NCBI GenBank assembly: GCA_029243025.1
Contig: JAQWSU010000045.1
Location: 496,001 to 560,000, forward strand
Length of the DNA stretch: 64,000 nt
Direction: 5' to 3'
Origin: Pirellulaceae bacterium
Lineage (GTDB): Bacteria > Planctomycetota > Planctomycetia > Pirellulales > Pirellulaceae
Shown here: one piece after another, positions 1-64,000 of the stretch
How the letters are laid out: every line of letters begins with the position of its first letter
How positions within the stretch are numbered: the first letter of the stretch is position 1
Notes under the pieces: model-generated
Databases searched by the model: none
Seen by the model: the letters and a program-made list of their open reading frames with translations, nothing else
Told to the model about the DNA's origin: nothing
Translations under genes and position numbers: made by a program

Positions 1-42
1 GCCGGTAAACAGTCGCCAAGTCGAATTAGCAATCGATCCAAG

Positions 43-91
43 GGCCGTTCGCTTCTTCCGTCATCGGATTCGAAGCGAGCGGCCATTTTTT
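43..91 (+). terminator. Strong intrinsic terminator at the left edge
   Basis: A 13-pair GC-rich stem (arms 43-55 and 72-84, one G-T pair) is followed almost at once by six T residues at 86-91. The loop can pair further (TCCG with CGGA). This is the form of a rho-independent terminator on the plus strand, so it probably ends a plus-strand gene lying left of the window and separates it from the convergent glycosyltransferase gene. Confidence 0.7.
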
Positions 92-111
92 GTATTTCAA
101 TGACCGGGAAC

Positions 112-714
112 CTAGCCTGCCACAAATCGCTGGAGTCGCGCTGCCAGATTGGGACTCATCGTCTCCGCCGATCCGGGCTTACGAGCCAAGTCCTTCCGAG
201 TGAAACAGTCAAAAGCCATTGGTTGATCGGCATAGGCAGCTTGCGAACCACTGGGTGCGGATCCACGTCGAGTCAAATGAAGCGACTGGCCCCTATCAAC
301 ACGATGAGAGGATCCAGCGTAGGCCCGATTCATCACACCACTCGCATTGCGGGACCGAGGCGTTGTCGAACGATTCTCTTCGCGTGTATCCCAAAGTCGA
401 CGCATCGTCTGTTGACTAAACGGCATCGACGCATCGTGTACGAAAATGAACTCGCCCACCGTTTCCTGAATCCCATCGTCTACCGTTGCTAGCGGCTCGC
501 CGATAGCCGAGCGGTCGAGTAAGCGAACCTGTGGATACGATGTTGCCAAATCCGAGGCGACTTCGGCCGTCAGATCGGTGGATCCGTAATCCATAATCAG
601 GATTTCGAATTCCGTCGTTAAATCGGACAACACTTCCAGAATGCGATGAACGCGGTTGCTGAGCACATACTGCAAGTTACGAACGGGTAGGATGACACTG
701 ATAGATGGACTCAA
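112..714 (-). CDS. Family 2 glycosyltransferase
   Basis: The product (about 200 residues) opens with SISVILPVRN, the first beta-strand of a GT-A fold, followed by a region ending in LIMDYGSTDLT, which resembles the nucleotide-sugar-binding DDGSxDxT segment, and FIFVHDAS at the DxD-like position. It should transfer a sugar from an activated donor, but the acceptor cannot be told. A TTG at 714 preceded by AAAGGAAA at suitable spacing is the preferred start; the frame is open to another TTG at 750. It is short for a GT2 enzyme, and its C-terminal half has no recognisable acceptor domain. It may be a small GT2 variant or a truncated one. Confidence 0.65.
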   Translation of the reverse strand: MSPSISVILPVRNLQYVLSNRVHRILEVLSDLTTEFEILIMDYGSTDLTAEVASDLATSYPQVRLLDRSAIGEPLATVDDGIQETVGEFIFVHDASMPFSQQTMRRLWDTREENRSTTPRSRNASGVMNRAYAGSSHRVDRGQSLHLTRRGSAPSGSQAAYADQPMAFDCFTRKDLARKPGSAETMSPNLAARLQRFVAG

Positions 715-766
715 AGGAATTTCCTTTCGGCAATTGGAACGACCAATCAACGCCGATCAAAAGATC

Positions 767-1150
767 TCAGACCGGATGCGATGGCGACGACCGTGTCTTC
801 TCGATCGGACCTCGACCGGGCTGTTCTGCAGGCATTGCCGTCGGGTGACCGTTAAACGCGACTTTCCGCCATTGCGGATTCTGCAGAATGTCGGCAGCAG
901 GTAATTGAGTCACCTGATTTGCCCCCTCCCACCGCCAACGAGGCCGAAGCGCGTAGCCGCCTGACTGGTAACCGCTACCCAATCGGGATATCCTGAGTGT
1001 TTCGGCGAGCAAACTCGTAATGGACCGACCGAGACGGCGACCGAGCCTGATCGTCGGAATAACCGCTTGTCGCGTGGTCAACTGGCCACCGCGCGTAATT
1101 TGTGTCCTCCTCACTCGGCAAATGGCAAACATGGGCCAAATGGAAAACAA
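767..1150 (-). CDS. Possible small hypothetical protein upstream of the glycosyltransferase
   Basis: An open frame of 127 codons ends just before the glycosyltransferase gene on the same strand, so it could be the first gene of a two-gene unit. The product is basic and polar and has a hydrophobic N-terminus if the TTG at 1150 is used. An AGGAGG lies inside the frame near 1105-1110, so the true start could be an internal codon such as the TTG near 1080. I recognise no family. The region between 715 and 1361 otherwise shows nothing clear. It may be non-coding. Confidence 0.3.
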   Translation of the reverse strand: MFSIWPMFAICRVRRTQITRGGQLTTRQAVIPTIRLGRRLGRSITSLLAETLRISRLGSGYQSGGYALRPRWRWEGANQVTQLPAADILQNPQWRKVAFNGHPTAMPAEQPGRGPIEKTRSSPSHPV

Positions 1151-1361
1151 AGATCAAGACTGGCCAATTCGAAGCAGGCCCTCTTCGCACAACGCGTGGT
1201 AGGGGCCTCACAAGCTCCAGCCAGCGACCGCTCCAGCCAGCAACCAAGTCGGGAGCTCGGCTTCCAGCCAGCGATGTGGCCCGACGAAAAGCGACGGATT
1301 CGACATCCCCAGCCATCAACGGCTTACCCACTACTTCTTATTCAGGAAAGGACCCTAACCG

Positions 1362-1826
1362 ATGTCAGCTGATGCCAAAATCACCGAACTCAAATTAGAA
1401 CTTCCCCCTGCTCCCAAACCGGCAGGAGTTTACAAACCCGCATTGATCATCGGTGATCTGTGTTATGTCTCAGGGCACGGTCCCTTGAGATCAGACGGCA
1501 GCTTAATCAGCGGCCGTGTGGGGGATGACATGAACGAGGAGCAAGCCTATCAAGCCGCACGCCAAACAGGGCTCGCCATCCTGGCAACCCTTCAGGCACA
1601 TTTAGGCACGCTCGACCGCATCGAAAGAGTTGTCAAGCTGCTGGGAATGGTTAACTGCACGCCAGACTTCGGCGCGCAGCCAGCGGTCATCAACGGCTGC
1701 AGCGAATTAATGGCGGAAGTATTCGGTGCCGATGAAGGCGTCGGAACGCGTAGTGCCGTAGGCATGAATGCACTTCCCGGTGGAATTGCCGTCGAGATTG
1801 AAGGGATGTTCCAACTTAAGTCGTAA
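1362..1826 (+). CDS. RidA/YjgF/UK114 family protein
   Basis: This 154-residue protein has the long-form RidA layout. LCYVSGHGPL lies at about 33-42, the trimer-interface region follows, and the signature GTRSAVGMNALPGG-VEIE spans about 128-147. R130 matches the conserved arginine that binds the carboxylate of imine or enamine substrates, and the acidic residues of VEIE line the same pocket. Family members hydrolyse reactive imines released by PLP enzymes, which protects other PLP enzymes; some members have other roles. The ATG at 1362 has AGGAAAGGA upstream. The gene stands alone between a divergent glycosyltransferase region and a convergent protease gene. Confidence 0.9.
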   Translation: MSADAKITELKLELPPAPKPAGVYKPALIIGDLCYVSGHGPLRSDGSLISGRVGDDMNEEQAYQAARQTGLAILATLQAHLGTLDRIERVVKLLGMVNCTPDFGAQPAVINGCSELMAEVFGADEGVGTRSAVGMNALPGGIAVEIEGMFQLKS

Positions 1827-1879
1827 CACGACCGGGCAAAGCAACGCCAGTTGTTCAGATGGAACTCGAGGAAACGCGC

Positions 1880-3280
1880 TTAGCGACGATCGCCTCCGCG
1901 AGAATCGATGCGACGGTTGACTCGTAATTCCGTCAATCTGCGATTTTGATGCTCTCGATCTTCGTATTGCAGTTTCGCCATAAAATCGCGAGATGGTCGA
2001 TCCAAGACAATTAAACGGTCTTGGGTTGGCTGCCCGGAAGATCGAATGATGCAAATGACTTCAGCGCGACCGTCGACCGGCTGTGAAGCAATTGCCAATG
2101 GAACCGACGACGGAGTCGCCGATCGCGACAACAAGCCGGGTGAAGCGGAGGTTGCCGAGCTTGTGCTAGGCTGACGTGCTCGACCCACCGCAGCCACGCC
2201 GGCTTGATGGGTAGCCGGCTGAACGGCAGCCCGACCCTGCGCCGCTAGGTCGATCTCTGGTCGGGACTGATAGACAAACGACAACTTGGATTGATCCAGC
2301 TTCGAATGAATGGATTGGTAGGCGGCGTAGAGACCTTCGTCGCTCGTGGGATCGGCTGCGTTGCAAACGCCGATCAAATAGCCATCGGTGGAGAATAAAC
2401 CACCCCCACTTCGTCCATCCACCGGGCGGCCGGAAACGGTTAGATTCTCTGGCCCAAGGAATTTATTCACCTGCTTAACTTGGCCACGCATCACAGAAGG
2501 ATCCTTACCGTGATTACAGCCAATACTAAACGTGGTTTGCCCCGGTTGAATTCGATAGGCGGAACCGGCTACTGGAACCGGCTGTATCGGTGTTTGCAAC
2601 TTGATCCCCACCAACGCCAAATCCCGATCAAGATCATAGCGAATCAAAACTCCACGACGCGACTCTCGCTTTGGAGTTGCAAACAGATCAACGGTAATCT
2701 CACCCTTCCCCTTGGAATCACGAAAAACATGTCCGCAGGTGAGAATCAACGCATCAATCGAACTTCGATCGCGATGCATATCAATGATCGTCCCAGTCCC
2801 GTAAGAGTGCCCCTTGGCATCCTCAATGCGAAGCCGCACAGTCGCCTGCATTGCCAGCTGCTCAAACGACGGCCGCTGCCCTCGACTCGTACTCGCAGGC
2901 GGATTTGTTGGCGGCCGAGAATTTCGTTGGGCCGTTGGACGTGTAGTCGTCGGCGCCACAAAGGATGGGGCAGCAGACGCATGGCGTTTGATCAGTGCCA
3001 GCAATTGCCCCAACGGAACCGCACCTACAATGCGGTCAACCGGCTTGCCGTTAGCGACCACCAGGTAGGTAGGAACCTGAGTCACTCCAAATCGCTGAGC
3101 CAAATCCTGACGTTCATCGAAATCGAAGGTCCGAACCTTATAGCCCATCGATCGGATTTCCTGAACCGTTCCCTTCATGGACTGACAAGGACCACACCAG
3201 CTAGCGGTAAACTCAACTAATTCAAAGTCGCCCGTGGCCGTTAGGGCTGCTGCGAGAATTATCGACTGTAACGAGAGCAT
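1880..3280 (-). CDS. Exported thioredoxin domain fused to a trypsin-like serine protease
   Basis: The 466-residue product has two catalytic domains. Residues 18-100 are a thioredoxin fold with WCGPC (C29, C32) and the cis-proline loop QVPTYLV. A proline/threonine/arginine-rich linker (about 105-140) leads to a trypsin-like protease domain with TCGHVF (H184), RDLALV (D220) and GRSGGG (S291), a complete triad. The C-terminal 120 residues are low complexity and end in a basic tail. A hydrophobic N-terminus (MLSLQSIILAAALTA) suggests export or membrane anchoring. The start is firm: AAGGAGG sits seven bases before the ATG. Expected role is envelope redox-linked proteolysis, but the fusion is unusual and the target is unknown. 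Confidence 0.85.
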   Translation of the reverse strand: MLSLQSIILAAALTATGDFELVEFTASWCGPCQSMKGTVQEIRSMGYKVRTFDFDERQDLAQRFGVTQVPTYLVVANGKPVDRIVGAVPLGQLLALIKRHASAAPSFVAPTTTRPTAQRNSRPPTNPPASTSRGQRPSFEQLAMQATVRLRIEDAKGHSYGTGTIIDMHRDRSSIDALILTCGHVFRDSKGKGEITVDLFATPKRESRRGVLIRYDLDRDLALVGIKLQTPIQPVPVAGSAYRIQPGQTTFSIGCNHGKDPSVMRGQVKQVNKFLGPENLTVSGRPVDGRSGGGLFSTDGYLIGVCNAADPTSDEGLYAAYQSIHSKLDQSKLSFVYQSRPEIDLAAQGRAAVQPATHQAGVAAVGRARQPSTSSATSASPGLLSRSATPSSVPLAIASQPVDGRAEVICIIRSSGQPTQDRLIVLDRPSRDFMAKLQYEDREHQNRRLTELRVNRRIDSRGGDRR

Positions 3281-3643
3281 CCTTTCCCTCCTTGGTAAGC
3301 AAGCTGCCCATTCAAAAGTTGAGCAGGAAGCGTGCGGCGTTCCATCGCCGCGGAATGTTCTTCGAATTGGAAAATATTACAAGGTCGATCCTGCCAATTG
3401 ATGGTAGCAATGCCACCACTTTTTCGACTCTTTCTGCCAAACTTCTCGCAAAAACCAACTTTTGCTCAAGTGCGAGCCTCCGCAATTTTTTCCAACAAAA
3501 GCAGCTGGCATGCCGAGTCGGTTCATTTCTGTTGGAATTTGACTCGCTCAACCGTCAAAGCATCGAGCCCTCCCGAGAGCCCCGTGTCTTCGTTACAATG
3601 TCGCGTTCGTTCTGCTTGAACATGGAGCTTGGATTGGAAACGC
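3281..3643. other. Divergent intergenic region, protease gene / metG
   Basis: This 363-base gap lies between two divergently transcribed genes, so it should hold both promoters. The only site that can be named with confidence is the AAGGAGG ribosome-binding site of the protease gene (reverse complement at 3288-3294). No convincing hairpin, repeat or small gene was seen. Confidence 0.5.
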
Positions 3644-5716
3644 ATGTCGAATCAACGCCAAATCTTGGTTACCGCCGCTCTACCCTACGCCAACGGTCCG
3701 ATTCACATTGGGCATTTGGTTGAGTACATCCAAACCGACATCTGGGTCCGTTTCCAACGCCTGCGGGGCCATCGCTGCATCTATATCTGTGCAGACGATA
3801 CGCATGGCACAGCGATCATGATTCGGGCAAAGCAGGAAGGTCGCAGCGAGGCCGAATTGATCGACGAAACGCAGGCGCATCACGAACGCGACTTTGCCGG
3901 CTTTGATATCTCATTCGATAACTATGGCAGCACCAACAGTCCCGAGAATCGCCAACTGTGTGAAACCATCTGGAGCTCGATTCGTGATGCGGGACTTGTC
4001 AAAGAAAAAGACGTTGAACAGCTCTATGATGTTGAAGCCGGAACGTTCCTGGCTGATCGCTTTGTACGCGGAACCTGCCCCAACCCCAAATGCCAAGCCA
4101 AGAACCAACCGGGCGACAACTGCAGCCTTTGCGGCGGCACCTACACACCGGCAGAATTAATCGATCCAATCAGTAGCCTCTCAGGCACAACACCCGAGAT
4201 TCGAACGGCTTCTCATTTGTTTATCGAATTGGAACAATTACACGACTTCTTGGAAACCTGGACCCAAACCGACAATCACCTGCAACCGGAAACGGCGAAT
4301 TACCTAAAGGGCCATTTTCTCGGCGATCCCAAATCAGCCGAAGGTCGTAAGTCACTGAAAGATTGGGACATTTCGCGCCCCGAACCTTATTTCGGATTTG
4401 AAATTCCCGACAGCCCCGGTAACTACTGGTACGTTTGGTTCGACGCCCCCATTGGATACATGGCCTCCACGCGCCAATGGTGTGATAAACACGGCGAGCA
4501 ATTTGACGACTGGTGGCGAAATGACCAAACCGAAATCCACCATTTCATCGGAAAAGATATCACTTACTTTCACACCCTGTTCTGGCCCGGCATGCTCAAA
4601 TCGTCAGGATTCAACCTGCCGACCAAAGTCCACATCCACGGTTTTTTGACCGTCGGCGGCGAGAAGATGTCTAAAAGTCAGGGTACGTTCGTCATGGCAT
4701 CGACTTATTTAAATCATCTCAACCCCAACTACCTGCGTTACTTCTACGCGTCCAAATTAGGACCTCGAACTGACGATCTCGATCTGAACCTGGAAGAATT
4801 CGCAAGCAAGGTGAATTCCGACTTGGTGGGAAAGGTCGTCAATCTGGCAAGTCGCACCGCCAAGTTTGCTCACAAATTGGGACTCGCCGAAAGCTACCCA
4901 GACGATGGGGGACTGTTCCGACAAGCAGCAGAAACCGGTGAAGAAATCGCCGCGGCCTACGAGAACTGCGACTACAACCGCGCCATGCGACTGATCATGG
5001 AACTGGCCGACAGGGCCAACCCGTACGTCGAGTCACAAGAACCCTGGGCGCTCGCCAAGGATCCAGAAAAACAAGATCAACTGCAACAGGTGTGTACGGT
5101 TGCCTTGAACCTGTTTCGACAATTGGCGATTTACCTAACGCCCGTCCTTCCACAACTCGCCAAACAAACGGGTGAATTGCTCAATGATCCGATTCATCGT
5201 TGGGATCAATCACAAACCCCCCTGACAGGCACGCCCGTCCAGAAATTCAAGCACTTGATGCAACGTGTTGATATCAAAAAGGTACATGAGATGATCGAAG
5301 AAAGTAAACAAACCGAAGACGTATCGGATGGGGCAACGGATACGTTTCAGGACAGCGACCAACCTCTTAAAGATGAACCGCTTGTCGAACAGATTACGAT
5401 CGACGAATTTGCGAAAGTTGATCTGCGTGTCGCACGCATTGTTCAAGCAGCACACGTAGAAGAGGCCAGGAAGTTGCTCAAGCTGACGGTCAGCCTCGGT
5501 GGAGACGAACAACGAACCGTCTTCGCAGGCATCAAACAAGCTTACGAGCCCGAAACGCTCGTGGGACGACTGGTGGTCGTGGTGGCCAATTTAGCTCCCC
5601 GAAAAATGAAGTTTGGCACCAGTGAAGGAATGGTGATTGCCTCGGGACCAGGAGGTTCTGATGTATTTTTGCTTGGCGCTGATGAAGGCGCCCTGCCCGG
5701 CCAGCGAGTCCACTAA
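3644..5716 (+). CDS. metG: Methionyl-tRNA synthetase
   Basis: The enzyme charges tRNA-Met with methionine using ATP. The 690-residue product has the class I signatures in order: PIHIGHL near the N-terminus (HIGH), a zinc-knuckle insert with CPNPKC and CSLC, FIGKDI and KMSKS within GGEKMSKSQ, the helical anticodon-binding domain, and a C-terminal tRNA-binding (EMAP II/OB-fold) domain starting near [16 protein letters not shown]. This is the long, dimeric E. coli-like form. The ATG at 3644 is preferred because the product then starts directly before [12 protein letters not shown]; a TTG five codons upstream is also open. GGAG lies upstream at 3624-3627. Confidence 0.98.
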
Positions 5717-6035
5717 CAGACAAAAACAGCCCGTTTTTTCCGCTTTCCCCCCTGAGTCGGACCGAAGCAGCTTCCACCCAGCTCTCTGGCCATTGACCAA
5801 CTTGCGGAGATTTCGGTAGGCTAATCGATCTGGGGGACGATCGGGCCTGACGGGTTCGTCTTGGTCCCTTTGGTTTCCTGCCCCACCGGATCGGCTGAAC
5901 TGCATGCGTGCGGTCGCAACTTGGACGGGGATCGACTCGGTTGTCGAAACGACTTTTTTCCGACCGAACCCAGGTGGTGGATTTGACTCACAACCGATTC
6001 ACAAACCGATTTGAAGCAGGCACATTTTTTACCCG
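5717..6035. other. Intergenic region between metG and the hydrolase gene
   Basis: About 320 bases separate two plus-strand genes. Short T-runs occur (for example 5733-5738 and 5957-5961), but I see no convincing stem in front of them. No small gene could be supported. Confidence 0.4.
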
Positions 6036-6917
6036 ATGACCGTAATCGCACAGATGATTGCTGACCGACTGATTCTGCGTCCCAGTCAGCACTCAATCTC
6101 GACGACCGAAAAAAGCCGCCAGATGCTCCCATTTGGCCGTGGCTCCATTGAAACATGGATGCAACGCGTCGGCACCAATCGCCCCAAAGAGGTTGATGTC
6201 TTCGTTCTCAAATTCTCGGGGACCGCCGGTCGAGCAGAGCGAGCGACCTATCATCCGCTGGATTACTGGACCAACCTGCGAGCGGAGTTATGGTCAGTGA
6301 ACCCTCCGGGCTACGGCAGCAGTTCAGGAACCGCAAGTCTCAAAACACTGGCGGAATCAGCGCGTTGCGTCTACTCGGAAATCAAGGCTGTCGCGCAAGA
6401 TCGTCCGATCGTGATCATGGGCAACAGTCTCGGCACGGTGTCCGCCTTACATTTGGCAAGCCAGTATGACGTCGCCGGCCTGATTCTACGAAACCCGCCT
6501 CCCTTGCGTCAGCTAATCATGGGGCGACACGGTTGGTGGAATCTTTGGCTCGGCGCTACGATTATCTCCAGGAAAGTACCGCCTCAATTGTGCAGCATTC
6601 AAAACGCACAAGCTTGTCGGTGTCCGGCCGTTTTCTTGACTTCTCGCCAAGATGAGACCGTACCCGCCGTTTACCAAGACAAGGTCATCCAGGCTTATGG
6701 CGGTCCACGAAGGATCGTTAACCTCAGAGAAGCGGACCATGCGACAAGTCTAAACCTAGTTGAGCAGCGCGAATACAGTCGAAATCTCGAATGGATTCGC
6801 CACGCAGCGATTCCCGGGCCCCCCTGTGATCTTTCTGTAACACGGGCGGCCGGCTATCCAGCTCAATTTGAAGACGGCAGATCATCGAGTGTCGATCGCC
6901 ACAAAGTGACGCGTTGA
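6036..6917 (+). CDS. Alpha/beta hydrolase
   Basis: The 293-residue product has the alpha/beta-hydrolase core. The nucleophile elbow GNSLG gives S131, D206 lies in SRQDETVP, and H235 lies in EADHATS, so the Ser-Asp-His triad is complete. NPPGYGSSSG (about 89-98) resembles the oxyanion and cap-proximal loop of BAAT/ABHD-type enzymes. No signal peptide is obvious, so it is likely cytoplasmic. Substrate is unknown; an esterase or thioesterase is likely. Its last 55 bases overlap the end of the convergent acetyltransferase gene. Confidence 0.8.
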   Translation: MTVIAQMIADRLILRPSQHSISTTEKSRQMLPFGRGSIETWMQRVGTNRPKEVDVFVLKFSGTAGRAERATYHPLDYWTNLRAELWSVNPPGYGSSSGTASLKTLAESARCVYSEIKAVAQDRPIVIMGNSLGTVSALHLASQYDVAGLILRNPPPLRQLIMGRHGWWNLWLGATIISRKVPPQLCSIQNAQACRCPAVFLTSRQDETVPAVYQDKVIQAYGGPRRIVNLREADHATSLNLVEQREYSRNLEWIRHAAIPGPPCDLSVTRAAGYPAQFEDGRSSSVDRHKVTR

Positions 6918-8269
6918 AATATCTGTCGGGCAGTGTCTCGAATCGAAGACGTCGCACAGCGGATGCCAGCGGGAAGATGTTTTTCTCCCAAGCCACCGCC
7001 AAGCAGCAGCGAGGTCACCTGAGCTCGACTTGTCACGATCTGGCTCCGAGCCGCCTTGATTGGCGATATTCGCAAGCCACGGCGTCCTTTTCCTTGAATC
7101 ATCACTGACTCGTCACCCAGCTTCAACCCAAGCTTTGTGTCACCCAACTGTTTTCCAAGCTGACCTTGAGCATGCAAACAGATCAGATCCAGCAACGATC
7201 GTGGATCAACGACAAAGACAGCTTGTACCGATCGGCTTGTCGAAAGCTCGTCCGACTGCAAACCGAACAGGTGGCGTAAAGCCTTAACCGTTGAGTTGTT
7301 GATGGGCGGCTGAAACAAGCGAATACGATGCACGTCCCGTTCGATCGCATCCGCAGCCACTCGCTGAACCAAACGAACGGCCGCCTCAGGTCGATCCGGC
7401 TTGACCATCAATTCGACAATGTGGCTCCCGCGGACAAACGCATATCCAAGAATATCCTGCTGATGCAGTGATTCCTGCTCATCGTTTTCGGCATCCGCCG
7501 AAACTACGACAAGGATTTCGTCATACCCACGCCGGATCAGCAGCCAGTGCCAATATTCATCTTCGCGTAACGGCGTCCCCTGACATTGACGCGTATTTTC
7601 TTCGTAGATTTCCATGAGTGCTTGCTGCTCAACATAGCGCCAAGGTCGCACTCGTAATTGCCTTATATCAGCAGACCTTTCTACCTGTACCGCGCAGTTA
7701 GCAAGCAGATCACGTGGCGACCCTTCCAGACAACAAACATCGCCATTGGCGACCCAACCAGAATCCCCCGAAACGGCCGCACCATGCATCCTTGAAGTCA
7801 GCAATACGGCACCCTGATCGAGTGCTTGTTGTTTGGCTGCCGCTAAAAAGCAGGACCGATGGGTCTCCGTGGCATCATACTCTGGCAACAAAGCAAATTC
7901 AGAAAGATCACAGGTCGGAAGCCAAGTTTGGTGGAGTCGCAGTAGACGTGGAGTGAGTCGAATGTGACCAATTAGATCGTCACCATGCTTCAACAGCAAA
8001 CGCTGTGACGGATCGTAATCCGGACGATCAAGATTGAGCTGGAATTCCGCTTCGCTTGGCGAATGCAGTAGCGACAACAGGAGAGCGTGAATTGACAGGT
8101 GATCGCCCGCCCGTCCCTGCAAAACTTGAATCGCTGGCTGAACACTAACGCCCGAATGATTGCGAGTCTCGCGGGAACGCGAAAAACTCCTGGTCGACAA
8201 CCGCTGTCCAGCGCGGGGATGAGCTAATGCAACGCGATGAGGTAAAATAGAAGAAGTCTGCAAACTCAT
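6863..8269 (-). CDS. GNAT acetyltransferase with Eis-like architecture
   Basis: The 468-residue product looks like an Eis-type protein: an N-terminal GNAT domain (DDLIGHIRLTPRLL, then LPEYDATETHRSCFLAAA), a second GNAT-like domain in the middle (about 205-330), and a C-terminal sterol-carrier-like domain with a segment resembling VTSLLLGG. Eis enzymes use acetyl-CoA to acetylate amines on small molecules or proteins. Here the acetyl-CoA loop is not a textbook Q/RxxGxG/A, so activity is inferred from the overall layout. The ATG has GGAAGGGA upstream. The gene follows the glycosyltransferase/BshC-like pair on the same strand after a gap of about 200 bases. Confidence 0.6.
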   Translation of the reverse strand: MSLQTSSILPHRVALAHPRAGQRLSTRSFSRSRETRNHSGVSVQPAIQVLQGRAGDHLSIHALLLSLLHSPSEAEFQLNLDRPDYDPSQRLLLKHGDDLIGHIRLTPRLLRLHQTWLPTCDLSEFALLPEYDATETHRSCFLAAAKQQALDQGAVLLTSRMHGAAVSGDSGWVANGDVCCLEGSPRDLLANCAVQVERSADIRQLRVRPWRYVEQQALMEIYEENTRQCQGTPLREDEYWHWLLIRRGYDEILVVVSADAENDEQESLHQQDILGYAFVRGSHIVELMVKPDRPEAAVRLVQRVAADAIERDVHRIRLFQPPINNSTVKALRHLFGLQSDELSTSRSVQAVFVVDPRSLLDLICLHAQGQLGKQLGDTKLGLKLGDESVMIQGKGRRGLRISPIKAARSQIVTSRAQVTSLLLGGGLGEKHLPAGIRCATSSIRDTARQIFQRVTLWRSTLDDLPSSN

Positions 8270-8475
8270 TGTGACGAATCCCTTCCTATTTCAGGCGAGA
8301 CACGGGCGACCCGAACTGGACACACCACGGCTGTACTCGCGTGCAATGCGCTGCGTTGCCGTCTTCAATCACTTCCACGAAAACGGCTCGCAGATCCTTC
8401 CCTGGGTTCCGGTTGAGCTGCTGACACACAAGAGAAAATCGTCTGGACCGGATCCACGCAGCCCTTTTTAGATGG

Positions 8476-10080
8476 TTATGCGCCAGATAGCAAGCATTCA
8501 CTCAAACCATCCCGAATCTGACTCAAAGGAAACAAACAGAATGAATAGTCCCGAGAGGCCAAAATCGACTGATTTCGGAGAGCTTGCGTCGCCCTCGTTA
8601 ACTCCGCCTCAATGGCCATTACGTCCTCCTTCAAAAAGACGCGTAGGGCTGAGTTCGCCGCTTCAATTTCATCATGTCGTTGTTTGCGTTGACCGCGCGG
8701 CAACTGCTGCTGAATCCAGTGACATTTTTGAGCAACAAGGCGAGATACCTGATCGTTCTCATGCAACCTGGAAGGTAAACAGCGTTCCGGATGAAACCGC
8801 AACTCGTGCAAACGCTGCTTCAGTTCCGAGGGCGGAACGGCGGGAACCCGCACTCCCTGGATCGGCAATCGCAAGGTGGAAGTCGCGGTCAGATAGCCGG
8901 GCGCATCAACTTGAAAGAGTCTCAAAATCAAGAGATCCGTAAGTTCGTCATAGTTGCCACCGCCAATTCCATGCAAAAACAGATCGCTAAGAAACAAGCG
9001 AGCAAACAGCGTCGTGATCAACGCTCGGGGCCGTATCTTGACACCTTGACCGCGGAGTTTCGAAAAGTGCTTCCCGATCGCTGATTCGCAATCGCCGAGT
9101 CTCCAAGCGGCACCGCCTTTGAGGTCGGAAAGTTCGAATTGCTTTTGATGTCGCCGCACAAACAACGCCCGACGATGTGGATTCGAATCGGTCCAAATCC
9201 AAAACGGCAACTCGTGCCAATCATCACGAAGCGTTAGATTGGGGACCGGATGGACCTGGCTACGAATGCGATGGACGAGCCGATGCTCCATCAACGACTG
9301 ATTATAGGTCTGATAAACCTGCTCAAATCGAGAAAACAAATTTGCAGCCAAGACATCAAACGTTGAATGATCACAAACGGAACTCAAGGGAAGCTCAAGA
9401 GTCTGCAGGCCGATCTTCGCTTCCTGCCGATGGCGAAAACGGGCCAGTCGATAGCCGAGATTATTTTCTCCTTCGTCTGCCTTTAACGATTCTTGCCAAT
9501 TCTCGATCAACAGTGGATCTGGCACCAGCGTTTGAATGGCCGAGTAAACTCGCTGATCAAACGACTGATAAAGCAAGTCATCTTGAATGAATCGTTCTTC
9601 GAAGGGGAAAGCTGTCGGCCGCTCCAGGGCGATTGTCTGAGTCGTTGGATTGGCTACTGTTCCTGAAGGGATACGAATCGCAGTCGTCTTGGGAATGTCA
9701 TTGTCGATGATTAGATGAATGGGAACTGCTTGAGATTGCTGAGCAATTCGATCTAACACAAAATTCTTAAACCAGACACCTGCGTGAAAAAGCTCGGGCT
9801 GATGACCGGTCACAACAAAGAGTGAATCAGCGGAACGATCTGAGGGCAAGCTGACGTCGCGATATTGGACCGTGTACTGCCTTGCTTGCGTCAGCAAATA
9901 GTTACGAATATCGGCCCGCAATGCTTGAGGCGACTGACCAGCAAAGTCAAAATCCCAGCGATCCAAAATCAGCCGATTTTGCTGCAACCGCTTTGCCACT
10001 TGGGACAAGGGAGGATCGATGAGCGACTCTCGATCACCGCTTGGCGCCCGCCGTTTGGATCGCTGCCCGTCGTGGGACAT
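8476..10080 (-). CDS. Large conserved protein resembling BshC
   Basis: The 534-residue product has two stretches that recall BshC, the cysteine-adding enzyme of bacillithiol synthesis: VVTGHQPELFHAGVWFKNF (compare the TGQQ-G-TGP-Y-YK region of BshC), followed by PIHLIIDNDIPK where BshC has a substrate-site acidic loop, and later LFLHGIGGGNYDE where BshC has a glycine-rich GGPGE segment. BshA and BshB homologues are not present here, and several BshC residues differ, so I treat it as a distant relative of unknown substrate. It starts six bases after the stop of a glycosyltransferase gene, which suggests translational coupling and a shared pathway. Confidence 0.7.
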   Translation of the reverse strand: MSHDGQRSKRRAPSGDRESLIDPPLSQVAKRLQQNRLILDRWDFDFAGQSPQALRADIRNYLLTQARQYTVQYRDVSLPSDRSADSLFVVTGHQPELFHAGVWFKNFVLDRIAQQSQAVPIHLIIDNDIPKTTAIRIPSGTVANPTTQTIALERPTAFPFEERFIQDDLLYQSFDQRVYSAIQTLVPDPLLIENWQESLKADEGENNLGYRLARFRHRQEAKIGLQTLELPLSSVCDHSTFDVLAANLFSRFEQVYQTYNQSLMEHRLVHRIRSQVHPVPNLTLRDDWHELPFWIWTDSNPHRRALFVRRHQKQFELSDLKGGAAWRLGDCESAIGKHFSKLRGQGVKIRPRALITTLFARLFLSDLFLHGIGGGNYDELTDLLILRLFQVDAPGYLTATSTLRLPIQGVRVPAVPPSELKQRLHELRFHPERCLPSRLHENDQVSRLVAQKCHWIQQQLPRGQRKQRHDEIEAANSALRVFLKEDVMAIEAELTRATQALRNQSILASRDYSFCLFPLSQIRDGLSECLLSGA

Positions 10081-10085
10081 CGCGA

Positions 10086-10826
10086 TTACTCGATATCCTT
10101 GGCGGCGGTTCCACAGAGACGTTCGCTGCCAGAGACGGCAGCCAAACTGCGATCCACCACCAGATTATAGTAGTCCAGTCGCGTCTGATTGTCGTCAAGC
10201 GTACCACCAAAGGAACGGTCTTCGTCGAGATAAATCAAAGGCACCGGATACTCCTTAATGCGCCAACCCAACTTGGCGGCTTGCACCCACAGTTCGAGCG
10301 GCATCGCATAACCATGTTCTGTCAAGCGCAGAGAATTCAGTGCCGAGACACGGTATGCCTTGAAGCCACAAAACGCATCGGTCAACTGGAGACCCAGTTC
10401 CTGATTCAACCGATTGGTAACCAACTGATTGATTTGTCGTCGGTCCGTCGGAGGATCACTGTCGCCGTCGAATTGCTGCAAATAACGGCTCCCAGAAATC
10501 AAATCCTGGCCCGCACAAGCTTCGACAAAAGCCGGAATTCGTTGCGGCACATGCTGCCCATCACAGTCAATCGTGACTAAATACTCAAATTGATGCGATT
10601 GTGCATAGGCAAATGCCGAAATCAACGCCGCACCGTAGCCACGGTTCTTGGCATGGGTGAGAACACGAACATCGTCGCGACGCTTCAACAAATCGCCCGT
10701 GCCATCCGTTGAACCATCGTCAATAACCAACACCTGTTCGCTATAATTACGAACTTGATCCAAGACCTCGTCGACATGTTTGACTTCGTCGAAAACCGGT
10801 AACGCCGTTAAGTATTGAGCGGGCAT
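10086..10826 (-). CDS. Family 2 glycosyltransferase, polyprenyl-phosphate sugar type
   Basis: The 246-residue product has a compact DPM1-like GT2 domain. ALPVFDE opens it, VLVIDDGSTDGT binds the nucleotide, NRGYGAALISAF follows, and TIDCDGQH provides the metal-binding DxD. FCGFKAYR matches the conserved acceptor-side segment. Enzymes of this kind move a sugar onto a polyprenyl phosphate or another lipid. The ATG at 10826 is chosen because GAGGAATT lies about 10 bases upstream; the frame stays open to 10889. It is the first gene of a pair with the BshC-like gene. Confidence 0.88.
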   Translation of the reverse strand: MPAQYLTALPVFDEVKHVDEVLDQVRNYSEQVLVIDDGSTDGTGDLLKRRDDVRVLTHAKNRGYGAALISAFAYAQSHQFEYLVTIDCDGQHVPQRIPAFVEACAGQDLISGSRYLQQFDGDSDPPTDRRQINQLVTNRLNQELGLQLTDAFCGFKAYRVSALNSLRLTEHGYAMPLELWVQAAKLGWRIKEYPVPLIYLDEDRSFGGTLDDNQTRLDYYNLVVDRSLAAVSGSERLCGTAAKDIE

Positions 10827-11061
10827 ACTCCGTTGAATTCCTCGCAAGAGATTTGATGGAGTGATTCCCAGAGAAGGTGGGAAACACACGATGCAAGGGG
10901 TGATCCGTTTCTCAGCGGGCGATTCTATTCTAGAAACCCCAAGTCATCCGTCAACGCAAGCAAGCCAGCTTGAGACACCCGTTGCGGGCTCCGGGCATAA
11001 AAACAAACCCCATGCTAAGCGGTGTTAGCGTCTCCTGAAGCCGATCACAGCTCGCAAATCG

Positions 11062-11853
11062 CTAAATCCAGGCGACGGGATCGGTTTCCCGCTCGCTTGC
11101 CCAAATGGACAAATCCGGAAATTCACTTATCAGAACGGTTGCCAATTGCTCCAGCGAAAATCGCTCGCTCGCAAAATGTCCAGGCAGAACCAATGCGACA
11201 CCGAGGGATTCTGCTTCCAAGCAAGTATGAAAAGTTGTTTCTCCAGTCAACAAAAGCTGACAGCCGGCTTTGGCCGCAGCTGGGAGAAACGTTCCCGCGC
11301 TGCCACAGGCGATTCCTACACGTCGCACTTCCGCATCAAGTTGGCCGACATATTGCAAGACGTCCAACGAAAGGAATGATTTCACTCGTTTCACAAAGTT
11401 TGTCAGCGATTCCGGCTGCGCAAGAACACCTTTTCGACCGCTTCCCAAGCGATCGGGATCGTCAGCGATCGGTTCCAGTGGTTGAATTCCTTCCAGCCCC
11501 AAGCTATTTGCCAATTGCTGATTAATTCCACGAGCCGCCGAATCCCAGGCCGTGTGCGGACTGTAAATCGAAATCTGCTTCCCCGCCAGCTCCCACAATA
11601 AACGACCTACGGTCGAATCGGTTGTCAATCGTTTGAGCGATCGAAAGGGCAGGGGGTGATGGGTGACGATCAATTCTGCAGACTTCTCAATCGCCTCAGC
11701 TGCAGTCTCCGGTGTAACCGTTAGGCAAGTCATAATGCGGGTCAACGTTCGATGCTTATCACCGACTAGCAAACCAACATTGTCCCACTCCTCGGCCAAG
11801 CGAACCGGCGCAATTGCCTCGAGGTAGTCACATATTTGGCGGATCTTGACCAT
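11062..11853 (-). CDS. Nif3-like dinuclear metal centre protein
   Basis: The 263-residue product matches the Nif3/YbgI/YqfO family. EEWDNVGLLVGD (about 21-32), THHPLPF (H65, H66) and IYSPHTAWD (H100, D104) provide metal ligands, and a C-terminal GHFASERFSLE supplies the last His/Glu pair. Family members form hexameric toroids with a two-metal site. The biochemical role is uncertain; GTP cyclohydrolase-like or phosphatase-type hydrolysis has been proposed for relatives. The ATG has GGGAAGGA directly upstream. It stands alone, divergent from the sugar isomerase-like gene. Confidence 0.9.
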   Translation of the reverse strand: MVKIRQICDYLEAIAPVRLAEEWDNVGLLVGDKHRTLTRIMTCLTVTPETAAEAIEKSAELIVTHHPLPFRSLKRLTTDSTVGRLLWELAGKQISIYSPHTAWDSAARGINQQLANSLGLEGIQPLEPIADDPDRLGSGRKGVLAQPESLTNFVKRVKSFLSLDVLQYVGQLDAEVRRVGIACGSAGTFLPAAAKAGCQLLLTGETTFHTCLEAESLGVALVLPGHFASERFSLEQLATVLISEFPDLSIWASERETDPVAWI

Positions 11854-12025
11854 GAAATCCTTCCCAGGTTGGGGTCGCGTGTGAACTCATCTCCCCACAT
11901 TATTGGTAGAATGCGGCTTGAGCAATAGCTGGGGGTGTCTATTCCCGATCCGAGATCTGCCAGATGTCGGATCTGTCAACGCCCCACGAATGAACTGACG
12001 AGACGGAAGAGAGAGAGAGTCACTC

Positions 12026-12820
12026 GTGCCAGATTTAAAAATTGGTGTCCAAGTTGCCAGCCTACGCATGCCTTTCAAGAAAGCTTTGCCGCATATCGCC
12101 AGGATGGGTGCAACGGCTGTTGAACTGGATGCTCGCTACATGTTCAACCCGCGAGAAATGTCGGAATCCGCGATGCGGCAGATTCGAAAATGGCTGAACG
12201 ATTACAACCTGCAAGTCTGTGCAGTCAGCTTCCGCACACGCCGCGGCTACGACGTGGCAGAGGATTTGCAAAGTCGCATTGACGCCACCAAATCAGCCAT
12301 GCAGTTCGCCTATGCAATGGGCACTTCCACCGTGATCAATCAGGTCGGCCAAGTTCCGTCTCAAGACGAAGTCGACGACAACAATCCACGTTGGGAAACT
12401 TTACTCGCGGCACTCACCGATCTTGGAACCTATGGACAGCGCACAGGCGCCTGGTTAGCCATGGAAACTGGTACCGAAAGCGGTGAAGACTTAGCCAGAT
12501 TGATTCAAGCGTTGCCAGAAGGTACCGCAACCGTGAATTTGGATCCGGGCAACTTAATCACGAATGGATTTTCACCAGGGGAAGCCGTCCAATCCCTCGG
12601 ATCCATGATCAGTCATGTCCATGCCAAAGACGGTGTACGGGATCTGGCCCAAGGACGTGGCCTGGAGGTTGCATTGGGACGGGGGTCGGCCGATTTCCCT
12701 CACCTGCTTGGTCAACTAGAAGAATTCAATTATCGTGGCTACTTCACGATTGAACGAGAAAATGCTAACGATCCGCTCCAGGAAATCTCTTTGGCGACCC
12801 AGTATCTGAGAAACATCTGA
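12026..12820 (+). CDS. Sugar phosphate isomerase/epimerase family TIM barrel
   Basis: The 264-residue product has the xylose isomerase-like TIM barrel pattern: IGVQVASLRM at the first strand, VELDARY, a central AMETGTESG with the metal-binding glutamate, TVNLDPGNL (aspartate ligand), SHVHAKDG (histidine ligand) and GYFTIERE (final glutamate). Enzymes with this site interconvert keto and aldo sugars or epimerise them; the exact substrate is not visible. The start is GTG at 12026 after a purine-rich GGAAGAGAGAGAG run. No signal peptide is present, so it is cytoplasmic. Confidence 0.87.
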   Translation: MPDLKIGVQVASLRMPFKKALPHIARMGATAVELDARYMFNPREMSESAMRQIRKWLNDYNLQVCAVSFRTRRGYDVAEDLQSRIDATKSAMQFAYAMGTSTVINQVGQVPSQDEVDDNNPRWETLLAALTDLGTYGQRTGAWLAMETGTESGEDLARLIQALPEGTATVNLDPGNLITNGFSPGEAVQSLGSMISHVHAKDGVRDLAQGRGLEVALGRGSADFPHLLGQLEEFNYRGYFTIERENANDPLQEISLATQYLRNI

Positions 12821-12879
12821 GAAATTACTTATCCACCCAGTCGTTTACCGTTTGTCTGCAAACAGTAAAAGGGAAAGCA

Positions 12880-13425
12880 ATGAAAAACCATTTCAAGGTC
12901 GTGTCTCTGACCATCCTTTGCGTTATCCTCACAACCGCTCCTGGCATCTGTCAAGAAACCAAGAGCGAAACGCCAGTTCCGCCCGAAAAGACTCCCCAAC
13001 AAAAACTGTTCGCACAGTTTTCAAAACAGATGAGCAACAGCACGCTCGTGGGAAACTTTACCATCGACGGACAACCGGGAAAAATGAAGGAAGAGCGGTA
13101 TGAACTCAAGGGCGTCAGCAAACTTCCGCTAGGTGATTACTGGCTGTTTCGCGCTCGTATTCGCTATGGCGATCATGACGTCACGGTGCCGCTGTCACTT
13201 CAAGTCAAGTGGGCGGCCAGTACTCCGGTCATTACGCTCGACAAAGTAACCGTACCAGGGCTCGGCACGTTTAACGCGCGAGTGCTCATTGATGGAGACC
13301 GATACGCCGGAACCTGGGACCATGGCGAGGTCGGTGGTTTATTGTTTGGCCGAATCGAACATGAGGAACCTGAGTCACCCAAAACGAGCAAGCCGGCACA
13401 CCAAGAAGAAGACGATCCTTCGTAA
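12880..13425 (+). CDS. Secreted hypothetical protein
   Basis: A 181-residue product with a clear signal peptide (MKNHF then a hydrophobic core ending TTAPGICQ at about 25). The mature part is a beta-rich domain without known motifs, containing two repeated-looking strands around GNFTIDGQPGK and TWDHGEVGG, and it ends in an acidic, proline-containing tail. I do not recognise the family. Start ATG is preceded by AAAGGGAAAG. It follows the isomerase-like gene after 60 bases and could be co-transcribed; it converges on rsmE with only four bases between stop codons. Confidence 0.75.
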   Translation: MKNHFKVVSLTILCVILTTAPGICQETKSETPVPPEKTPQQKLFAQFSKQMSNSTLVGNFTIDGQPGKMKEERYELKGVSKLPLGDYWLFRARIRYGDHDVTVPLSLQVKWAASTPVITLDKVTVPGLGTFNARVLIDGDRYAGTWDHGEVGGLLFGRIEHEEPESPKTSKPAHQEEDDPS

Positions 13426-13429
13426 CGTC

Positions 13430-14179
13430 TCACAACTCGGGACAAGGCGGCGTGTTCAGCATCAGCCAAGCCGCCATCGCCAAAGCTGCGGTTTCGGTTC
13501 GCAAAATCCGATCTCCTAAATCAACGGCCTGCCAACCGTGCCGTTGGGCCTGCCGGACTTCGTCGTCTGTGAATCCACCCTCGGGACCGATCCCCACGAC
13601 GATCATATGATCGGCGCACTGCTCAACCATCTCAGACAGCCCTATCGCCGGTGCATGGGCGTCCGGCATCGCATGCGTCGGATGAGCGAATAGACGGGTC
13701 GCTTGCTGATCGGCGGCAAGATGCTCTTCAAAAGAAACCGGTTCTGCAATCCGCATCAATCGATTTCGCCCGCACTGCTTGGATGCTTCGATGACCTGCC
13801 GCTGTAATCTTTGCACCGTTTTCGCATTCGGCAGCGCAACGCTGCGGCGCGTCTGCCAGGGCCTCAATTCAGAAACTCCCAACTCCACCAACTTCTGAGT
13901 CAGCCACTCAGATCGATCACCCCGAGGTAAAGCGACGGCAAAATGCACCGAACGAGCCAATTCACGATCGATCGCTCGTTGGCTAAAGACTTCGAATTCG
14001 ACATCATTCCGTCCCAAACGGCAGACGCGTGCCTCAAACTCATCCCCCGCCCCATCAAACAGGATCACTTCATCGCCAATCTTCGCGCGCATCACACGCA
14101 ACAAGTGATGAGCCTCAGCCCCCTCTAGAAGATATTTGCCCAGAGTCAATGATTCCGGACTGTAAAAACGACGCGACAT
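13430..14179 (-). CDS. rsmE: 16S rRNA m3U1498 methyltransferase RsmE
   Basis: The 249-residue product is an RsmE-family SPOUT methyltransferase that uses SAM to methylate N3 of U1498 in 16S rRNA. It opens with a PUA-like domain (RRFYSPESL, AHHLLRVMRAKIGDEVILFDG). The catalytic trefoil knot carries WQTRRSVA, the EASKQCGRNRLM segment and IGPEGGFTDDEV, and it closes with DLGDRILRTETAAL. The ATG at 14179 is used because it opens the standard family N-terminus; the frame is open to 14242. Confidence 0.95.
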   Translation of the reverse strand: MSRRFYSPESLTLGKYLLEGAEAHHLLRVMRAKIGDEVILFDGAGDEFEARVCRLGRNDVEFEVFSQRAIDRELARSVHFAVALPRGDRSEWLTQKLVELGVSELRPWQTRRSVALPNAKTVQRLQRQVIEASKQCGRNRLMRIAEPVSFEEHLAADQQATRLFAHPTHAMPDAHAPAIGLSEMVEQCADHMIVVGIGPEGGFTDDEVRQAQRHGWQAVDLGDRILRTETAALAMAAWLMLNTPPCPEL

Positions 14180-14499
14180 ACGATCCCCATTTCCAACGCA
14201 GATAGATGCAATCGAACTGTTCGTGATCCCTTCCCCCGACATCGTTCAGCAACGGCAAAGATTTACGTGCTGGCAAAACCATGGGGCTGCTGGCGACGCA
14301 AGCTTACCCAACTTCGTGCATCGAAATCGTTTCAAATGCTTGAAGGTTGTGACTCGACATACCGATGATCAAGTGCGGACGCGATGCGTTGCGCTGCTAA
14401 GCTAGCGGGAAAAATCATCTTTTACGATCCTCAATTGACCTGAATTGCCTGACCATTTAAAGTCCTCTGCCGACTAAAACGCGTTTGGAGACAAGTTGC
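14180..14499. other. Divergent intergenic region, rsmE / ExeA-like ATPase
   Basis: About 320 bases between divergent genes, probably holding both promoters. The only defined site is GGAG at 14487-14490, nine bases before the ATPase start. I see no repeat or strong hairpin. Confidence 0.4.
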
Positions 14500-15315
14500 A
14501 TGTATATCGACCACTGGGCTTTGGACCGCTCACCGTTTGCCGCTCAATTGAACCCCGCAGATTTCTTTGCAAGCGCCACCCATGAGGAAGCGTTAGCCCG
14601 CCTTCAATTTCTGATTGAGAATGGCCGGAGGCTTGGCTTTCTGTTGGGCGCAGCGGGCACCGGAAAAAGTCTGCTGTTGGAGGTTGCTGCTCGCCAATTG
14701 CGACAAAACGGATGCAACGTCGTAAAAATCAACTTACTCGGCCTCTCAGGAACCGAATTTGTCTGGAATCTGGCTTCCGGACTCGGACACTTGGCCTCCA
14801 CCGATGCGAGTCCGGTCGAATGCTGGCGGGGCATCTCGGATCGCCTCGCGGCGAATCGCTATCAGCGGATTACAACCGTGGTCATGCTCGATGACGCCGA
14901 AGATTGCGAGGATGCCGTTTACTCCGCCATCAGTCGCTTTGCCTTGACGGAACAAAGGCCCGAGTCTCGAATTACGCTCGTTCTGGCCAGCCAACGCCAA
15001 CGTAGCCGTTCTTTCGGCGCCAAGCTGAACGAAATGTGCGACCTGCGTATCGACATTAGCCCCTGGGATGTGGTCGAAACGGTCGAGTACATTCAAGATG
15101 CGCTGCTTCGCGTCGGTGGCACGGCAGAAATCTTCGGTATCCGCGCTCTGGAGCGAATACACGAATTGACTCAGGGCGTACCGCGGCGCGTCCGACAACT
15201 GGCAGAACTCAGTTTGGTGGCAGCGGCAGCGGACGGCACAGATGAGATCGAAGCGGATGTGATCGACGCTGTTTACCGAAGCCTCGACGGCCGAAATGTG
15301 ACCGAGGCCGCTTAA
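14500..15315 (+). CDS. ExeA/GspA-like AAA ATPase
   Basis: The 271-residue product begins with YIDHWALDRSPF, the usual opening of the ExeA/MshM-type AAA family. Walker A is GAAGTGKS (50-57), Walker B is TTVVMLDDAED, and a sensor-like LVLASQ follows. The C-terminal part (GVPRRVRQLAELSL) matches the helical lid of this group. Relatives help assemble secretion or pilus secretins, or act as general ATP-driven switches; no peptidoglycan-binding domain is attached here and no secretion genes adjoin. The ATG at 14500 has a well-placed GGAG; a TTG at 14485 would remove that spacing. Confidence 0.85.
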   Translation: MYIDHWALDRSPFAAQLNPADFFASATHEEALARLQFLIENGRRLGFLLGAAGTGKSLLLEVAARQLRQNGCNVVKINLLGLSGTEFVWNLASGLGHLASTDASPVECWRGISDRLAANRYQRITTVVMLDDAEDCEDAVYSAISRFALTEQRPESRITLVLASQRQRSRSFGAKLNEMCDLRIDISPWDVVETVEYIQDALLRVGGTAEIFGIRALERIHELTQGVPRRVRQLAELSLVAAAADGTDEIEADVIDAVYRSLDGRNVTEAA

Positions 15316-15602
15316 CAGCCTCTGACTCAGTTGCCTTCCATCATCTGTGAGTCAAGTCACTCAGGTCGCCACCAGCCAGGAAAGGCGGGACATCTTCTTC
15401 ATTTTTGTATCGAAATCATGACACGAGATGACGCCCCCCGACTGCCCAACGGGGGCTTGCCTGTCGAATTCGGCCCATTTCTGCGGCAAACGAGCGTTGG
15501 GAGCCGAAGCGGCTCCCCCCCAACGAGAGAGGTGATCTAGTTTCGATGTCGACGATCAGTACAATACGGAATTCCCGGTAACTTGGCCACATCGGCAAGC
15601 CT

Positions 15603-16175
15603 ATGAACAAGATCGTCCGCTCTCCCGATCCGGATCATCCGGTCGAGGTCAACCTGAGAAACCCCGGTCTAGCCGCTTTCCTCGCTTGGTTACTGCCAGG
15701 CGTGGGTCACTTTTATCAGCGGCGATACGCCAAAGGCGCGCTGTTCATGGTGTGCATCTTGGGCACCTATTTTTTCGGATTAGCCTTAGGCGAAGGAAAA
15801 GTTGTCTACGCTTCCTTTCGAGCTCCCGACATTCGTTATCCCTACATTTGTCAGTTCGGTGTTGGCATTCCGGCCCTACCGGCTTTGATTCAACGCCAGC
15901 GCGTCATCGCTAGCCGCCCGCCCAAGGAGCCGCTGTGGGGCGGTCTAATGGCGCCCCCCAAACAGCCGGTTCTCGAATCGGAATCGGATCAACTGGCAGA
16001 TTGGCACAACGACTTACGAAGTCGTTTTGAACTTGGCACACTCTACACAATGGTCGCTGGCTTACTCAATGTATTGGCGATCTATGACGCATTCGCAGGT
16101 CCTGTATTCACAACATCCGAGGACTCAAGCAGTAAGCCGCCGCCAAAGGATGATGACGAATCGGCTGGATCCTAA
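15603..16175 (+). CDS. DUF6677-type small membrane protein
   Basis: The 190-residue product has the glycine- and proline-rich hairpin LAWLLPGVGHFYQRRYAKGALF seen in TM2-like and DUF6677 proteins, then a second hydrophobic segment (VCILGTYFFGLALG), and a third near 150-170 (TLYTMVAGLLNVLAIYDAFAG). It ends in a charged, serine-rich cytoplasmic-looking tail. Function is unknown. It is the first of five closely spaced plus-strand genes leading to trkH. Confidence 0.75.
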   Translation: MNKIVRSPDPDHPVEVNLRNPGLAAFLAWLLPGVGHFYQRRYAKGALFMVCILGTYFFGLALGEGKVVYASFRAPDIRYPYICQFGVGIPALPALIQRQRVIASRPPKEPLWGGLMAPPKQPVLESESDQLADWHNDLRSRFELGTLYTMVAGLLNVLAIYDAFAGPVFTTSEDSSSKPPPKDDDESAGS

Positions 16176-16277
16176 CTCTGGCAATACCCCCCGAATTGGC
16201 GAAGCATGAGTCTGTTAGCAACGTCCCCCGGACACACGCAAATAGCACGCATTCATCGAGTGAGGCAGTAGTAAATA

Positions 16278-16499
16278 ATGACGGCTCCATTGGCAACGCT
16301 CTGGATTCTCTCCACTTTGTGGTTTGGGCGCATATGGTATAGCGTGCCTTTAATCTTAGTGATCAGCCTCGTGTACGCCGCCACACGACATGAAATGATG
16401 AAACCCATTTTGGAGCACGCTCTTCGGTTTGGATTCTGGGTGATTGGCTTCATGGCGATCGTGTTTGGCGTGCTGACGATTTTATCCGTGTGGCTTTAA
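16278..16499 (+). CDS. Small two-helix membrane protein
   Basis: A 73-residue hydrophobic protein with two likely transmembrane helices: one near 4-33 and a second around 48-72 (FGFWVIGFMAIVFGVLTIL), separated by a charged loop ATRHEMMKPILEH. It has no known domain. The ATG lies 102 bases after the DUF6677 stop and the stop lies 22 bases before the ferredoxin gene, so it fits the same operon. Confidence 0.65.
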   Translation: MTAPLATLWILSTLWFGRIWYSVPLILVISLVYAATRHEMMKPILEHALRFGFWVIGFMAIVFGVLTILSVWL

Positions 16500-16521
16500 T
16501 CACGAGGCACACAGGAGTTTT

Positions 16522-16911
16522 ATGACCCCGTTCACGCACCACATTTTCGTCTGCTGCAACCATCGGAACTCAGGACATCCCCGGGGCTGCTGTGACCCAA
16601 ATGATGATGGATCTCTGAAACAAGCTTTCAAAGAAAAGATCGCCCAGAGCGGACTGCGAGCACAAGTTCGTGCGAATCTTGCCGGCTGTCTTGATCAATG
16701 TGAACTGGGGCCAACCGTGGTCATCTATCCGGCAGGAATCTGGTACGGGAAGGTGAGCCTCGCTGATGTCGAACGTATTGTAGATGAAACCATTCTCGGT
16801 GGAAAAATCATTGACGAACTCCTGATTTCTGATGCGATGCTAAACACCAAAGGAAAGGGACCGCCGTGCATACCGCTTCACGCTGATCAATCGGCGGAGC
16901 AAAATCCATGA
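16522..16911 (+). CDS. Thioredoxin-like [2Fe-2S] ferredoxin
   Basis: The 129-residue product matches the small thioredoxin-fold ferredoxins that resemble the NuoE C-terminal domain. Cysteines sit at C11/C12, C23/C24, C56 and C60 (AGCLDQCELGP), the expected four-ligand pattern. It should carry electrons in the cytoplasm; the partner is not visible. The ATG has AGGAG upstream. Its stop codon overlaps the trkA start as ATGA, so the two are translationally coupled. Confidence 0.85.
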   Translation: MTPFTHHIFVCCNHRNSGHPRGCCDPNDDGSLKQAFKEKIAQSGLRAQVRANLAGCLDQCELGPTVVIYPAGIWYGKVSLADVERIVDETILGGKIIDELLISDAMLNTKGKGPPCIPLHADQSAEQNP

Positions 16912-18257
16912 GAATCGTCGTTCTCGGGGCCGGTACAGTCGGAACCTGGATTGCAGACCTGCTCTGTCAGCATCGGCACAGCGTCACGATCGTCGATAAA
17001 GATTCGGAACATACTCAACGGATCAACGACGAACTTGACGTACGAGCAGTCACTGGCTCCGCATCCGAATCAAGTGTCTTGTTTCAGGCAGATATTCTGG
17101 GAGCCGACATTTGCTTGGCAGTCACCGGATCGGACGAAGTCAACCTTGTCTCAGCAAGTATGGCGAAAGAGATGGGAGCCAGACGGAGCATCGCGCGTGC
17201 CTTCGGACCCATCTTTCGTGACCGCAGCACCTTTGATTACGAACGCCACTTCAAGATTGACCGACTCCTCAGCTTGGAACATTTGTCGGCCGTGGAGTTG
17301 GCTCGAGGGATGCGTGGACCAGGATCTCTGGCAATTGAAAGCTTGGCCGATGGCAAACTCCAGATGCAAGAATTGACAATCCGAGACACCACCTCCTCGC
17401 TTGGAAAACCGTTGAAGGATCTCAGCCTGCCAAGCAGCGTGCGCATCGGCACGATCTACCGAGATGGCACGATGTGGATAGCCGGTGCGGAAGATCATGT
17501 GCAATTGGAAGACCGCATCACGCTGATTGGGCAGCGACAAGATATCGCCGACGTCAAGGAAAAATTCCAGCGCAAATCAGACCCGAAACTCGGCATCGTG
17601 ATCGCCGGCGGCGGCGAAACTGGATATCACCTGAGTCGGATCCTGGAGGATCGGCGCTACGCCATCACCTTGATGGAATCGGATCCGAAACGTTGTGAGT
17701 TCCTGGCAACCAACTTGACTCATGTTACCGTCATCCAAGCCGACGCGACTCGCCGAGCCGTATTAGAAGAAGAGCGAGTCGGCAGTGCGGACGTGTTTGC
17801 CGCCTGCACGGGAGACGACGAAAACAACATCATGGCTTGTGTTGAGGCCAAAGACATTGGCTGTAAACGCATGATGGCGATCGTGCAACGGCCCGATTAC
17901 GCAAATGTTGTCGGAAAACTTGGCATTAACTTGGCCGTTAGTCCTCGGGACGTCATGGCAAAACAGATCCTAAGCTTTCTTAACAAAGGACCTGTCATTT
18001 CACGATCCATGTTGCCGGGCGGAAACATCGGCGTCTTTGAAATTGAAGTCAACGAAGGTGCTCGGGCGACTCACTTCGATTTACTGAGCTTGCCGCTTCC
18101 CCCGTCATGCTTGATTTTGGCAGTTATGCGGCATGAGTTTGTCCGAGTTCCCGGCGCAAATGATCGCCTCAAAACGGGTGACCTTGTGGTGGCATTGGTC
18201 GATGACTCCGCAGCCGAAGACATGCTGACATTGTTCAATAACAAAGCTGCGAGTTAA
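16908..18257 (+). CDS. trkA: Trk potassium uptake regulator TrkA
   Basis: The 449-residue product is a two-unit TrkA. Each half has an RCK N-domain with a Rossmann nucleotide site (VVLGAGTVGTWIADLL at the start; IVIAGGGETGYHLSRIL near 225), each followed by a TrkA_C domain. It binds NAD(H) or adenine nucleotides in the cytoplasm and gates the TrkH channel. The start overlaps the ferredoxin stop by four bases and trkH begins 13 bases after its stop. Confidence 0.95.
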   Translation: MRIVVLGAGTVGTWIADLLCQHRHSVTIVDKDSEHTQRINDELDVRAVTGSASESSVLFQADILGADICLAVTGSDEVNLVSASMAKEMGARRSIARAFGPIFRDRSTFDYERHFKIDRLLSLEHLSAVELARGMRGPGSLAIESLADGKLQMQELTIRDTTSSLGKPLKDLSLPSSVRIGTIYRDGTMWIAGAEDHVQLEDRITLIGQRQDIADVKEKFQRKSDPKLGIVIAGGGETGYHLSRILEDRRYAITLMESDPKRCEFLATNLTHVTVIQADATRRAVLEEERVGSADVFAACTGDDENNIMACVEAKDIGCKRMMAIVQRPDYANVVGKLGINLAVSPRDVMAKQILSFLNKGPVISRSMLPGGNIGVFEIEVNEGARATHFDLLSLPLPPSCLILAVMRHEFVRVPGANDRLKTGDLVVALVDDSAAEDMLTLFNNKAAS

Positions 18258-18270
18258 GTCGAACCGCATC

Positions 18271-20136
18271 ATGAATCTTAGACTGCTGGCCAAACATTTG
18301 GGTACCATCTGCCTGCTGATTGGTGCCACCATGGTGTTCAGCCTACCGTGGGCATTGCCTCAACTGGGCCAGCGAGAAGAAACCTTAAACTCAGCGGCAC
18401 GGTTTGAGACTGATGGTTTCATCGCGTTACTCTGCAGCATCGCCATCAGTGTCGCGGTCGGAATCGGGCTTAAATGGTGGGGGCGATTCGCAAAAGGTGA
18501 GATCTACCGCAAGGAAGCGATGGCGATTGTGGGTTTGAGTTGGGTGCTGGCCACGATCCTCGGTGCGTTACCTTTTATTCTCAGCGACACCTATCGCAGT
18601 TCATCGGTGCGACTGAATGCGCCCTCCGAGTCCTTTCAAATCTTCGACTTCGAATCTTGGCGGTGGTCGTCGTGGAAAACCGTACCCCCGTTACCGAGCG
18701 AAAGCTACGAAGTCATTCATGCGTTATCGGAAGCGGGTGCGAAGGGGCTCACCCATCAGCAACTCACAAAATTCCGCGCGAATGCAGCCGAGGTTCTCGC
18801 CAATTTAAGGAAGAATCGCGACTGGCAAAGTATCGTCCTCTTGCCAGGAACTCCCGGCCCCGACGACCGGATAAACAATTACCGTTTGCAGTGGGTGCGG
18901 ATGACGATCACCGATTCGATGTTCGAATCGCAATCCGGTTTTAGCACGACTGGCGCGACAGTCATGTCCGACCTGGAGGATCCATTCCTCGTTTCACACT
19001 GCATGCTGTTCTGGCGGAGCAGTACCCATTTCCTGGGCGGGCTCGGCATTATCGTGCTGTTTGTTGTGATCCTGGGCCAAGGCTCTGCTGGCAAGGCGAT
19101 GATGCGAGCAGAAATGCCAGGGCCGAGCAAAGACAGCAGCCAATCTCGAATGCAACACACGGCCTGGCTTTTTGCAGCCATGTACTGCATCCTGAATTTG
19201 GTCTTAAGTATCATCCTCCAGCTGATGGGCCTGAGTTGGTTTGATGCCATCTGCCATGCATTTGGCACCATGGCAACCGGGGGATTCAGCACTTACAACG
19301 ATAGTGTGGGCCACTTCCACAGCGTTTCCATCGACTTCGTGATCATTCTCTTCATGGGTTTGGCCGGCACGAACTTCACCCTCTTGTATTTCGTGCTGCG
19401 GTTCCAACCCGGACGCATGTTTGCGGATACGGAGTGGCGAACTTATGCGGGTCTGATCCTAATCGTCACCTTGCTCGTGATTCTGTTTGGAACCGCCTAC
19501 CACGATTTCCGTATGGACGAAGAAGACACGCTCGCGATGGAAGCCTTAAACGGTTTTCGCTACAGCCTTTTTCAAGTTGTCTCCATTATCACAACCACCG
19601 GATATGGCACCCATAACTTCGATGCCTGGAACAGCTTCGGACGAGGAATCCTTTTTCTGCTCATGTTCGTGGGTGGGTGTGCAGGCAGCACGGGTGGTGG
19701 CCTGAAAGTCATTCGCCACGTGCTATTTATCAAAATCCTCCGACTGGAAATCGAGCACACCTACCATCCACGCGTGGTACGACCACTTAAGATAGGAGGA
19801 CGAGCCGTCGAGGATCCGGAGTTACGCAAAAACATTCTGGTCTATTTTTGTCTGGCGCTGATTGTCTTCGTACTCAGCTGGTTGCTTATCATCACGATTG
19901 AACCCGATGTCACCTGGGGCAACGATTCGCAACACAAACTGCTTGACACGGCCAGTGCAATTGCCGCAATGATGAACAACATTGGCCCCGGCTTGGGTAC
20001 GGTGGGTGCAACCGAGAATTACGGCAACTTCACCGCTCTGGCAAAACTCCATTTCATCTGGCTAATGATGTTGGGACGAGTCGAATTTTTCGCCATCGTG
20101 GTCCTATTTGTGCCGAATTTCTGGCGAGACCGTTAA
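18271..20136 (+). CDS. trkH: Trk potassium uptake channel subunit TrkH, with insertion
   Basis: The 621-residue product is a K+ translocating TrkH/KtrB-family membrane protein. Four selectivity-filter loops are visible: SGFSTTGAT (222-230), MATGGFSTY, TTTGYGTHNF and NNIGPGLGTVG. It is longer than the usual 480-500 residues because about 100 polar residues (roughly 108-210) are inserted in the first pore unit between its outer helix and pore loop. That segment contains ESYEVIHALSEAGAKGLTHQ and reads like a soluble winged-helix-like or helical domain. It would face the outside if normal topology holds. It works with the trkA product encoded just upstream. Confidence 0.94.
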   Translation: MNLRLLAKHLGTICLLIGATMVFSLPWALPQLGQREETLNSAARFETDGFIALLCSIAISVAVGIGLKWWGRFAKGEIYRKEAMAIVGLSWVLATILGALPFILSDTYRSSSVRLNAPSESFQIFDFESWRWSSWKTVPPLPSESYEVIHALSEAGAKGLTHQQLTKFRANAAEVLANLRKNRDWQSIVLLPGTPGPDDRINNYRLQWVRMTITDSMFESQSGFSTTGATVMSDLEDPFLVSHCMLFWRSSTHFLGGLGIIVLFVVILGQGSAGKAMMRAEMPGPSKDSSQSRMQHTAWLFAAMYCILNLVLSIILQLMGLSWFDAICHAFGTMATGGFSTYNDSVGHFHSVSIDFVIILFMGLAGTNFTLLYFVLRFQPGRMFADTEWRTYAGLILIVTLLVILFGTAYHDFRMDEEDTLAMEALNGFRYSLFQVVSIITTTGYGTHNFDAWNSFGRGILFLLMFVGGCAGSTGGGLKVIRHVLFIKILRLEIEHTYHPRVVRPLKIGGRAVEDPELRKNILVYFCLALIVFVLSWLLIITIEPDVTWGNDSQHKLLDTASAIAAMMNNIGPGLGTVGATENYGNFTALAKLHFIWLMMLGRVEFFAIVVLFVPNFWRDR

Positions 20137-20189
20137 CGACTCGTGGCAACGTTGATTCGATACAAAAGTAACACGCCGGCCCTCTCCAA

Positions 20190-21482
20190 CTATTTAACAT
20201 GCTTTCGCCAGCCTACAGGCTGAGCCCAAGCTTGCTGGCGTTGCCCGCTTTCAAAGGGATTCTCAGCTTTCGCAGAAGACGTGATCGTCGCACGAACATA
20301 CAACTCGTCACCCGTCAGTCGATAGGTCGCCGAATCTCCCTTCACCACTGCTAGGGTCTTACCAACGTCACCCGAATAGCGACGCGTGGCTCGAATCGGT
20401 TGCTGATCAGCATCCAGCACAGGGCGACTCGTGGCATCGTAATCAATTACCGTACCAATAAATTCAGTCGTGTAGGTTTCACCCGGCTGAGCGTCAATCT
20501 CGATCGAATAAGTCTTCTTAGCCGAATCATAGTGAATGGAATTGAGAACAACGCCACTGGAAGCATAGAAATCACCACGGTCGATCGCCTTCACGATAGA
20601 CTCCGGTGTCAAATGCGTCGCTCGAACCATGACCCAACCTCGACCTGGCGAAGCGCCTCGCAAACCAAAATAATTGTGGGAATCGTCAGTTGCGACACCA
20701 TAGAGTGGAACCGCCTGCATTTCACCCAAGCGAATCGTATTCGCAATATCCCACAACCTTTCCGTACTCGCGTGATTTTCATCGCCTCGATGACCAACGC
20801 TTGGATGACCGTTGTAGACTTCGAAAAAACGTTCTTCAACGACGTCGGCAAGATCTTCGGCTGTAACACCGTAACCGAAATTCGGATGATTGAGATGCGC
20901 CAGAATCGGTCGTCCCGCCTGCACACTTTGCGATTTAACAGCATTTAAGTTGTTACGAATCGTATCGCGAACCGTATCACCTCCTTGCGGATTAATCACA
21001 TCCCGCAAATTTGAGGCATTGATGTGGACGGGCAAACCTTCGGCAGAATCCGTAATCTCTTCGGCCTGAATGAGAATAAATTCTCCTCGCTGCTCAACCA
21101 ACGCTCGGTATTCCGAAATCGGTTTCAGCCGGATCTGCCGTTGGCCATCGTGCTCCCGCACCTCCACCCACTGATCACCAAAGCGTTCCAAGTACCTTGC
21201 CACACCGCCGATCGCTCCTCGATCTGCCGGCACCGTATCGTTGATCCACTTTGCACCGCGACTCAACACATTGTGGTCACTCATGGCAAGGAAATTATAT
21301 CCATTCGTGCGGTACCACTCCGCAATCACCTCTGGAAAATCATTGCCGTCACTCCAAAGCGAGTGGGTATGCAGATTACCTTTATACCAGCGAGCTTTCG
21401 GCTTGGCGGGAATCACATCATCGCCAAGAAGAAAGTGGGGAAGGCAGAACACAAACAATAAACAGAAAGAAAAGTAACGCAT
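20190..21482 (-). CDS. Secreted PHP-domain phosphoesterase-like protein
   Basis: The 430-residue product has a signal peptide (MRYFSFCLLFVFCLPHFLLG) and then a PHP metal-site motif set: GNLHTHSLWSDG (H38, H40), AMSDHN (D69, H70), AHLNHPNFG and a late GVATDDSHNY. PHP enzymes hydrolyse phosphoesters with two or three metal ions. The C-terminal part (from about 310) is a beta domain common in secreted planctomycete versions. Start ATG has AAGGTG eight bases upstream. It converges on trkH. Confidence 0.85.
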   Translation of the reverse strand: MRYFSFCLLFVFCLPHFLLGDDVIPAKPKARWYKGNLHTHSLWSDGNDFPEVIAEWYRTNGYNFLAMSDHNVLSRGAKWINDTVPADRGAIGGVARYLERFGDQWVEVREHDGQRQIRLKPISEYRALVEQRGEFILIQAEEITDSAEGLPVHINASNLRDVINPQGGDTVRDTIRNNLNAVKSQSVQAGRPILAHLNHPNFGYGVTAEDLADVVEERFFEVYNGHPSVGHRGDENHASTERLWDIANTIRLGEMQAVPLYGVATDDSHNYFGLRGASPGRGWVMVRATHLTPESIVKAIDRGDFYASSGVVLNSIHYDSAKKTYSIEIDAQPGETYTTEFIGTVIDYDATSRPVLDADQQPIRATRRYSGDVGKTLAVVKGDSATYRLTGDELYVRATITSSAKAENPFESGQRQQAWAQPVGWRKHVK

Positions 21483-21813
21483 CAGCTAACACCTTGCGGC
21501 TTGCCGAACCATCGGTGGAACGGACGAATGAATCAAATGAAAAAAGCACGATAACCACATTTCAACCTTCACAGTTTATCGTAGCCAGTGAACCCTTGCA
21601 CGTTTCATCTTCTTGATTGATTCCCGCACCATTGCCAATATCGTGGCAAGAAGAGGGTCCCTGCCTTAGAATGAGGATTGTCGTAAGCCTACGACGCTCG
21701 GAACAGACTAACAGATCTCGGGACGGACTGACAATCAGGCAGCCCTGTTCCTGGCGGATCTCCTTTCGACAGATCTCCTTTCGACAGATCAGAGAGCGAT
21801 TCGAACCATTCCT
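21483..21813. other. Divergent intergenic region with a 15-base tandem repeat
   Basis: This 331-base gap separates the PHP gene from the LEPRxLL gene and should contain both promoters. The one structural feature is a perfect 15-base unit, GATCTCCTTTCGACA, repeated head to tail at 21757-21771 and 21772-21786 and followed by a third GATC. No Shine-Dalgarno-like site is evident before the ATG at 21814. Confidence 0.5.
21757..21786. repeat. Two-copy 15-base tandem repeat
   Basis: Unit GATCTCCTTTCGACA occurs twice without a gap, 28 bases before the start codon of the large LEPRxLL gene. It could be a regulator-binding direct repeat or replication slippage. Confidence 0.75.
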
Positions 21814-24800
21814 ATGAATACACGGGCTGGCAAGAGGCATCGACCGCGTCACATCTCCGCTTGCTTCGAATCACTGGAAACACGTCGGGTACTTGCCCAA
21901 GTCGCTGGCGCAATCGATGTGGACACCGTTTGGTCACTTGCCGATTCCCCCTACGAAGTCACGAAGGATGTGACGGTGAAATCCGGCGCGACGCTCACGA
22001 TTGAACCGGGTGTCGTGGTTCAATTTCGTGAAAACACCGACTTGGAAGTCACGGGCCAATTACTCGCCGAAGGAACACCTTGGCAACGAATTACGTTTAA
22101 CAAAGCCGCGGGTGAATCCGGTTGGGATGGGTTGAAATTTGTGGACACACTGCAAGACAACCGAATCACTCACGCCGACATGTTGCATGGGGATGACCAG
22201 GGAGAAGCGATTGACATTTCCAATTCGCGTCTGCTGCTCGACCATGTTACTTGGTCCGGAACAAGCGGAACGATTCTCGAGCTAGATCATCCATCGCTAA
22301 TTGTAAGAAACTCTCATTTCCCAACTTCCCGCGGCGGCGAGATAATCCACGGAGAGCACATTTCTGACAGTGAATACCTGATCATCGACGGCAACGTCTT
22401 CGAAAACAGCGACAACGGTGGAGATGTCATTGATTTCCTCGGAGCGGAACGACCGGGTCCCGTCCTCCAAATCCTGAATAATGTTTTCAAAGGCGGAGGC
22501 GACGACGGGCTCGACCTCGACGGGACAGATGCCCACATCGAAGGCAATCTGTTCATGAACTTCCGCAAGAATACCGGGCGGAACACGACCTCCAACGCCA
22601 TTGCTACTGGCCTCCCACAAAACGGTGATGACAATCGCACTGAGATCACGGTCGTGCGTAATATTTTTTTCGACAACGATCATGCACTGTTGCTTAAGGA
22701 AGATGCCTTTGCAACAGTCCAGCACAACGTATTTGTGGGTTCGAAAAAAGCCGTCATTCAATTCAATGAAGTTGGTGGAACGGCCGTCAAAGGGGCAGGG
22801 CGGGGGGCGTCACTGACAGGAAATATCCTTTGGGAAAACAAGCTTCTTTTCAAAAACTTGGTCAGTCAACCCAAGTTCACCACCGAATTATCGGTTGATT
22901 ATTCGTTATTGCCAAATGAAATGGTCGACTTGGGTGGCACATCGATCAACGCTCACGAACTTGGGCAGGGCAACCTCGCAGGTGATCCACAGTTTGTCAA
23001 TTTAGAAGATGGAGAATTTCAATTGTCAGCTGGATCGCCAGCGATTGCCGCAGGTCCCGCGGGCCTCGACATGGGTGCCTATGTCGAATCGGGGCCGACC
23101 GTTATCCCAGTGGTCATCGACAGTGAAAACGATTCCGTCACCTCGTTTCTCGTCGGCGGACCAGGAATTACTCGCTATCGATACCGCTTGGATGACGCCG
23201 CGTACAGTCAGCTTACAACCATTGATCAGCCGATTCAGTTCGCTAAGCTACCGCAAGGCGAGTTCCTGCTGGATGTCGTCGGTATGAACAGTGCGGGTGA
23301 ATGGGCAATCCCAACCGTGCCCGCTTTTGGCAATCGAATTGGAACCATCATCGCTCCGCAACAAGTGCGAGCCAACGAAATACTTCCCATTGTCATTCGA
23401 GCCCTCGATTGGCAAGGCAACGTTAACAGTAACGTTTCCATCCCCGTGCAACTGGATAATCTGCAACAGCTTGATGCGACCGATGTCCAAATCAAGAAGG
23501 GGGTTGGTTCCTACGCACCGGTCGTCAACGCGGAAGCTGATTTCCAACTTTCCTTGACTGGCTCAGATGACTCGTACGATATCCAGGTGATCGATGAGAC
23601 GTTCCCGGTGGAACACTACTCCGGCGCCTTGGTCGGTGACACCGTCTGGGATGCCAACGTTGAGCACCGAATCACCGACGACTTGCTCATCCCTGAGGGA
23701 AGCACGCTGACCATTCAGCCGGGAACACGTGTACTTCTTGGCGACAAAGTCAACTTGCGAGTGGAAGGGACCATCCTTGGCTTGGGATCGATGGAAAGCC
23801 CTCTTCTTTTTAATTCGCTGAACCGAGATTTAGCTTGGGGTGGCATTGAAATCGACGGAGGTCATGGACAATTCTCTTATGCCCTGATGACCCACGGCGG
23901 TGCCGACAACGCTCGCAATTTTGGCCATTCGAACAGTCAACCTGTTGTGATGGTTCGAAATGGAACCCTCAACTGCAACCATCTCTTTGTCGTCAACAAT
24001 GTGGGCAAAGCCTTCGGTGCACGGCGATCACAAATCACCATCGACCACTCAATTATTTCAGATGTCGACACGGGCGGAGAGTTTTCGTCAAGCGTAGCCA
24101 AGATTTCCGATACATGGATCAAGAACATCTCGAATGGAAACTCCAATGGATTCGTTGATGATGACAACGACGGACTCTACTTTGCAGGTGTTCATCCGTC
24201 TGGCGAACCATCTCAGTTCACCGACAGTTTTGTAATTGACACCCAAGACGATGGCCTCGATCACAACGGAGCTCACCTCGAGATCGTGAATGCTTGGATT
24301 GAAGGCGTCACCCACGAAGGCATCGCGAGCAGTAACGCGAATCAAGTGACAATCCATAACTCAGTCTTCCAAAAAAATAACCAGGGAGTTGAAGCGGGCT
24401 ATGGTAGTCCACAGCTCGTCGTGAAGCAGAGCGTTATTACACAGAATACAAACCAAATCGATCCGAACAGTCCCGTCACTGCCGGGTTGCGTTTTGGCGA
24501 CGGCTATGACGGGCAAAACGGCGACTACGAAGGTCAAATCACAGCCGAGTATCTCGTCATCAGCGAGAACGGTGACAATGTCCGCAACTATGATGGCACC
24601 ATTCCCGGGGCTCGGCCTGGCGCGATTGTGATCACGAATTCGATGACGAACGATGAAGAATTCAACAGGACCGACAAGAACACAACGGGCACACCTATTT
24701 TCAGCAACAGCAAACATCTGTTACGCGGCTCGGCAGGCTTTCAATCGGGACCCGACAATTTACCCCTGGGACGCTCCATCAAGCCCAAAACGGTGGCCTT

Positions 24801-25260
24801 TTCAGTTGGCTCCAAAGCCGACTTCAATAACGACGGCCAATTGACAGCCGAAGACATTGATCTACTGTGCGAGCAAATCCAGCAAGATGCTCCTGATTTT
24901 CGATTCGACCTGAACAACGACGCGCGCGTCGACGCGCGCGATCGAGACGAACTGATTTTCTCCCATTTCCGAACAACTTACGGTGATGCCAATCTCGATG
25001 GCCTGTTTGATTCAACTGACCTTGTCCAGATTTTCCAACGCGGTCTGTATGAAGATAACATTCTACGAAACGCAGGTTGGGCGGACGGTGACTGGAATTG
25101 CGACAGCGAGTTTTCCTCAAGTGACTTGGTCTTATCGATGCAAACCGGCGACTACAGTGACGCCGCAGCAAGTCGCGCGGCAATATCAGCCGCACTAGCT
25201 GACCTACCTGAAATTAATGATGGTAGCCAGAAACGGCACCGGGCTTCCCCACTCACTTAA
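21814..25260 (+). CDS. LEPRxLL secreted beta-helix protein with dockerin-like C-terminus
   Basis: The 1148-residue product starts with a basic tail and CFESLETRRVLAQ, the planctomycete LEPRxLL export-type motif. Two right-handed parallel beta-helix regions follow (about 30-420 and 600-960), each opened by the same pattern, VTVKSGATLTIEPGVVV or LLIPEGSTLTIQPGTRV, and built from 'NSxF...DxNVF' type rungs. Between them lies a beta-sandwich. The C-terminus carries four calcium-loop motifs (DFNNDGQLTAED, DLNNDARVDARD, GDANLDGLFDSTDL, GDWNCDSEFSSSDL). Likely a large surface or extracellular polysaccharide-binding or -degrading protein; no catalytic residues can be assigned. Confidence 0.9.
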   Translation: MNTRAGKRHRPRHISACFESLETRRVLAQVAGAIDVDTVWSLADSPYEVTKDVTVKSGATLTIEPGVVVQFRENTDLEVTGQLLAEGTPWQRITFNKAAGESGWDGLKFVDTLQDNRITHADMLHGDDQGEAIDISNSRLLLDHVTWSGTSGTILELDHPSLIVRNSHFPTSRGGEIIHGEHISDSEYLIIDGNVFENSDNGGDVIDFLGAERPGPVLQILNNVFKGGGDDGLDLDGTDAHIEGNLFMNFRKNTGRNTTSNAIATGLPQNGDDNRTEITVVRNIFFDNDHALLLKEDAFATVQHNVFVGSKKAVIQFNEVGGTAVKGAGRGASLTGNILWENKLLFKNLVSQPKFTTELSVDYSLLPNEMVDLGGTSINAHELGQGNLAGDPQFVNLEDGEFQLSAGSPAIAAGPAGLDMGAYVESGPTVIPVVIDSENDSVTSFLVGGPGITRYRYRLDDAAYSQLTTIDQPIQFAKLPQGEFLLDVVGMNSAGEWAIPTVPAFGNRIGTIIAPQQVRANEILPIVIRALDWQGNVNSNVSIPVQLDNLQQLDATDVQIKKGVGSYAPVVNAEADFQLSLTGSDDSYDIQVIDETFPVEHYSGALVGDTVWDANVEHRITDDLLIPEGSTLTIQPGTRVLLGDKVNLRVEGTILGLGSMESPLLFNSLNRDLAWGGIEIDGGHGQFSYALMTHGGADNARNFGHSNSQPVVMVRNGTLNCNHLFVVNNVGKAFGARRSQITIDHSIISDVDTGGEFSSSVAKISDTWIKNISNGNSNGFVDDDNDGLYFAGVHPSGEPSQFTDSFVIDTQDDGLDHNGAHLEIVNAWIEGVTHEGIASSNANQVTIHNSVFQKNNQGVEAGYGSPQLVVKQSVITQNTNQIDPNSPVTAGLRFGDGYDGQNGDYEGQITAEYLVISENGDNVRNYDGTIPGARPGAIVITNSMTNDEEFNRTDKNTTGTPIFSNSKHLLRGSAGFQSGPDNLPLGRSIKPKTVAFSVGSKADFNNDGQLTAEDIDLLCEQIQQDAPDFRFDLNNDARVDARDRDELIFSHFRTTYGDANLDGLFDSTDLVQIFQRGLYEDNILRNAGWADGDWNCDSEFSSSDLVLSMQTGDYSDAAASRAAISAALADLPEINDGSQKRHRASPLT

Positions 25261-27452
25261 AAAGGTCGTTGGCGTCGCCAACTCACCCACAGGACGAACA
25301 GTGGCAACAAAAAGCCAATCTGCGGTTCCGGAACTAAGTGAGCGGCGGCGTGACCGAACACCGGCGGCTGCTCAAAGCGTCCAGTTGCGAGTGCAAGCAC
25401 CAAATCACTGGTAGTGAAATCGCCGTCGTGATCCCAATCGCCAGACAGCCAATCGGCATTACCGTTTTCGCCATCTTCGTAAGTTCCAAATTGAAAGACG
25501 GCAACCAAGTCCTGTGTATCAAACGCTCCGTCACCTGTTGCGTCACCCGCAAAAGCTCGATAGTTCGTTAAGCTGACACCGTTGGCATCGTGCTCCAAAA
25601 TCCGAAACAATCCATCTCCTGCAAAATGCGTTTGCGATGTGGCCGTTTGAGAATCAAATCTCAAGGAGTCACCGTCGTATTCAAAAAAACGCAAGTTGCC
25701 GACCCGCCTGCCCACCGACAAGAAACGAAACTGATCGAATTCCGCCGCGTTTACTGGATCAAGATAGTCATCCGTGGTTTCCACTGACATTCCACCACGG
25801 ATAATCAATCGATTTCCGACATGAATGAAATCGTTCACGGGGCTACCATCCGCGGCAGCACCAATTTGCATTTGCAAAACGCTTGCACCGCCTAGCGTCA
25901 GATCTCGCTCGACTGAAATCGCCCCGATCTGATCACCGGGTCTCACATCATTGAAAAACGTCGCCGATCCTTCTACCTCAAACTCACCTCCGATAGGGCC
26001 GCCTGCCCGAAGCAAATCGGGAACCACTCCGTTGATCTCTATCAGGCCAGTCCCTCGTACGATCAAACTGGTTGCGCTTGTCATCCGCCCGTTCATCTCG
26101 ACGAATACGTTGTCTGCTAAGTCGACCAGACCGCTAACAATATGTAAGTCACCTTCATCCAAAAGATAATCACCCTGAAACTCAGCTGAGTAAATAGTGC
26201 GAGGCCCATCCAAATGAACAACCTGTGATTCGGAATTCAGACTAAACAGCAGGTGATCTCCTGGGCGGGCAATCGTATCCTGACGAGCAGTTCGTGACCA
26301 ATTCAACGGATCATCCCAATGCTTACCATCTCCAGGATCACCGGCAGTTGGATCACTCCCGTGCCAAACAGCTTGTCCCGCGTGGTCAATCAAGAGATCC
26401 TGTCGGGCATTAATGATTGATCCATCAACACTGGGAAGTCCCAGTAAACTCATTGATAGATTGGCGCCGTCACCGTTCCGTATTGGTTGCCACGGCGCTT
26501 CGTAAGGAATTTGGTCACTCTGTGGCCGCAGACGAGTGCCACGACTTACTTCATAAAGATCAGTTCCTCGACTTACCTGCTTTCCCCAGACAAAGAAAGG
26601 AACCGTGTACATATTTGGATTCGTTGCATCATCATGAAACAGCCCAAGACCTCCATGGTCGGATGTGAGCACAATGGTGGTGTTTTCACGCAAGCTATCA
26701 TTTTGCTCAATCATTTCAAAAACACGCCCCAAGTGTTGATCGACTAAGGCAACAGATGCATCCCAGGATTCAGTACGCCAACCCCACCTGTGCCCCGCCA
26801 CGTCGGGTTCTGCCAGATGCAGGAACGTATAGTCAAACTTTTCGATTGGCATCTCAAGCACAAAGCGATCGATCAACTCGGATGAAGTGCCATTGGAATT
26901 AAGGAACAGATAGCGATCAATCTTGTCTGTTCCCTGATCGCCGTTTTCCAATGCCTGGTCCCGACGCCCTCCATCCGTCTCGTCTGTGCTGTTATACGAC
27001 TGTTCAAAAATGACAAACTTGGACTTATTGGCGTAGAACCCGGTTTTTAGTCCTAAATCATGGGCAATGTCGAAAGTGCTGGGTACATACGATAAATTTG
27101 GATTACCAGCATTGTGCAATGTGTCACTCGCGCGCGGCGTAGAATTATTCGTATAGCCGTGATGCAGGCTCGCATCGTCACCCGACTGGTTGACGGGTCT
27201 TCCAGTCAACATCGTGGTGTGATTTGGCAAGGTAAAGGTATTCGAGTAGTCCGATCGCGCGTTGAAGGTCGTGCTACCTTCATCAATAAAGCGTTGAAAG
27301 TTCCCAAATGAATCGGGCTGCGAATCCAAGAGTCGCCGGAGGCCTTCTGAGTGCAGCCCATCGACACTGAGCTGGATCACATGCCGGTTGGTTTGCGCTG
27401 ATGAGGAAGCGCAAATGGAAAGCAAAGCCGCCAACAGAAACACAACTCGCAT
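25257..27452 (-). CDS. Secreted PEP-CTERM alkaline phosphatase / phosphodiesterase family protein
   Basis: The 731-residue product has a signal peptide (MRVVFLLAALLSICASSSAQ) and a type I phosphodiesterase/nucleotide pyrophosphatase domain. LSVDGLHSEG supplies a metal aspartate, FTLPNHTTMLTG holds the nucleophile threonine/serine region, HLAEPDVAGH and LTSDHGG supply further metal ligands. After about 370 it has a beta-rich autotransporter-like region, then a dockerin-like pair (GDATGDGAFDTQDL, GDWDHDGDFTTSDL), and ends with VPEPQIGFLLPLFVLW plus RRQR, a PEP-CTERM sorting signal. It is thus exported and anchored or released by an exosortase. Its stop overlaps that of the convergent LEPRxLL gene by four bases. 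Confidence 0.9.
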   Translation of the reverse strand: MRVVFLLAALLSICASSSAQTNRHVIQLSVDGLHSEGLRRLLDSQPDSFGNFQRFIDEGSTTFNARSDYSNTFTLPNHTTMLTGRPVNQSGDDASLHHGYTNNSTPRASDTLHNAGNPNLSYVPSTFDIAHDLGLKTGFYANKSKFVIFEQSYNSTDETDGGRRDQALENGDQGTDKIDRYLFLNSNGTSSELIDRFVLEMPIEKFDYTFLHLAEPDVAGHRWGWRTESWDASVALVDQHLGRVFEMIEQNDSLRENTTIVLTSDHGGLGLFHDDATNPNMYTVPFFVWGKQVSRGTDLYEVSRGTRLRPQSDQIPYEAPWQPIRNGDGANLSMSLLGLPSVDGSIINARQDLLIDHAGQAVWHGSDPTAGDPGDGKHWDDPLNWSRTARQDTIARPGDHLLFSLNSESQVVHLDGPRTIYSAEFQGDYLLDEGDLHIVSGLVDLADNVFVEMNGRMTSATSLIVRGTGLIEINGVVPDLLRAGGPIGGEFEVEGSATFFNDVRPGDQIGAISVERDLTLGGASVLQMQIGAAADGSPVNDFIHVGNRLIIRGGMSVETTDDYLDPVNAAEFDQFRFLSVGRRVGNLRFFEYDGDSLRFDSQTATSQTHFAGDGLFRILEHDANGVSLTNYRAFAGDATGDGAFDTQDLVAVFQFGTYEDGENGNADWLSGDWDHDGDFTTSDLVLALATGRFEQPPVFGHAAAHLVPEPQIGFLLPLFVLWVSWRRQRPF

Positions 27453-27611
27453 CCGCTCAACTCGTCTGCATGCAGGACAACTTAAAACATCACAAAAAAA
27501 CAGCTCGCAAGCAACTTTGTATCCTGGCAGGGCAGTATCCTGCTCCCGTACAATTCCGATTCCTGCTGCCAGCCCCTATTTTCCCATGATAACCCGGCAA
27601 CCAACATCTGT

Positions 27612-30600
27612 ATGAAAATTCGAGACAATCGGCCAAGAATCGCCCCGAGTCCTGAAAACGCCAGGGAGATTTACCTAATCGCCCTCCGGAGCGGCTTATG
27701 TCTGTTTGCATGTTATTTTGCGATAACATCGATCAGCGAGGGGGACGAAAACAACAGCCTGCCGAAGAAGTTTCCTAATACACAAGCGAAACAACAGACC
27801 CCCGATCCCCCCGACAAATCGCTTGCTCGCATGTCGCTGCCACGCGGATTTCACGCCACTCTTTTCGCAGGCGAACCGGATGTCACTCAACCTATCAGCA
27901 TGACCATTGACGATCGTGGTCGCCTATGGGTGGCACAATGTTTCACATCACCCGATTGGGTTACAACAGCTACCGGACCAGATCGCATTCTGATCTTCAC
28001 GGATACAAATCAAGATGGACATTTTGATTCCAAACACGTTTTCGCAGACAATCTCCCCAATCTAACCAGCATCGAAGTTGGACTGGGTGGTGTCTGGGCA
28101 TGTTGCGCACCCAATTTAATTTTCATTCCAGATCGAGATCGGGACGATCGTCCCGATGGACCAGCTGAGATTCTTCTGGACGGATGGACGACTCCCGAAC
28201 ACAACGTGTTCAACGGTCTAACTTGGGGGCCAGACGGTTGGCTCTACGGTTGCCATGGCATTCTCGGGTCATCGTTCGTCGGATCTCCTGGCACGCCCAA
28301 GTCCCGCCGACAAGAAATCAACTGTGGTATTTGGCGTTTCCATCCACGTGCAAAGCGTTTTGAAATCGTCTGCCATGGAACCACGAATCCGTGGGGTTTG
28401 GATTTTGACGAACGAGGGCAGGGTTTTTTCACCAATTGCGTCATCGGTCACCTCTGGCAGATGATCCCGGGTGCCCGTTATCAACGGATGTTTGGTGAGC
28501 ACCTCAATCCTCACCTCTATCAATTAATCGACTCGTGCGCGGACCACCGTCATTGGCACGGTGGAGACTGGACCAGTTCTCGATTTGGTATCACCCACGA
28601 TTCGGCAGGCGGCGGACATGCTCACGCGGGCTGCATGATCTATCTGGGTGACAATTGGCCAGACACTTATCGCCAATCCGTCTACACCTGCAACATTCAT
28701 GGCAACCGCGTCAATCGTGATCTGCTACAACGCAAAGGATCCGGATACGTCGGTATCCACGCAGACGATTTCATGTTGGCCAACAGCCCCTGGTTTCGGG
28801 GTCTCGAATTAATTTACGGACCTGACGGAGGTGTATTCATCAGCGATTGGGTGGACTATGGAGAATGCCATGATAACGACGGCGTCCATCGGTCTAGCGG
28901 ACGGATCTACAAAGTCATACACGAACCTGTTCGGCGGATACCCACCGACTTTGATCTCGCCGAGGAAACGAATGAACAACTGGTAAAACGCCAATTCCAT
29001 CACAACGCTTGGTACGCACGGCGGGCCCGGTTGCAATTACAACAGCGATCCATGGAATCCCCCACATCGACCACATCGCTTCAGGAAGAACTTGTCGCAA
29101 AGATTGCCAACCATCAGCTGGATGACCTCTTCCGATTACGCTATCTCTGGACGCTTCACGTTACCGGTCTCGACAACGAGCACCTACTGGCGAGCCTGCT
29201 GGATGACCGTTCAGTCGACCTCCGAGTCTGGGCAATTCGACTATTGACCGACCGCAATTCCATTTCGACATCAACCAAGGTCAAACTGACAGAACTCGCA
29301 CGGGAGGAACCATCACCCTTCGTGCGTTTAGAGTTGGCATCTGCCTTGCAGCGTCTCCCCGAGACGATTGGATGGAAAATTGGCGAGGCTTTGCTAACCG
29401 AACACGATGTCGCTGACGAAACGTTAACGCTGATGACCTGGTACGGGATCGAGCCTTTGGTTTGTCGTTCTCCCGGTCGAGCATTGCGGCTCGCTGCGTC
29501 ATCACGCGACGGCAAGGTCAGCGAATTCGTGATGCGTCGCCTGGGGGCGTCACCCGCCACTGAATTTTGGGCAACAAAAATAATTTCAACACTTACGACC
29601 TCGCCCAATACGAAACGGCAAATCCACCTACTGCGTGGACTTCAGCAAGGAATCCGCACTCGCAACAGCCAACAACTCGCACTACGTTGGCCCCCATCAT
29701 CGGCAGACCTTTATGCACACACCGATCGAGAGCTTGGTCGACTGGCATTGATGACTGGGTTGGCATTAGGAGATTCAACCGCGAGAAAACAGCTGCAAGA
29801 CTTGGCACGCAATCCCAACGCGAAAAAGCATCATCGCCAAACAGCGATTTCGACGCTCAGTGAAGAAGCGCATTACGATCTGGCGTTTCTGTTGCTCGAC
29901 CTGCTAGAAGACAATGAAGTCCGCGTATTTGCCTTGCGAGGACTCTCAAACACCAAGCAGGGGAACGTGGCCCAGGAAATACTTTCCCGCTATCGATCCT
30001 ACAATGCGGATGAAAGGCAGGCCGCCATCAACACAATGGCGTCGCGTCCTCAATGGGCATTTGCGTTGCTGGATGCCATCTCAAGAAAGAAGATTCCTCC
30101 ATCGGATGTGACAAATTTCCAGATCCGCCAGATGAAACTGATGAAGCAACAAACTATCAACGCACTGATTGCTCGTATTTGGCCAGTGACTCGATCCTCT
30201 TCAGCCGATCAACAACAGCAGATTGCGAGGTACAAATCGATTCTCGGTAACGACTTCCTCAAGCTTGGAAACGCGGGCGAGGGCAGGGCGGTCTTTAAAA
30301 AACGGTGCGCGAATTGTCATCGATTATTTGATGACGGTGGAGATTTCGGACCAGAGCTGACGGGATCCGGCCGAAAAAATCTCGACTACATCCTGCAAAA
30401 CATTGTCGATCCGAGTGCGACCTTGGCATCTTCCTATCGGATGACAATCTTGGAAACGGCGGATGGGAATGTTCTCTCTGGGGTCGCCATCGACCGTGGT
30501 AACGGCGCCATCGAGTTACGGACGCCCGAACATTCGAGAGTTTTTCAAAAATCACAAATCGAAAGCCTCACTCCATCACGACAGTCACCCATGCCCGACG

Positions 30601-30713
30601 GATTGCTCGACTCGCTCAGCGAAAAGCAACTTCGCGATTTGATCTGCTACCTGTACTCTGACGAACAGGTAGCAATGCCTACAGTTCCAACTCGACCAGC
30701 AGAAACGCCATGA
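27612..30713 (+). CDS. PVC-type haem-binding dehydrogenase-like protein with HEAT repeats
   Basis: The 1033-residue product belongs to the planctomycete membrane-bound dehydrogenase/haem domain group. A hydrophobic N-terminal segment (about 20-42) is followed by a six-bladed propeller-type sugar dehydrogenase-like domain (PRGFHATLFAGEPDV, GRLWVAQCF, DHRHWHGGDW). The middle (about 450-850) contains HEAT-like helical repeats. A cytochrome c domain at the end has CANCH at 899-903, with GPELTGSGRKNLDYILQNIVDP after it. Such proteins oxidise sugars or alcohols and pass electrons through haem c in the periplasm, but the substrate is unknown. Divergent from the phosphodiesterase gene. Confidence 0.92.
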   Translation: MKIRDNRPRIAPSPENAREIYLIALRSGLCLFACYFAITSISEGDENNSLPKKFPNTQAKQQTPDPPDKSLARMSLPRGFHATLFAGEPDVTQPISMTIDDRGRLWVAQCFTSPDWVTTATGPDRILIFTDTNQDGHFDSKHVFADNLPNLTSIEVGLGGVWACCAPNLIFIPDRDRDDRPDGPAEILLDGWTTPEHNVFNGLTWGPDGWLYGCHGILGSSFVGSPGTPKSRRQEINCGIWRFHPRAKRFEIVCHGTTNPWGLDFDERGQGFFTNCVIGHLWQMIPGARYQRMFGEHLNPHLYQLIDSCADHRHWHGGDWTSSRFGITHDSAGGGHAHAGCMIYLGDNWPDTYRQSVYTCNIHGNRVNRDLLQRKGSGYVGIHADDFMLANSPWFRGLELIYGPDGGVFISDWVDYGECHDNDGVHRSSGRIYKVIHEPVRRIPTDFDLAEETNEQLVKRQFHHNAWYARRARLQLQQRSMESPTSTTSLQEELVAKIANHQLDDLFRLRYLWTLHVTGLDNEHLLASLLDDRSVDLRVWAIRLLTDRNSISTSTKVKLTELAREEPSPFVRLELASALQRLPETIGWKIGEALLTEHDVADETLTLMTWYGIEPLVCRSPGRALRLAASSRDGKVSEFVMRRLGASPATEFWATKIISTLTTSPNTKRQIHLLRGLQQGIRTRNSQQLALRWPPSSADLYAHTDRELGRLALMTGLALGDSTARKQLQDLARNPNAKKHHRQTAISTLSEEAHYDLAFLLLDLLEDNEVRVFALRGLSNTKQGNVAQEILSRYRSYNADERQAAINTMASRPQWAFALLDAISRKKIPPSDVTNFQIRQMKLMKQQTINALIARIWPVTRSSSADQQQQIARYKSILGNDFLKLGNAGEGRAVFKKRCANCHRLFDDGGDFGPELTGSGRKNLDYILQNIVDPSATLASSYRMTILETADGNVLSGVAIDRGNGAIELRTPEHSRVFQKSQIESLTPSRQSPMPDGLLDSLSEKQLRDLICYLYSDEQVAMPTVPTRPAETP

Positions 30714-30982
30714 AAAAAACTTCAGTCGGCGGAAGATCGAACAAGGTATCTTCCGAAAACCAACCCTTGGTTTTGAAGACCGCGGTCAGCACCAGCTAAA
30801 CAAGCACTTCCTGCTATTTTCACAGGGGTTTCCGGGAGTAACCTCTTTCGCCTGACGCCCGTTTGACGCCTGCACCCCCCGGTTTTGAGTAGTAACACCG
30901 TTGGTACATTGTCAAAAATGCCACCACCGATGTGCGTCAGCGGTGGCGTTCTAACACGCGTTTAGGTTTAGGAGATCAACGC
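30714..30982. other. Leader region before the integrase pseudogene
   Basis: About 270 bases with a GC-rich inverted repeat, CCACCG (30924-30929) and CGGTGG (30941-30946), separated by 11 bases. GGAG at 30971-30974 lies just before the old integrase start and looks like a surviving ribosome-binding site. The region probably carries the promoter or a recombination site of the former element, which is inference. Confidence 0.4.
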
Positions 30983-31532
30983 ATGGCGAACGCCAATTCT
31001 ATCGCTTCGTGTGGCGGCGCGAAACCAGCGAAACCGTATCCTTCGTTTCCGTTGTATGCTCACAACACGAAACGATAGGCCAAAAAGTTCAAGGGTAAGG
31101 TGTACTACTTCGGCTCGTGGGCCAACCCTCTGGGCGCTTTGCGGAAGTACGAGAAATGGCGAGAGTTGCAACGCACTGACTACGCGCCTCGCGACCGAGG
31201 CGGCCTGACAATCAAGCAACTCTTTGACGCTTGTCTGGCGAGTCGCGAAGCCGATTTGCGATCCGGCGAGATCGTCCAGCGTACATTCGACTCGCTTCTA
31301 AAGACTGGCAAGTTTGACGCCGACTTCTTCGGCCGACAGCGGCCAGTCGCGTCGTTAAAGCCGAATGACTTCGCAGCACTCAAAACCAATTTCGCCGAGC
31401 GGAAAAACCCGGTCGGCGCCACCAATGAGATCAACTGAGCGAAGTTCTTTTTTGACTGGTGAGTCAAGAACAACCTCATTGACCCACCTAAGTTCGGAAC
31501 GCAATTCGAGCGGCCGAAGCGATCGACTGGGA
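30983..31532 (+). pseudogene. Decayed phage-type integrase (N-terminal part)
   Basis: From the ATG at 30983 the frame reads a planctomycete-type integrase N-terminus: PYPSFPLYAHNTKR, then a TAG stop at 31076-31078 where the family has tryptophan, then AKKFKGKVYYFGSWANP and the SAM-like core-binding domain (LTIKQLFDACLASREADLRSG). The frame stops again at TGA 31436 and TGA 31460, yet the intervening and following codons (VKNNLIDPPKFGTQFERP) continue the family pattern. At about 31532 homology ends and the catalytic domain with its Arg-His-Arg-Tyr residues is missing. It is therefore a dead, truncated recombinase. Confidence 0.85.
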
Positions 31533-32090
31533 CTCCTCCTTCGCCAGTCTTATGGCAGCGTGGAAACGGGTGTGCTCACGATCAACATGGCCCAAGATCC
31601 AGAGACGACCGCCGAATCTGTTGGACGCCCATTACCGGGAATTAGCTTGGCAATACTCGACGAGGCCGGGAATCCGCTTGCTGCAGGCACGGTTGGTGAA
31701 GTCTCTGTTCAAAGCCCCGGGGCCGGTAAGCCATGCCGAGCGGACGCCCGCCGTTACCTCAAACCTTTGGACGGCTGGATTCGAACGAATGATCTCGGTC
31801 GCCTTGACGACGAAGGCCGATTCTACCTCACCGGACGCAAGGGAAGAATCATCAACGTGGCCGGGCGGAAGGTACTCCCCAGCGAAGTCGAAAAAGTCCT
31901 CAGTCATCATCCGGCGGTAAAGCAGGTCGTTGTCGTACCTCATCGCGACGCCTATGGAGAAGAGGCAGTCCACGCCCTCGTAGTGGTTGGAGAGAAGTGC
32001 ACGGCGTCTGAATTAGTAACGCATTGTCGAGCCTTAATGGCTGACTACAAGGTGCCCCGGTTTATCGAATTCCGCGACTCGCTGCCCTAG
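31533..32090 (+). pseudogene. Remnant of an AMP-forming acyl-CoA synthetase (C-terminal part)
   Basis: Starting near 31533, in a different frame from the integrase, the sequence encodes the end of an ANL-superfamily ligase: RQSYGSVETG (A5), WIRTNDLGRLDDEGRFY (A7), GRKGRIINVAGRKVLPSEVE (A8 hinge) and VPHRDAYGEEAVHALVV. It stops at 32090 just after FIEFRDSLP, so the A10 catalytic lysine is absent, and the whole N-terminal domain with the P-loop is missing. An open frame runs back to 31365 only because it borrows integrase sequence. It cannot be a working adenylating enzyme. Confidence 0.8.
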
Positions 32091-32378
32091 AGATTTGGAA
32101 GGCAGTCAGACTGAAACCGGCAGCAGTGGGCGGCGACGTCTCAGAACGCCGACATAGTCCCGGAAAAATGTCTGCCACCCAAGGCGTTCCAGGCACAGGG
32201 TCATGTACAAGTCGACCTACAGCCGCATTCCGGTGCCCCAATGGGCCAATTCGACGAGTCGCATTCGGCAACCTTGACGTCCAACCACCTACATACCACG
32301 TGCCGAGGTGGTTTGACGAACCCTCGAGGGATGAGCGGACGCTCGAAAATGAACGACCAACCCACTCGGCAATTTCAT
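32091..32378. other. Degenerate spacer after the ligase remnant
   Basis: About 290 bases between the ligase remnant and the convergent TolC gene. No gene, repeat or terminator could be supported. It may be decayed sequence belonging to the same scar. Confidence 0.35.
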
Positions 32379-34589
32379 CTAGCGGAACAAACCATTCCAA
32401 TCAAAGTTCTCAGCCTGACGCGGCGTTTCATCTTTCATCTGCACCGATCCATCAGCGGGCATTAGCTCCAAGTCATCGTCCGCCGCGGGTCCCTTGTCAG
32501 TTCCAGCCTGTAGGAACCGCAAGGCACTTCGAGGTTCTGCGGGCTTTTCTTCCGGAGTCGGCATGCTTTCCGTAGCAGGTTGCGACTTGGGCATTCCACC
32601 CTCGCTACCTCCCGGCAACTCTTCGTCGAGCTTCGATTTCGGAATCACCTGCTCTTCTTCACTCAGAGTAGTCGGATGTCCTTGAATGATCTCGGCAGCC
32701 CCTTGTGGAACCGCACCGCGACTGACGACAGCAGGACGCGTGTAACCGTAGTCAAAGTAGTAACTCGCATCTCGTCGACGAGCACGTATCAAAGCATCAA
32801 AGTACCCCTTCGCTGGCCAGGGCCCCTCTTGCAACATCACACCGCAGAACTCGATTAATGAGCCTTTGCGGAAATGGACTTCGACAATTGACATATTGTA
32901 TTGCGTCAGTGACTGATAAAAGGAAATTTGTGCATCCGCCGCTCGTCGCTGGGCATCGAGCAGGAAGTCAAGCGTGACGGTTCCAGCATCAAGTTTGTTT
33001 TGTAGAACCTTCACCTGTCGGAAAGCTGCGGCCCGCTGCAAGAAGGCTGTCTGCGTGAGGGCAAAGTTTGCATCCAGTCGCTGTACAGCGTCGGTAAGAG
33101 CGTGGGAAATCTCAAGTTCGAGATCATCCATTCGTGCCTTGGTCCGGGCCAATTGTAGCTGCTGATGACGCACGGCCGAATGTTCAGCACGGAACCCTAG
33201 CGGCACTTGCACATCGACTCCAAACCTCCATTCCTGAAAACGACCGTCGGTCAGACTTTCAAAAGCAGTCGAGCCCGGTTCAGGAAAATCCAAGCCATTG
33301 CGAGAATTCAACAACTCATCGCCCAACCCAACCCAACGGTAAAGGGCGACCAAGTCAACTTGCGGCAACAAACTGTTCTTGGATGCTATGTATTCAAGTT
33401 CGCGTTGCTTGACTAACCATTTCTGACGTCGTATTTCACTGCTTCGAGTCAACGCTTCTGCAAGGATATCTGACCAATCAAATTGGACACGAGCAATCGT
33501 AGGTTCATCCGAAGGTCGAATAATCCGACCGTCCGTTGGGGCGATGCCCAGCAAATAGCGAAGCTGACGTTCGGCGATGAGAAGATCTCGCTTTGCCTCT
33601 TCAACTCGCCCTCGGAAGAAATAGTATTGTTCCCGAGACTGCGGTTCCTGTTCGCCGTCAACATCGCTCGCATTAATTCGTTTCCAAGTTAGCAGAGCAC
33701 TGTCGCGACCAATTTTGGCGGTTTCCAGATTGCGATACCAGTAATACAGCTCCCAGTAAGCTCTTTCAACGGACGCTAAGTGATTTCGAACTGATTGCTC
33801 GAACTGCACAAGAGATACGTCTGTTCGAATGCGAGCCAACAAAACGGGAACGCGGTTAATCTGAGTACCCCCACCCCGCATTAGAGGATGACGCGCCTCC
33901 GCTTCAAATGAAGTCAACCATTCACTGGCCAACACTCGCAGAGGTCGGTTGGAAGCATCGTAGGTCGATACGTTTCTAAATGACCATTGCGTTCCAGTAG
34001 CGGCTCGCTTTGTCAGCTCTGACTCGAAATTCACGTTGTCCCGATCCAAGATACGAGCAAAAATCACAGCCGGATCAGAATCGTCATCCACATTTTGAGG
34101 TCGGTCGGTACGATCCCAAAACAGATTCGTATTCCATTGTGTGTCAAAAGCTGACAGAGCCGTCTCGACACCATTCGGTCCGGACTCCTCAATTGCCGGA
34201 TCGTAGATCGTCGGAGTGAAGTCGGCGTTGATACTCAGATTCTCAGGCGGTCCAGCCACCAACTGCCCAACCTGTCGCGTTTGCCTTACGGCTGCGATCG
34301 TACGCATCACTTTGCTGTTTTTCAAAGAAATCGAGATCGATTCCTCCAGCGACAGCTCCCACGGAACACCAGGTTCTGAATGGGTGATTGAAAACGGAAT
34401 ATGGGCATTCGCCGCGTCGGGAATGACTTCCGAATTCACATCGGGATAGTCCAGCTGAGTCGCCTCATCGAGTAGATGGGACAGATCACCGTCTTCGTTA
34501 AGAAAAAACGGTTGTGTTGGCTGACACCCGGTGAATAGAAAAAGTGATAGTAAGGTGTAAACCGTTACTTTTTGGAATCGCCGATGCAT
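32379..34589 (-). CDS. TolC-family outer membrane lipoprotein
   Basis: The 736-residue product has a lipoprotein signal (LLSLFLFTGCQP; lipobox FTGC) and the two-repeat TolC helical pattern. LSLEESISISLKNS opens the first unit, ERAYWELYYWYRNLETAK lies in a long coiled-coil region, RQLRYLLGIAP marks the hinge between units, and AFRQVKVLQNKLDAGTVTLDFLLDAQRR ends the second. Efflux-protein pairs of this kind form trimeric outer-membrane ducts. A 150-residue proline- and glutamate-rich C-terminal tail is extra. No membrane fusion or inner-membrane pump gene adjoins, so it is an orphan channel here. The ATG has AGGA ten bases upstream. Confidence 0.88.
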   Translation of the reverse strand: MHRRFQKVTVYTLLSLFLFTGCQPTQPFFLNEDGDLSHLLDEATQLDYPDVNSEVIPDAANAHIPFSITHSEPGVPWELSLEESISISLKNSKVMRTIAAVRQTRQVGQLVAGPPENLSINADFTPTIYDPAIEESGPNGVETALSAFDTQWNTNLFWDRTDRPQNVDDDSDPAVIFARILDRDNVNFESELTKRAATGTQWSFRNVSTYDASNRPLRVLASEWLTSFEAEARHPLMRGGGTQINRVPVLLARIRTDVSLVQFEQSVRNHLASVERAYWELYYWYRNLETAKIGRDSALLTWKRINASDVDGEQEPQSREQYYFFRGRVEEAKRDLLIAERQLRYLLGIAPTDGRIIRPSDEPTIARVQFDWSDILAEALTRSSEIRRQKWLVKQRELEYIASKNSLLPQVDLVALYRWVGLGDELLNSRNGLDFPEPGSTAFESLTDGRFQEWRFGVDVQVPLGFRAEHSAVRHQQLQLARTKARMDDLELEISHALTDAVQRLDANFALTQTAFLQRAAAFRQVKVLQNKLDAGTVTLDFLLDAQRRAADAQISFYQSLTQYNMSIVEVHFRKGSLIEFCGVMLQEGPWPAKGYFDALIRARRRDASYYFDYGYTRPAVVSRGAVPQGAAEIIQGHPTTLSEEEQVIPKSKLDEELPGGSEGGMPKSQPATESMPTPEEKPAEPRSALRFLQAGTDKGPAADDDLELMPADGSVQMKDETPRQAENFDWNGLFR

Positions 34590-34934
34590 CAGTTTGGCTT
34601 CCTACTAGGCGTTGCGTACCGCTGCGACAACATCAATCCGGCCACGGAGAACCGAACCGAACGCACGCAGCGCGAGCGCTCGATCATCAAATAAGTCCCC
34701 CCCAGCCAATGTCGTCGCCCGTGCGATGTAGCGCAACCCGCAGACAAATCAATCGGCAAGAATGATATCGACGCAATAACCGTCAAACTTTGGCCAATCC
34801 GCAAACTTTCACACCCGTCGCCTGCTGGCATCGACAGCAGGGCAGCCGACACCGATCACAAACGCCATAAATCGCTATCGGTGAAGTCGGCGATAGCCGC
34901 GTTTCGCTACGGCCACTTAGCTAGAAATGCGCGA
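34590..34934. other. Intergenic region upstream of the TolC gene
   Basis: A 345-base gap on the minus strand between the end of the UnbV gene and the start of the TolC gene. It should hold the TolC promoter. No hairpin with a T-run, repeat or small gene could be supported. Confidence 0.4.
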
Positions 34935-37900
34935 TTAGTCTGCAGGGAGAAGATGTGTTTCAGCAGCTTTCGCGAGCTCCGAAACAGAAGGCACTCCCGC
35001 TTGCACGTGCAAGCGCAAGCCGTCGCGATCCACGAGAATAGACGACGGAAGTGCATCCGACTTGGTTTCCGATCGAATCAACGCCAACACGCGCTGGCGG
35101 GTCGTATTATCGATGTTGGCCAGCAACTGATAATGGGGCTGATACTTATCCAAATAGCTTTTGAAATCTTCCCTTGTTTCAATCGGGTCAGCGGGAACCG
35201 CCCAGATCGTTAATTGTTCCGTGGAAAATGCCTCGCGCAGCCGTGCTATTTGCGGCAGTTGACGCTTGCAAGCTTCGCACCAGGTTGCGGTAGTCACAAT
35301 CAAGTGTAATTGAGCACGATCGACATCCGACAGAAGGGCCATGATCTCCGTCTCAAACCGATCCACGGTGGCTGCTGCCGGGGTAGTCGTTGCCCTGTAA
35401 GCCCGTTTTTCAAACAGTTGCCCATCGACGGCTTCTTCGTAAGCTATCAGCAATTGATTAGCAGCCAGTTTTTCGATCGACGTTGATTTCCCAGAAGGCC
35501 AGTTAACTACCAAGTTGTCGATCGTATCGGACTGTCCAAGACCGACCAACATGGTGTCCGAATTTTGAGCAGCAAAGCCTTCCCCACATCGCAACTCACG
35601 CATCAGTTTTAGCTCACCCGCAGCAATCCGGACGCGTACACCGTAGGCGTCACGAGCACTGTATTGGTCAGTTGAGTGCGATTGTTGGTTACCGCCGACA
35701 AATCGTATTGCGATAAACCTTCCGTTGAAAGAATCGACCTCTCGCATCCGATTCCGATACAAGTTCAGAAGCGGTCGATTTGCATTCGTGAGTGCAAGAT
35801 CAAACCAACCATCATGATCATAATCCCAAACTGCAAAAGCTCGACCATCAGCAACATTATCAACGCCCGAGATGGCCGAGACATCCTTGAATCGTGTGCC
35901 CGCTTGATTGAGAAATAAACAATTTCGTTCGTGCCCACTGAAGGAATGCCAGCGTAACTGGCCATCGACCGTCTCTTTACCGCGACTGTAACGAGTCGCC
36001 ATCAGATCATCGATTTCACCGGTGAGCGGATCAAGCTTCCACTGTGGGCTTCTGCGAAAGTGATTCTGCGACAGGGTTTCATCGGAACGCACGACCGTGC
36101 GCCAGAAATTGCTTCACAAATCGACATCGGTTTCGTATTCAGCCGGAGCTGTGTAGTAACCGCTGGCTACATAAATATCTTGGAACCCATCGTTATTAAA
36201 ATCGGCCAACTGTCCTCCCCACGCCCAACCAGCCTGCGCGACGGACAATTGCGGCGAAGACAAGCCTGACACCAAGTCGAAACGACCGTTCGTTTGTCGA
36301 TACAAATAATTACCAGTCGCAAGTCGCGTGATGCGATGATCGAGTCCATCGACCAACCGTGTGATGCGCCGTCCCGCCTTGCTATACATATTACTCACAT
36401 ACAAATCAGGCTGGCCATCATTGTCATAGTCGCCCCATGAAGCGCCCATCGCAAAACCAAGCTTATCGATCCCTGACTGTTCGGATACATCACTCCATCC
36501 GTTGGATCCATCGTTGCGAAAAAGATGGTCCGGTGCAAAATCATTCGCCACATACAGATCGACATCGCCGTCGGAATCATAATCCGACCAGGTGGCTTGA
36601 AACGAGTTTCGCCAAACAGCTAATTGCTCGTTAGTCGCCGCAGGTCGAAATCGACCATCGCCCACATTTTCCAGCAACAGGTTGGGAGGACCAATTTGGT
36701 TGATAAAAGAACGGTTTCCTTGTTGGTGTCGTTGTTTCAGTTCCGCCGATTGTTGATCGGTCAGATAGCCATGAATTCGATGTTTGGGATTCGACAGGTC
36801 AGCGTCGATTCGACGACTCACATCGTCTTGATGGTAAGTCGAAAAATAAACATCGATTAATCCGTCATTATTAAAATCAGCCGCCGATACCGAGGTGGCT
36901 TCGTAGGGCAACTCCCCTGCCACCCATTGGCCTGATCGTTCAATGAAGCGACCATTTTCGTTCACCCAATACTGACTACGCTCAAGACTTCTAGCCAGCA
37001 TCAGATCCTTGTCACCATCATTGTCGAAGTCAACGAAAACCGCCGCATTCGAACGTCCATCAATGTCCAATCCGTACTGAGCAGCAACCTCCTCAAAAGT
37101 CCCATCAGCTTGATTCCGCAATAGTAAGTTCTTTCCCCAACGAACAGTCAGATACAAATCGTCAAATCCATCCTGGTCAATGTCGACAACTGCGATGCCC
37201 GGGTGATGGGCCGTTGAGATCGGAAAAAAACGATCATCGCTATGATTGCCTGATAAGGAAGCACGTCGTTGCGGATAGTAATGTCGCGTCGCATATTGCC
37301 AATGCTTCGATTCTTCGAATTGAAGTCGAGTCGACGTATCCGAAATTGCAGACTTCAACTGGTCTTCGAAGAGCAGTTGAGGACTTTCAAGCGTCTTGAG
37401 CTGCTCCAGTCTCCAACCTGCAATCAGCCATTGATTTCTCACCCTTTCCCAATTCAACTGCAAGCGCGCTTGACAGTCTGCCCAATGACCGTTGAGTAAG
37501 CGAGCTCGGCCTCGGAATTTAATGCGGGTGGCAAACTGACTGTTCGATGAACTCATCCTGTGGGCATCAATAAATGCGAATTTTGCGTTTTCGAAATAGG
37601 CGACATTCGCCAAGAATCGCTTCCACAAGTTAAGCTGCTCGCGGCTTTGAATGGACGGCTTCGAAACACAGGTCCATGTTTGATCTGGCGCAGGCACCTG
37701 CCTTGAAGGTGGATCAGGTACCAGATCGGTTACGAGCACCCGATCAGCAAACAAAGCTCTGGCCCGCTGGTCCGGTAATTTCAAATTGTGAATACTCGCT
37801 GAAAGCCGTTGCATGCTCGGCGTCAACGCGATAATCAGCTCTTCATTGCCCACGATCTGAGCTACCGGATCAGGAAGCATTGGAGTCGTCGGCTCGTCCG

Positions 37901-37970
37901 CAACAGGTGGGGCACAACCGATGGCGAAGATCAAAAAACTGCCCGCTGCCATGCTGAATTTACAACACAT
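34935..37970 (-). CDS. FG-GAP / ASPIC-UnbV / thioredoxin lipoprotein with in-frame TGA (candidate selenoprotein)
   Basis: Read through one TGA, the product is 1011 residues. The N-terminus has lipobox-like FAIGC. Residues 230-615 contain FG-GAP calcium loops (DIDQDGFDD, DFDNDGDKD, DFNNDGLID, DYDSDGDVD, DYDNDGQPD, DFNNDGFQD). The TGA at 36116-36114 is residue 619, in DVDL-x-SNFWRTVV. Beyond it the same frame gives another FG-GAP loop (DYDHDGWFD), an ASPIC/UnbV domain (about 775-845) and a thioredoxin-like domain with WCEAC (C898, C901). Simple gene calling would split it into 36114-38012 and a GTG-started 34935-36092. The ATG at 37970 has GGAGAG upstream; a TTG at 38012 is also open. An ordinary nonsense mutation is the main alternative to Sec insertion. 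Confidence 0.75.
36087..36116 (-). promoter_or_regulatory. Candidate bacterial SECIS element next to the in-frame TGA
   Basis: Reading the minus strand, TGA (36116-36114) is followed by 11 bases and then GCGCAC (36102-36097), loop GGUC (36096-36093) and GUGCGU (36092-36087). The six pairs are complete, with one G-U at the base; one more G-U is possible below it. The loop starts 17 bases after the TGA. Bacterial SECIS elements have a short upper stem, a GGUC-type apical loop that SelB recognises, and about this spacing. A U (36104) bulges out just below, and a UUUC/GAAA lower stem can form, which also recalls known elements. Confidence 0.65.
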
Positions 37971-38002
37971 CTCTCCAGTATACCGGTCCGAGATCGAAAG
38001 GC

Positions 38003-38040
38003 GCTTGCTCAATGCCGAAACGGAAGATCATTGAGCAAGC
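38003..38040. repeat. 12-base perfect inverted repeat at the start of the UnbV gene
   Basis: Arms GCTTGCTCAATG (38003-38014) and CATTGAGCAAGC (38029-38040) pair perfectly around a 14-base loop. It lies 33-70 bases before the ATG at 37970 on the minus strand, so it would form a stable hairpin in the mRNA leader or serve as a palindromic operator. No T-run follows it on either strand, so it is not a terminator. Confidence 0.8.
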
Positions 38041-38071
38041 TGAAAAAATCATTTACTGGAAAAGATTTCGC

Positions 38072-38104
38072 AAAAAAGGCCTCAGACCGGAACTGACCGA
38101 GGCC
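38072..38104 (-). terminator. Terminator-like hairpin upstream of the UnbV gene
   Basis: On the minus strand GGCCTC (38104-38099) and GAGGCC (38083-38078) form a stem, followed by six U residues (38077-38072). This has the form of an intrinsic terminator, but it sits about 100 bases before the UnbV start and no minus-strand gene precedes it here, so a transcription-attenuation role is possible. Confidence 0.55.
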
Positions 38105-38249
38105 AGCCAACACAACCCCCTCCAAGGAGGGATGTCGAATTATCTCACCTTAGCGGCGAATGGCAGGATTTTCTTGTATTCGCGTTCAACCACGTTTATA
38201 AATTGAGACTCGTAAGGATTTCAAACAAACAACCAGCAGGATAGGCACA

Positions 38250-40301
38250 ATGAGATTTTGCAACTCCCCACGATACACGACAATTTGCACGATCGCATTG
38301 CTGGCCGTTTATTCGACCAGCCCAGTCGCCGCCATCGAAGTCGCGGGTGAACTCTTTGTAAATTTAGATGCTTCCACATTTTCGACAGGTGATGCTGCCT
38401 GGAGTAATGCGGGCAGCTACGTTGACTTCGAAGCGGTTAACGGTCCCGAAGCTGGACTCATCGAAACAACACCTGCCATCTTTTTCAACGGCAGCAACGC
38501 ATTCGTCGGTGGCTCTCTGGAAGAACCGATCGAAGCTCCCGAGGGACTGACCGGTTTCGACCCAACTCGAACGATTGAAGTTTGGGCGTTGAATCCACAA
38601 ATCAATGCCGAAGAAACGCTTGTGTCATGGGGTAAACGAGGCGGCCCTGACGGGACCAACATGGCGTTCAACTATGGAAATCACGGAAACTTCGGAGCCG
38701 TCGGCCATTGGGGTGGCGGTGGACCCGATTTAGGCTGGATTGATGACGAATTCACGGCTGGAGCTCCGGACAAAAACGAGTGGCATCATCTGGTTTACAC
38801 CTATGCGGGTGAGGACGATCCGTATGCTCGAGTCTATTCAGACGGAGAACTCTGGTACGAAGAGGACATGGATACATGGGGGGGCCTCGACACCTACCCC
38901 GATCCAGCGATCGCCATTGCCGCACAATGGGAAAATGATGGATTAACGCTCAACACCGGCTTGATGGGAAATCTAGCAATTGGTCGTGTGCGAATTCATG
39001 ACGGAGTGTTGACCGACGATCAAATCATGGCGAATTACGATGAAGAGAAGGCTGCATTCGTCAACCCGGGTGAAAAACCTCCCGTACCCGCTGAGTCTTT
39101 GCGTTTCTCTCCGATTCACCGTTACGACTTCTCTAACGACGTCGCTGACTTAATTGGCAATGCGAATGGCGTGATCATCGACGAAGGTAGCACCCAAAAT
39201 TTCGAGTTCGGCAATGGGAAACTTGATCTCTCAGAAAATTCTGGGGAACGCTCAGCCGAGATCACCGAAGATGCCTATGTCGATCTGCCGAACGGGATCG
39301 TTTCCGCCGCCGCGAACTCCAATTCAAGCGGAGCCGTCACCTTCGAGTTCTGGGCATCTGTCTCAGAGATACATACCTGGCAACGATTCGGTGACTTTGG
39401 CAATAGCAATAATGGTGAGGACACTTCCGACGGCGGTAGTGACGCCGACTATTTGCTGATCACACCGAATTCAGGACGATACAACAATGGTCTTGAGATC
39501 ACCAACCATCCTGCCGGCGGTCTAGAACCTAACGTAGGAGCGACGGGTCCCTTTCCAATCGACGAAGATGTTCACGTGGTGGCCGTTTACGATCACGAAG
39601 ACGATTCGAATGGTGCGAACGGATCCATGCATCTGTATATGGATGGTGAATTGATCGGGTCCAATGAATTGGCTGCTGCTTTTGACCTCAGATCAATAGA
39701 AGACGAAAACAATTGGCTAGGTCGATCCCAATGGAATGACCCTGTTTTCGACGGATCGTACGATGAGTTTCGCATCTATGATTATGCTCTCACGGAAGGT
39801 GAAGTCATTGGCAATTACAACTCGGGGGCTGACACTGTCAATACAGGCGGCGGCTCGGGGGACTACAATAACGACGGATTAGTCAACGCGGCAGATGTAA
39901 ATCTGCAAGCCGAAGCGATCGCCTCGACGGAACCGGATTTGGCATTGTTTGATGAGAACAACGACCAAGTGGTCAACGATGTTGACCGTTATATTTGGGT
40001 GCATGAACATGCTCAAACCTGGATTGGTGATGCAAACCTCGACGGGGAATTTAACAGTAGTGATCTTGTCACTGTTTTCAGCGCCGCCAAATATGAGTCA
40101 GGGCAAGCAGCCCTTTGGGAAGAAGGGGATTGGAACGGCGACCAGCTCTTCAGCAGCGGCGATCTTGTCGCAGCATTTAGTGACGGTGGCTATGACAGTG
40201 GCGCCCGACCTCCCGCGGCTGTTATTCCAGAGCCATCAAGCATGTTTTTGACACTGGCCGGGCTGCTGTCAGTCGGACTTGCAATCAGACGCCGACGGTA
40301 G
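38250..40301 (+). CDS. Secreted LamG-domain PEP-CTERM protein with dockerin-like module
   Basis: The 683-residue product has a signal peptide (CTIALLAVYSTSPVAA) and two concanavalin-like LamG domains (about 30-275 and 285-525; markers FDPTRTIEVWALN, NEWHHLVYTY, GAVTFEFWAS, HVVAVYDHEDD, SYDEFRIYDYALTEGEV). A dockerin-like block with four calcium loops follows (GDYNNDGLVNAADV, DENNDQVVNDVD, GDANLDGEFNSSDL, GDWNGDQLFSSGDL). It ends in IPEPSSMFLTLAGLLSVGLAIRRRR, cut here only as description: PEP motif, hydrophobic helix and arginines, the PEP-CTERM signal. It is likely a surface lectin-type protein. Confidence 0.92.
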   Translation: MRFCNSPRYTTICTIALLAVYSTSPVAAIEVAGELFVNLDASTFSTGDAAWSNAGSYVDFEAVNGPEAGLIETTPAIFFNGSNAFVGGSLEEPIEAPEGLTGFDPTRTIEVWALNPQINAEETLVSWGKRGGPDGTNMAFNYGNHGNFGAVGHWGGGGPDLGWIDDEFTAGAPDKNEWHHLVYTYAGEDDPYARVYSDGELWYEEDMDTWGGLDTYPDPAIAIAAQWENDGLTLNTGLMGNLAIGRVRIHDGVLTDDQIMANYDEEKAAFVNPGEKPPVPAESLRFSPIHRYDFSNDVADLIGNANGVIIDEGSTQNFEFGNGKLDLSENSGERSAEITEDAYVDLPNGIVSAAANSNSSGAVTFEFWASVSEIHTWQRFGDFGNSNNGEDTSDGGSDADYLLITPNSGRYNNGLEITNHPAGGLEPNVGATGPFPIDEDVHVVAVYDHEDDSNGANGSMHLYMDGELIGSNELAAAFDLRSIEDENNWLGRSQWNDPVFDGSYDEFRIYDYALTEGEVIGNYNSGADTVNTGGGSGDYNNDGLVNAADVNLQAEAIASTEPDLALFDENNDQVVNDVDRYIWVHEHAQTWIGDANLDGEFNSSDLVTVFSAAKYESGQAALWEEGDWNGDQLFSSGDLVAAFSDGGYDSGARPPAAVIPEPSSMFLTLAGLLSVGLAIRRRR

Positions 40302-40360
40302 AAAAAATCCAATTACGGCACGGATAAAAAACATGATCCAGATCTCCTGGAATCACCAAC

Positions 40361-41491
40361 TTGCAAATCCCTTTCAATAAGCCTTTCATCGCTGGCAAAG
40401 AGCTTTATTACACTGCCCAGGCGGTTACTTTTGGCAATATCGCCGGGGACGGTGTCTACACGAAGCAGTGTGCTCAAGTCCTTGAGGAACTTGGGGCTCA
40501 TCGAGTTTTGCTGACCCCGTCCTGCACGGCTTCGCTCGAGATGGCGGCCATACTTTGCAATATGGAACCTGGCGATGAGGTCATCATGCCGTCCTACACC
40601 TTCGTCTCGACGGCGAACGCGTTCGTACTGCATGGCGCGAAGCCTGTCTTCGTCGACGTTCGGCCCGATACGCTCAATATCGACGAAAATCTGATCGAAC
40701 AAGCGATCACGGACCGTACAAAGGCGATATGCCCGGTCCACTACGCCGGCGTCGCGTGCGAGATGGACCCGATCATGGAAATCGCCGATCGGCATGGACT
40801 TATGGTCGTAGAAGATGCTGCTCAAGGCGTCCACGCGTTCTACAAAGGACGTGCCTTGGGTTCGATCGGACATCTCGGCACCTACAGCTTTCACGAGACG
40901 AAAAACTACATCTGCGGCGAGGGTGGCGCACTTTGCATCAACGACGAGAAACTGGTTGAGCGTGCCGAGATCATCCGCGATAAGGGGACCAACCGACAGC
41001 AGTACTTCCGTGGGGAAGTCGACAAATACACCTGGGTTGACGGAGGATCCTCGTACGTCCTGAGCGAATTGAGCGCTGCCTTTTTGTTCGCCCAGTTGGA
41101 GGAGATGGACTCGATCCAGCAGACCAGGAAACAGCTATTCGACACCTACAGGGAAGGGCTTGCCGACCTTGAGGAAAAACGTCTCGTGCGTCTTCCGATC
41201 ATTCCCGGCCACTGCCAGTGCAATTACCATATGTTCTACATCCTGCTATCCGATCAGGAAATTCGGGACGCACTGATTCACTACCTGCGAGAACGCGAAA
41301 TCTACTCGGTCTTCCATTACGTACCGCTCCACACATCGCCCATGGGCCGCACCTTCGGCTACGAGGGAGGCGAACTACCGATCACAGAAGAGTATTCGAA
41401 TCGCCTGCTCCGGCTGCCGTTCTTCCATGACCTACAGGACTCGGACCAGCGGATGGTTATTGATGCAATCGCAAATTTTTTTACAGGGTGA
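40361..41491 (+). CDS. wecE: dTDP-4-amino-4,6-dideoxygalactose transaminase
   Basis: The 376-residue product is a DegT/DnrJ-type PLP aminotransferase of the WecE/RffA branch. IPFNKPFIAGKELYY opens it, PSCTASLEMAA marks the PLP phosphate pocket, EDAAQGVHAFYKG gives D152, and SFHETKNYICGEGGA gives the PLP lysine K181. It transfers an amino group from glutamate to dTDP-4-keto-6-deoxyglucose, making dTDP-4-amino-4,6-dideoxygalactose. The start is TTG at 40361: no in-frame ATG lies between it and the upstream stop, and the family opening begins there. It is the first gene of the sugar cluster. Confidence 0.93.
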   Translation: MQIPFNKPFIAGKELYYTAQAVTFGNIAGDGVYTKQCAQVLEELGAHRVLLTPSCTASLEMAAILCNMEPGDEVIMPSYTFVSTANAFVLHGAKPVFVDVRPDTLNIDENLIEQAITDRTKAICPVHYAGVACEMDPIMEIADRHGLMVVEDAAQGVHAFYKGRALGSIGHLGTYSFHETKNYICGEGGALCINDEKLVERAEIIRDKGTNRQQYFRGEVDKYTWVDGGSSYVLSELSAAFLFAQLEEMDSIQQTRKQLFDTYREGLADLEEKRLVRLPIIPGHCQCNYHMFYILLSDQEIRDALIHYLREREIYSVFHYVPLHTSPMGRTFGYEGGELPITEEYSNRLLRLPFFHDLQDSDQRMVIDAIANFFTG

Positions 41492-41533
41492 CGAGTGCGA
41501 GAACAGGTTCTTCCTGAAAGGTGAAATTTTGGG

Positions 41534-41752
41534 ATGGGTTACATCTACATGTTCGGCTGTATTTCACCTCCCGTTTACGACCCACTCATCATCAAATGGC
41601 GAATGACCTCGAAGGGTGAATTGCCCAAGGAGGCTGTCGATCAGCTGGTATTTTCTGCTCCAGGCGTTGTTGGTATGTACGTTGGCAAGACATTCGACCA
41701 AGCTAAAAATCGCCCCACGTATGTTATTCAAAGCATGAAGAATTACGAATGA
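41534..41752 (+). CDS. Small hypothetical protein within the dTDP-sugar cluster
   Basis: A 72-residue product, sitting between wecE and the wecD-like gene, with its stop overlapping the next start (ATGA). It has no signal peptide or membrane helix. Notable segments are SPPVYDPLIIKWRMT and VGMYVGKTFDQAKNRPTYV. AAAGGTG lies about 12 bases before the ATG. I do not recognise the family. Coupling to the acetyltransferase suggests a partner or accessory role, but the frame could also be a chance open stretch. Confidence 0.5.
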   Translation: MGYIYMFGCISPPVYDPLIIKWRMTSKGELPKEAVDQLVFSAPGVVGMYVGKTFDQAKNRPTYVIQSMKNYE

Positions 41753-42447
41753 TTGTTCAGCCACTACCATGGGATGAAGAATTTTTCGGCTTTACTGTCG
41801 GGTCCTTGGTGGTCCCTCCAGCGTCGAGCCCAGATGACGTGTCTGATATTGTGAAATCCTGTGATTGTGATGTGGTTTATGTACAAGTCAAAAACCCCAA
41901 GCCGGATCAGCTTGAATGCTTTTCCTCACTGGCTCCGTTGGCCGATCACAAGATCGTGTATAAAAAGACGATCTCGACAGATTTCGTTTTCCCGAAGGAA
42001 CAATTGTTGCCTTACGAGGGTGGCGTAACAGACGCTCTGTTAGAGATGGCATGGGCAAGCGGCATGCACTCCCGCTATTATTTGGATTGCCGTTTTCAGC
42101 CGCACTATCGACGCTTCTATCGCACTTGGCTCGTCAACTCAATTGAGGGTGACTTTGCGGATGTAGTATTCGTTCCCCAAATTGGCGATACACAAGTCGG
42201 CTTCGTATCGCTCGTGACCAAGGGCTCCGTTGGACGGATCAGCCTGATTACGGTATCGCAAAACTATCGCAAGCAAGGAATTGGAGGCCAATTGCTCCAG
42301 AGCGTCGACGCTTGGTGCTGGGAGTCCGGCCTAAACCAAGTGCGGGTTGCAACTCAGGAAAGAAACACAGACGCCTGTCGGCTTTACGAAAGACACGGCT
42401 ATCAGGTCGACGAGACCATCGGTATTTATCATTGTTGGAAGTCGTAA
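41749..42447 (+). CDS. wecD: dTDP-fucosamine acetyltransferase-like GNAT protein
   Basis: The 232-residue product resembles WecD/RffC. The N-terminus has PLPWDEEFFGFTVGS as in WecD (LTW-FFG), the middle has SRYYLDCRFQP and RFYRTWLVNSIEGDFAD, and the C-terminus is a GNAT core with RKQGIGGQLLQSVDAWCWESG (acetyl-CoA loop) and VATQERNTDACRLYERHGYQ. WecD acetylates the 4-amino group of dTDP-4-amino-4,6-dideoxygalactose with acetyl-CoA, giving dTDP-Fuc4NAc. Being next to wecE supports this. The start overlaps the previous gene's stop. Confidence 0.8.
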   Translation: MIVQPLPWDEEFFGFTVGSLVVPPASSPDDVSDIVKSCDCDVVYVQVKNPKPDQLECFSSLAPLADHKIVYKKTISTDFVFPKEQLLPYEGGVTDALLEMAWASGMHSRYYLDCRFQPHYRRFYRTWLVNSIEGDFADVVFVPQIGDTQVGFVSLVTKGSVGRISLITVSQNYRKQGIGGQLLQSVDAWCWESGLNQVRVATQERNTDACRLYERHGYQVDETIGIYHCWKS

Positions 42448-42530
42448 CGTCCCGGCCATTCACCTCTCCTTGACGATAGTGCCCAACCCCATACCAGCGC
42501 AACCACGTAGCTCACGCGCGAGAGAGAAAA

Positions 42531-43553
42531 ATGAATAAAGACATCTCCCCCCAAGAGCAATGGCAACGCTGGTTTCTGATATCGGTCTTGGCCTTTATGT
42601 GCCTCGCGATCGCCATCACGAACACATATTACGTTGGAGACGCGACGATTTACCGAGAAGACAAACAAGCCGAAAACCGTGCATTCCACAACAACTTGCT
42701 TTACAATCAGCTTCCGGAGGGCGGGTGGGAAGCACATGGTGCAAATGGCACAAACTGCCGGATATTCGCGATTTATCTAGCCGAAACAGTTCACCGTTAT
42801 TCCGGGGTCGACATTCTCCGCATCTATCGATCGATGGACCTGATCTTCATCGCTCTAACGCTGTTTTTGTCGTTCTTTTTCTTCCGCTCTCTTGTAACGA
42901 CGAGCACGGCGATCATTGGTATCCTTTACCTTGGCTGGATCCTTCCTCTCACCTATGCCTTCCATGTGTTTCACCCGTGGGATCGAATCGGATGGTTCGC
43001 CTGGCTTCTAGCGATCTTCGCTATCAGGAAAGACAAACCTTATCTGCTCGCTATCATTGTCGTCCTGGGAGTCACAATCAAAATGGACCTCCTCGCAGTT
43101 GCTGGGCTGTACTTTCTTGTTTACTTGAATCGGACAAACTGGAAACGGGTGACGCTGACGACTGCTGTTATCTCGTTGATGGGTATTGCGACGCTGGCTT
43201 TCCTCTCCCATTGCCTTCCGGGAGGAGTAGACACCGACAGGGTCTTCACTCTGATCGGTTGGATGAAGAATAATTACTGGGTGCTTTGCAAGCATCCCAT
43301 AGATCACCCAGCATTCCTGGCATTCCCTACAATTTTTTGCGTCGCACTAATGGGGCTGAGGAGCAGAAATCGTTTTGCAATAGCATCTTTTTCGTACGGG
43401 CTGTTCCTGCTTTCATACATAGCTAAAAGCAATAATTTCATAGAGATCCGGGCACAGATGGGTTTCGTTTTGTTACTCTTGCCGCTCGCCCTTATTGGAC
43501 TTGATCGAATATTCCAGGCCGAACACGGGCTCCAGGAAGGCGCTCAACCTTAG
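42531..43553 (+). CDS. Multi-spanning membrane protein of the sugar cluster
   Basis: The 340-residue product has about eight hydrophobic segments (for example WFLISVLAFMCLAIAITNTYY, LIFIALTLFLSFFFFRSL, AIIGILYLGWILPLTYAF, LLAIIVVLGVTIKMDLLAV, FVLLLLPLALIGL). An extracytoplasmic-looking loop after the first helix contains VGDATIYREDKQAENR. The size and shape would suit a GT-C-like glycosyltransferase or a polysaccharide assembly protein, but no diagnostic motif was found. Gene order inside the dTDP-sugar cluster suggests a role in sugar transfer or export. Confidence 0.75.
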   Translation: MNKDISPQEQWQRWFLISVLAFMCLAIAITNTYYVGDATIYREDKQAENRAFHNNLLYNQLPEGGWEAHGANGTNCRIFAIYLAETVHRYSGVDILRIYRSMDLIFIALTLFLSFFFFRSLVTTSTAIIGILYLGWILPLTYAFHVFHPWDRIGWFAWLLAIFAIRKDKPYLLAIIVVLGVTIKMDLLAVAGLYFLVYLNRTNWKRVTLTTAVISLMGIATLAFLSHCLPGGVDTDRVFTLIGWMKNNYWVLCKHPIDHPAFLAFPTIFCVALMGLRSRNRFAIASFSYGLFLLSYIAKSNNFIEIRAQMGFVLLLLPLALIGLDRIFQAEHGLQEGAQP

Positions 43554-43590
43554 GCTGAGAGGATGTCTTAAACTCTAAAAGGCCCCCAAA

Positions 43591-44685
43591 ATGCCCAAAA
43601 ACGAACAACCCAAAACCTTCCTCATCACCGGCGGAGCAGGCTTCATCGGGAGCTGTTTCGTGCGGCTATTGATTGCCGATGGTGTGAAGGTCGTTAACCT
43701 GGACCGGCTCACCTATGCCGGGAACCTCGATTCCTTGGCTGAGGTCGCTGACTGCGAGAACCATACGTTCGTCGAGGGCGACATCGGCGACGCCCCGCTC
43801 GTGACTCGTTTGCTCAAGGAGCATCAGCCCGACGCGATTGTCAATTTCGCCGCCGAGTCACACGTTGACCGGTCGATTGATGGCCCTCGCGATTTCGTGC
43901 AGACGAACGTTGTAGGAACCTTCGAGCTGCTCATGGCCGCACGAGCGCATTGGGGTCAACTGTCTAAACAGCAACGAGACGATTTCCGTTTCTTGCACAT
44001 ATCGACGGACGAGGTCTACGGCTCTCTGGGAGCGACAGGCCGGTTCAAGGAAACGACCGCCTATACTCCGAATTCGCCCTATTCCGCGTCGAAGGCGGCG
44101 TCCGATCATTTCGTTCGCGCGTTCCATCACACTTACGGCCTCCCTGTATTAACAACCAACTGCTCGAACAACTACGGTCCTTACCAGTTCCCCGAAAAGC
44201 TGATCCCGCTCATGATCCTCAACACGATCGAAGGCAAGCCACTTCCGATCTATGGTGATGGGCAAAACATCCGCGACTGGCTCTACGTCGAAGACCATTG
44301 CCGCGCGATCCGATGCGTGTTGGAAAAAGGCGCTGTCGGCGAAGTCTACAATATCGGCGGCGATTGCGAGCGGGCGAACATTACGGTCGTGAAGGAAATC
44401 TGTCGGATCGTCGACGAACTGCAGCCCGACTTGGCGCATGCACCGTGCGTATCGCTGATCGAGTTTGTAACCGATCGCCCGGGGCACGACCGCCGTTACG
44501 CGATCGATTGCACGAAACTGCAAACGGAGCTCGGCTGGAAACCGCTTGAAACGTTCGAGTCGGGCCTGCAAAAAACCATCGAGTGGTATCTCCGCAGTCC
44601 ACAGTGGGTCGAACGCGTGACCAGCGGGAAATACCGTCGCGAACGACTCGGGACGTTGGACGAAGCTTCCCGCGATAACAAATAA
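43591..44685 (+). CDS. rfbB: dTDP-glucose 4,6-dehydratase
   Basis: The 364-residue product is a short-chain dehydrogenase-type Rfb[10 protein letters not shown] binds NAD+ near the N-terminus, T139-D140-E141 ([11 protein letters not shown]) are the catalytic Thr-Asp-Glu, and Y164/K168 ([11 protein letters not shown]) complete the YxxxK site. [18 protein letters not shown] and [15 protein letters not shown] are family signatures. It converts dTDP-glucose to dTDP-4-keto-6-deoxyglucose in the cytoplasm. It lies 37 bases after the membrane protein gene and 40 bases before rfbA. Confidence 0.97.
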
Positions 44686-44725
44686 ATCATGGCACAGAAA
44701 CAAGTCAGAAGGGCGCGACATAACC

Positions 44726-45598
44726 ATGGGTAAAGGAATCATACTGGCTGGCGGAGCAGGAACGCGTCTACACCCGGCGACGCTGGTTATTAGCAAGCAA
44801 CTTCTCCCGGTGTACAACAAACCGATGATCTACTATCCTCTGTCGTTGCTGATGCTGGCGGGCATCCGGGAGGTGTTAATCATTTCCACGCCGAACGACT
44901 TACCGCTTTTCGAGCGACTCCTCAAGGACGGTAGCAAATGGGGCATGCGGTTTGAATACGCCGAACAGCCCGAACCGCGAGGATTGGCCGAAGCCTTTTT
45001 GATCGGCGAAGAATTTCTCGATGGCAGTCCTGCCAGCCTAATATTAGGCGACAACATTTTCTACGGGAACACCGTCGGATCAATGTTGCGAAATGCTGCC
45101 GCGAGAGAAACGGGGGCGACCGTTTTCGGGTACCCCGTAAGAGACCCGCGTCGCTACGGTGTTGTCGAGTTTGACGACAACGGAAAAGTGCTGAGCATTG
45201 AGGAGAAGCCTGAAGCCCCGAAGAGCCGCTATGCGGTGCCTGGAATCTACTTCTACGACAATAAGGTTGTGGAACTGGCAAAGCAGGTTCGTCCATCCGC
45301 ACGAGGGGAACTGGAAATCACGACCCTGAACGAACTGTACCTGCAAAGCGAAAGCTTGCATGTGCAAATCACCGGACGCGGAATCGCCTGGTTCGACACG
45401 GGCACGCACGAATCTCTGCTACAAGCGTCCTGCTTTGTCGAGGCCATTGAGGAACGGCAGGGAACCATGATCGCATGCCTCGAAGAAATTGCGTACAGCA
45501 ACGGCTGGATCAACGAAGACGAATTGCGATCTCTGGCATCGGGATTTGGCGAAAGCAACTATGCACAGTATTTGCTCCAAGTTCTGGGAGACGCCTGA
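44726..45598 (+). CDS. rfbA: Glucose-1-phosphate thymidylyltransferase
   Basis: The 290-residue product has the RfbA signature [14 protein letters not shown] with K24 and the following [15 protein letters not shown], the metal-binding [10 protein letters not shown] and EEKPEAPKS, and [10 protein letters not shown]. It joins glucose-1-phosphate and dTTP to give dTDP-glucose, the first step for the rfbB, wecE and wecD products. It is the last gene of the cluster and is followed by a convergent phosphoesterase gene. Confidence 0.97.
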
Positions 45599-45680
45599 GA
45601 GCAAATCGGAATGCTCGCTGTTCATCGGCTCGGCACGAATGGATCGTGTGTTTTTTTGCAACGCGTAACTTTCATGAGTG

Positions 45681-46319
45681 TCATCCAAGGTAGATTGACA
45701 TTCCTTGGGGTCCAGCATTGACAACCTGCGTCGATCCTAAACTCATTTTCTGACCTGCGCTTTCGTGAATGTGGCCGCATACAACCCCAGCGAGCTTCTT
45801 CTCTAGAATGGCTTCACGTACCGCCAGACTCCCCAAGCTTTGCCCCGTGGATGAGACATCCAGTATCCCCTTGGGTGGAGAATGACTCACGAGCACTGCA
45901 CCCCTGGGACAGCCTCTCAACTTTTCCCTCGCCTGTTCTTCGGTAAGATCGTAACTCCAATCACCGAAAGGTGTGACAGGCACACCCCCTCCCAGGCCGT
46001 AGTAATCCACACCTTCTACAGTGACGCCCGATCCGTGGAGAACATGCGCCGATTCCCAGCCGAGACAGGCGGCCTGCAGTTCACCAAAAGACTCGCTGTT
46101 ACCCGGCACAAGCACGCACGGCTGATCGATCGATCGTAACACATCAATGATTCTGCTCAGCCCCCGGCGAAGACTACCAAAGTCTCCCGCACCAATAACC
46201 ACATCCACTAGCTCGGCTCGCTCAACAATCGACTGTGCAGCTTTGACATCACAATGCAAATCACTAAATACGAGCAGGCGTTTTTCGATTGGGCGCCTTG
46301 GGTCTGACTGGAAGCTCAT
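45681..46319 (-). CDS. Calcineurin-like metallophosphoesterase
   Basis: The 212-residue product carries the full metallophosphoesterase set in order: FSDLHCD (D20, H22), GAGDFG, PGNSE, SHSPP and CGHIHE. Two metal ions held by these residues hydrolyse phosphoesters. The small size and the GNSE form resemble the YfcE/MJ0936 group or other single-domain phosphodiesterases; the substrate is unknown. No signal peptide is present, so it acts in the cytoplasm. Confidence 0.88.
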   Translation of the reverse strand: MSFQSDPRRPIEKRLLVFSDLHCDVKAAQSIVERAELVDVVIGAGDFGSLRRGLSRIIDVLRSIDQPCVLVPGNSESFGELQAACLGWESAHVLHGSGVTVEGVDYYGLGGGVPVTPFGDWSYDLTEEQAREKLRGCPRGAVLVSHSPPKGILDVSSTGQSLGSLAVREAILEKKLAGVVCGHIHESAGQKMSLGSTQVVNAGPQGMSIYLG

Positions 46320-46917
46320 TATAAAAATCGCTTTTCAAAAGGTAATCACAGTCTGAAGCAAGATGTCCTATCGACGGTCAGGGAGACCGAGAGGGCTGCT
46401 TATTCTCTGACAAGAACTTTACGCTTGCTATCAATATTTTCCAATTCGGCTACCGCAACAGAAACGGTCCCAACACATCATGGCGCATCAGAACCCAAGA
46501 AACGCAGAGCAGCAAACCTATACCGCTCAGGCTTCTTGCATCCACTCGACCCACGATGAACCGTTAAAAACGTTCGACTAGCACCGATCACGACACCATC
46601 AAAAATCCTAGATCGATCCATTTTAAAAAACATTCGACCATGCATCATCAGCCAGCTAGTCCTATGCGTTGTTCCCTCGACAATTCAAATTGGAATCAAC
46701 CCATTCTGGAGTTCAAGAACAACAACAGCCAAATGAACTTATTTTCGTCGTCAATAATTTTGGCTTTTGTGTCAGAAGATTTGAGCGACAACAACGACGT
46801 CTGAAATCAGCGCTACCCCCGGCGATTCGATCAAAATAATTTCCATTCACAGTATTGTTGGTATAAACTACGATCTCGGATTTACGCTCCTTGTTCCTTT
46901 GTCCACAGGTATTTTTA
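46320..46917. other. Long AT-rich intergenic region before the CotH gene
   Basis: About 600 bases lie between divergent genes. The sequence is more AT-rich than the surroundings and has several short A- and T-runs. No tandem repeat, strong stem or plausible small gene was seen. It should hold the promoter of the very large CotH gene and of the phosphoesterase gene. Confidence 0.4.
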
Positions 46918-49900
46918 ATGCAATACCATGTCGTTCGAAAACGCAGCAAGATCAGAAGAACACACCAGGCGGCGATCGAGGCGTTGGAACCCCGCCAAAT
47001 GCTGGCACTCACAGTAGCTTCCCTACCGGCGAGTGACGTTGAAATCCGCTCCGCCACCATTGGCCTCGACCTCCAGGAAACAGGTATCTTCAAGCCCAAC
47101 GTCTTCATCTATTGGGGTGATGATGATGCGGGCGATTCGACCGTCGCCTGGGATCACTCAATCGATCTAAAAACTATCGGCGCCGGACAACATACGGTGA
47201 CCTTGGCGGACCTTGAGGTCAACACGACTTACTACTATCGTTCATTCGCACTCGACGTTCTCGGAGGCGAAGTCAGTTGGACTGAAGCGGCTTCGTTCAC
47301 AACGCTTCCTCCAGCAGAAGCTCAACTTCAAGTCGCCCCTCCCGCGCACATTGGAGGCACATCGGCTCAAATCAGCGGACAGATCCTGGACGATGGCGGA
47401 GACCCACCGATCGTTTCAGCCTACTTCGGCACACTTGACGCTGGCGAAACCAAAGACGCATGGCAACACTCACAGCAAATGGGGTTTTTCGATGGCCCGT
47501 TTACCTACCAACTCGATCAACTAACGCCAAATACAAGCTATTACTACCGTTTGGCTGCAGAAAACGGTGCAGGCACTAGCTGGAGTGAACCGCACAAAGT
47601 GACCACGGTGGAAATCCCGACCTTGCGGATCAGCGAGTTTATGGCAGCCAATCTATCCACCGCATTAAGTCGCACACGGGTTTCTGCTGATCACGAATTC
47701 CCCAAAACAGAAAAAGCCTACGACTGGATTGAAATACAGAATGCGACACCGGAAGCCAAAGAGATCGGTGGATACTACTTGACCGACGATTCTCAACGGC
47801 CGACCCAATGGAGTATTCCTGCGGGAACCGTCCTGCCCGCTCACGGAACGATCGTGGTTTACGCTTCAGGCGAAAACATCACGAATCCGGCTCTCGACGA
47901 ACAGGGACGTTTGCATACAAATTTCCAGCTTTCAAGTAAAGGAGAATATCTCGCTTTCGTGGGGCCCGATGGCCGAATCGTGCAAGAGTTCACAGAAGTG
48001 CCCCAGCAGTATCACAACGTATCCTACGGTGTTTTCGGAAACGAAGAGGGCCGATTCACAGCCCCCACACCAGGCGAGTCCAACGGCCCATTAGGTCCGC
48101 ACCTCGAAAACGTTCAGCACAGCTTTGTCACACCGAATGATCCGCTCTCCGAGTTAATCGTCACAGCCGAAGTGCAAAGCGGCCTCTCTGAAATCCAAGC
48201 GGTCACACTCCACCACCGCTCAATGTACGAAGCACCCGTCTCAGTTGCGATGGTAGACGACGGTTCTGGTTCGGATCAGACAGCCCAAGACGGCGTCTTT
48301 ACAGGAGTAATCCCAGGCGGCATTGTCGAACCGGGACAAATGCTGCGTTACTACGTGACGGCCAGCGCCGTGGATGGGCTCGAAAGTCGAGCACCAACCT
48401 TTGTCGACGAAAAAGCATCGCCTGAATACTATGGACTCTTACTAGAAAATCCGACCGTCGACTCGAACTTCCCCGTTTTCAATTGGTTTGTTGAGACACC
48501 GCGACGAGCCCAGTCAGTACGAGGCACACGGGCAAGTGTCGCATATCAAGGAGAATTTCACGACAACGTTTTTGTTCGACTACGCGGCGGGACCGCTCGG
48601 AGCTGGCCCAAGCGAAGCTACAAGATCGAATTCAACGACGACCATCATTTCCTAATCCGGGAAGGTGTACCTCGTGTCGACGAATTTAATCTCAACGCCA
48701 CCTACACGGATAAGACCTATCTTCGTGCTCGCCTGACTTCGGAATTTCAGTTAGATGCTGGGACACCCTCACCGGAAACGTTTCATCTACGCGTGCAACA
48801 AAATGGTGAGTTCCACAGTATCGCCTATTTTGTTGAACAACCGGATCGCGATTTCCTCCGACGACATCATCTCGACCCGGAGGGCTCGTTATACAAAGCA
48901 GGCCCCGGTTCGACTTATGTTTCTACCGCCGGTTTTGAAAAGAAAACACGACCCGACGAGGGCCGAGATGATCTCGCCGAATTCGTGAAGGGATTGCGTG
49001 CGACGGGAGATGACCTAGACCGATTTCTGTTCGACAATGTCAACATCCCAGCTCAAATCAACTTCATGGCAACCCATGTCATTGTGCAAAACATTGATGG
49101 CTCGGACAAAAACCATTACGTCTACCGTGACACAAATGGAACAGGTGAATGGTTCATGATGCCATGGGACTTGGATCTGGTCTTCGGCCCGGATGCTCTC
49201 AATACCGACCGAATCGTGGCCAACGAAAATACGCGGGGTGCAACCTACCCCAATGCGGTTCACCCCTTCCTGGGTACGCGTGACTTCCCGCTCCATGGTG
49301 GTAAGATCAACGTACTATTGGACAAGATGATCGAAAATCCACGCACACGAGAAATGTTGTTGCGTCGAATCAGGACCATGGCGGACGAATTCCTGGCAAC
49401 CGGTTATTTCCATCAACGCATTGACCAACTTGTTGACTTGTTACAACCAGAAGTTGCTCTTGATCGTGAGCAATGGGGCCGAAATGCTCACTTTGGTTCT
49501 AATCGACCTTTTGATGAAGAGAGCGAGCGAGTCAAAGTCGAGTACCTGGACCGACGACTTCCCTATTTGACCGAATACCATGTCCAAGGCGGCGTTGGTA
49601 TTCCCACAACACAACCGCCGAATCCCCAACTCGTCTTTGGCGAAAATCTTGAATTTTCCCCGGCTTCTGGAAACCAAGGCGAAGAATTCTTTTCGATCAG
49701 CAATCCAAACGACTACGCTGTCGACGTGTCGGGCTGGAGCATTGAAGGCGCAACTTCCACCACACTCAAACCGGGCACCGTCCTACCCGCTGGAGAATCT
49801 CTCACCTTAGCAGCCGATGTGGCGACCTTTCGAAAACGAACGACGGGTCCGCGGGGAGACCTGGGCCTTTTCGTTCAATCCTTCGGCACAGAACTCCCTA

Positions 49901-51492
49901 ATACGGGCGGTGAACTGAAACTTGTGGATCGCTCCGGGCGACTCGTCGCGGAGACTCAGTTTGGGACCATTTCTATCCCTGCAAACGCAGACAATCTTCG
50001 TATTAGCGAAATCAATTTCAATCCACTCAGTGGCTTGACCCAATTCGGCGAATCTCAAGCCGGAGGGTCGAATTTCGAATTTGTCGAATTCACGAATATC
50101 GGACAGCAGCCGATTGAACTGGCTGGAGTTCAATTAATCTCGATTACGAAGGACGATGATCAGGAAGGAATTGAGTTCAGCTTTGATTCGCAAACCTTGG
50201 AACCTGGGCAGTACCTGGTTGTGGTTAAAAACCGGGAGGCGTTTGTTTCAAGATTTGGTGATACCGCCCGAATTGCTAACGGAAGTAATGGTCAACAAGG
50301 ACTCGCAGGTGAGTTTGCCAATCGGTTAGGAAATGGCGGCGAGACGATTACGGTGACCAACGCCTCCAATGAATTAATTCAGCAATTTCGTTATGAAGAC
50401 GAAGCGGACTGGCCAGCGCGGGCTGACGGACTGGGCAGTTCTCTGGAGGTGATTGATTTCACCACGGACTACAACGACCCCAACACTTGGCAGGCGAGTC
50501 GTGCATTTGGAGGATCACCAGGCAGGGCAGGGGAGCAGTTCGCATCGGGTATTGTGATCAATGAATTGTTGGCGAACAATACCCTACCAGCAATCGATCA
50601 GGTGGAACTCTACAATTCCTCGGACCAAACCATCACGATCGCCAACTGGTATCTCAGTGACAGCGGCACTAACCCGCTCAAGTATCAATTCAGCGCCGAC
50701 ACGGCTCCCATTAATTCAAATTCTTACCTCATCATCAACGAGACGACTTTAGGATTCGGATTCAAAGGCGACAATTCTGACGACATCTACCTGATCGAAG
50801 CCGATTCAGAAGGGCATCCCGTTCGTTTCGCCGACTCAGTCGTATTTGGTCCCACACCCTCAGATACCTCAATTGGTCGCTGGCCAAACGGGACAGGAGC
50901 ATTCGTCAACCAACAAGAAACCAGTTGGGGGCAGACAAACCGAGGCGGACCAACATTGGCCGGTGATTTCGATTTAGACGGAACCGTTTCGATCACCGAC
51001 GTAGATTCACTTCGCGACGCGATTCTGACAGCGAATCCCCATGTCGATTTCGATCTCAATGGCGACTCAGCCATTGATCGCCAAGACTTGACTTTCATGA
51101 TTGAATCGATCCTGGGTACGCATTTTGGTGACGCAAATCTCGATGGCTTATTCAACTCATCCGATCTTGTACTTGCCTTTCAGGCAGGTGAGTACGAAGA
51201 CGATGTTGAAACAAACTCCGATTGGAGTGAGGGAGATTGGAATTGCGACGGAGATTTCTCTAGCAGCGATCTAGTCCTGGCATTTCAGTCGGGCAGTTAT
51301 ACCAATACGGTGTTACCAGTAACCCAAAAACCTGTGGCTCTGGCTGCGGCAATCCTGGCTAGTCACCGCAACTCTCTCGATAAACGTGAGAAAGGTAAAA
51401 AGGAGTTTGAATCAGAGCAGCCGAAACAGATTAACTCCCGTCCCGTGACGCTGCTGAACCCGCATACCGTCGATTCAATTTTCCGCAGCTGA
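46918..51492 (+). CDS. Giant LEPRxLL CotH-kinase and lamin-tail secreted protein
   Basis: The 1524-residue product starts with a basic stretch and IEALEPRQMLAL, the LEPRxLL motif. Two FnIII-like domains follow (about 20-210; each ends with 'TSYYYRLAAEN' style sequence). A lamin-tail domain (RISEFMAANLS), a beta-sandwich, then a CotH-type atypical kinase domain (about 530-890; RLRGGTARSWPKRSYK, SLYKAGPGS, PWDLDLVFG) come next. Three more lamin-tail domains follow, then four calcium loops (GDFDLDGTVSITDV, DLNGDSAIDRQD, GDANLDGLFNSSDL, GDWNCDGDFSSSDL). The ATG at 46918 is used instead of a TTG nine codons upstream. CotH relatives phosphorylate surface proteins. Confidence 0.92.
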   Translation: MQYHVVRKRSKIRRTHQAAIEALEPRQMLALTVASLPASDVEIRSATIGLDLQETGIFKPNVFIYWGDDDAGDSTVAWDHSIDLKTIGAGQHTVTLADLEVNTTYYYRSFALDVLGGEVSWTEAASFTTLPPAEAQLQVAPPAHIGGTSAQISGQILDDGGDPPIVSAYFGTLDAGETKDAWQHSQQMGFFDGPFTYQLDQLTPNTSYYYRLAAENGAGTSWSEPHKVTTVEIPTLRISEFMAANLSTALSRTRVSADHEFPKTEKAYDWIEIQNATPEAKEIGGYYLTDDSQRPTQWSIPAGTVLPAHGTIVVYASGENITNPALDEQGRLHTNFQLSSKGEYLAFVGPDGRIVQEFTEVPQQYHNVSYGVFGNEEGRFTAPTPGESNGPLGPHLENVQHSFVTPNDPLSELIVTAEVQSGLSEIQAVTLHHRSMYEAPVSVAMVDDGSGSDQTAQDGVFTGVIPGGIVEPGQMLRYYVTASAVDGLESRAPTFVDEKASPEYYGLLLENPTVDSNFPVFNWFVETPRRAQSVRGTRASVAYQGEFHDNVFVRLRGGTARSWPKRSYKIEFNDDHHFLIREGVPRVDEFNLNATYTDKTYLRARLTSEFQLDAGTPSPETFHLRVQQNGEFHSIAYFVEQPDRDFLRRHHLDPEGSLYKAGPGSTYVSTAGFEKKTRPDEGRDDLAEFVKGLRATGDDLDRFLFDNVNIPAQINFMATHVIVQNIDGSDKNHYVYRDTNGTGEWFMMPWDLDLVFGPDALNTDRIVANENTRGATYPNAVHPFLGTRDFPLHGGKINVLLDKMIENPRTREMLLRRIRTMADEFLATGYFHQRIDQLVDLLQPEVALDREQWGRNAHFGSNRPFDEESERVKVEYLDRRLPYLTEYHVQGGVGIPTTQPPNPQLVFGENLEFSPASGNQGEEFFSISNPNDYAVDVSGWSIEGATSTTLKPGTVLPAGESLTLAADVATFRKRTTGPRGDLGLFVQSFGTELPNTGGELKLVDRSGRLVAETQFGTISIPANADNLRISEINFNPLSGLTQFGESQAGGSNFEFVEFTNIGQQPIELAGVQLISITKDDDQEGIEFSFDSQTLEPGQYLVVVKNREAFVSRFGDTARIANGSNGQQGLAGEFANRLGNGGETITVTNASNELIQQFRYEDEADWPARADGLGSSLEVIDFTTDYNDPNTWQASRAFGGSPGRAGEQFASGIVINELLANNTLPAIDQVELYNSSDQTITIANWYLSDSGTNPLKYQFSADTAPINSNSYLIINETTLGFGFKGDNSDDIYLIEADSEGHPVRFADSVVFGPTPSDTSIGRWPNGTGAFVNQQETSWGQTNRGGPTLAGDFDLDGTVSITDVDSLRDAILTANPHVDFDLNGDSAIDRQDLTFMIESILGTHFGDANLDGLFNSSDLVLAFQAGEYEDDVETNSDWSEGDWNCDGDFSSSDLVLAFQSGSYTNTVLPVTQKPVALAAAILASHRNSLDKREKGKKEFESEQPKQINSRPVTLLNPHTVDSIFRS

Positions 51493-51577
51493 TTGAACCG
51501 CGAGATTTCAAACTCATGTCGCAATGGTACGCTCTACTTTGAGACTCGTTCTGTCTTCGATCCGTGAGCGAATCGGC

Positions 51578-53833
51578 TCACACCATCCCCCAACGCTTTC
51601 GCAGCCACCATTCGCTTCCTAACACGACAACGAACAAGATAAAGAAAGGCCAAGCATCCCAAGTGGAATCTCCGAATCGCCATTTAGATTCAAGCTCGAT
51701 CTCAATTTCGGGAGGACGCTCTTCGATTTCCTGAAGCAAACGCGACAATTGTTCGGGCAATACTGTACGGCCACCGGAATCTCGAGTCACCCAGGACATG
51801 CGTTCCAATTGAGTTGGATTCGCCGCCGGGTCACTCAATTCGAGGTCACGATCTTGAACTTGGAATCGAGCAACTGCTTGTCCAATTGCCTCGCCGTTTA
51901 GGTTCGCATCAACTTCAATCCGATACTCACCTGCTTCCCTCGCCTCCTCACAAACCCCGTTCCATTCATCTCCTTGGGGAGTTAATCGAAGGGGCTGTCG
52001 ATTGCCAAGAGGATCTACGAGGTTGGCAACTAGCGTGGCATTCGATAACGGATCTCCGTCTTCCCCTCGTGCACCGGCTGACAGTTCAATCATTTCCCCT
52101 GGACGATACCTTCGACGCGGCAAACTCACCCAAACGTCGCGACGTGCCAATTCATCCTTATTCCCCAACCACAAAATCGATTGTCGCCAGAAGCGACGAT
52201 GCGCATCTTGCTGACCGTAGCTCCACCAGAGGTGAGTCGAGTCACCAGCAAAAGCAATCACTCGGCCAGCATCGTAAAGCCACACCACCAAGATCGGTAA
52301 GCCGCTGTCGGTTTTCGCCAAGACGGTAGCCCGCGGCTTTGTTTCAAATCGATTGGCTCCCTTCAAGGGCTTAAGCTCTTTCCAAACATCATCCTTACCA
52401 AGATGCGTAATGAAGTGTTTTCGGGAAGGGATCATGGAAAGCGGACCATCCAAATGCAAATCTTTGCGGACCTCCACTTCCGGCCCGAACTCCTGCCGAT
52501 CGAAGCGCCCCATCACAACGGGTAGAACAGGCTCTAAGGGTGTTCCGAAATATCCACCTGGGCCGAACGTATTCAGACCACCCGTCATCATCAGCCCTTT
52601 CCCTTTTTGCACCTGCTCGGCAATGTAAGCAAGATTCTTCGTACCCAGGGCTTCCGCGTCGACATCTCCGATCAGGAATACATCATAGTTGGTCTTTTCA
52701 AAGACACTGCTCAGATCAACTGGCCAATTCGAACGCAAGCGAGCATCAATGGGGCGATAGTCCAACTGAATATCGGGCGAAGCGGCGAGAGAACGTCGAA
52801 TCATTTTCTGCTCGTATCCGATCAGGTTTCCTTCGAGGTACAACACTTGCAGACCACCATCGAGGGCCGTCAAGAATGCGGTCACTTGATTGTTGTCGAC
52901 AACCAGTTCTCCAACCTGAGGTTCGACTTCCACTGTCAATTTGTAATCACCCGGTTCCTGGGGTGTGTAGATAAACTCAAAGGGTGCCAAGGAGTCATCT
53001 TCCGTTGCAGTCACGGTAATCGGCCCCAGTATTTCACTCTCGCCGTCGGGCCGAAGTATCGTAATACGAACCGGTAGTGGGCGATTCACGTATCCTTGCA
53101 CGCGCAAGGCACCACGAATCGCGAGTTCGTTTTTCACAAAAACAGTGTACTGATCTCGCAAGTTTTCGACGGCCACATCTCGAGCTTGAGACTGTTCGCG
53201 AGGTTTCCCAAAAGCAATTGTGTAGAGCGGACAATCAAGTCGAGCAAGATTTCGAGCCACCTGTTGGACATCAACCTTTGGATCATAAATCCGTTGAGCT
53301 CCATCGCTCAACAGAATCACGCCCGCCAAGCGTTTCCCGGTCTCTCGACTCAACATTTCATCAAGGGCGGCTCCAATGTCCGTTTGCGTACCGCGGGGTA
53401 AATCCGGGAATTCAATCCGACCATCTGCCAGCTCGATTGATTCAAGATCTCCCGAAAAGCCATAAACACGGACTTCCAGAGACTCGGACAAGTCTCTGAA
53501 CTTTTCCGAAGCAGCATCGATCGCGCGAATCAGCTCTTGCCAACGAGAAAGTCCGCTCGACCCGTCTTCGATTTTCATACTCCGACTTTGGTCAAACAGG
53601 ACCAAGAGTGTAGCAGTCTGCGGACGACTCGTCGTGCTAACTCGTGCTGGGCGCAACATGGCGATCACCAACAGCAGAATCAATATGGCTCGCAAGATGA
53701 CAAGGGCTGTCTTTCGTCGGGAAAGTAGATTACTGGTCGGACGCACCATCAGTAAAAGCGCTAGCAGCAAAGCGGCCAGAAGACCGACTGCCAGATAGCT
53801 TTCCAAAATCGGTTCGAGTGTCCAACGAGCCAT
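51578..53833 (-). CDS. VWA and glutamine-amidotransferase-like membrane protein
   Basis: The 751-residue product has two N-terminal membrane helices (about 12-30 and 43-60), a VWA domain with MIDAS FDQSRSM (D81, S83, S85), and a middle class I glutamine-amidotransferase-like domain (about 330-560; VFLIGDVDAE, MTGGLNTFGPGGY), without a clear catalytic cysteine. The tail has a helix (AWPFFILFVVVLGSEWWL). It is the last gene of the moxR-DUF58-BatA-like operon, 18 bases after the previous stop. Such loci likely assemble or activate envelope complexes with metal-dependent adhesion domains, which is inference. Confidence 0.88.
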   Translation of the reverse strand: MARWTLEPILESYLAVGLLAALLLALLLMVRPTSNLLSRRKTALVILRAILILLLVIAMLRPARVSTTSRPQTATLLVLFDQSRSMKIEDGSSGLSRWQELIRAIDAASEKFRDLSESLEVRVYGFSGDLESIELADGRIEFPDLPRGTQTDIGAALDEMLSRETGKRLAGVILLSDGAQRIYDPKVDVQQVARNLARLDCPLYTIAFGKPREQSQARDVAVENLRDQYTVFVKNELAIRGALRVQGYVNRPLPVRITILRPDGESEILGPITVTATEDDSLAPFEFIYTPQEPGDYKLTVEVEPQVGELVVDNNQVTAFLTALDGGLQVLYLEGNLIGYEQKMIRRSLAASPDIQLDYRPIDARLRSNWPVDLSSVFEKTNYDVFLIGDVDAEALGTKNLAYIAEQVQKGKGLMMTGGLNTFGPGGYFGTPLEPVLPVVMGRFDRQEFGPEVEVRKDLHLDGPLSMIPSRKHFITHLGKDDVWKELKPLKGANRFETKPRATVLAKTDSGLPILVVWLYDAGRVIAFAGDSTHLWWSYGQQDAHRRFWRQSILWLGNKDELARRDVWVSLPRRRYRPGEMIELSAGARGEDGDPLSNATLVANLVDPLGNRQPLRLTPQGDEWNGVCEEAREAGEYRIEVDANLNGEAIGQAVARFQVQDRDLELSDPAANPTQLERMSWVTRDSGGRTVLPEQLSRLLQEIEERPPEIEIELESKWRFGDSTWDAWPFFILFVVVLGSEWWLRKRWGMV

Positions 53834-53851
53834 ATTGGTCTTCTAAGTTTT

Positions 53852-56194
53852 TTATCCGTGCGAGTAAAAGCGATTCGAAAGCACAAACTCAAGGGCGAGA
53901 ATCAGTACAAGAACAGGCAACAGAAACGGATAGAATTCTCGACCAATTCTAGCCTGATCAATTTCTCTTATGATCTCGTCGCGTTCACGGGCCAAACGAA
54001 AACGGGCGACGCCAAAAGTTTCATCTAATCGTTCTCGCGTAATACGATCGAGTAGCGTCGCTTGCTCATTAAGATTGACAGAAAAACCTCGAGCCGTATC
54101 AGCCGCCTCGCTCGCTTTCAAGCGATACACGCCGGGATCTTCAGTGAACGCGACACGAATTTGACCGTCATTTGAGGTAACTTCCTGCCAATCACCGCGA
54201 GGGGTGAGGAGTGGCCATCGCTGGTCCCGCGTATTCGGTGCGGCAATTTGTGCGATCTGCCCAGTCTGATAATTTAGCGGTGCATCTTGACTCTGCACCA
54301 AATACAAAAAAAGGCGATCAAGCAACATCACGAAGGGCCATGGATCAGGACTGTTCAACACCTGATTCCAGGCTGCCATCCCCGGCGATTCGGCTTCCGA
54401 CACGGGCGTTGCAACCAGAACCATCCTACCAGCACCAATCAATCGTTCGACAATGGCCGGCTTATTGTTAGAAAACGGCACGATCACGGACGCGTCTTCT
54501 GTCAGCTGTTCGATAACCCAATGCCGAAAGATCGGCATCGATTGCCAAGGAACTGTCGAGCGAATATCGCGAAACAGTGCCATCATCGGATGATCGAATT
54601 CTCGGGGCGCGTAGAAGATACCCTCGTCGTCTCGCCACTGGCGTTGGATGTTACCTGGCATGACGTCAGCGGCCGCCTCGCTGTTAAACTTCTCGGCGCT
54701 TTGTGCGTTACGTCCCAAGAACAGCGCAAGCCCTCCTCCGGCTTCGACATACCGTTTCAACTTATTCCATTGATCGTCCGCTAATGGCTTTGGATCAAGG
54801 ACCGCAACAGCGGAAAAATCCTGCAATCGTTGTTCTTTGAGTTGCGACTGCGAGACAACAGTGCAGTCAAACTTCGCACTCCGAAAACCCCGCGGTGACA
54901 ATACGGACGTCAAGAAATCACTATCCACGCCATCAGCAGCAACAACGAGCACTCGCCAAGCAGGGCGCACGTGCACCGTGAAGTACCGACGATCATCAAT
55001 CTCCAAGCCATCGTCACCATCGATTTCAAGATATCCGTGATGGGTTCCAAACGGCAAAGAAGACAATGAAAAAGAGATCCATGCCGATGAATCCTCAGCC
55101 AAATCAATTGTTTGCTTGCCCCGCATCGTGGTTTCCGGCAGCTGAAGTTCGCCATCCACGATAATGGGATCCTCGCTATCTTCGCTTTCCACAAACAATC
55201 GAAGTGTGCAGCTTCCAGCCGATCCTGACCGTCGGATATTGGCACGAAGATTGATGGGACTGCCGCTCGGCACCATCTCTTCAGAAAGTTCAAGCGCGAC
55301 AACTGCGTCATTCCTCGATTCCGCGACCCCCACATCGATGACTTGCAGGGTAACATTGGCAGCTGCAGCCAGGTCGCTTGCGAACGATCCGTTGACCGCA
55401 TCGTCCCAGGTTTCCGCAGTCAAATCAGAAATGACATAAAGTTCTTTACGTTCATATTCGCTCTGCTCGAGTAATTGCAAAGCGTTTTCCAGTAGCTGAT
55501 TCCACATCTGGGGCTGATAGCCAACTCGAATCGCCTCAATGGCTTTCACTGCGGCACTTGCATCGACGGCATAGGCCGCCGTCCTCGGACGAGATTCGAT
55601 AATAGCCACATCACTGTCGGCCGGAAGTTGCAAGACCAACCATTTTGCCATCTCCTTGGCTTTGTCCAGACGAGTCCGATTCTGATGCCGGTAGGCCATT
55701 CGTGGCGAAGTATCAATCAACACAACTGCCGCCACCGGCGCCTGACTGTCACCCAACATGAGCGGTGCAGAGCCTCGAGTAATCGCCAACGCGGAATTCG
55801 CCAAGGAGACCATCAAGATCAGATTCAGCAGCAAGAGCGCTCCCAACAGGAGCGGTCCTCGGCGATACGTGTAGACTGCCAGCGTGACAAATGCGAATAG
55901 CAACAGCAACAAGAGCTGAACACCCACCGCGAGCCATTGCCCCAGGTTTGCCGAGGCTACGCTCGGCCTTGCCAACGCCAACGCCAACAAGAGAACCACC
56001 AGGCATCTCAAAAACAGCAGCAACCATTGGCGTAATTGGAGGCGACGTTTGTTCGTCGTCTGTCGCACTTGGAGAAAACGAATTGCCGGGAATACCTGAT
56101 GCCGAGGCTTCTGTCGCATCGCCAAATGCAGCGCAATCGGCAGGACTAAGAATAGTCCACCGATACTAAGCAACGACAGGTGTATAAACGACAT
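53852..56194 (-). CDS. BatA-like VWA membrane protein
   Basis: The 780-residue product begins with the BatA N-terminal domain: MSFIHLSLLSIGGLFLVLPI, then LHLAMRQKPRHQVFPAIRFL and RRLQLRQWLLLFLRCLVVLLLALALARP. A VWA domain follows with VVLIDTSPRMAYRHQ at the MIDAS position. The rest is a beta-rich region and a GATase-like fold, ending in a C-terminal helix (FLLPVLVLILALEFVLSN). The ATG at 56194 is used; a TTG at 56233 would overlap the DUF58 stop. It belongs to the moxR operon. Confidence 0.88.
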   Translation of the reverse strand: MSFIHLSLLSIGGLFLVLPIALHLAMRQKPRHQVFPAIRFLQVRQTTNKRRLQLRQWLLLFLRCLVVLLLALALARPSVASANLGQWLAVGVQLLLLLLFAFVTLAVYTYRRGPLLLGALLLLNLILMVSLANSALAITRGSAPLMLGDSQAPVAAVVLIDTSPRMAYRHQNRTRLDKAKEMAKWLVLQLPADSDVAIIESRPRTAAYAVDASAAVKAIEAIRVGYQPQMWNQLLENALQLLEQSEYERKELYVISDLTAETWDDAVNGSFASDLAAAANVTLQVIDVGVAESRNDAVVALELSEEMVPSGSPINLRANIRRSGSAGSCTLRLFVESEDSEDPIIVDGELQLPETTMRGKQTIDLAEDSSAWISFSLSSLPFGTHHGYLEIDGDDGLEIDDRRYFTVHVRPAWRVLVVAADGVDSDFLTSVLSPRGFRSAKFDCTVVSQSQLKEQRLQDFSAVAVLDPKPLADDQWNKLKRYVEAGGGLALFLGRNAQSAEKFNSEAAADVMPGNIQRQWRDDEGIFYAPREFDHPMMALFRDIRSTVPWQSMPIFRHWVIEQLTEDASVIVPFSNNKPAIVERLIGAGRMVLVATPVSEAESPGMAAWNQVLNSPDPWPFVMLLDRLFLYLVQSQDAPLNYQTGQIAQIAAPNTRDQRWPLLTPRGDWQEVTSNDGQIRVAFTEDPGVYRLKASEAADTARGFSVNLNEQATLLDRITRERLDETFGVARFRLARERDEIIREIDQARIGREFYPFLLPVLVLILALEFVLSNRFYSHG

Positions 56195-56229
56195 TGGCGG
56201 CTCTCTCGGATACCGATCATCGACAAGAG

Positions 56230-57123
56230 TCAACGTCCACGACGGCTTACCAAATACTCCATCAGGGCCTTATCAAATTGCATACTCGTATCGAGTGGAA
56301 CGTAGTCGACTCCAATCTGGAAGCATTCTCGACGGTAACGCTGGCGGAAATCCTCCAGTTCCTTCAAGTAATCCTGCCGAATGCCTGTCGCATCCACCTG
56401 AACCCGCTCTTTGGCTTCCGGTTCCTCAAACTCGACAACCCCGTCAAAAGGAAATTGCACCTCCGCTTCGTCCAAGACATGAAAGAGGATCACATCGTGA
56501 CCGCCATGTCGAATTTGTCGAAGCGACTGAATGATTGGCTCCGTATCCCCCAGTAAATCGCTGAAGATCATGATCAAACTGCGATGTTTCATCATCGCAG
56601 CGATTTGCGACAAGCTCTTGGCAATCTCCGTCTCACCTTCCGGCTTGAGTTGAGAAAGATGCGACAGCAAATTGCCAAACTGTGTCCGCTTGGACTTGGG
56701 CGGTAGACTACTACGAATCTTTGTGTCGAAGGTGATCAAACCCACGGGATCATTCTGGTAAACCATTAAGTAGCAGAGTGCGGCAGCCAGACAAATGCAG
56801 TAATCGAATTTGGTTAATTCTTGACCATAGGAAAAGGACATCGAACGACTGAGGTCCATTGCCAGATACCCCGTAATGTTCGTCTCAGCCTCGAACTTTT
56901 TGACATAGTACTTGTCGGTCTTCGCATAAACCAACCAGTCAATGTCCTTGGGGTCGTCTCCAATCGTATACTTGCGATGCTCGCTAAATTCTACGGAAAA
57001 ACCGTGAAACGGGCTCGCATGCAGACCCTGCAGAAAACCCTTGACTACAAACTGGGCGCGAAGATCAAGACGCGAAATCTGGCGAGCCACCTCGGGCTTC
57101 AGATATTTCTCCACGGTAGACAT
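56230..57123 (-). CDS. DUF58 / VWA-like protein
   Basis: The 297-residue product has the DUF58 core: a conserved opening (VVKGFLQGLHASPFHGFSVEFSEHRKY), GDDPKDIDWLVYAKTDK, then a VWA-like MIDAS AMDLSRSMSF. It has no membrane segment, so it is likely a cytoplasmic or peripheral partner of the MoxR ATPase. Sixteen bases separate it from moxR upstream and the BatA-like gene follows closely. Confidence 0.93.
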   Translation of the reverse strand: MSTVEKYLKPEVARQISRLDLRAQFVVKGFLQGLHASPFHGFSVEFSEHRKYTIGDDPKDIDWLVYAKTDKYYVKKFEAETNITGYLAMDLSRSMSFSYGQELTKFDYCICLAAALCYLMVYQNDPVGLITFDTKIRSSLPPKSKRTQFGNLLSHLSQLKPEGETEIAKSLSQIAAMMKHRSLIMIFSDLLGDTEPIIQSLRQIRHGGHDVILFHVLDEAEVQFPFDGVVEFEEPEAKERVQVDATGIRQDYLKELEDFRQRYRRECFQIGVDYVPLDTSMQFDKALMEYLVSRRGR

Positions 57124-57139
57124 GAAAGCGCCGTTCTGA

Positions 57140-58168
57140 TCAGCCGGCGGGCTGAGTAAATTTAGGGACTTCGGGTTCCGGAATGATCTCCATCAAGCGG
57201 ATCACAATATCTTCATTTGACATCCCTTCCGCCTGTGCCTGAAAATTCGTGCTGATTCGATGTCGCAAGACAGGAATCGCAATTTTCCGAACGTCTTCGA
57301 TCGCCACCGAAAAACGTCCATCCATGGCGGCCAGAGCTTTTCCTCCGTTGATGAGAAACTGCCCCGCTCGTGGACCTGCCCCCCAGTCGACCAATTCGCG
57401 GACAAATTCCGGCGCAGACTCATCCTTGGGTCGCGTTGCTCGAACCAACCGAGCGACATATTTGACAATGTATTCGCTTACCGCCACGCTGCTTACCAGC
57501 TTTTGCAGATTCACAATCGCCTTTGCGGAAAGTACCTTCCGCACTTCGACTTTCTCGTTTCGAGTGGTCACCGAAAGGATTTGCTCCTCCTCTTCGGCTG
57601 TCGGGTAACCCACCTTGATGTTAAACATGAAACGATCCAGTTGTGCCTCCGGCAGGGGATAGGTCCCTTCTTGCTCAATCGGATTCTGTGTCGCGATCGT
57701 AAAAAATGGCTCGGGCAGCGTATAAGTCGTGCGCCCGACCGTGACTTCGCGCTCCTGCATGGCTTGCAACAGTGCGGCCTGAGTTTTTGGTGGCGTCCGG
57801 TTAATCTCGTCTGCCAGCAATATATTTGAAAAAATCGGACCTTCGACAAAACGAAATTGCCGGTGCCCCGACTCATCTTCATCGATCACATTCGTACCCG
57901 TGATATCGGATGGCATCAGATCGGGGGTAAACTGAATACGATTGAAGCCAACATCCAGAATTGAGGCCAAGGTGCTAACCATCAGCGTCTTCGCCAGCCC
58001 CGGCACCCCCTCTAACAGGCAGTGCCCGCGCGTAAAAATTGCCGCAAAGAGCTGTTCGATCACGTCGTTTTGGCCGACGATAACCTTTTGCAACTCTTGC
58101 TGCATCAATTGACGATGTTGACTGAATTCTTGAAGAATATCGCCAAGACTACGGGATTTTGTGGCCAC
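57140..58168 (-). CDS. MoxR-family AAA ATPase
   Basis: The 342-residue product has Walker A as LEGVPGLAKTL, Walker B as LLADEINR, a sensor TIATQNP and the MoxR arginine finger region LPEAQLDRF. MoxR ATPases act as chaperones that switch VWA-containing partners. The start is either GTG at 58168 (with AAAGG 12 bases upstream) or TTG at 58198. It is the first gene of a four-gene operon and is divergent from the DUF4159 gene, so the two may share a control region. Confidence 0.95.
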   Translation of the reverse strand: MATKSRSLGDILQEFSQHRQLMQQELQKVIVGQNDVIEQLFAAIFTRGHCLLEGVPGLAKTLMVSTLASILDVGFNRIQFTPDLMPSDITGTNVIDEDESGHRQFRFVEGPIFSNILLADEINRTPPKTQAALLQAMQEREVTVGRTTYTLPEPFFTIATQNPIEQEGTYPLPEAQLDRFMFNIKVGYPTAEEEEQILSVTTRNEKVEVRKVLSAKAIVNLQKLVSSVAVSEYIVKYVARLVRATRPKDESAPEFVRELVDWGAGPRAGQFLINGGKALAAMDGRFSVAIEDVRKIAIPVLRHRISTNFQAQAEGMSNEDIVIRLMEIIPEPEVPKFTQPAG

Positions 58169-58378
58169 CGTGTCCGATTGCCTTTCTGTTAGTCGCAAGC
58201 AGAATATGGTCCGGAAGGATCATCTGCGGATGAGTTGGGGCGAGACTACATGGCGCCCCAATTGATTTTATCGGTCTGTCGACGGGACAGCAACGAGCCA
58301 GAATGATTCATTGCTGTCGTAACGTCTGAATCCTAAGATAATTATGACGATTCAATTTCTTCCGCAGAGGATTTTGTG

Positions 58379-60718
58379 ATGACCCTACGAAGCGTCCAAT
58401 TCAACGTTTTGCTTCTTGCGCTGATTGGATCAATTGTGACGCCAACGTGGGGACAGATTACAGCTGAAAAGGTAAAGCGGTCGCTGGAACGGGGCATTTT
58501 GTATTTGAAAGCTGAACAAAATCCGCGGCTCGGCAACTGGAGCGAACAAAATGGCTATCCGGGAGGCGTTACGGCTCTCTGCACACTGGCTTTGCTCAAC
58601 GCAGGTGTTCCGGCCGATGATCCGGTGATTCGCAAATCGCTTGAGTATTTACGCAAACCTAAGAGTCCACTTCGAACCTACAGCGTCGCCTTGCAGACGA
58701 TGGTGCTTTGCGCGGCGGATCCTCAACAAGATCGTTTGCAGATTCGTGAAAATGTGAAATGGCTTCAACAAATACAAATTACCGACGGACCCTTCAACGG
58801 AGCTTGGGCGTACGGTGAGCTCAAGCGGGGAGGAGACCCATCCAATACGCAGTTTGCCATGCTGGCCCTCTACGCGGCAGAAACGATTGGTATCAACGTC
58901 GAAGAATCCACTTGGCGGCGAGCGTTGGGATACTGGACGCGCACTCAACGGGACAATGGATCGTGGGGCTACAACCCTGAGATGCCATCGACCGGCAGCA
59001 TGACTTGTGCCGGCGTGGCCTCCGTCGTGATTGCATCCGGTCAAGTATCCGAATCCGATGCTAAAGTCACAGGCGATGTTGTGGACTGCTGTGCACGACA
59101 GAGCAACAACAACGTGGCGCAGCAGGGACTTGATTGGCTAGGGCGCAACTTCTCGGTGAACAGCAATCCAAATTCCATGGCAAGTCGTCGTAACCGAAGT
59201 TTTAGCCGCACCTGGCTTCTTTACTACATGTACGGCATTGAGCGAGTTGGGCGACTATCCGGGCGTCGATTTATAGGGCATCACGACTGGTATCGAGAAG
59301 GTGCTGAAACGTTACTCGAACAGCAAGATCGGCTGCGAGGATACTGGCGAGGTACGGGAATGGAGGCAAACACTCACATTGGGACCGCGTTGGCCGTTTT
59401 GTTCTTGGCCAAAGGCCGTCGCCCGGTCGTCATCGCCAAACTGCGTCGTGAACCGGAAGCAGATTGGAACCGACATCGCCATGACCTGGCCCACTTAACG
59501 CGCGATATCGAACGTCGTTGGGAACGGGATTTGAGCTGGCAGATCATCGAGGGCAGCGCCGCGACGGTAGAAGATTTACTCGAAACCCCGGTTCTGTACC
59601 TTTCCGGACGCGACAGTCTACAGCTCTCGAGACAACAAAAAGACATTCTGCGGCAATACATCGATCAGGGCGGATTTATCTTTGCCGAAGCCTGTTGTGA
59701 GGGTAGCGGTTTCGACAAAGACTTTCGGGAACTGATCGCCGAATTGTTTCCAGAGAATCCGCTTCGATTGCTGCCTGCGGATCACCCCATTTGGTACGCA
59801 GAAGAGAGAGTGAATCCCGACCACATGCGTCCCCTCTACGGTGTCGACTCCTGCTGCCGAACCAGTATCGTCTACTGCCCGGGAGAACTGTCGTGCTACT
59901 GGGAATTGGCAGACTCACGACAACAATCTAGCTATCCGCCAGTTGTTCAGGAAGAGATCAAGGCAGCGTTGGCGATCGGAGCGAACGTGATCACCTACGC
60001 GACCAATCGCGAGCTCAAGGAAAAGCTTGATACGCCACCAGTACTCGCATTTGAGGGCGACCAGGGCGTACACGAACGAGGTACGCTCTACATCGCGAAA
60101 CTAGCCCACAATGGCGGAAGCGACGATGCACCCGCAGCCCTGGCAAATCTGCAGCGATTACTGGGATCCAAGCTGAACCTTCGTGTCAGCAGCGAAAAGC
60201 GTCTGCTACCGTTCACGGACACGACTCTTTCCGAATACCCCATCGCATTCATGCATGGGCGACGAAGCTTTCGATTGACGGCTGCCGAGCGTTCGGCGCT
60301 GGTCGATTTTGTGAAGAATGGTGGATTCATTTTTGCTGATTCGATCTGCGCGAGCCAACAGTTTACCGACTCTTTCCGTAGGGAGATGAAAGCCGCCTTC
60401 CCGGATCATCCCCTGCAGGCAATCCCATCCGATCATCCTTTATTTACAGATGCGTTCCAGGGCTTTGATCTGTCCAAAGTACAACTCCGCGATCCACAAC
60501 AACGACGGACAGAAAACCAACCGCTGCGATCGCGGGTTGAAAGTGTCCCACCTGAGCTCCAGGGGATTGAAATCGATGGGCGACTGGCCGTTGTTTTTTC
60601 ACCCTACGACCTCAGCTGTGCCTTGGAAAATCAGGGCTCCATCGAATGCAAGGGTTACATGCGCGAAGACGCAGCCAAGATTGGCATTAATGTGATTCTC
60701 TATGCCATGCAAAACTAG
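58379..60718 (+). CDS. Secreted DUF4159 protein with terpene-cyclase-like repeats
   Basis: The 779-residue product has a signal peptide (LLLALIGSIVTPTWG). Residues 30-340 form an alpha/alpha-barrel repeat like prenyltransferase/squalene-cyclase folds (RGILYLKAEQNP, GGVTALCTLALLNAGV, NGSWGYNPEM, NTHIGTALAVLFLAKG). Two DUF4159 domains follow (about 380-560 and 560-775), each with a conserved phrase: GGFIFAEACCEGS and GGFIFADSICASQ. DUF4159 proteins commonly sit beside moxR/VWA loci, as here. The ATG at 58379 is used rather than the overlapping GTG. Function unknown. Confidence 0.9.
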   Translation: MTLRSVQFNVLLLALIGSIVTPTWGQITAEKVKRSLERGILYLKAEQNPRLGNWSEQNGYPGGVTALCTLALLNAGVPADDPVIRKSLEYLRKPKSPLRTYSVALQTMVLCAADPQQDRLQIRENVKWLQQIQITDGPFNGAWAYGELKRGGDPSNTQFAMLALYAAETIGINVEESTWRRALGYWTRTQRDNGSWGYNPEMPSTGSMTCAGVASVVIASGQVSESDAKVTGDVVDCCARQSNNNVAQQGLDWLGRNFSVNSNPNSMASRRNRSFSRTWLLYYMYGIERVGRLSGRRFIGHHDWYREGAETLLEQQDRLRGYWRGTGMEANTHIGTALAVLFLAKGRRPVVIAKLRREPEADWNRHRHDLAHLTRDIERRWERDLSWQIIEGSAATVEDLLETPVLYLSGRDSLQLSRQQKDILRQYIDQGGFIFAEACCEGSGFDKDFRELIAELFPENPLRLLPADHPIWYAEERVNPDHMRPLYGVDSCCRTSIVYCPGELSCYWELADSRQQSSYPPVVQEEIKAALAIGANVITYATNRELKEKLDTPPVLAFEGDQGVHERGTLYIAKLAHNGGSDDAPAALANLQRLLGSKLNLRVSSEKRLLPFTDTTLSEYPIAFMHGRRSFRLTAAERSALVDFVKNGGFIFADSICASQQFTDSFRREMKAAFPDHPLQAIPSDHPLFTDAFQGFDLSKVQLRDPQQRRTENQPLRSRVESVPPELQGIEIDGRLAVVFSPYDLSCALENQGSIECKGYMREDAAKIGINVILYAMQN

Positions 60719-60757
60719 CATGTGGGATCGAGTCAAACGACGGAATTTCCGGGCATC

Positions 60758-61669
60758 CTAACGATGCTTCTGCTGCATCCGCCGACTGTAATCCTCCAGC
60801 ACACGACGTTCCTTCGCACTGAGACTCGTTTCGCCTTCTCGGTGCAACTTCTTCAAGATAACATCCGCCTGTTCATCGAGTTGATCGTAACGAACATCCG
60901 GATCGTGAACCTTGAGCTTTGGGCGACGCTTGGGAAGGCGTATTCGATGGACCCAACGCTGTGGCATAAAAATGGTCACCAAATCCGCCCTGGTCTTGAA
61001 GTAGAGATAGCCGTAGATGGCTCCAAACAGGTGAACGTCGAAGGCAATTCGCTCAGTTTGTCCGTCCGGTCCTTGATGCATTCCCAACAGATTAAAACCA
61101 ACGATCAAGAGACCCAAGACCCATGCCGGCATGGGAATGAACATCATGAACAGCACCTTTTGGTGCGGAAAATTCAAAGCGAATAAGATCACAACGGTCG
61201 TCACCGCACCCGATGCACCGATTAGTGCCCCGTTTCTGTCACCTAGCAACAAACTGGTCAATGACCAAGCAACAGAACAGACCACCAACGATGTCAAATA
61301 CATCCTCAGAAAGGCTTGCCTGCCGTAAAGCTGCTCTACCTGTTGCCCGAGGAAGAAAAGCCCCAACATATTACCGATTAAATGAAAAGCATCAGTCGGT
61401 GAATGGGCAAATCCGTAGGTCACGAACTGCCACCACAATAATGGATTCAGCAACGTCTCGCTCTTCACAGCCAACAAGTTGCTTAAGTTGTGAGTGACGA
61501 CCAAGCCATCGGAAACCTCCATCGTGGTCTTCGGCCAGATGAAGACATCCACAACGAAAATAACCGCGTTTACGATGATCAAATTAAGAATCATCGTTCG
61601 CTGACCCGCCATTCGCGAAAACGAATTGCCGGATTCATCCTGATAGTAGGGTCGGTCGTAAAGTCCCAT
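60758..61669 (-). CDS. Rhomboid-family intramembrane serine protease
   Basis: The 303-residue product has six or seven membrane helices and the rhomboid site: HLIGNM (H96, N100) for the oxyanion, GASGAV (S153) as nucleophile, and FDVHLFGAIYGY (H213) as partner. The S-H dyad is complete. It ends with a 70-residue cytoplasmic charged tail (KRRPKLKVHDPDVRYDQ). It cleaves membrane proteins within the bilayer. The start at 61669 gives a standard N-terminus before MILNLIIVNAVIF; the frame stays open to 61777. Confidence 0.93.
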   Translation of the reverse strand: MGLYDRPYYQDESGNSFSRMAGQRTMILNLIIVNAVIFVVDVFIWPKTTMEVSDGLVVTHNLSNLLAVKSETLLNPLLWWQFVTYGFAHSPTDAFHLIGNMLGLFFLGQQVEQLYGRQAFLRMYLTSLVVCSVAWSLTSLLLGDRNGALIGASGAVTTVVILFALNFPHQKVLFMMFIPMPAWVLGLLIVGFNLLGMHQGPDGQTERIAFDVHLFGAIYGYLYFKTRADLVTIFMPQRWVHRIRLPKRRPKLKVHDPDVRYDQLDEQADVILKKLHREGETSLSAKERRVLEDYSRRMQQKHR

Positions 61670-61971
61670 CGTGGCAGTCCAGTTTGAACCTCGGTTGACG
61701 ACGAGCCAGCTTAGATTCCAGCCGTCGATTCTGCTTTCACTCCCCCGCACTCCCAAATCGAGCAGGCCGAGCATCAACGGGTAAGGATATCGTACGCGTG
61801 TCCGTCATAAAAGTGCAGTCATGCACACCTAAGGCTTTACCATGCCAGAAAGAAATCGCGAAAAACGGCCAGCGGTTCGGTAGAACGCTTCAATTGCCGC
61901 CAACGCAGCGGTCGCCGGTCATTTCCCACCGGGTCCACCGGGTCTTTTCCCCGGGTACTCAACTCGATCGG

Positions 61972-63492
61972 CTAGAGTGACCGAGGGCGATTGGAGTTGG
62001 GCTCGCCAGAGACTTGCTGCCGCATCTGCTGCTTATTCGCTCGGTAGAGTCGGCTAAGATCGCTAAGCAGCGTCTTCCATTGCTGCTCCAAGGCTTGCTG
62101 GTACTGCTGGATAATCGCCAATTCCATCTTGAAACCATCTCGATCTTCCGTCAAAAGCTGACGTTGATTGGTGACAAACTGGATTTGGCTCCGCAGATCA
62201 GCCAACGCTTGGTTTAGCTTGTCAAGATCCGTATTTGTCACGCCGATCTCGCGACGCGACGCGTCGATCTGATTCACGTTCGCTCGAAAAAACCGCTCGT
62301 AATCACGCAATTGCCGAACGTAGATCGGCTCAACCAATTCGGCGATTCCTTGATTAATGAATTCCTGACCGGTTGAAAAGTCGACGACCACCTCATCGCC
62401 CTTGGCAAATCCAACCGACTCAAACTGTCGAAGATCATCGGCGTTGGCTCGACCACTTGGATCAAAAGGCGCATCGGGAATAGACGTCGGTTCGCTGACA
62501 TCCACGTCAATATCCGACTTGGATTCCGTGAATTTCACCTTCATCCATTTGCGTTCGGGGGGATCCATATCATTGGCTTGGGTTTGATCGCGAACATACT
62601 GATCAAGCACAGCCTGATAACGATCTTGATCCTCCATCATGGGCGGCAGCCACAGCTGTAATTGCTCAGGAGTGAGACCTTGAGTCGCCTCATGCGAATC
62701 AATCGGCAAAACTTCGTAGAGCACCCAAGACGAACCCTCTTGGAGCTGTTCGATTTGCGATTTGTCCAACGGCAGATTAGGTTCAAGCTTTACCGTGTTG
62801 GGATCCGCCTGGGGATCATTCGTAACCTTAAATTCGCCAAGGTAGAAATCGGGAACTTTGCAAAAGCCTTGCTTGTCGTTTTTAACGAGCGGATCATCAC
62901 CATAAAGAAGCTGCTGGAGAGGCTGTGGCAATTGTGCAATCGGAGCTTCTTTGAAAGCAAAAACGATGGAGTTCTGCTGTAGCCCAAGAGGCTTGGTGTT
63001 GCTCGCCGCAGCCGCCTCACCCTCGGCTGGAATCGGCTCTACTGGTTCATCATCGAAGTCATCATACTCGTCAACGCCGGAGCGTGGTTGATAACAAGCC
63101 TCGTCGCCCCAATTCGTAGCATCCAAAGTGATCGAGCCCTGACCAATCCCCGCAACGGCCAAATTTCGCCAGACGCGGCCTCGATCGACAAGCAAGCGAC
63201 GAAGATCACTCTGAATTTGAGGTAGCGACGGATCGTCGGTCTCAAAGATCGAGCCCTTCGTTAATTGAAGCTGTGTTTCTTGAGCTTGCGCCAAATCTTT
63301 CGTCGACCTGACGTACTGAGTTCGCCATCGTTCTTGAGTCTTCAGCGTAGCAGCAGCAAATGCCATAAAGCAGAACGTCGCGATGAACAGCGCGAACATT
63401 AGGACAACATGCCAAATCTGCCATGTCTTTGCACTGAAGACCGCCAAAGCGATGAAGGCTAGGACGAGCACGCCCAAGATTGCCAAGCCCAT
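61972..63492 (-). CDS. Membrane-anchored coiled-coil hypothetical protein
   Basis: The 506-residue product has two N-terminal membrane helices (about 3-19 and 26-50), a coiled-coil-like region (LKTQERWRTQYVRSTKDLAQAQETQ), a soluble acidic middle, and a long C-terminal coiled coil (DRDGFKMELAIIQQYQQALEQ). I recognise no enzyme motif. The shape suggests a structural or scaffold protein facing the periplasm. It lies divergent from no gene in particular and about 230 bases from the TPR gene; it appears lineage-specific. Confidence 0.75.
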   Translation of the reverse strand: MGLAILGVLVLAFIALAVFSAKTWQIWHVVLMFALFIATFCFMAFAAATLKTQERWRTQYVRSTKDLAQAQETQLQLTKGSIFETDDPSLPQIQSDLRRLLVDRGRVWRNLAVAGIGQGSITLDATNWGDEACYQPRSGVDEYDDFDDEPVEPIPAEGEAAAASNTKPLGLQQNSIVFAFKEAPIAQLPQPLQQLLYGDDPLVKNDKQGFCKVPDFYLGEFKVTNDPQADPNTVKLEPNLPLDKSQIEQLQEGSSWVLYEVLPIDSHEATQGLTPEQLQLWLPPMMEDQDRYQAVLDQYVRDQTQANDMDPPERKWMKVKFTESKSDIDVDVSEPTSIPDAPFDPSGRANADDLRQFESVGFAKGDEVVVDFSTGQEFINQGIAELVEPIYVRQLRDYERFFRANVNQIDASRREIGVTNTDLDKLNQALADLRSQIQFVTNQRQLLTEDRDGFKMELAIIQQYQQALEQQWKTLLSDLSRLYRANKQQMRQQVSGEPNSNRPRSL

Positions 63493-63721
63493 CGAGCTTC
63501 CTGTTCCATGTTAAAGGGTCTGTTACCGACACGCCTTGAATCCCACGATTCAGGAGTTCGACCAAACCCATGATAAATTGGGCAGTCTAGCTAGTCAAGA
63601 TTCTGATAACGAAGGGGGAAGACGTAAATCCTACTGTGGAGGGGATTTAATAGCCTACAGCAGAACCTGAACAATCGGCCAAGAGCGTTAAAATCGACAT
63701 AATCCCTTGAATCTCCGCAAC

Positions 63722-64000
63722 TCAATGCCCGTCGATACCGATTCGACTGCGAGCTTCAGCTGCCCAGGGGCTGTCGGGAGCCAGACGAATAAACTCTCTC
63801 CAATGGTGTTCCGCCTCATTAACTTGCGAATTTTCATCGAAAGAACGGGCCAGATGGTAGTGCACGTCCGGATAGTCTGGATGAGAGCGGAGTGCTCCTT
63901 GAAAAGCTGCAATGGCCAACTCCAATTCGCCGGTTTCTGACAAGACACAGCCAAGATTCGCACGTGCTTCGACGTAGTTCTCGTCAAGCTCAACAGCCGT
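63722..64000 (-). CDS. TPR-repeat protein, cut by the window edge
   Basis: The last 92 codons of a minus-strand gene whose start lies beyond position 64000. They read two tetratricopeptide units: ELDENYVEARANLGCVLSE and GELELAIAAFQGALRSHPDYP, followed by DVHYHLARSFDENSQVNEAE. Such repeats bind other proteins. The codon at 63943 looks like a TTG start only because of the cut; the frame is open through 64000. Confidence 0.85.
   Translation of the reverse strand, partial: TAVELDENYVEARANLGCVLSETGELELAIAAFQGALRSHPDYPDVHYHLARSFDENSQVNEAEHHWREFIRLAPDSPWAAEARSRIGIDGH

Follow-up and report, generated by a model that had tools for sequence, protein, structure and literature searches.

Does a TGA in the middle of a 3 kb bacterial gene end a reading frame, or does it encode an amino acid, and what might that residue do in a protein of the UnbV/FG-GAP family? 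The question is raised by a gene in the window, by which we mean the whole 64,000-nucleotide stretch analysed from a Pirellulaceae bacterium (assembly GCA_029243025.1), where the initial annotation had pointed to one in-frame TGA followed by a SECIS-like hairpin and had proposed a candidate selenoprotein. The frame agrees with that description, in that TGA 36114-36116 is its only stop before the terminal TAA, and the TGA is codon 619, as claimed, when counting starts at ATG 37970. The start codon is uncertain, TTG 38012 being also in frame; read from this TTG, the frame spans 1025 residues with the TGA as sole interruption. The sequence on both sides of the TGA, described as family-like, is conserved as protein among homologues upstream and downstream, and the FG-GAP repeats and ASPIC domain both score above their Pfam cut-offs. 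The elements of the gene are as follows:

34935..37970, reverse strand: UnbV/FG-GAP gene with putative selenocysteine (Sec), from ATG 37970 to TAA 34935-34937
37914..37970, reverse strand: probable lipoprotein signal peptide ending at AIGC (assigned by eye)
36846..37031, reverse strand: best of four FG-GAP_3 stretches of the propeller, residues 328-389 (Pfam)
36114..36116, reverse strand: in-frame TGA, read as selenocysteine
35448..35648, reverse strand: UnbV_ASPIC domain, residues 789-855 (Pfam)
35019..35333, reverse strand: AhpC-TSA thioredoxin-like domain, residues 894-998 (Pfam; TlpA/ResA match in sequence and fold)
35268..35279, reverse strand: CEAC (CxxC) motif in the thioredoxin-like domain, 279 residues past the TGA

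Mechanical ORF calling splits this gene into two ORFs, as it does four relatives (L193, L194, L201 and L206), so that annotations of the family probably show two fragments in place of each gene.

The gene proved to be one of many. When 183 residues around the site were used to search its own genome, many further places with a single TGA came up; at least 24 genes, the window gene included, share the TGA column (L022-L044 and L048), and one paralogue (L045) has Cys there. The proposal of a single candidate thus held as to selenocysteine and failed as to isolation, the candidate belonging instead to a large family. Over all loci, 99 of 125 site rows are TGA. The 119 genes scoring above 55 bits, which come from Planctomycetota, Verrucomicrobiota and Acidobacteriota, comprise 97 with Sec (U), eight with Glu, five with Cys, L045 included, four with Ala, two each with Arg and Gln, and one with Asp; six rows below 55 bits were dropped as possibly misaligned (L158 C, L136 G, L127 T, L102 E, and L099 U twice). 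Homologues at position 619 are therefore mostly TGA, and where Sec is absent, Cys is outnumbered by Glu, Ala, Gln, Arg and Asp taken together. In genomes of the same taxonomic family, 68 of 199 have a match at E ≤ 1e-9 and, among the matches listed, all carry one TGA. Across the phylum, 114 of 392 genomes match the site region; 19 of the matches listed lack a stop, and each of the 18 examined among these has one of E, D, A, Q, R and C at the site. TGA loci were also found in Verrucomicrobiota (L086, L091, L092, L095 and L097) and Acidobacteriota (L084, L090 and L094), whereas a plasmid search with the 183-residue region gave no match. Two distant relatives, L096 and L099, have TGA at or near the site with another peptide following it (UVPFW, and U then LPY, respectively), and the planctomycete L081 and L052, the latter from the window's genus, have a 300-base stretch in common.

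If the UGA is decoded as selenocysteine, an RNA signal would be expected close behind it, and the window has a hairpin there:

36087..36102, reverse strand: bacterial SECIS-like hairpin GCGCAC-GGUC-GUGCGU, nucleotides 15-20 pairing with 25-30 as counted from the T of TGA
36093..36096, reverse strand: its apical loop GGUC, nucleotides 21-24

The stem starts 11 nucleotides past the TGA, just where it had been placed, although it is not quite the perfect stem described: the outermost pair is G-U and the others are Watson-Crick. Its shape and spacing had been likened to those of a bacterial SECIS, and they do agree with the published bSECIS model (loop of 3-9 nt with G in one of the first two positions, stem of 4-16 bp, spacing of 16-37 nt, minimum free energy at or below -7.5 kcal/mol), the window hairpin having the loop GGUC, six pairs, a loop 17 nt past the TGA and, over 21 nt, a folding energy of -9.0 kcal/mol. 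By itself it is no better than chance in its 63-nt context (z = -1.11, with 28 of 200 shuffles doing as well), and an Rfam search of the site gave no credible match, with two sub-threshold matches only. What raises the hairpin well above chance is the recurrence of TGA in the same column of 24 own-genome genes, together with local codon freezing and, in sister genes, covariation of the stem.

Codon freezing is clearest in 70 TPR-type TGA genes, whose synonymous codons are fixed from codon -1 to about +11, with P values that ignore relatedness and take the other columns of the same genes as control. Leu at -1 is TTG in 58 of 68 (background 0.21), Ser at +1 is AGT or AGC in 68 of 68, Gln at +6 is CAG in 53 of 59, Val at +7 is GTC in 56 of 70, Val at +8 is GTG in all 53 cases (background 0.32, P 4e-27), and Ser at +9 is TCG in 62 of 65 (background 0.25, P 3e-34); the same amino acid is thus always AGT or AGC at +1 and never so at +9. 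Columns -2 to -22 of these genes have no codon bias beyond P about 0.01. Their stem (nt 16-20 with 26-30) is fully paired in 64 of the 70, a set that for codon and stem counts includes L230, really of the UxC class described below and omitted from the covariation test. In the 67 distinct sequences, 98.5% of stem cells are paired, compared with 10-64% when the stem is slid along the same sequences; columns 18/28 occur as A-U, G-U, C-G and G-C, and columns 20/26 as A-U, G-C and G-U. Cells with double changes number 11 against 1.7 in shuffles, none of 500 shuffles being as high, while two of the five covariation measures are not extreme (double-change pairs, reached by 171 of 500 shuffles, and further pair types, by 36 of 500). 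Certain compensating stem changes alter the protein, for example V to A or T. Nineteen thioredoxin-type genes also have frozen codons, with the stem offset by one base and complete in 11, and GGTC in 17; this smaller set has no covariation signal and no compensatory changes. The remaining eight TGA genes (seven of the UxC class and L096) have neither main stem at these positions and form other hairpins, and it is possible that the seven of the eight UxC-class genes found in this group use another SECIS geometry. That class, with PDGUNC or PDGUTC at the site, comprises L074-L077, L080, L104, L229 and L230 and has TGTC, not GGTC, in the loop columns.

Loss of the TGA goes with loss of the loop. 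GGTC stands in the loop columns of 70 of 97 Sec genes and in none of 17 genes with E, D, A, Q or R, so that the hairpin accompanies the TGA and its GGUC loop is gone where the site is not TGA. This is one of the points on which the initial annotation had said that its proposal could be refuted, and the result supports the proposal. Among the same 17 genes, five pair four of the five first-stem positions and two pair all six of the second stem, and the -7.5 kcal/mol limit is reached by 93 of 97 Sec genes and also by 13 of 22 others; the TGA class is marked by loop and codon choice more than by stem energy. The verrucomicrobial L083, L085 and L087 are full-length relatives in which Glu occupies the site and the loop reads CAUG or UAUG instead of GGUC. 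To judge from these patterns of substitution, the hairpin is under RNA-level selection in the family.

A conserved hairpin and a fixed GTG eight codons past the TGA could also be taken to start a separate C-terminal protein, the gene being two genes joined by translational restart. The 53 of 53 Val codons that are GTG in TPR-type genes fit this idea, and mechanical ORF calling does begin the second half of the window gene at that GTG; yet the stretch from TGA to GTG (S x x W R) is conserved at the protein level, and in homologues with E, D, A or Q the frame runs on through this peptide uninterrupted. Where a sister gene has Ala, Thr or Leu instead of Val at +8, the codon is GCG, ACG or CTG and the stem is compensated, all of which leaves restart very improbable.

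The genome of the window (8.35 Mb in 60 contigs, 95.95% complete with 1.4% contamination) was searched for selA, selB, selC and selD, and all of the machinery is present. selA (570 bits) adjoins selB (365 bits), and the same contig (C2) carries a tRNA-Sec (64.7 bits with Rfam; anticodon tca by ARAGORN). selD has an in-frame TGA of its own, in the peptide CAGUAGK, and behind it a GGU-loop hairpin of -7.2 kcal/mol, an internal positive control slightly short of the -7.5 limit. A second Rfam tRNA-Sec match above the gathering score, on contig C21 (L015), is tRNA-Ser by ARAGORN, and only the C2 gene was therefore counted; the Rfam tRNA-Sec model also fires on ordinary tRNAs, control genomes included. 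Across the 199 genomes of the same family, selA is above cut-off in 102. Of the 41 in which a TGA copy was verified (those among the matches listed, plus locus L229), 37 have it, against 65 of the 158 others, which include three genomes with strong matches but no codon listed (G055, G069 and G119); the Fisher value is 5.6e-9 with relatedness ignored. Three of the four verified-TGA genomes without selA have selB (G065, G118 and G151), and in the fourth, G063, an assembly 82% complete in 1270 contigs, neither selA nor selB was found beside the TGA copies.

It is hardly credible, then, that a general suppressor or a changed code reads UGA as some other amino acid. The varied replacement residues at the site would suit such a reading, but TGA is still a stop in this genome, since it ends eight of the 24 own TGA genes, and it likewise ends 10 of 27 long frames in the window; the Sec machinery is complete, and under general reassignment the codon choice and stem conservation would be purposeless. 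That the TGA is the nonsense mutation of a pseudogene or a misread codon has a negligible probability, for although the window hairpin alone is not significant and broken copies such as the frameshifted L026 exist, the same column holds TGA in 24 genes of this genome and in many other genomes, a recurrence that refutes it, and codon freezing and covariation around the TGA also stand against it. In that frameshifted copy the lesion lies in the ASPIC region, and a thioredoxin-like stretch with WCQPC is found downstream in another frame (L195 5192-7345). Comparative sequence evidence thus makes it almost certain that the window TGA codes for selenocysteine, with SelB and Sec-tRNA presumably reading the UGA owing to the hairpin just downstream.

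What such a residue might do depends on where it sits. An AlphaFold2 model, computed from a 15-row alignment of 993 residues with Cys for Sec, has a pLDDT of 81.1 and a pTM of 0.85, the five models ranging from 65 to 81. The site, residue 601, is predicted to be the second residue of a helix (600-611) that follows a strand (595-599), blocks with pLDDT 70-77. The best solved-structure match to the model is murine CRTAC1 (9etn; Z 37.3, rmsd 2.3 over 458 residues), and the propeller dominates structure searches to the extent that the absence of other folds carries no weight. The C-terminal domain matches ResA (1st9) and TlpA (1jfu) in sequence and fold, and TPR repeats follow the thioredoxin domain in the three long forms scanned. 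The window protein is a probably exported CRTAC1-like FG-GAP/UnbV propeller with a TlpA/ResA-like thioredoxin domain.

The residue at the site and the cysteines elsewhere in these proteins vary together. With a C-terminal domain model built from own-genome copies, 117 of the 119 genes were long enough downstream (L052 and L174 are too short). Where a thioredoxin domain is present, a CxxC lies at +230 to +320 in 75 of 76 Sec genes and in two of 15 others (Fisher 7e-13, relatedness ignored), the exceptions being L178, with Sec and no CxxC, and L083 and L087, with Glu and the CxxC kept. Sec genes scored without the domain have instead a Cys two residues after Sec (UxC) in 17 of 19 cases, against 0 of 76 with it; the two exceptions are L061, with neither the domain nor UxC, and the frameshifted L026. 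On a tree that excludes the site and the thioredoxin domain, Sec and non-Sec change at least six times, and Sec/CxxC yields three independent pairs, with a mean of 2.3 in the expected direction, none opposite, and a median p of 0.5, a coupling that cannot reach significance with only three such pairs. The Sec/CxxC/UxC pattern suggests a resolving-thiol arrangement; L061 is the main exception to this idea.

As a mechanism, the Sec near the start of the predicted propeller helix would serve as a redox centre, exchanging electrons with the CxxC of the fused TlpA/ResA-like domain in forms such as the window gene and, in most forms without that domain, with the Cys of UxC. We give this two-centre oxidoreductase mechanism a slightly better than even chance. 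Glu, Ala or Gln in place of Sec is not what a strictly redox Sec predicts, and L178, L061, L083 and L087 do not fit.

The loops of FG-GAP repeats are calcium binders, and a decoded Sec could instead be a metal ligand or bind substrate on the propeller, with no CxxC as redox partner. This is rather unlikely, though a serious contender: the Glu, Gln and Asp replacements are residues able to bind metals and the independent Sec/CxxC events are few, against which stand the loss of CxxC in 13 of 15 non-Sec genes with a thioredoxin domain, the UxC in most Sec genes without one, and the Ala or Arg at other sites. Decoding driven by SelB competes with termination in general, and the UGA might on that account act as a selenium-dependent switch, giving a truncated propeller when selenium is lacking and the full-length protein when it is available; we consider this improbable, and it would add to Sec decoding, not compete with it.

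The surroundings of these genes bear on where the two-centre oxidoreductase, if such it is, would act. The window gene has a divergent neighbour:

38250..40301, forward strand: surface protein with Laminin_G_3 and PEP-CTERM

This neighbour also has a dockerin match slightly below the Pfam cut-off. As a disulfide substrate it is unsupported, since the absence of Cys after residue 60 makes it no obvious one. In the genome, 14 of the 24 TGA genes have one of 123 PEP-CTERM ORFs no more than 1 kb away, where 3.6 would be expected; 5000 random placements on the same contigs never gave more than 10. This test omits matches below the cut-off, those above it only with neighbours, and one with an internal TGA (C9). 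When a motif scan of the stretches and the window is added, the count rises to 19 of 24; L024, L025 and L048 adjoin another TGA gene that has a PEP-CTERM neighbour, L027 is 2.1 kb from a PEP-CTERM gene, and none was found for L031. The PEP-CTERM partners often carry Laminin_G_3, CBM9 or dockerin domains (window and L191-L208). The Cys paralogue has no PEP-CTERM gene within its 12 kb stretch. About four of 12 non-TGA UnbV/FG-GAP places also have, by eye, a PEP-CTERM ORF at a distance of roughly 2 kb or less, and these surface-protein genes may thus be associated with the family as a whole and not with Sec. Nor is the pairing universal, since among 17 other loci scanned, several of them short, only L081 and L097 have a PEP-CTERM neighbour. 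The adjacent PEP-CTERM genes point to the cell envelope.

That this family was not known to include selenoproteins, as the initial annotation supposed, stands as regards a May 2026 review that catalogues 119 prokaryotic selenoprotein families (PMC13188914) and NCBIfam 20.0, in which none was found, and is qualified by a possible earlier listing among the planctomycete selenoprotein candidates in supplementary table S9 of PMC4807772, a paper from which planctomycete selenoproteins are known in general. No row of Table 1 of the review names an FG-GAP, UnbV or CRTAC family, and its main text lacks the words FG-GAP, UnbV, VCBS, CRTAC and planctomyc. A term search found the same words in neither the deep-Sep paper nor a 2022 review, and none of a similar set in a 2016 survey or a 2008 ocean study (PMC12013277, PMC9312934, PMC2398784, PMC5029168). 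Among the papers listed by full-text searches of open-licence PubMed Central, none links bacterial selenoproteins with UnbV, ASPIC or FG-GAP in its title or the opening of its abstract. NCBIfam 20.0 gave no match in the site region for the window protein and four others (for one of these, among the best 25 of 43 families), its ResA-like WAxxUGC model touching the thioredoxin domain only, far under the cut-off. The way in which the Sec is decoded is standard for bacteria; the carrier family and its architecture are what we did not find listed in these sources.

Measured against that review, the catalogue gains a selenoprotein family that is widespread, occurring in Planctomycetota, Verrucomicrobiota and Acidobacteriota, and whose fold is off the 2026 list. 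Its 24 copies in a single genome are many when set against the largest whole bacterial selenoproteomes on record, of 57 and 63 genes (PMC13188914). Homologues with and without Sec, SECIS, CxxC and UxC form a natural experiment that makes a role of Sec outside the thioredoxin fold testable. Tentatively, and at somewhat less than even likelihood, a broader picture could be drawn of a superfamily of propeller-borne Sec proteins acting as two-centre oxidoreductases with their own thioredoxin domains, in which a bacterium such as this would run about two dozen parallel selenium-dependent envelope systems, many of them paired with PEP-CTERM proteins, and would rank among the most selenoprotein-rich bacteria.

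Three known groups come nearest to the family. With CRTAC1 and the UnbV-ASPIC proteins (PF13517 and PF07593) the family has in common the FG-GAP propeller and ASPIC domain, with the CRTAC1 fold in the model, and differs from them in the Sec of its predicted propeller helix, the fused thioredoxin-like domain and, often, TPR repeats. Like the TlpA/ResA oxidoreductases it has a C-terminal domain that matches them in sequence and fold and keeps the CxxC, whereas here the thioredoxin-like part is one domain of a large propeller protein. In common with known bacterial selenoproteins it has the UGA, a stem-loop with an early loop G at 16-37 nt spacing, and SelA, SelB, SelD and tRNA-Sec; what sets it apart from them is the set of 24 sister genes in one genome and, in contrast to the UxxC and UGC thioredoxin-like selenoproteins of Table 1 of the review (PMC13188914), a Sec that lies outside the thioredoxin domain.
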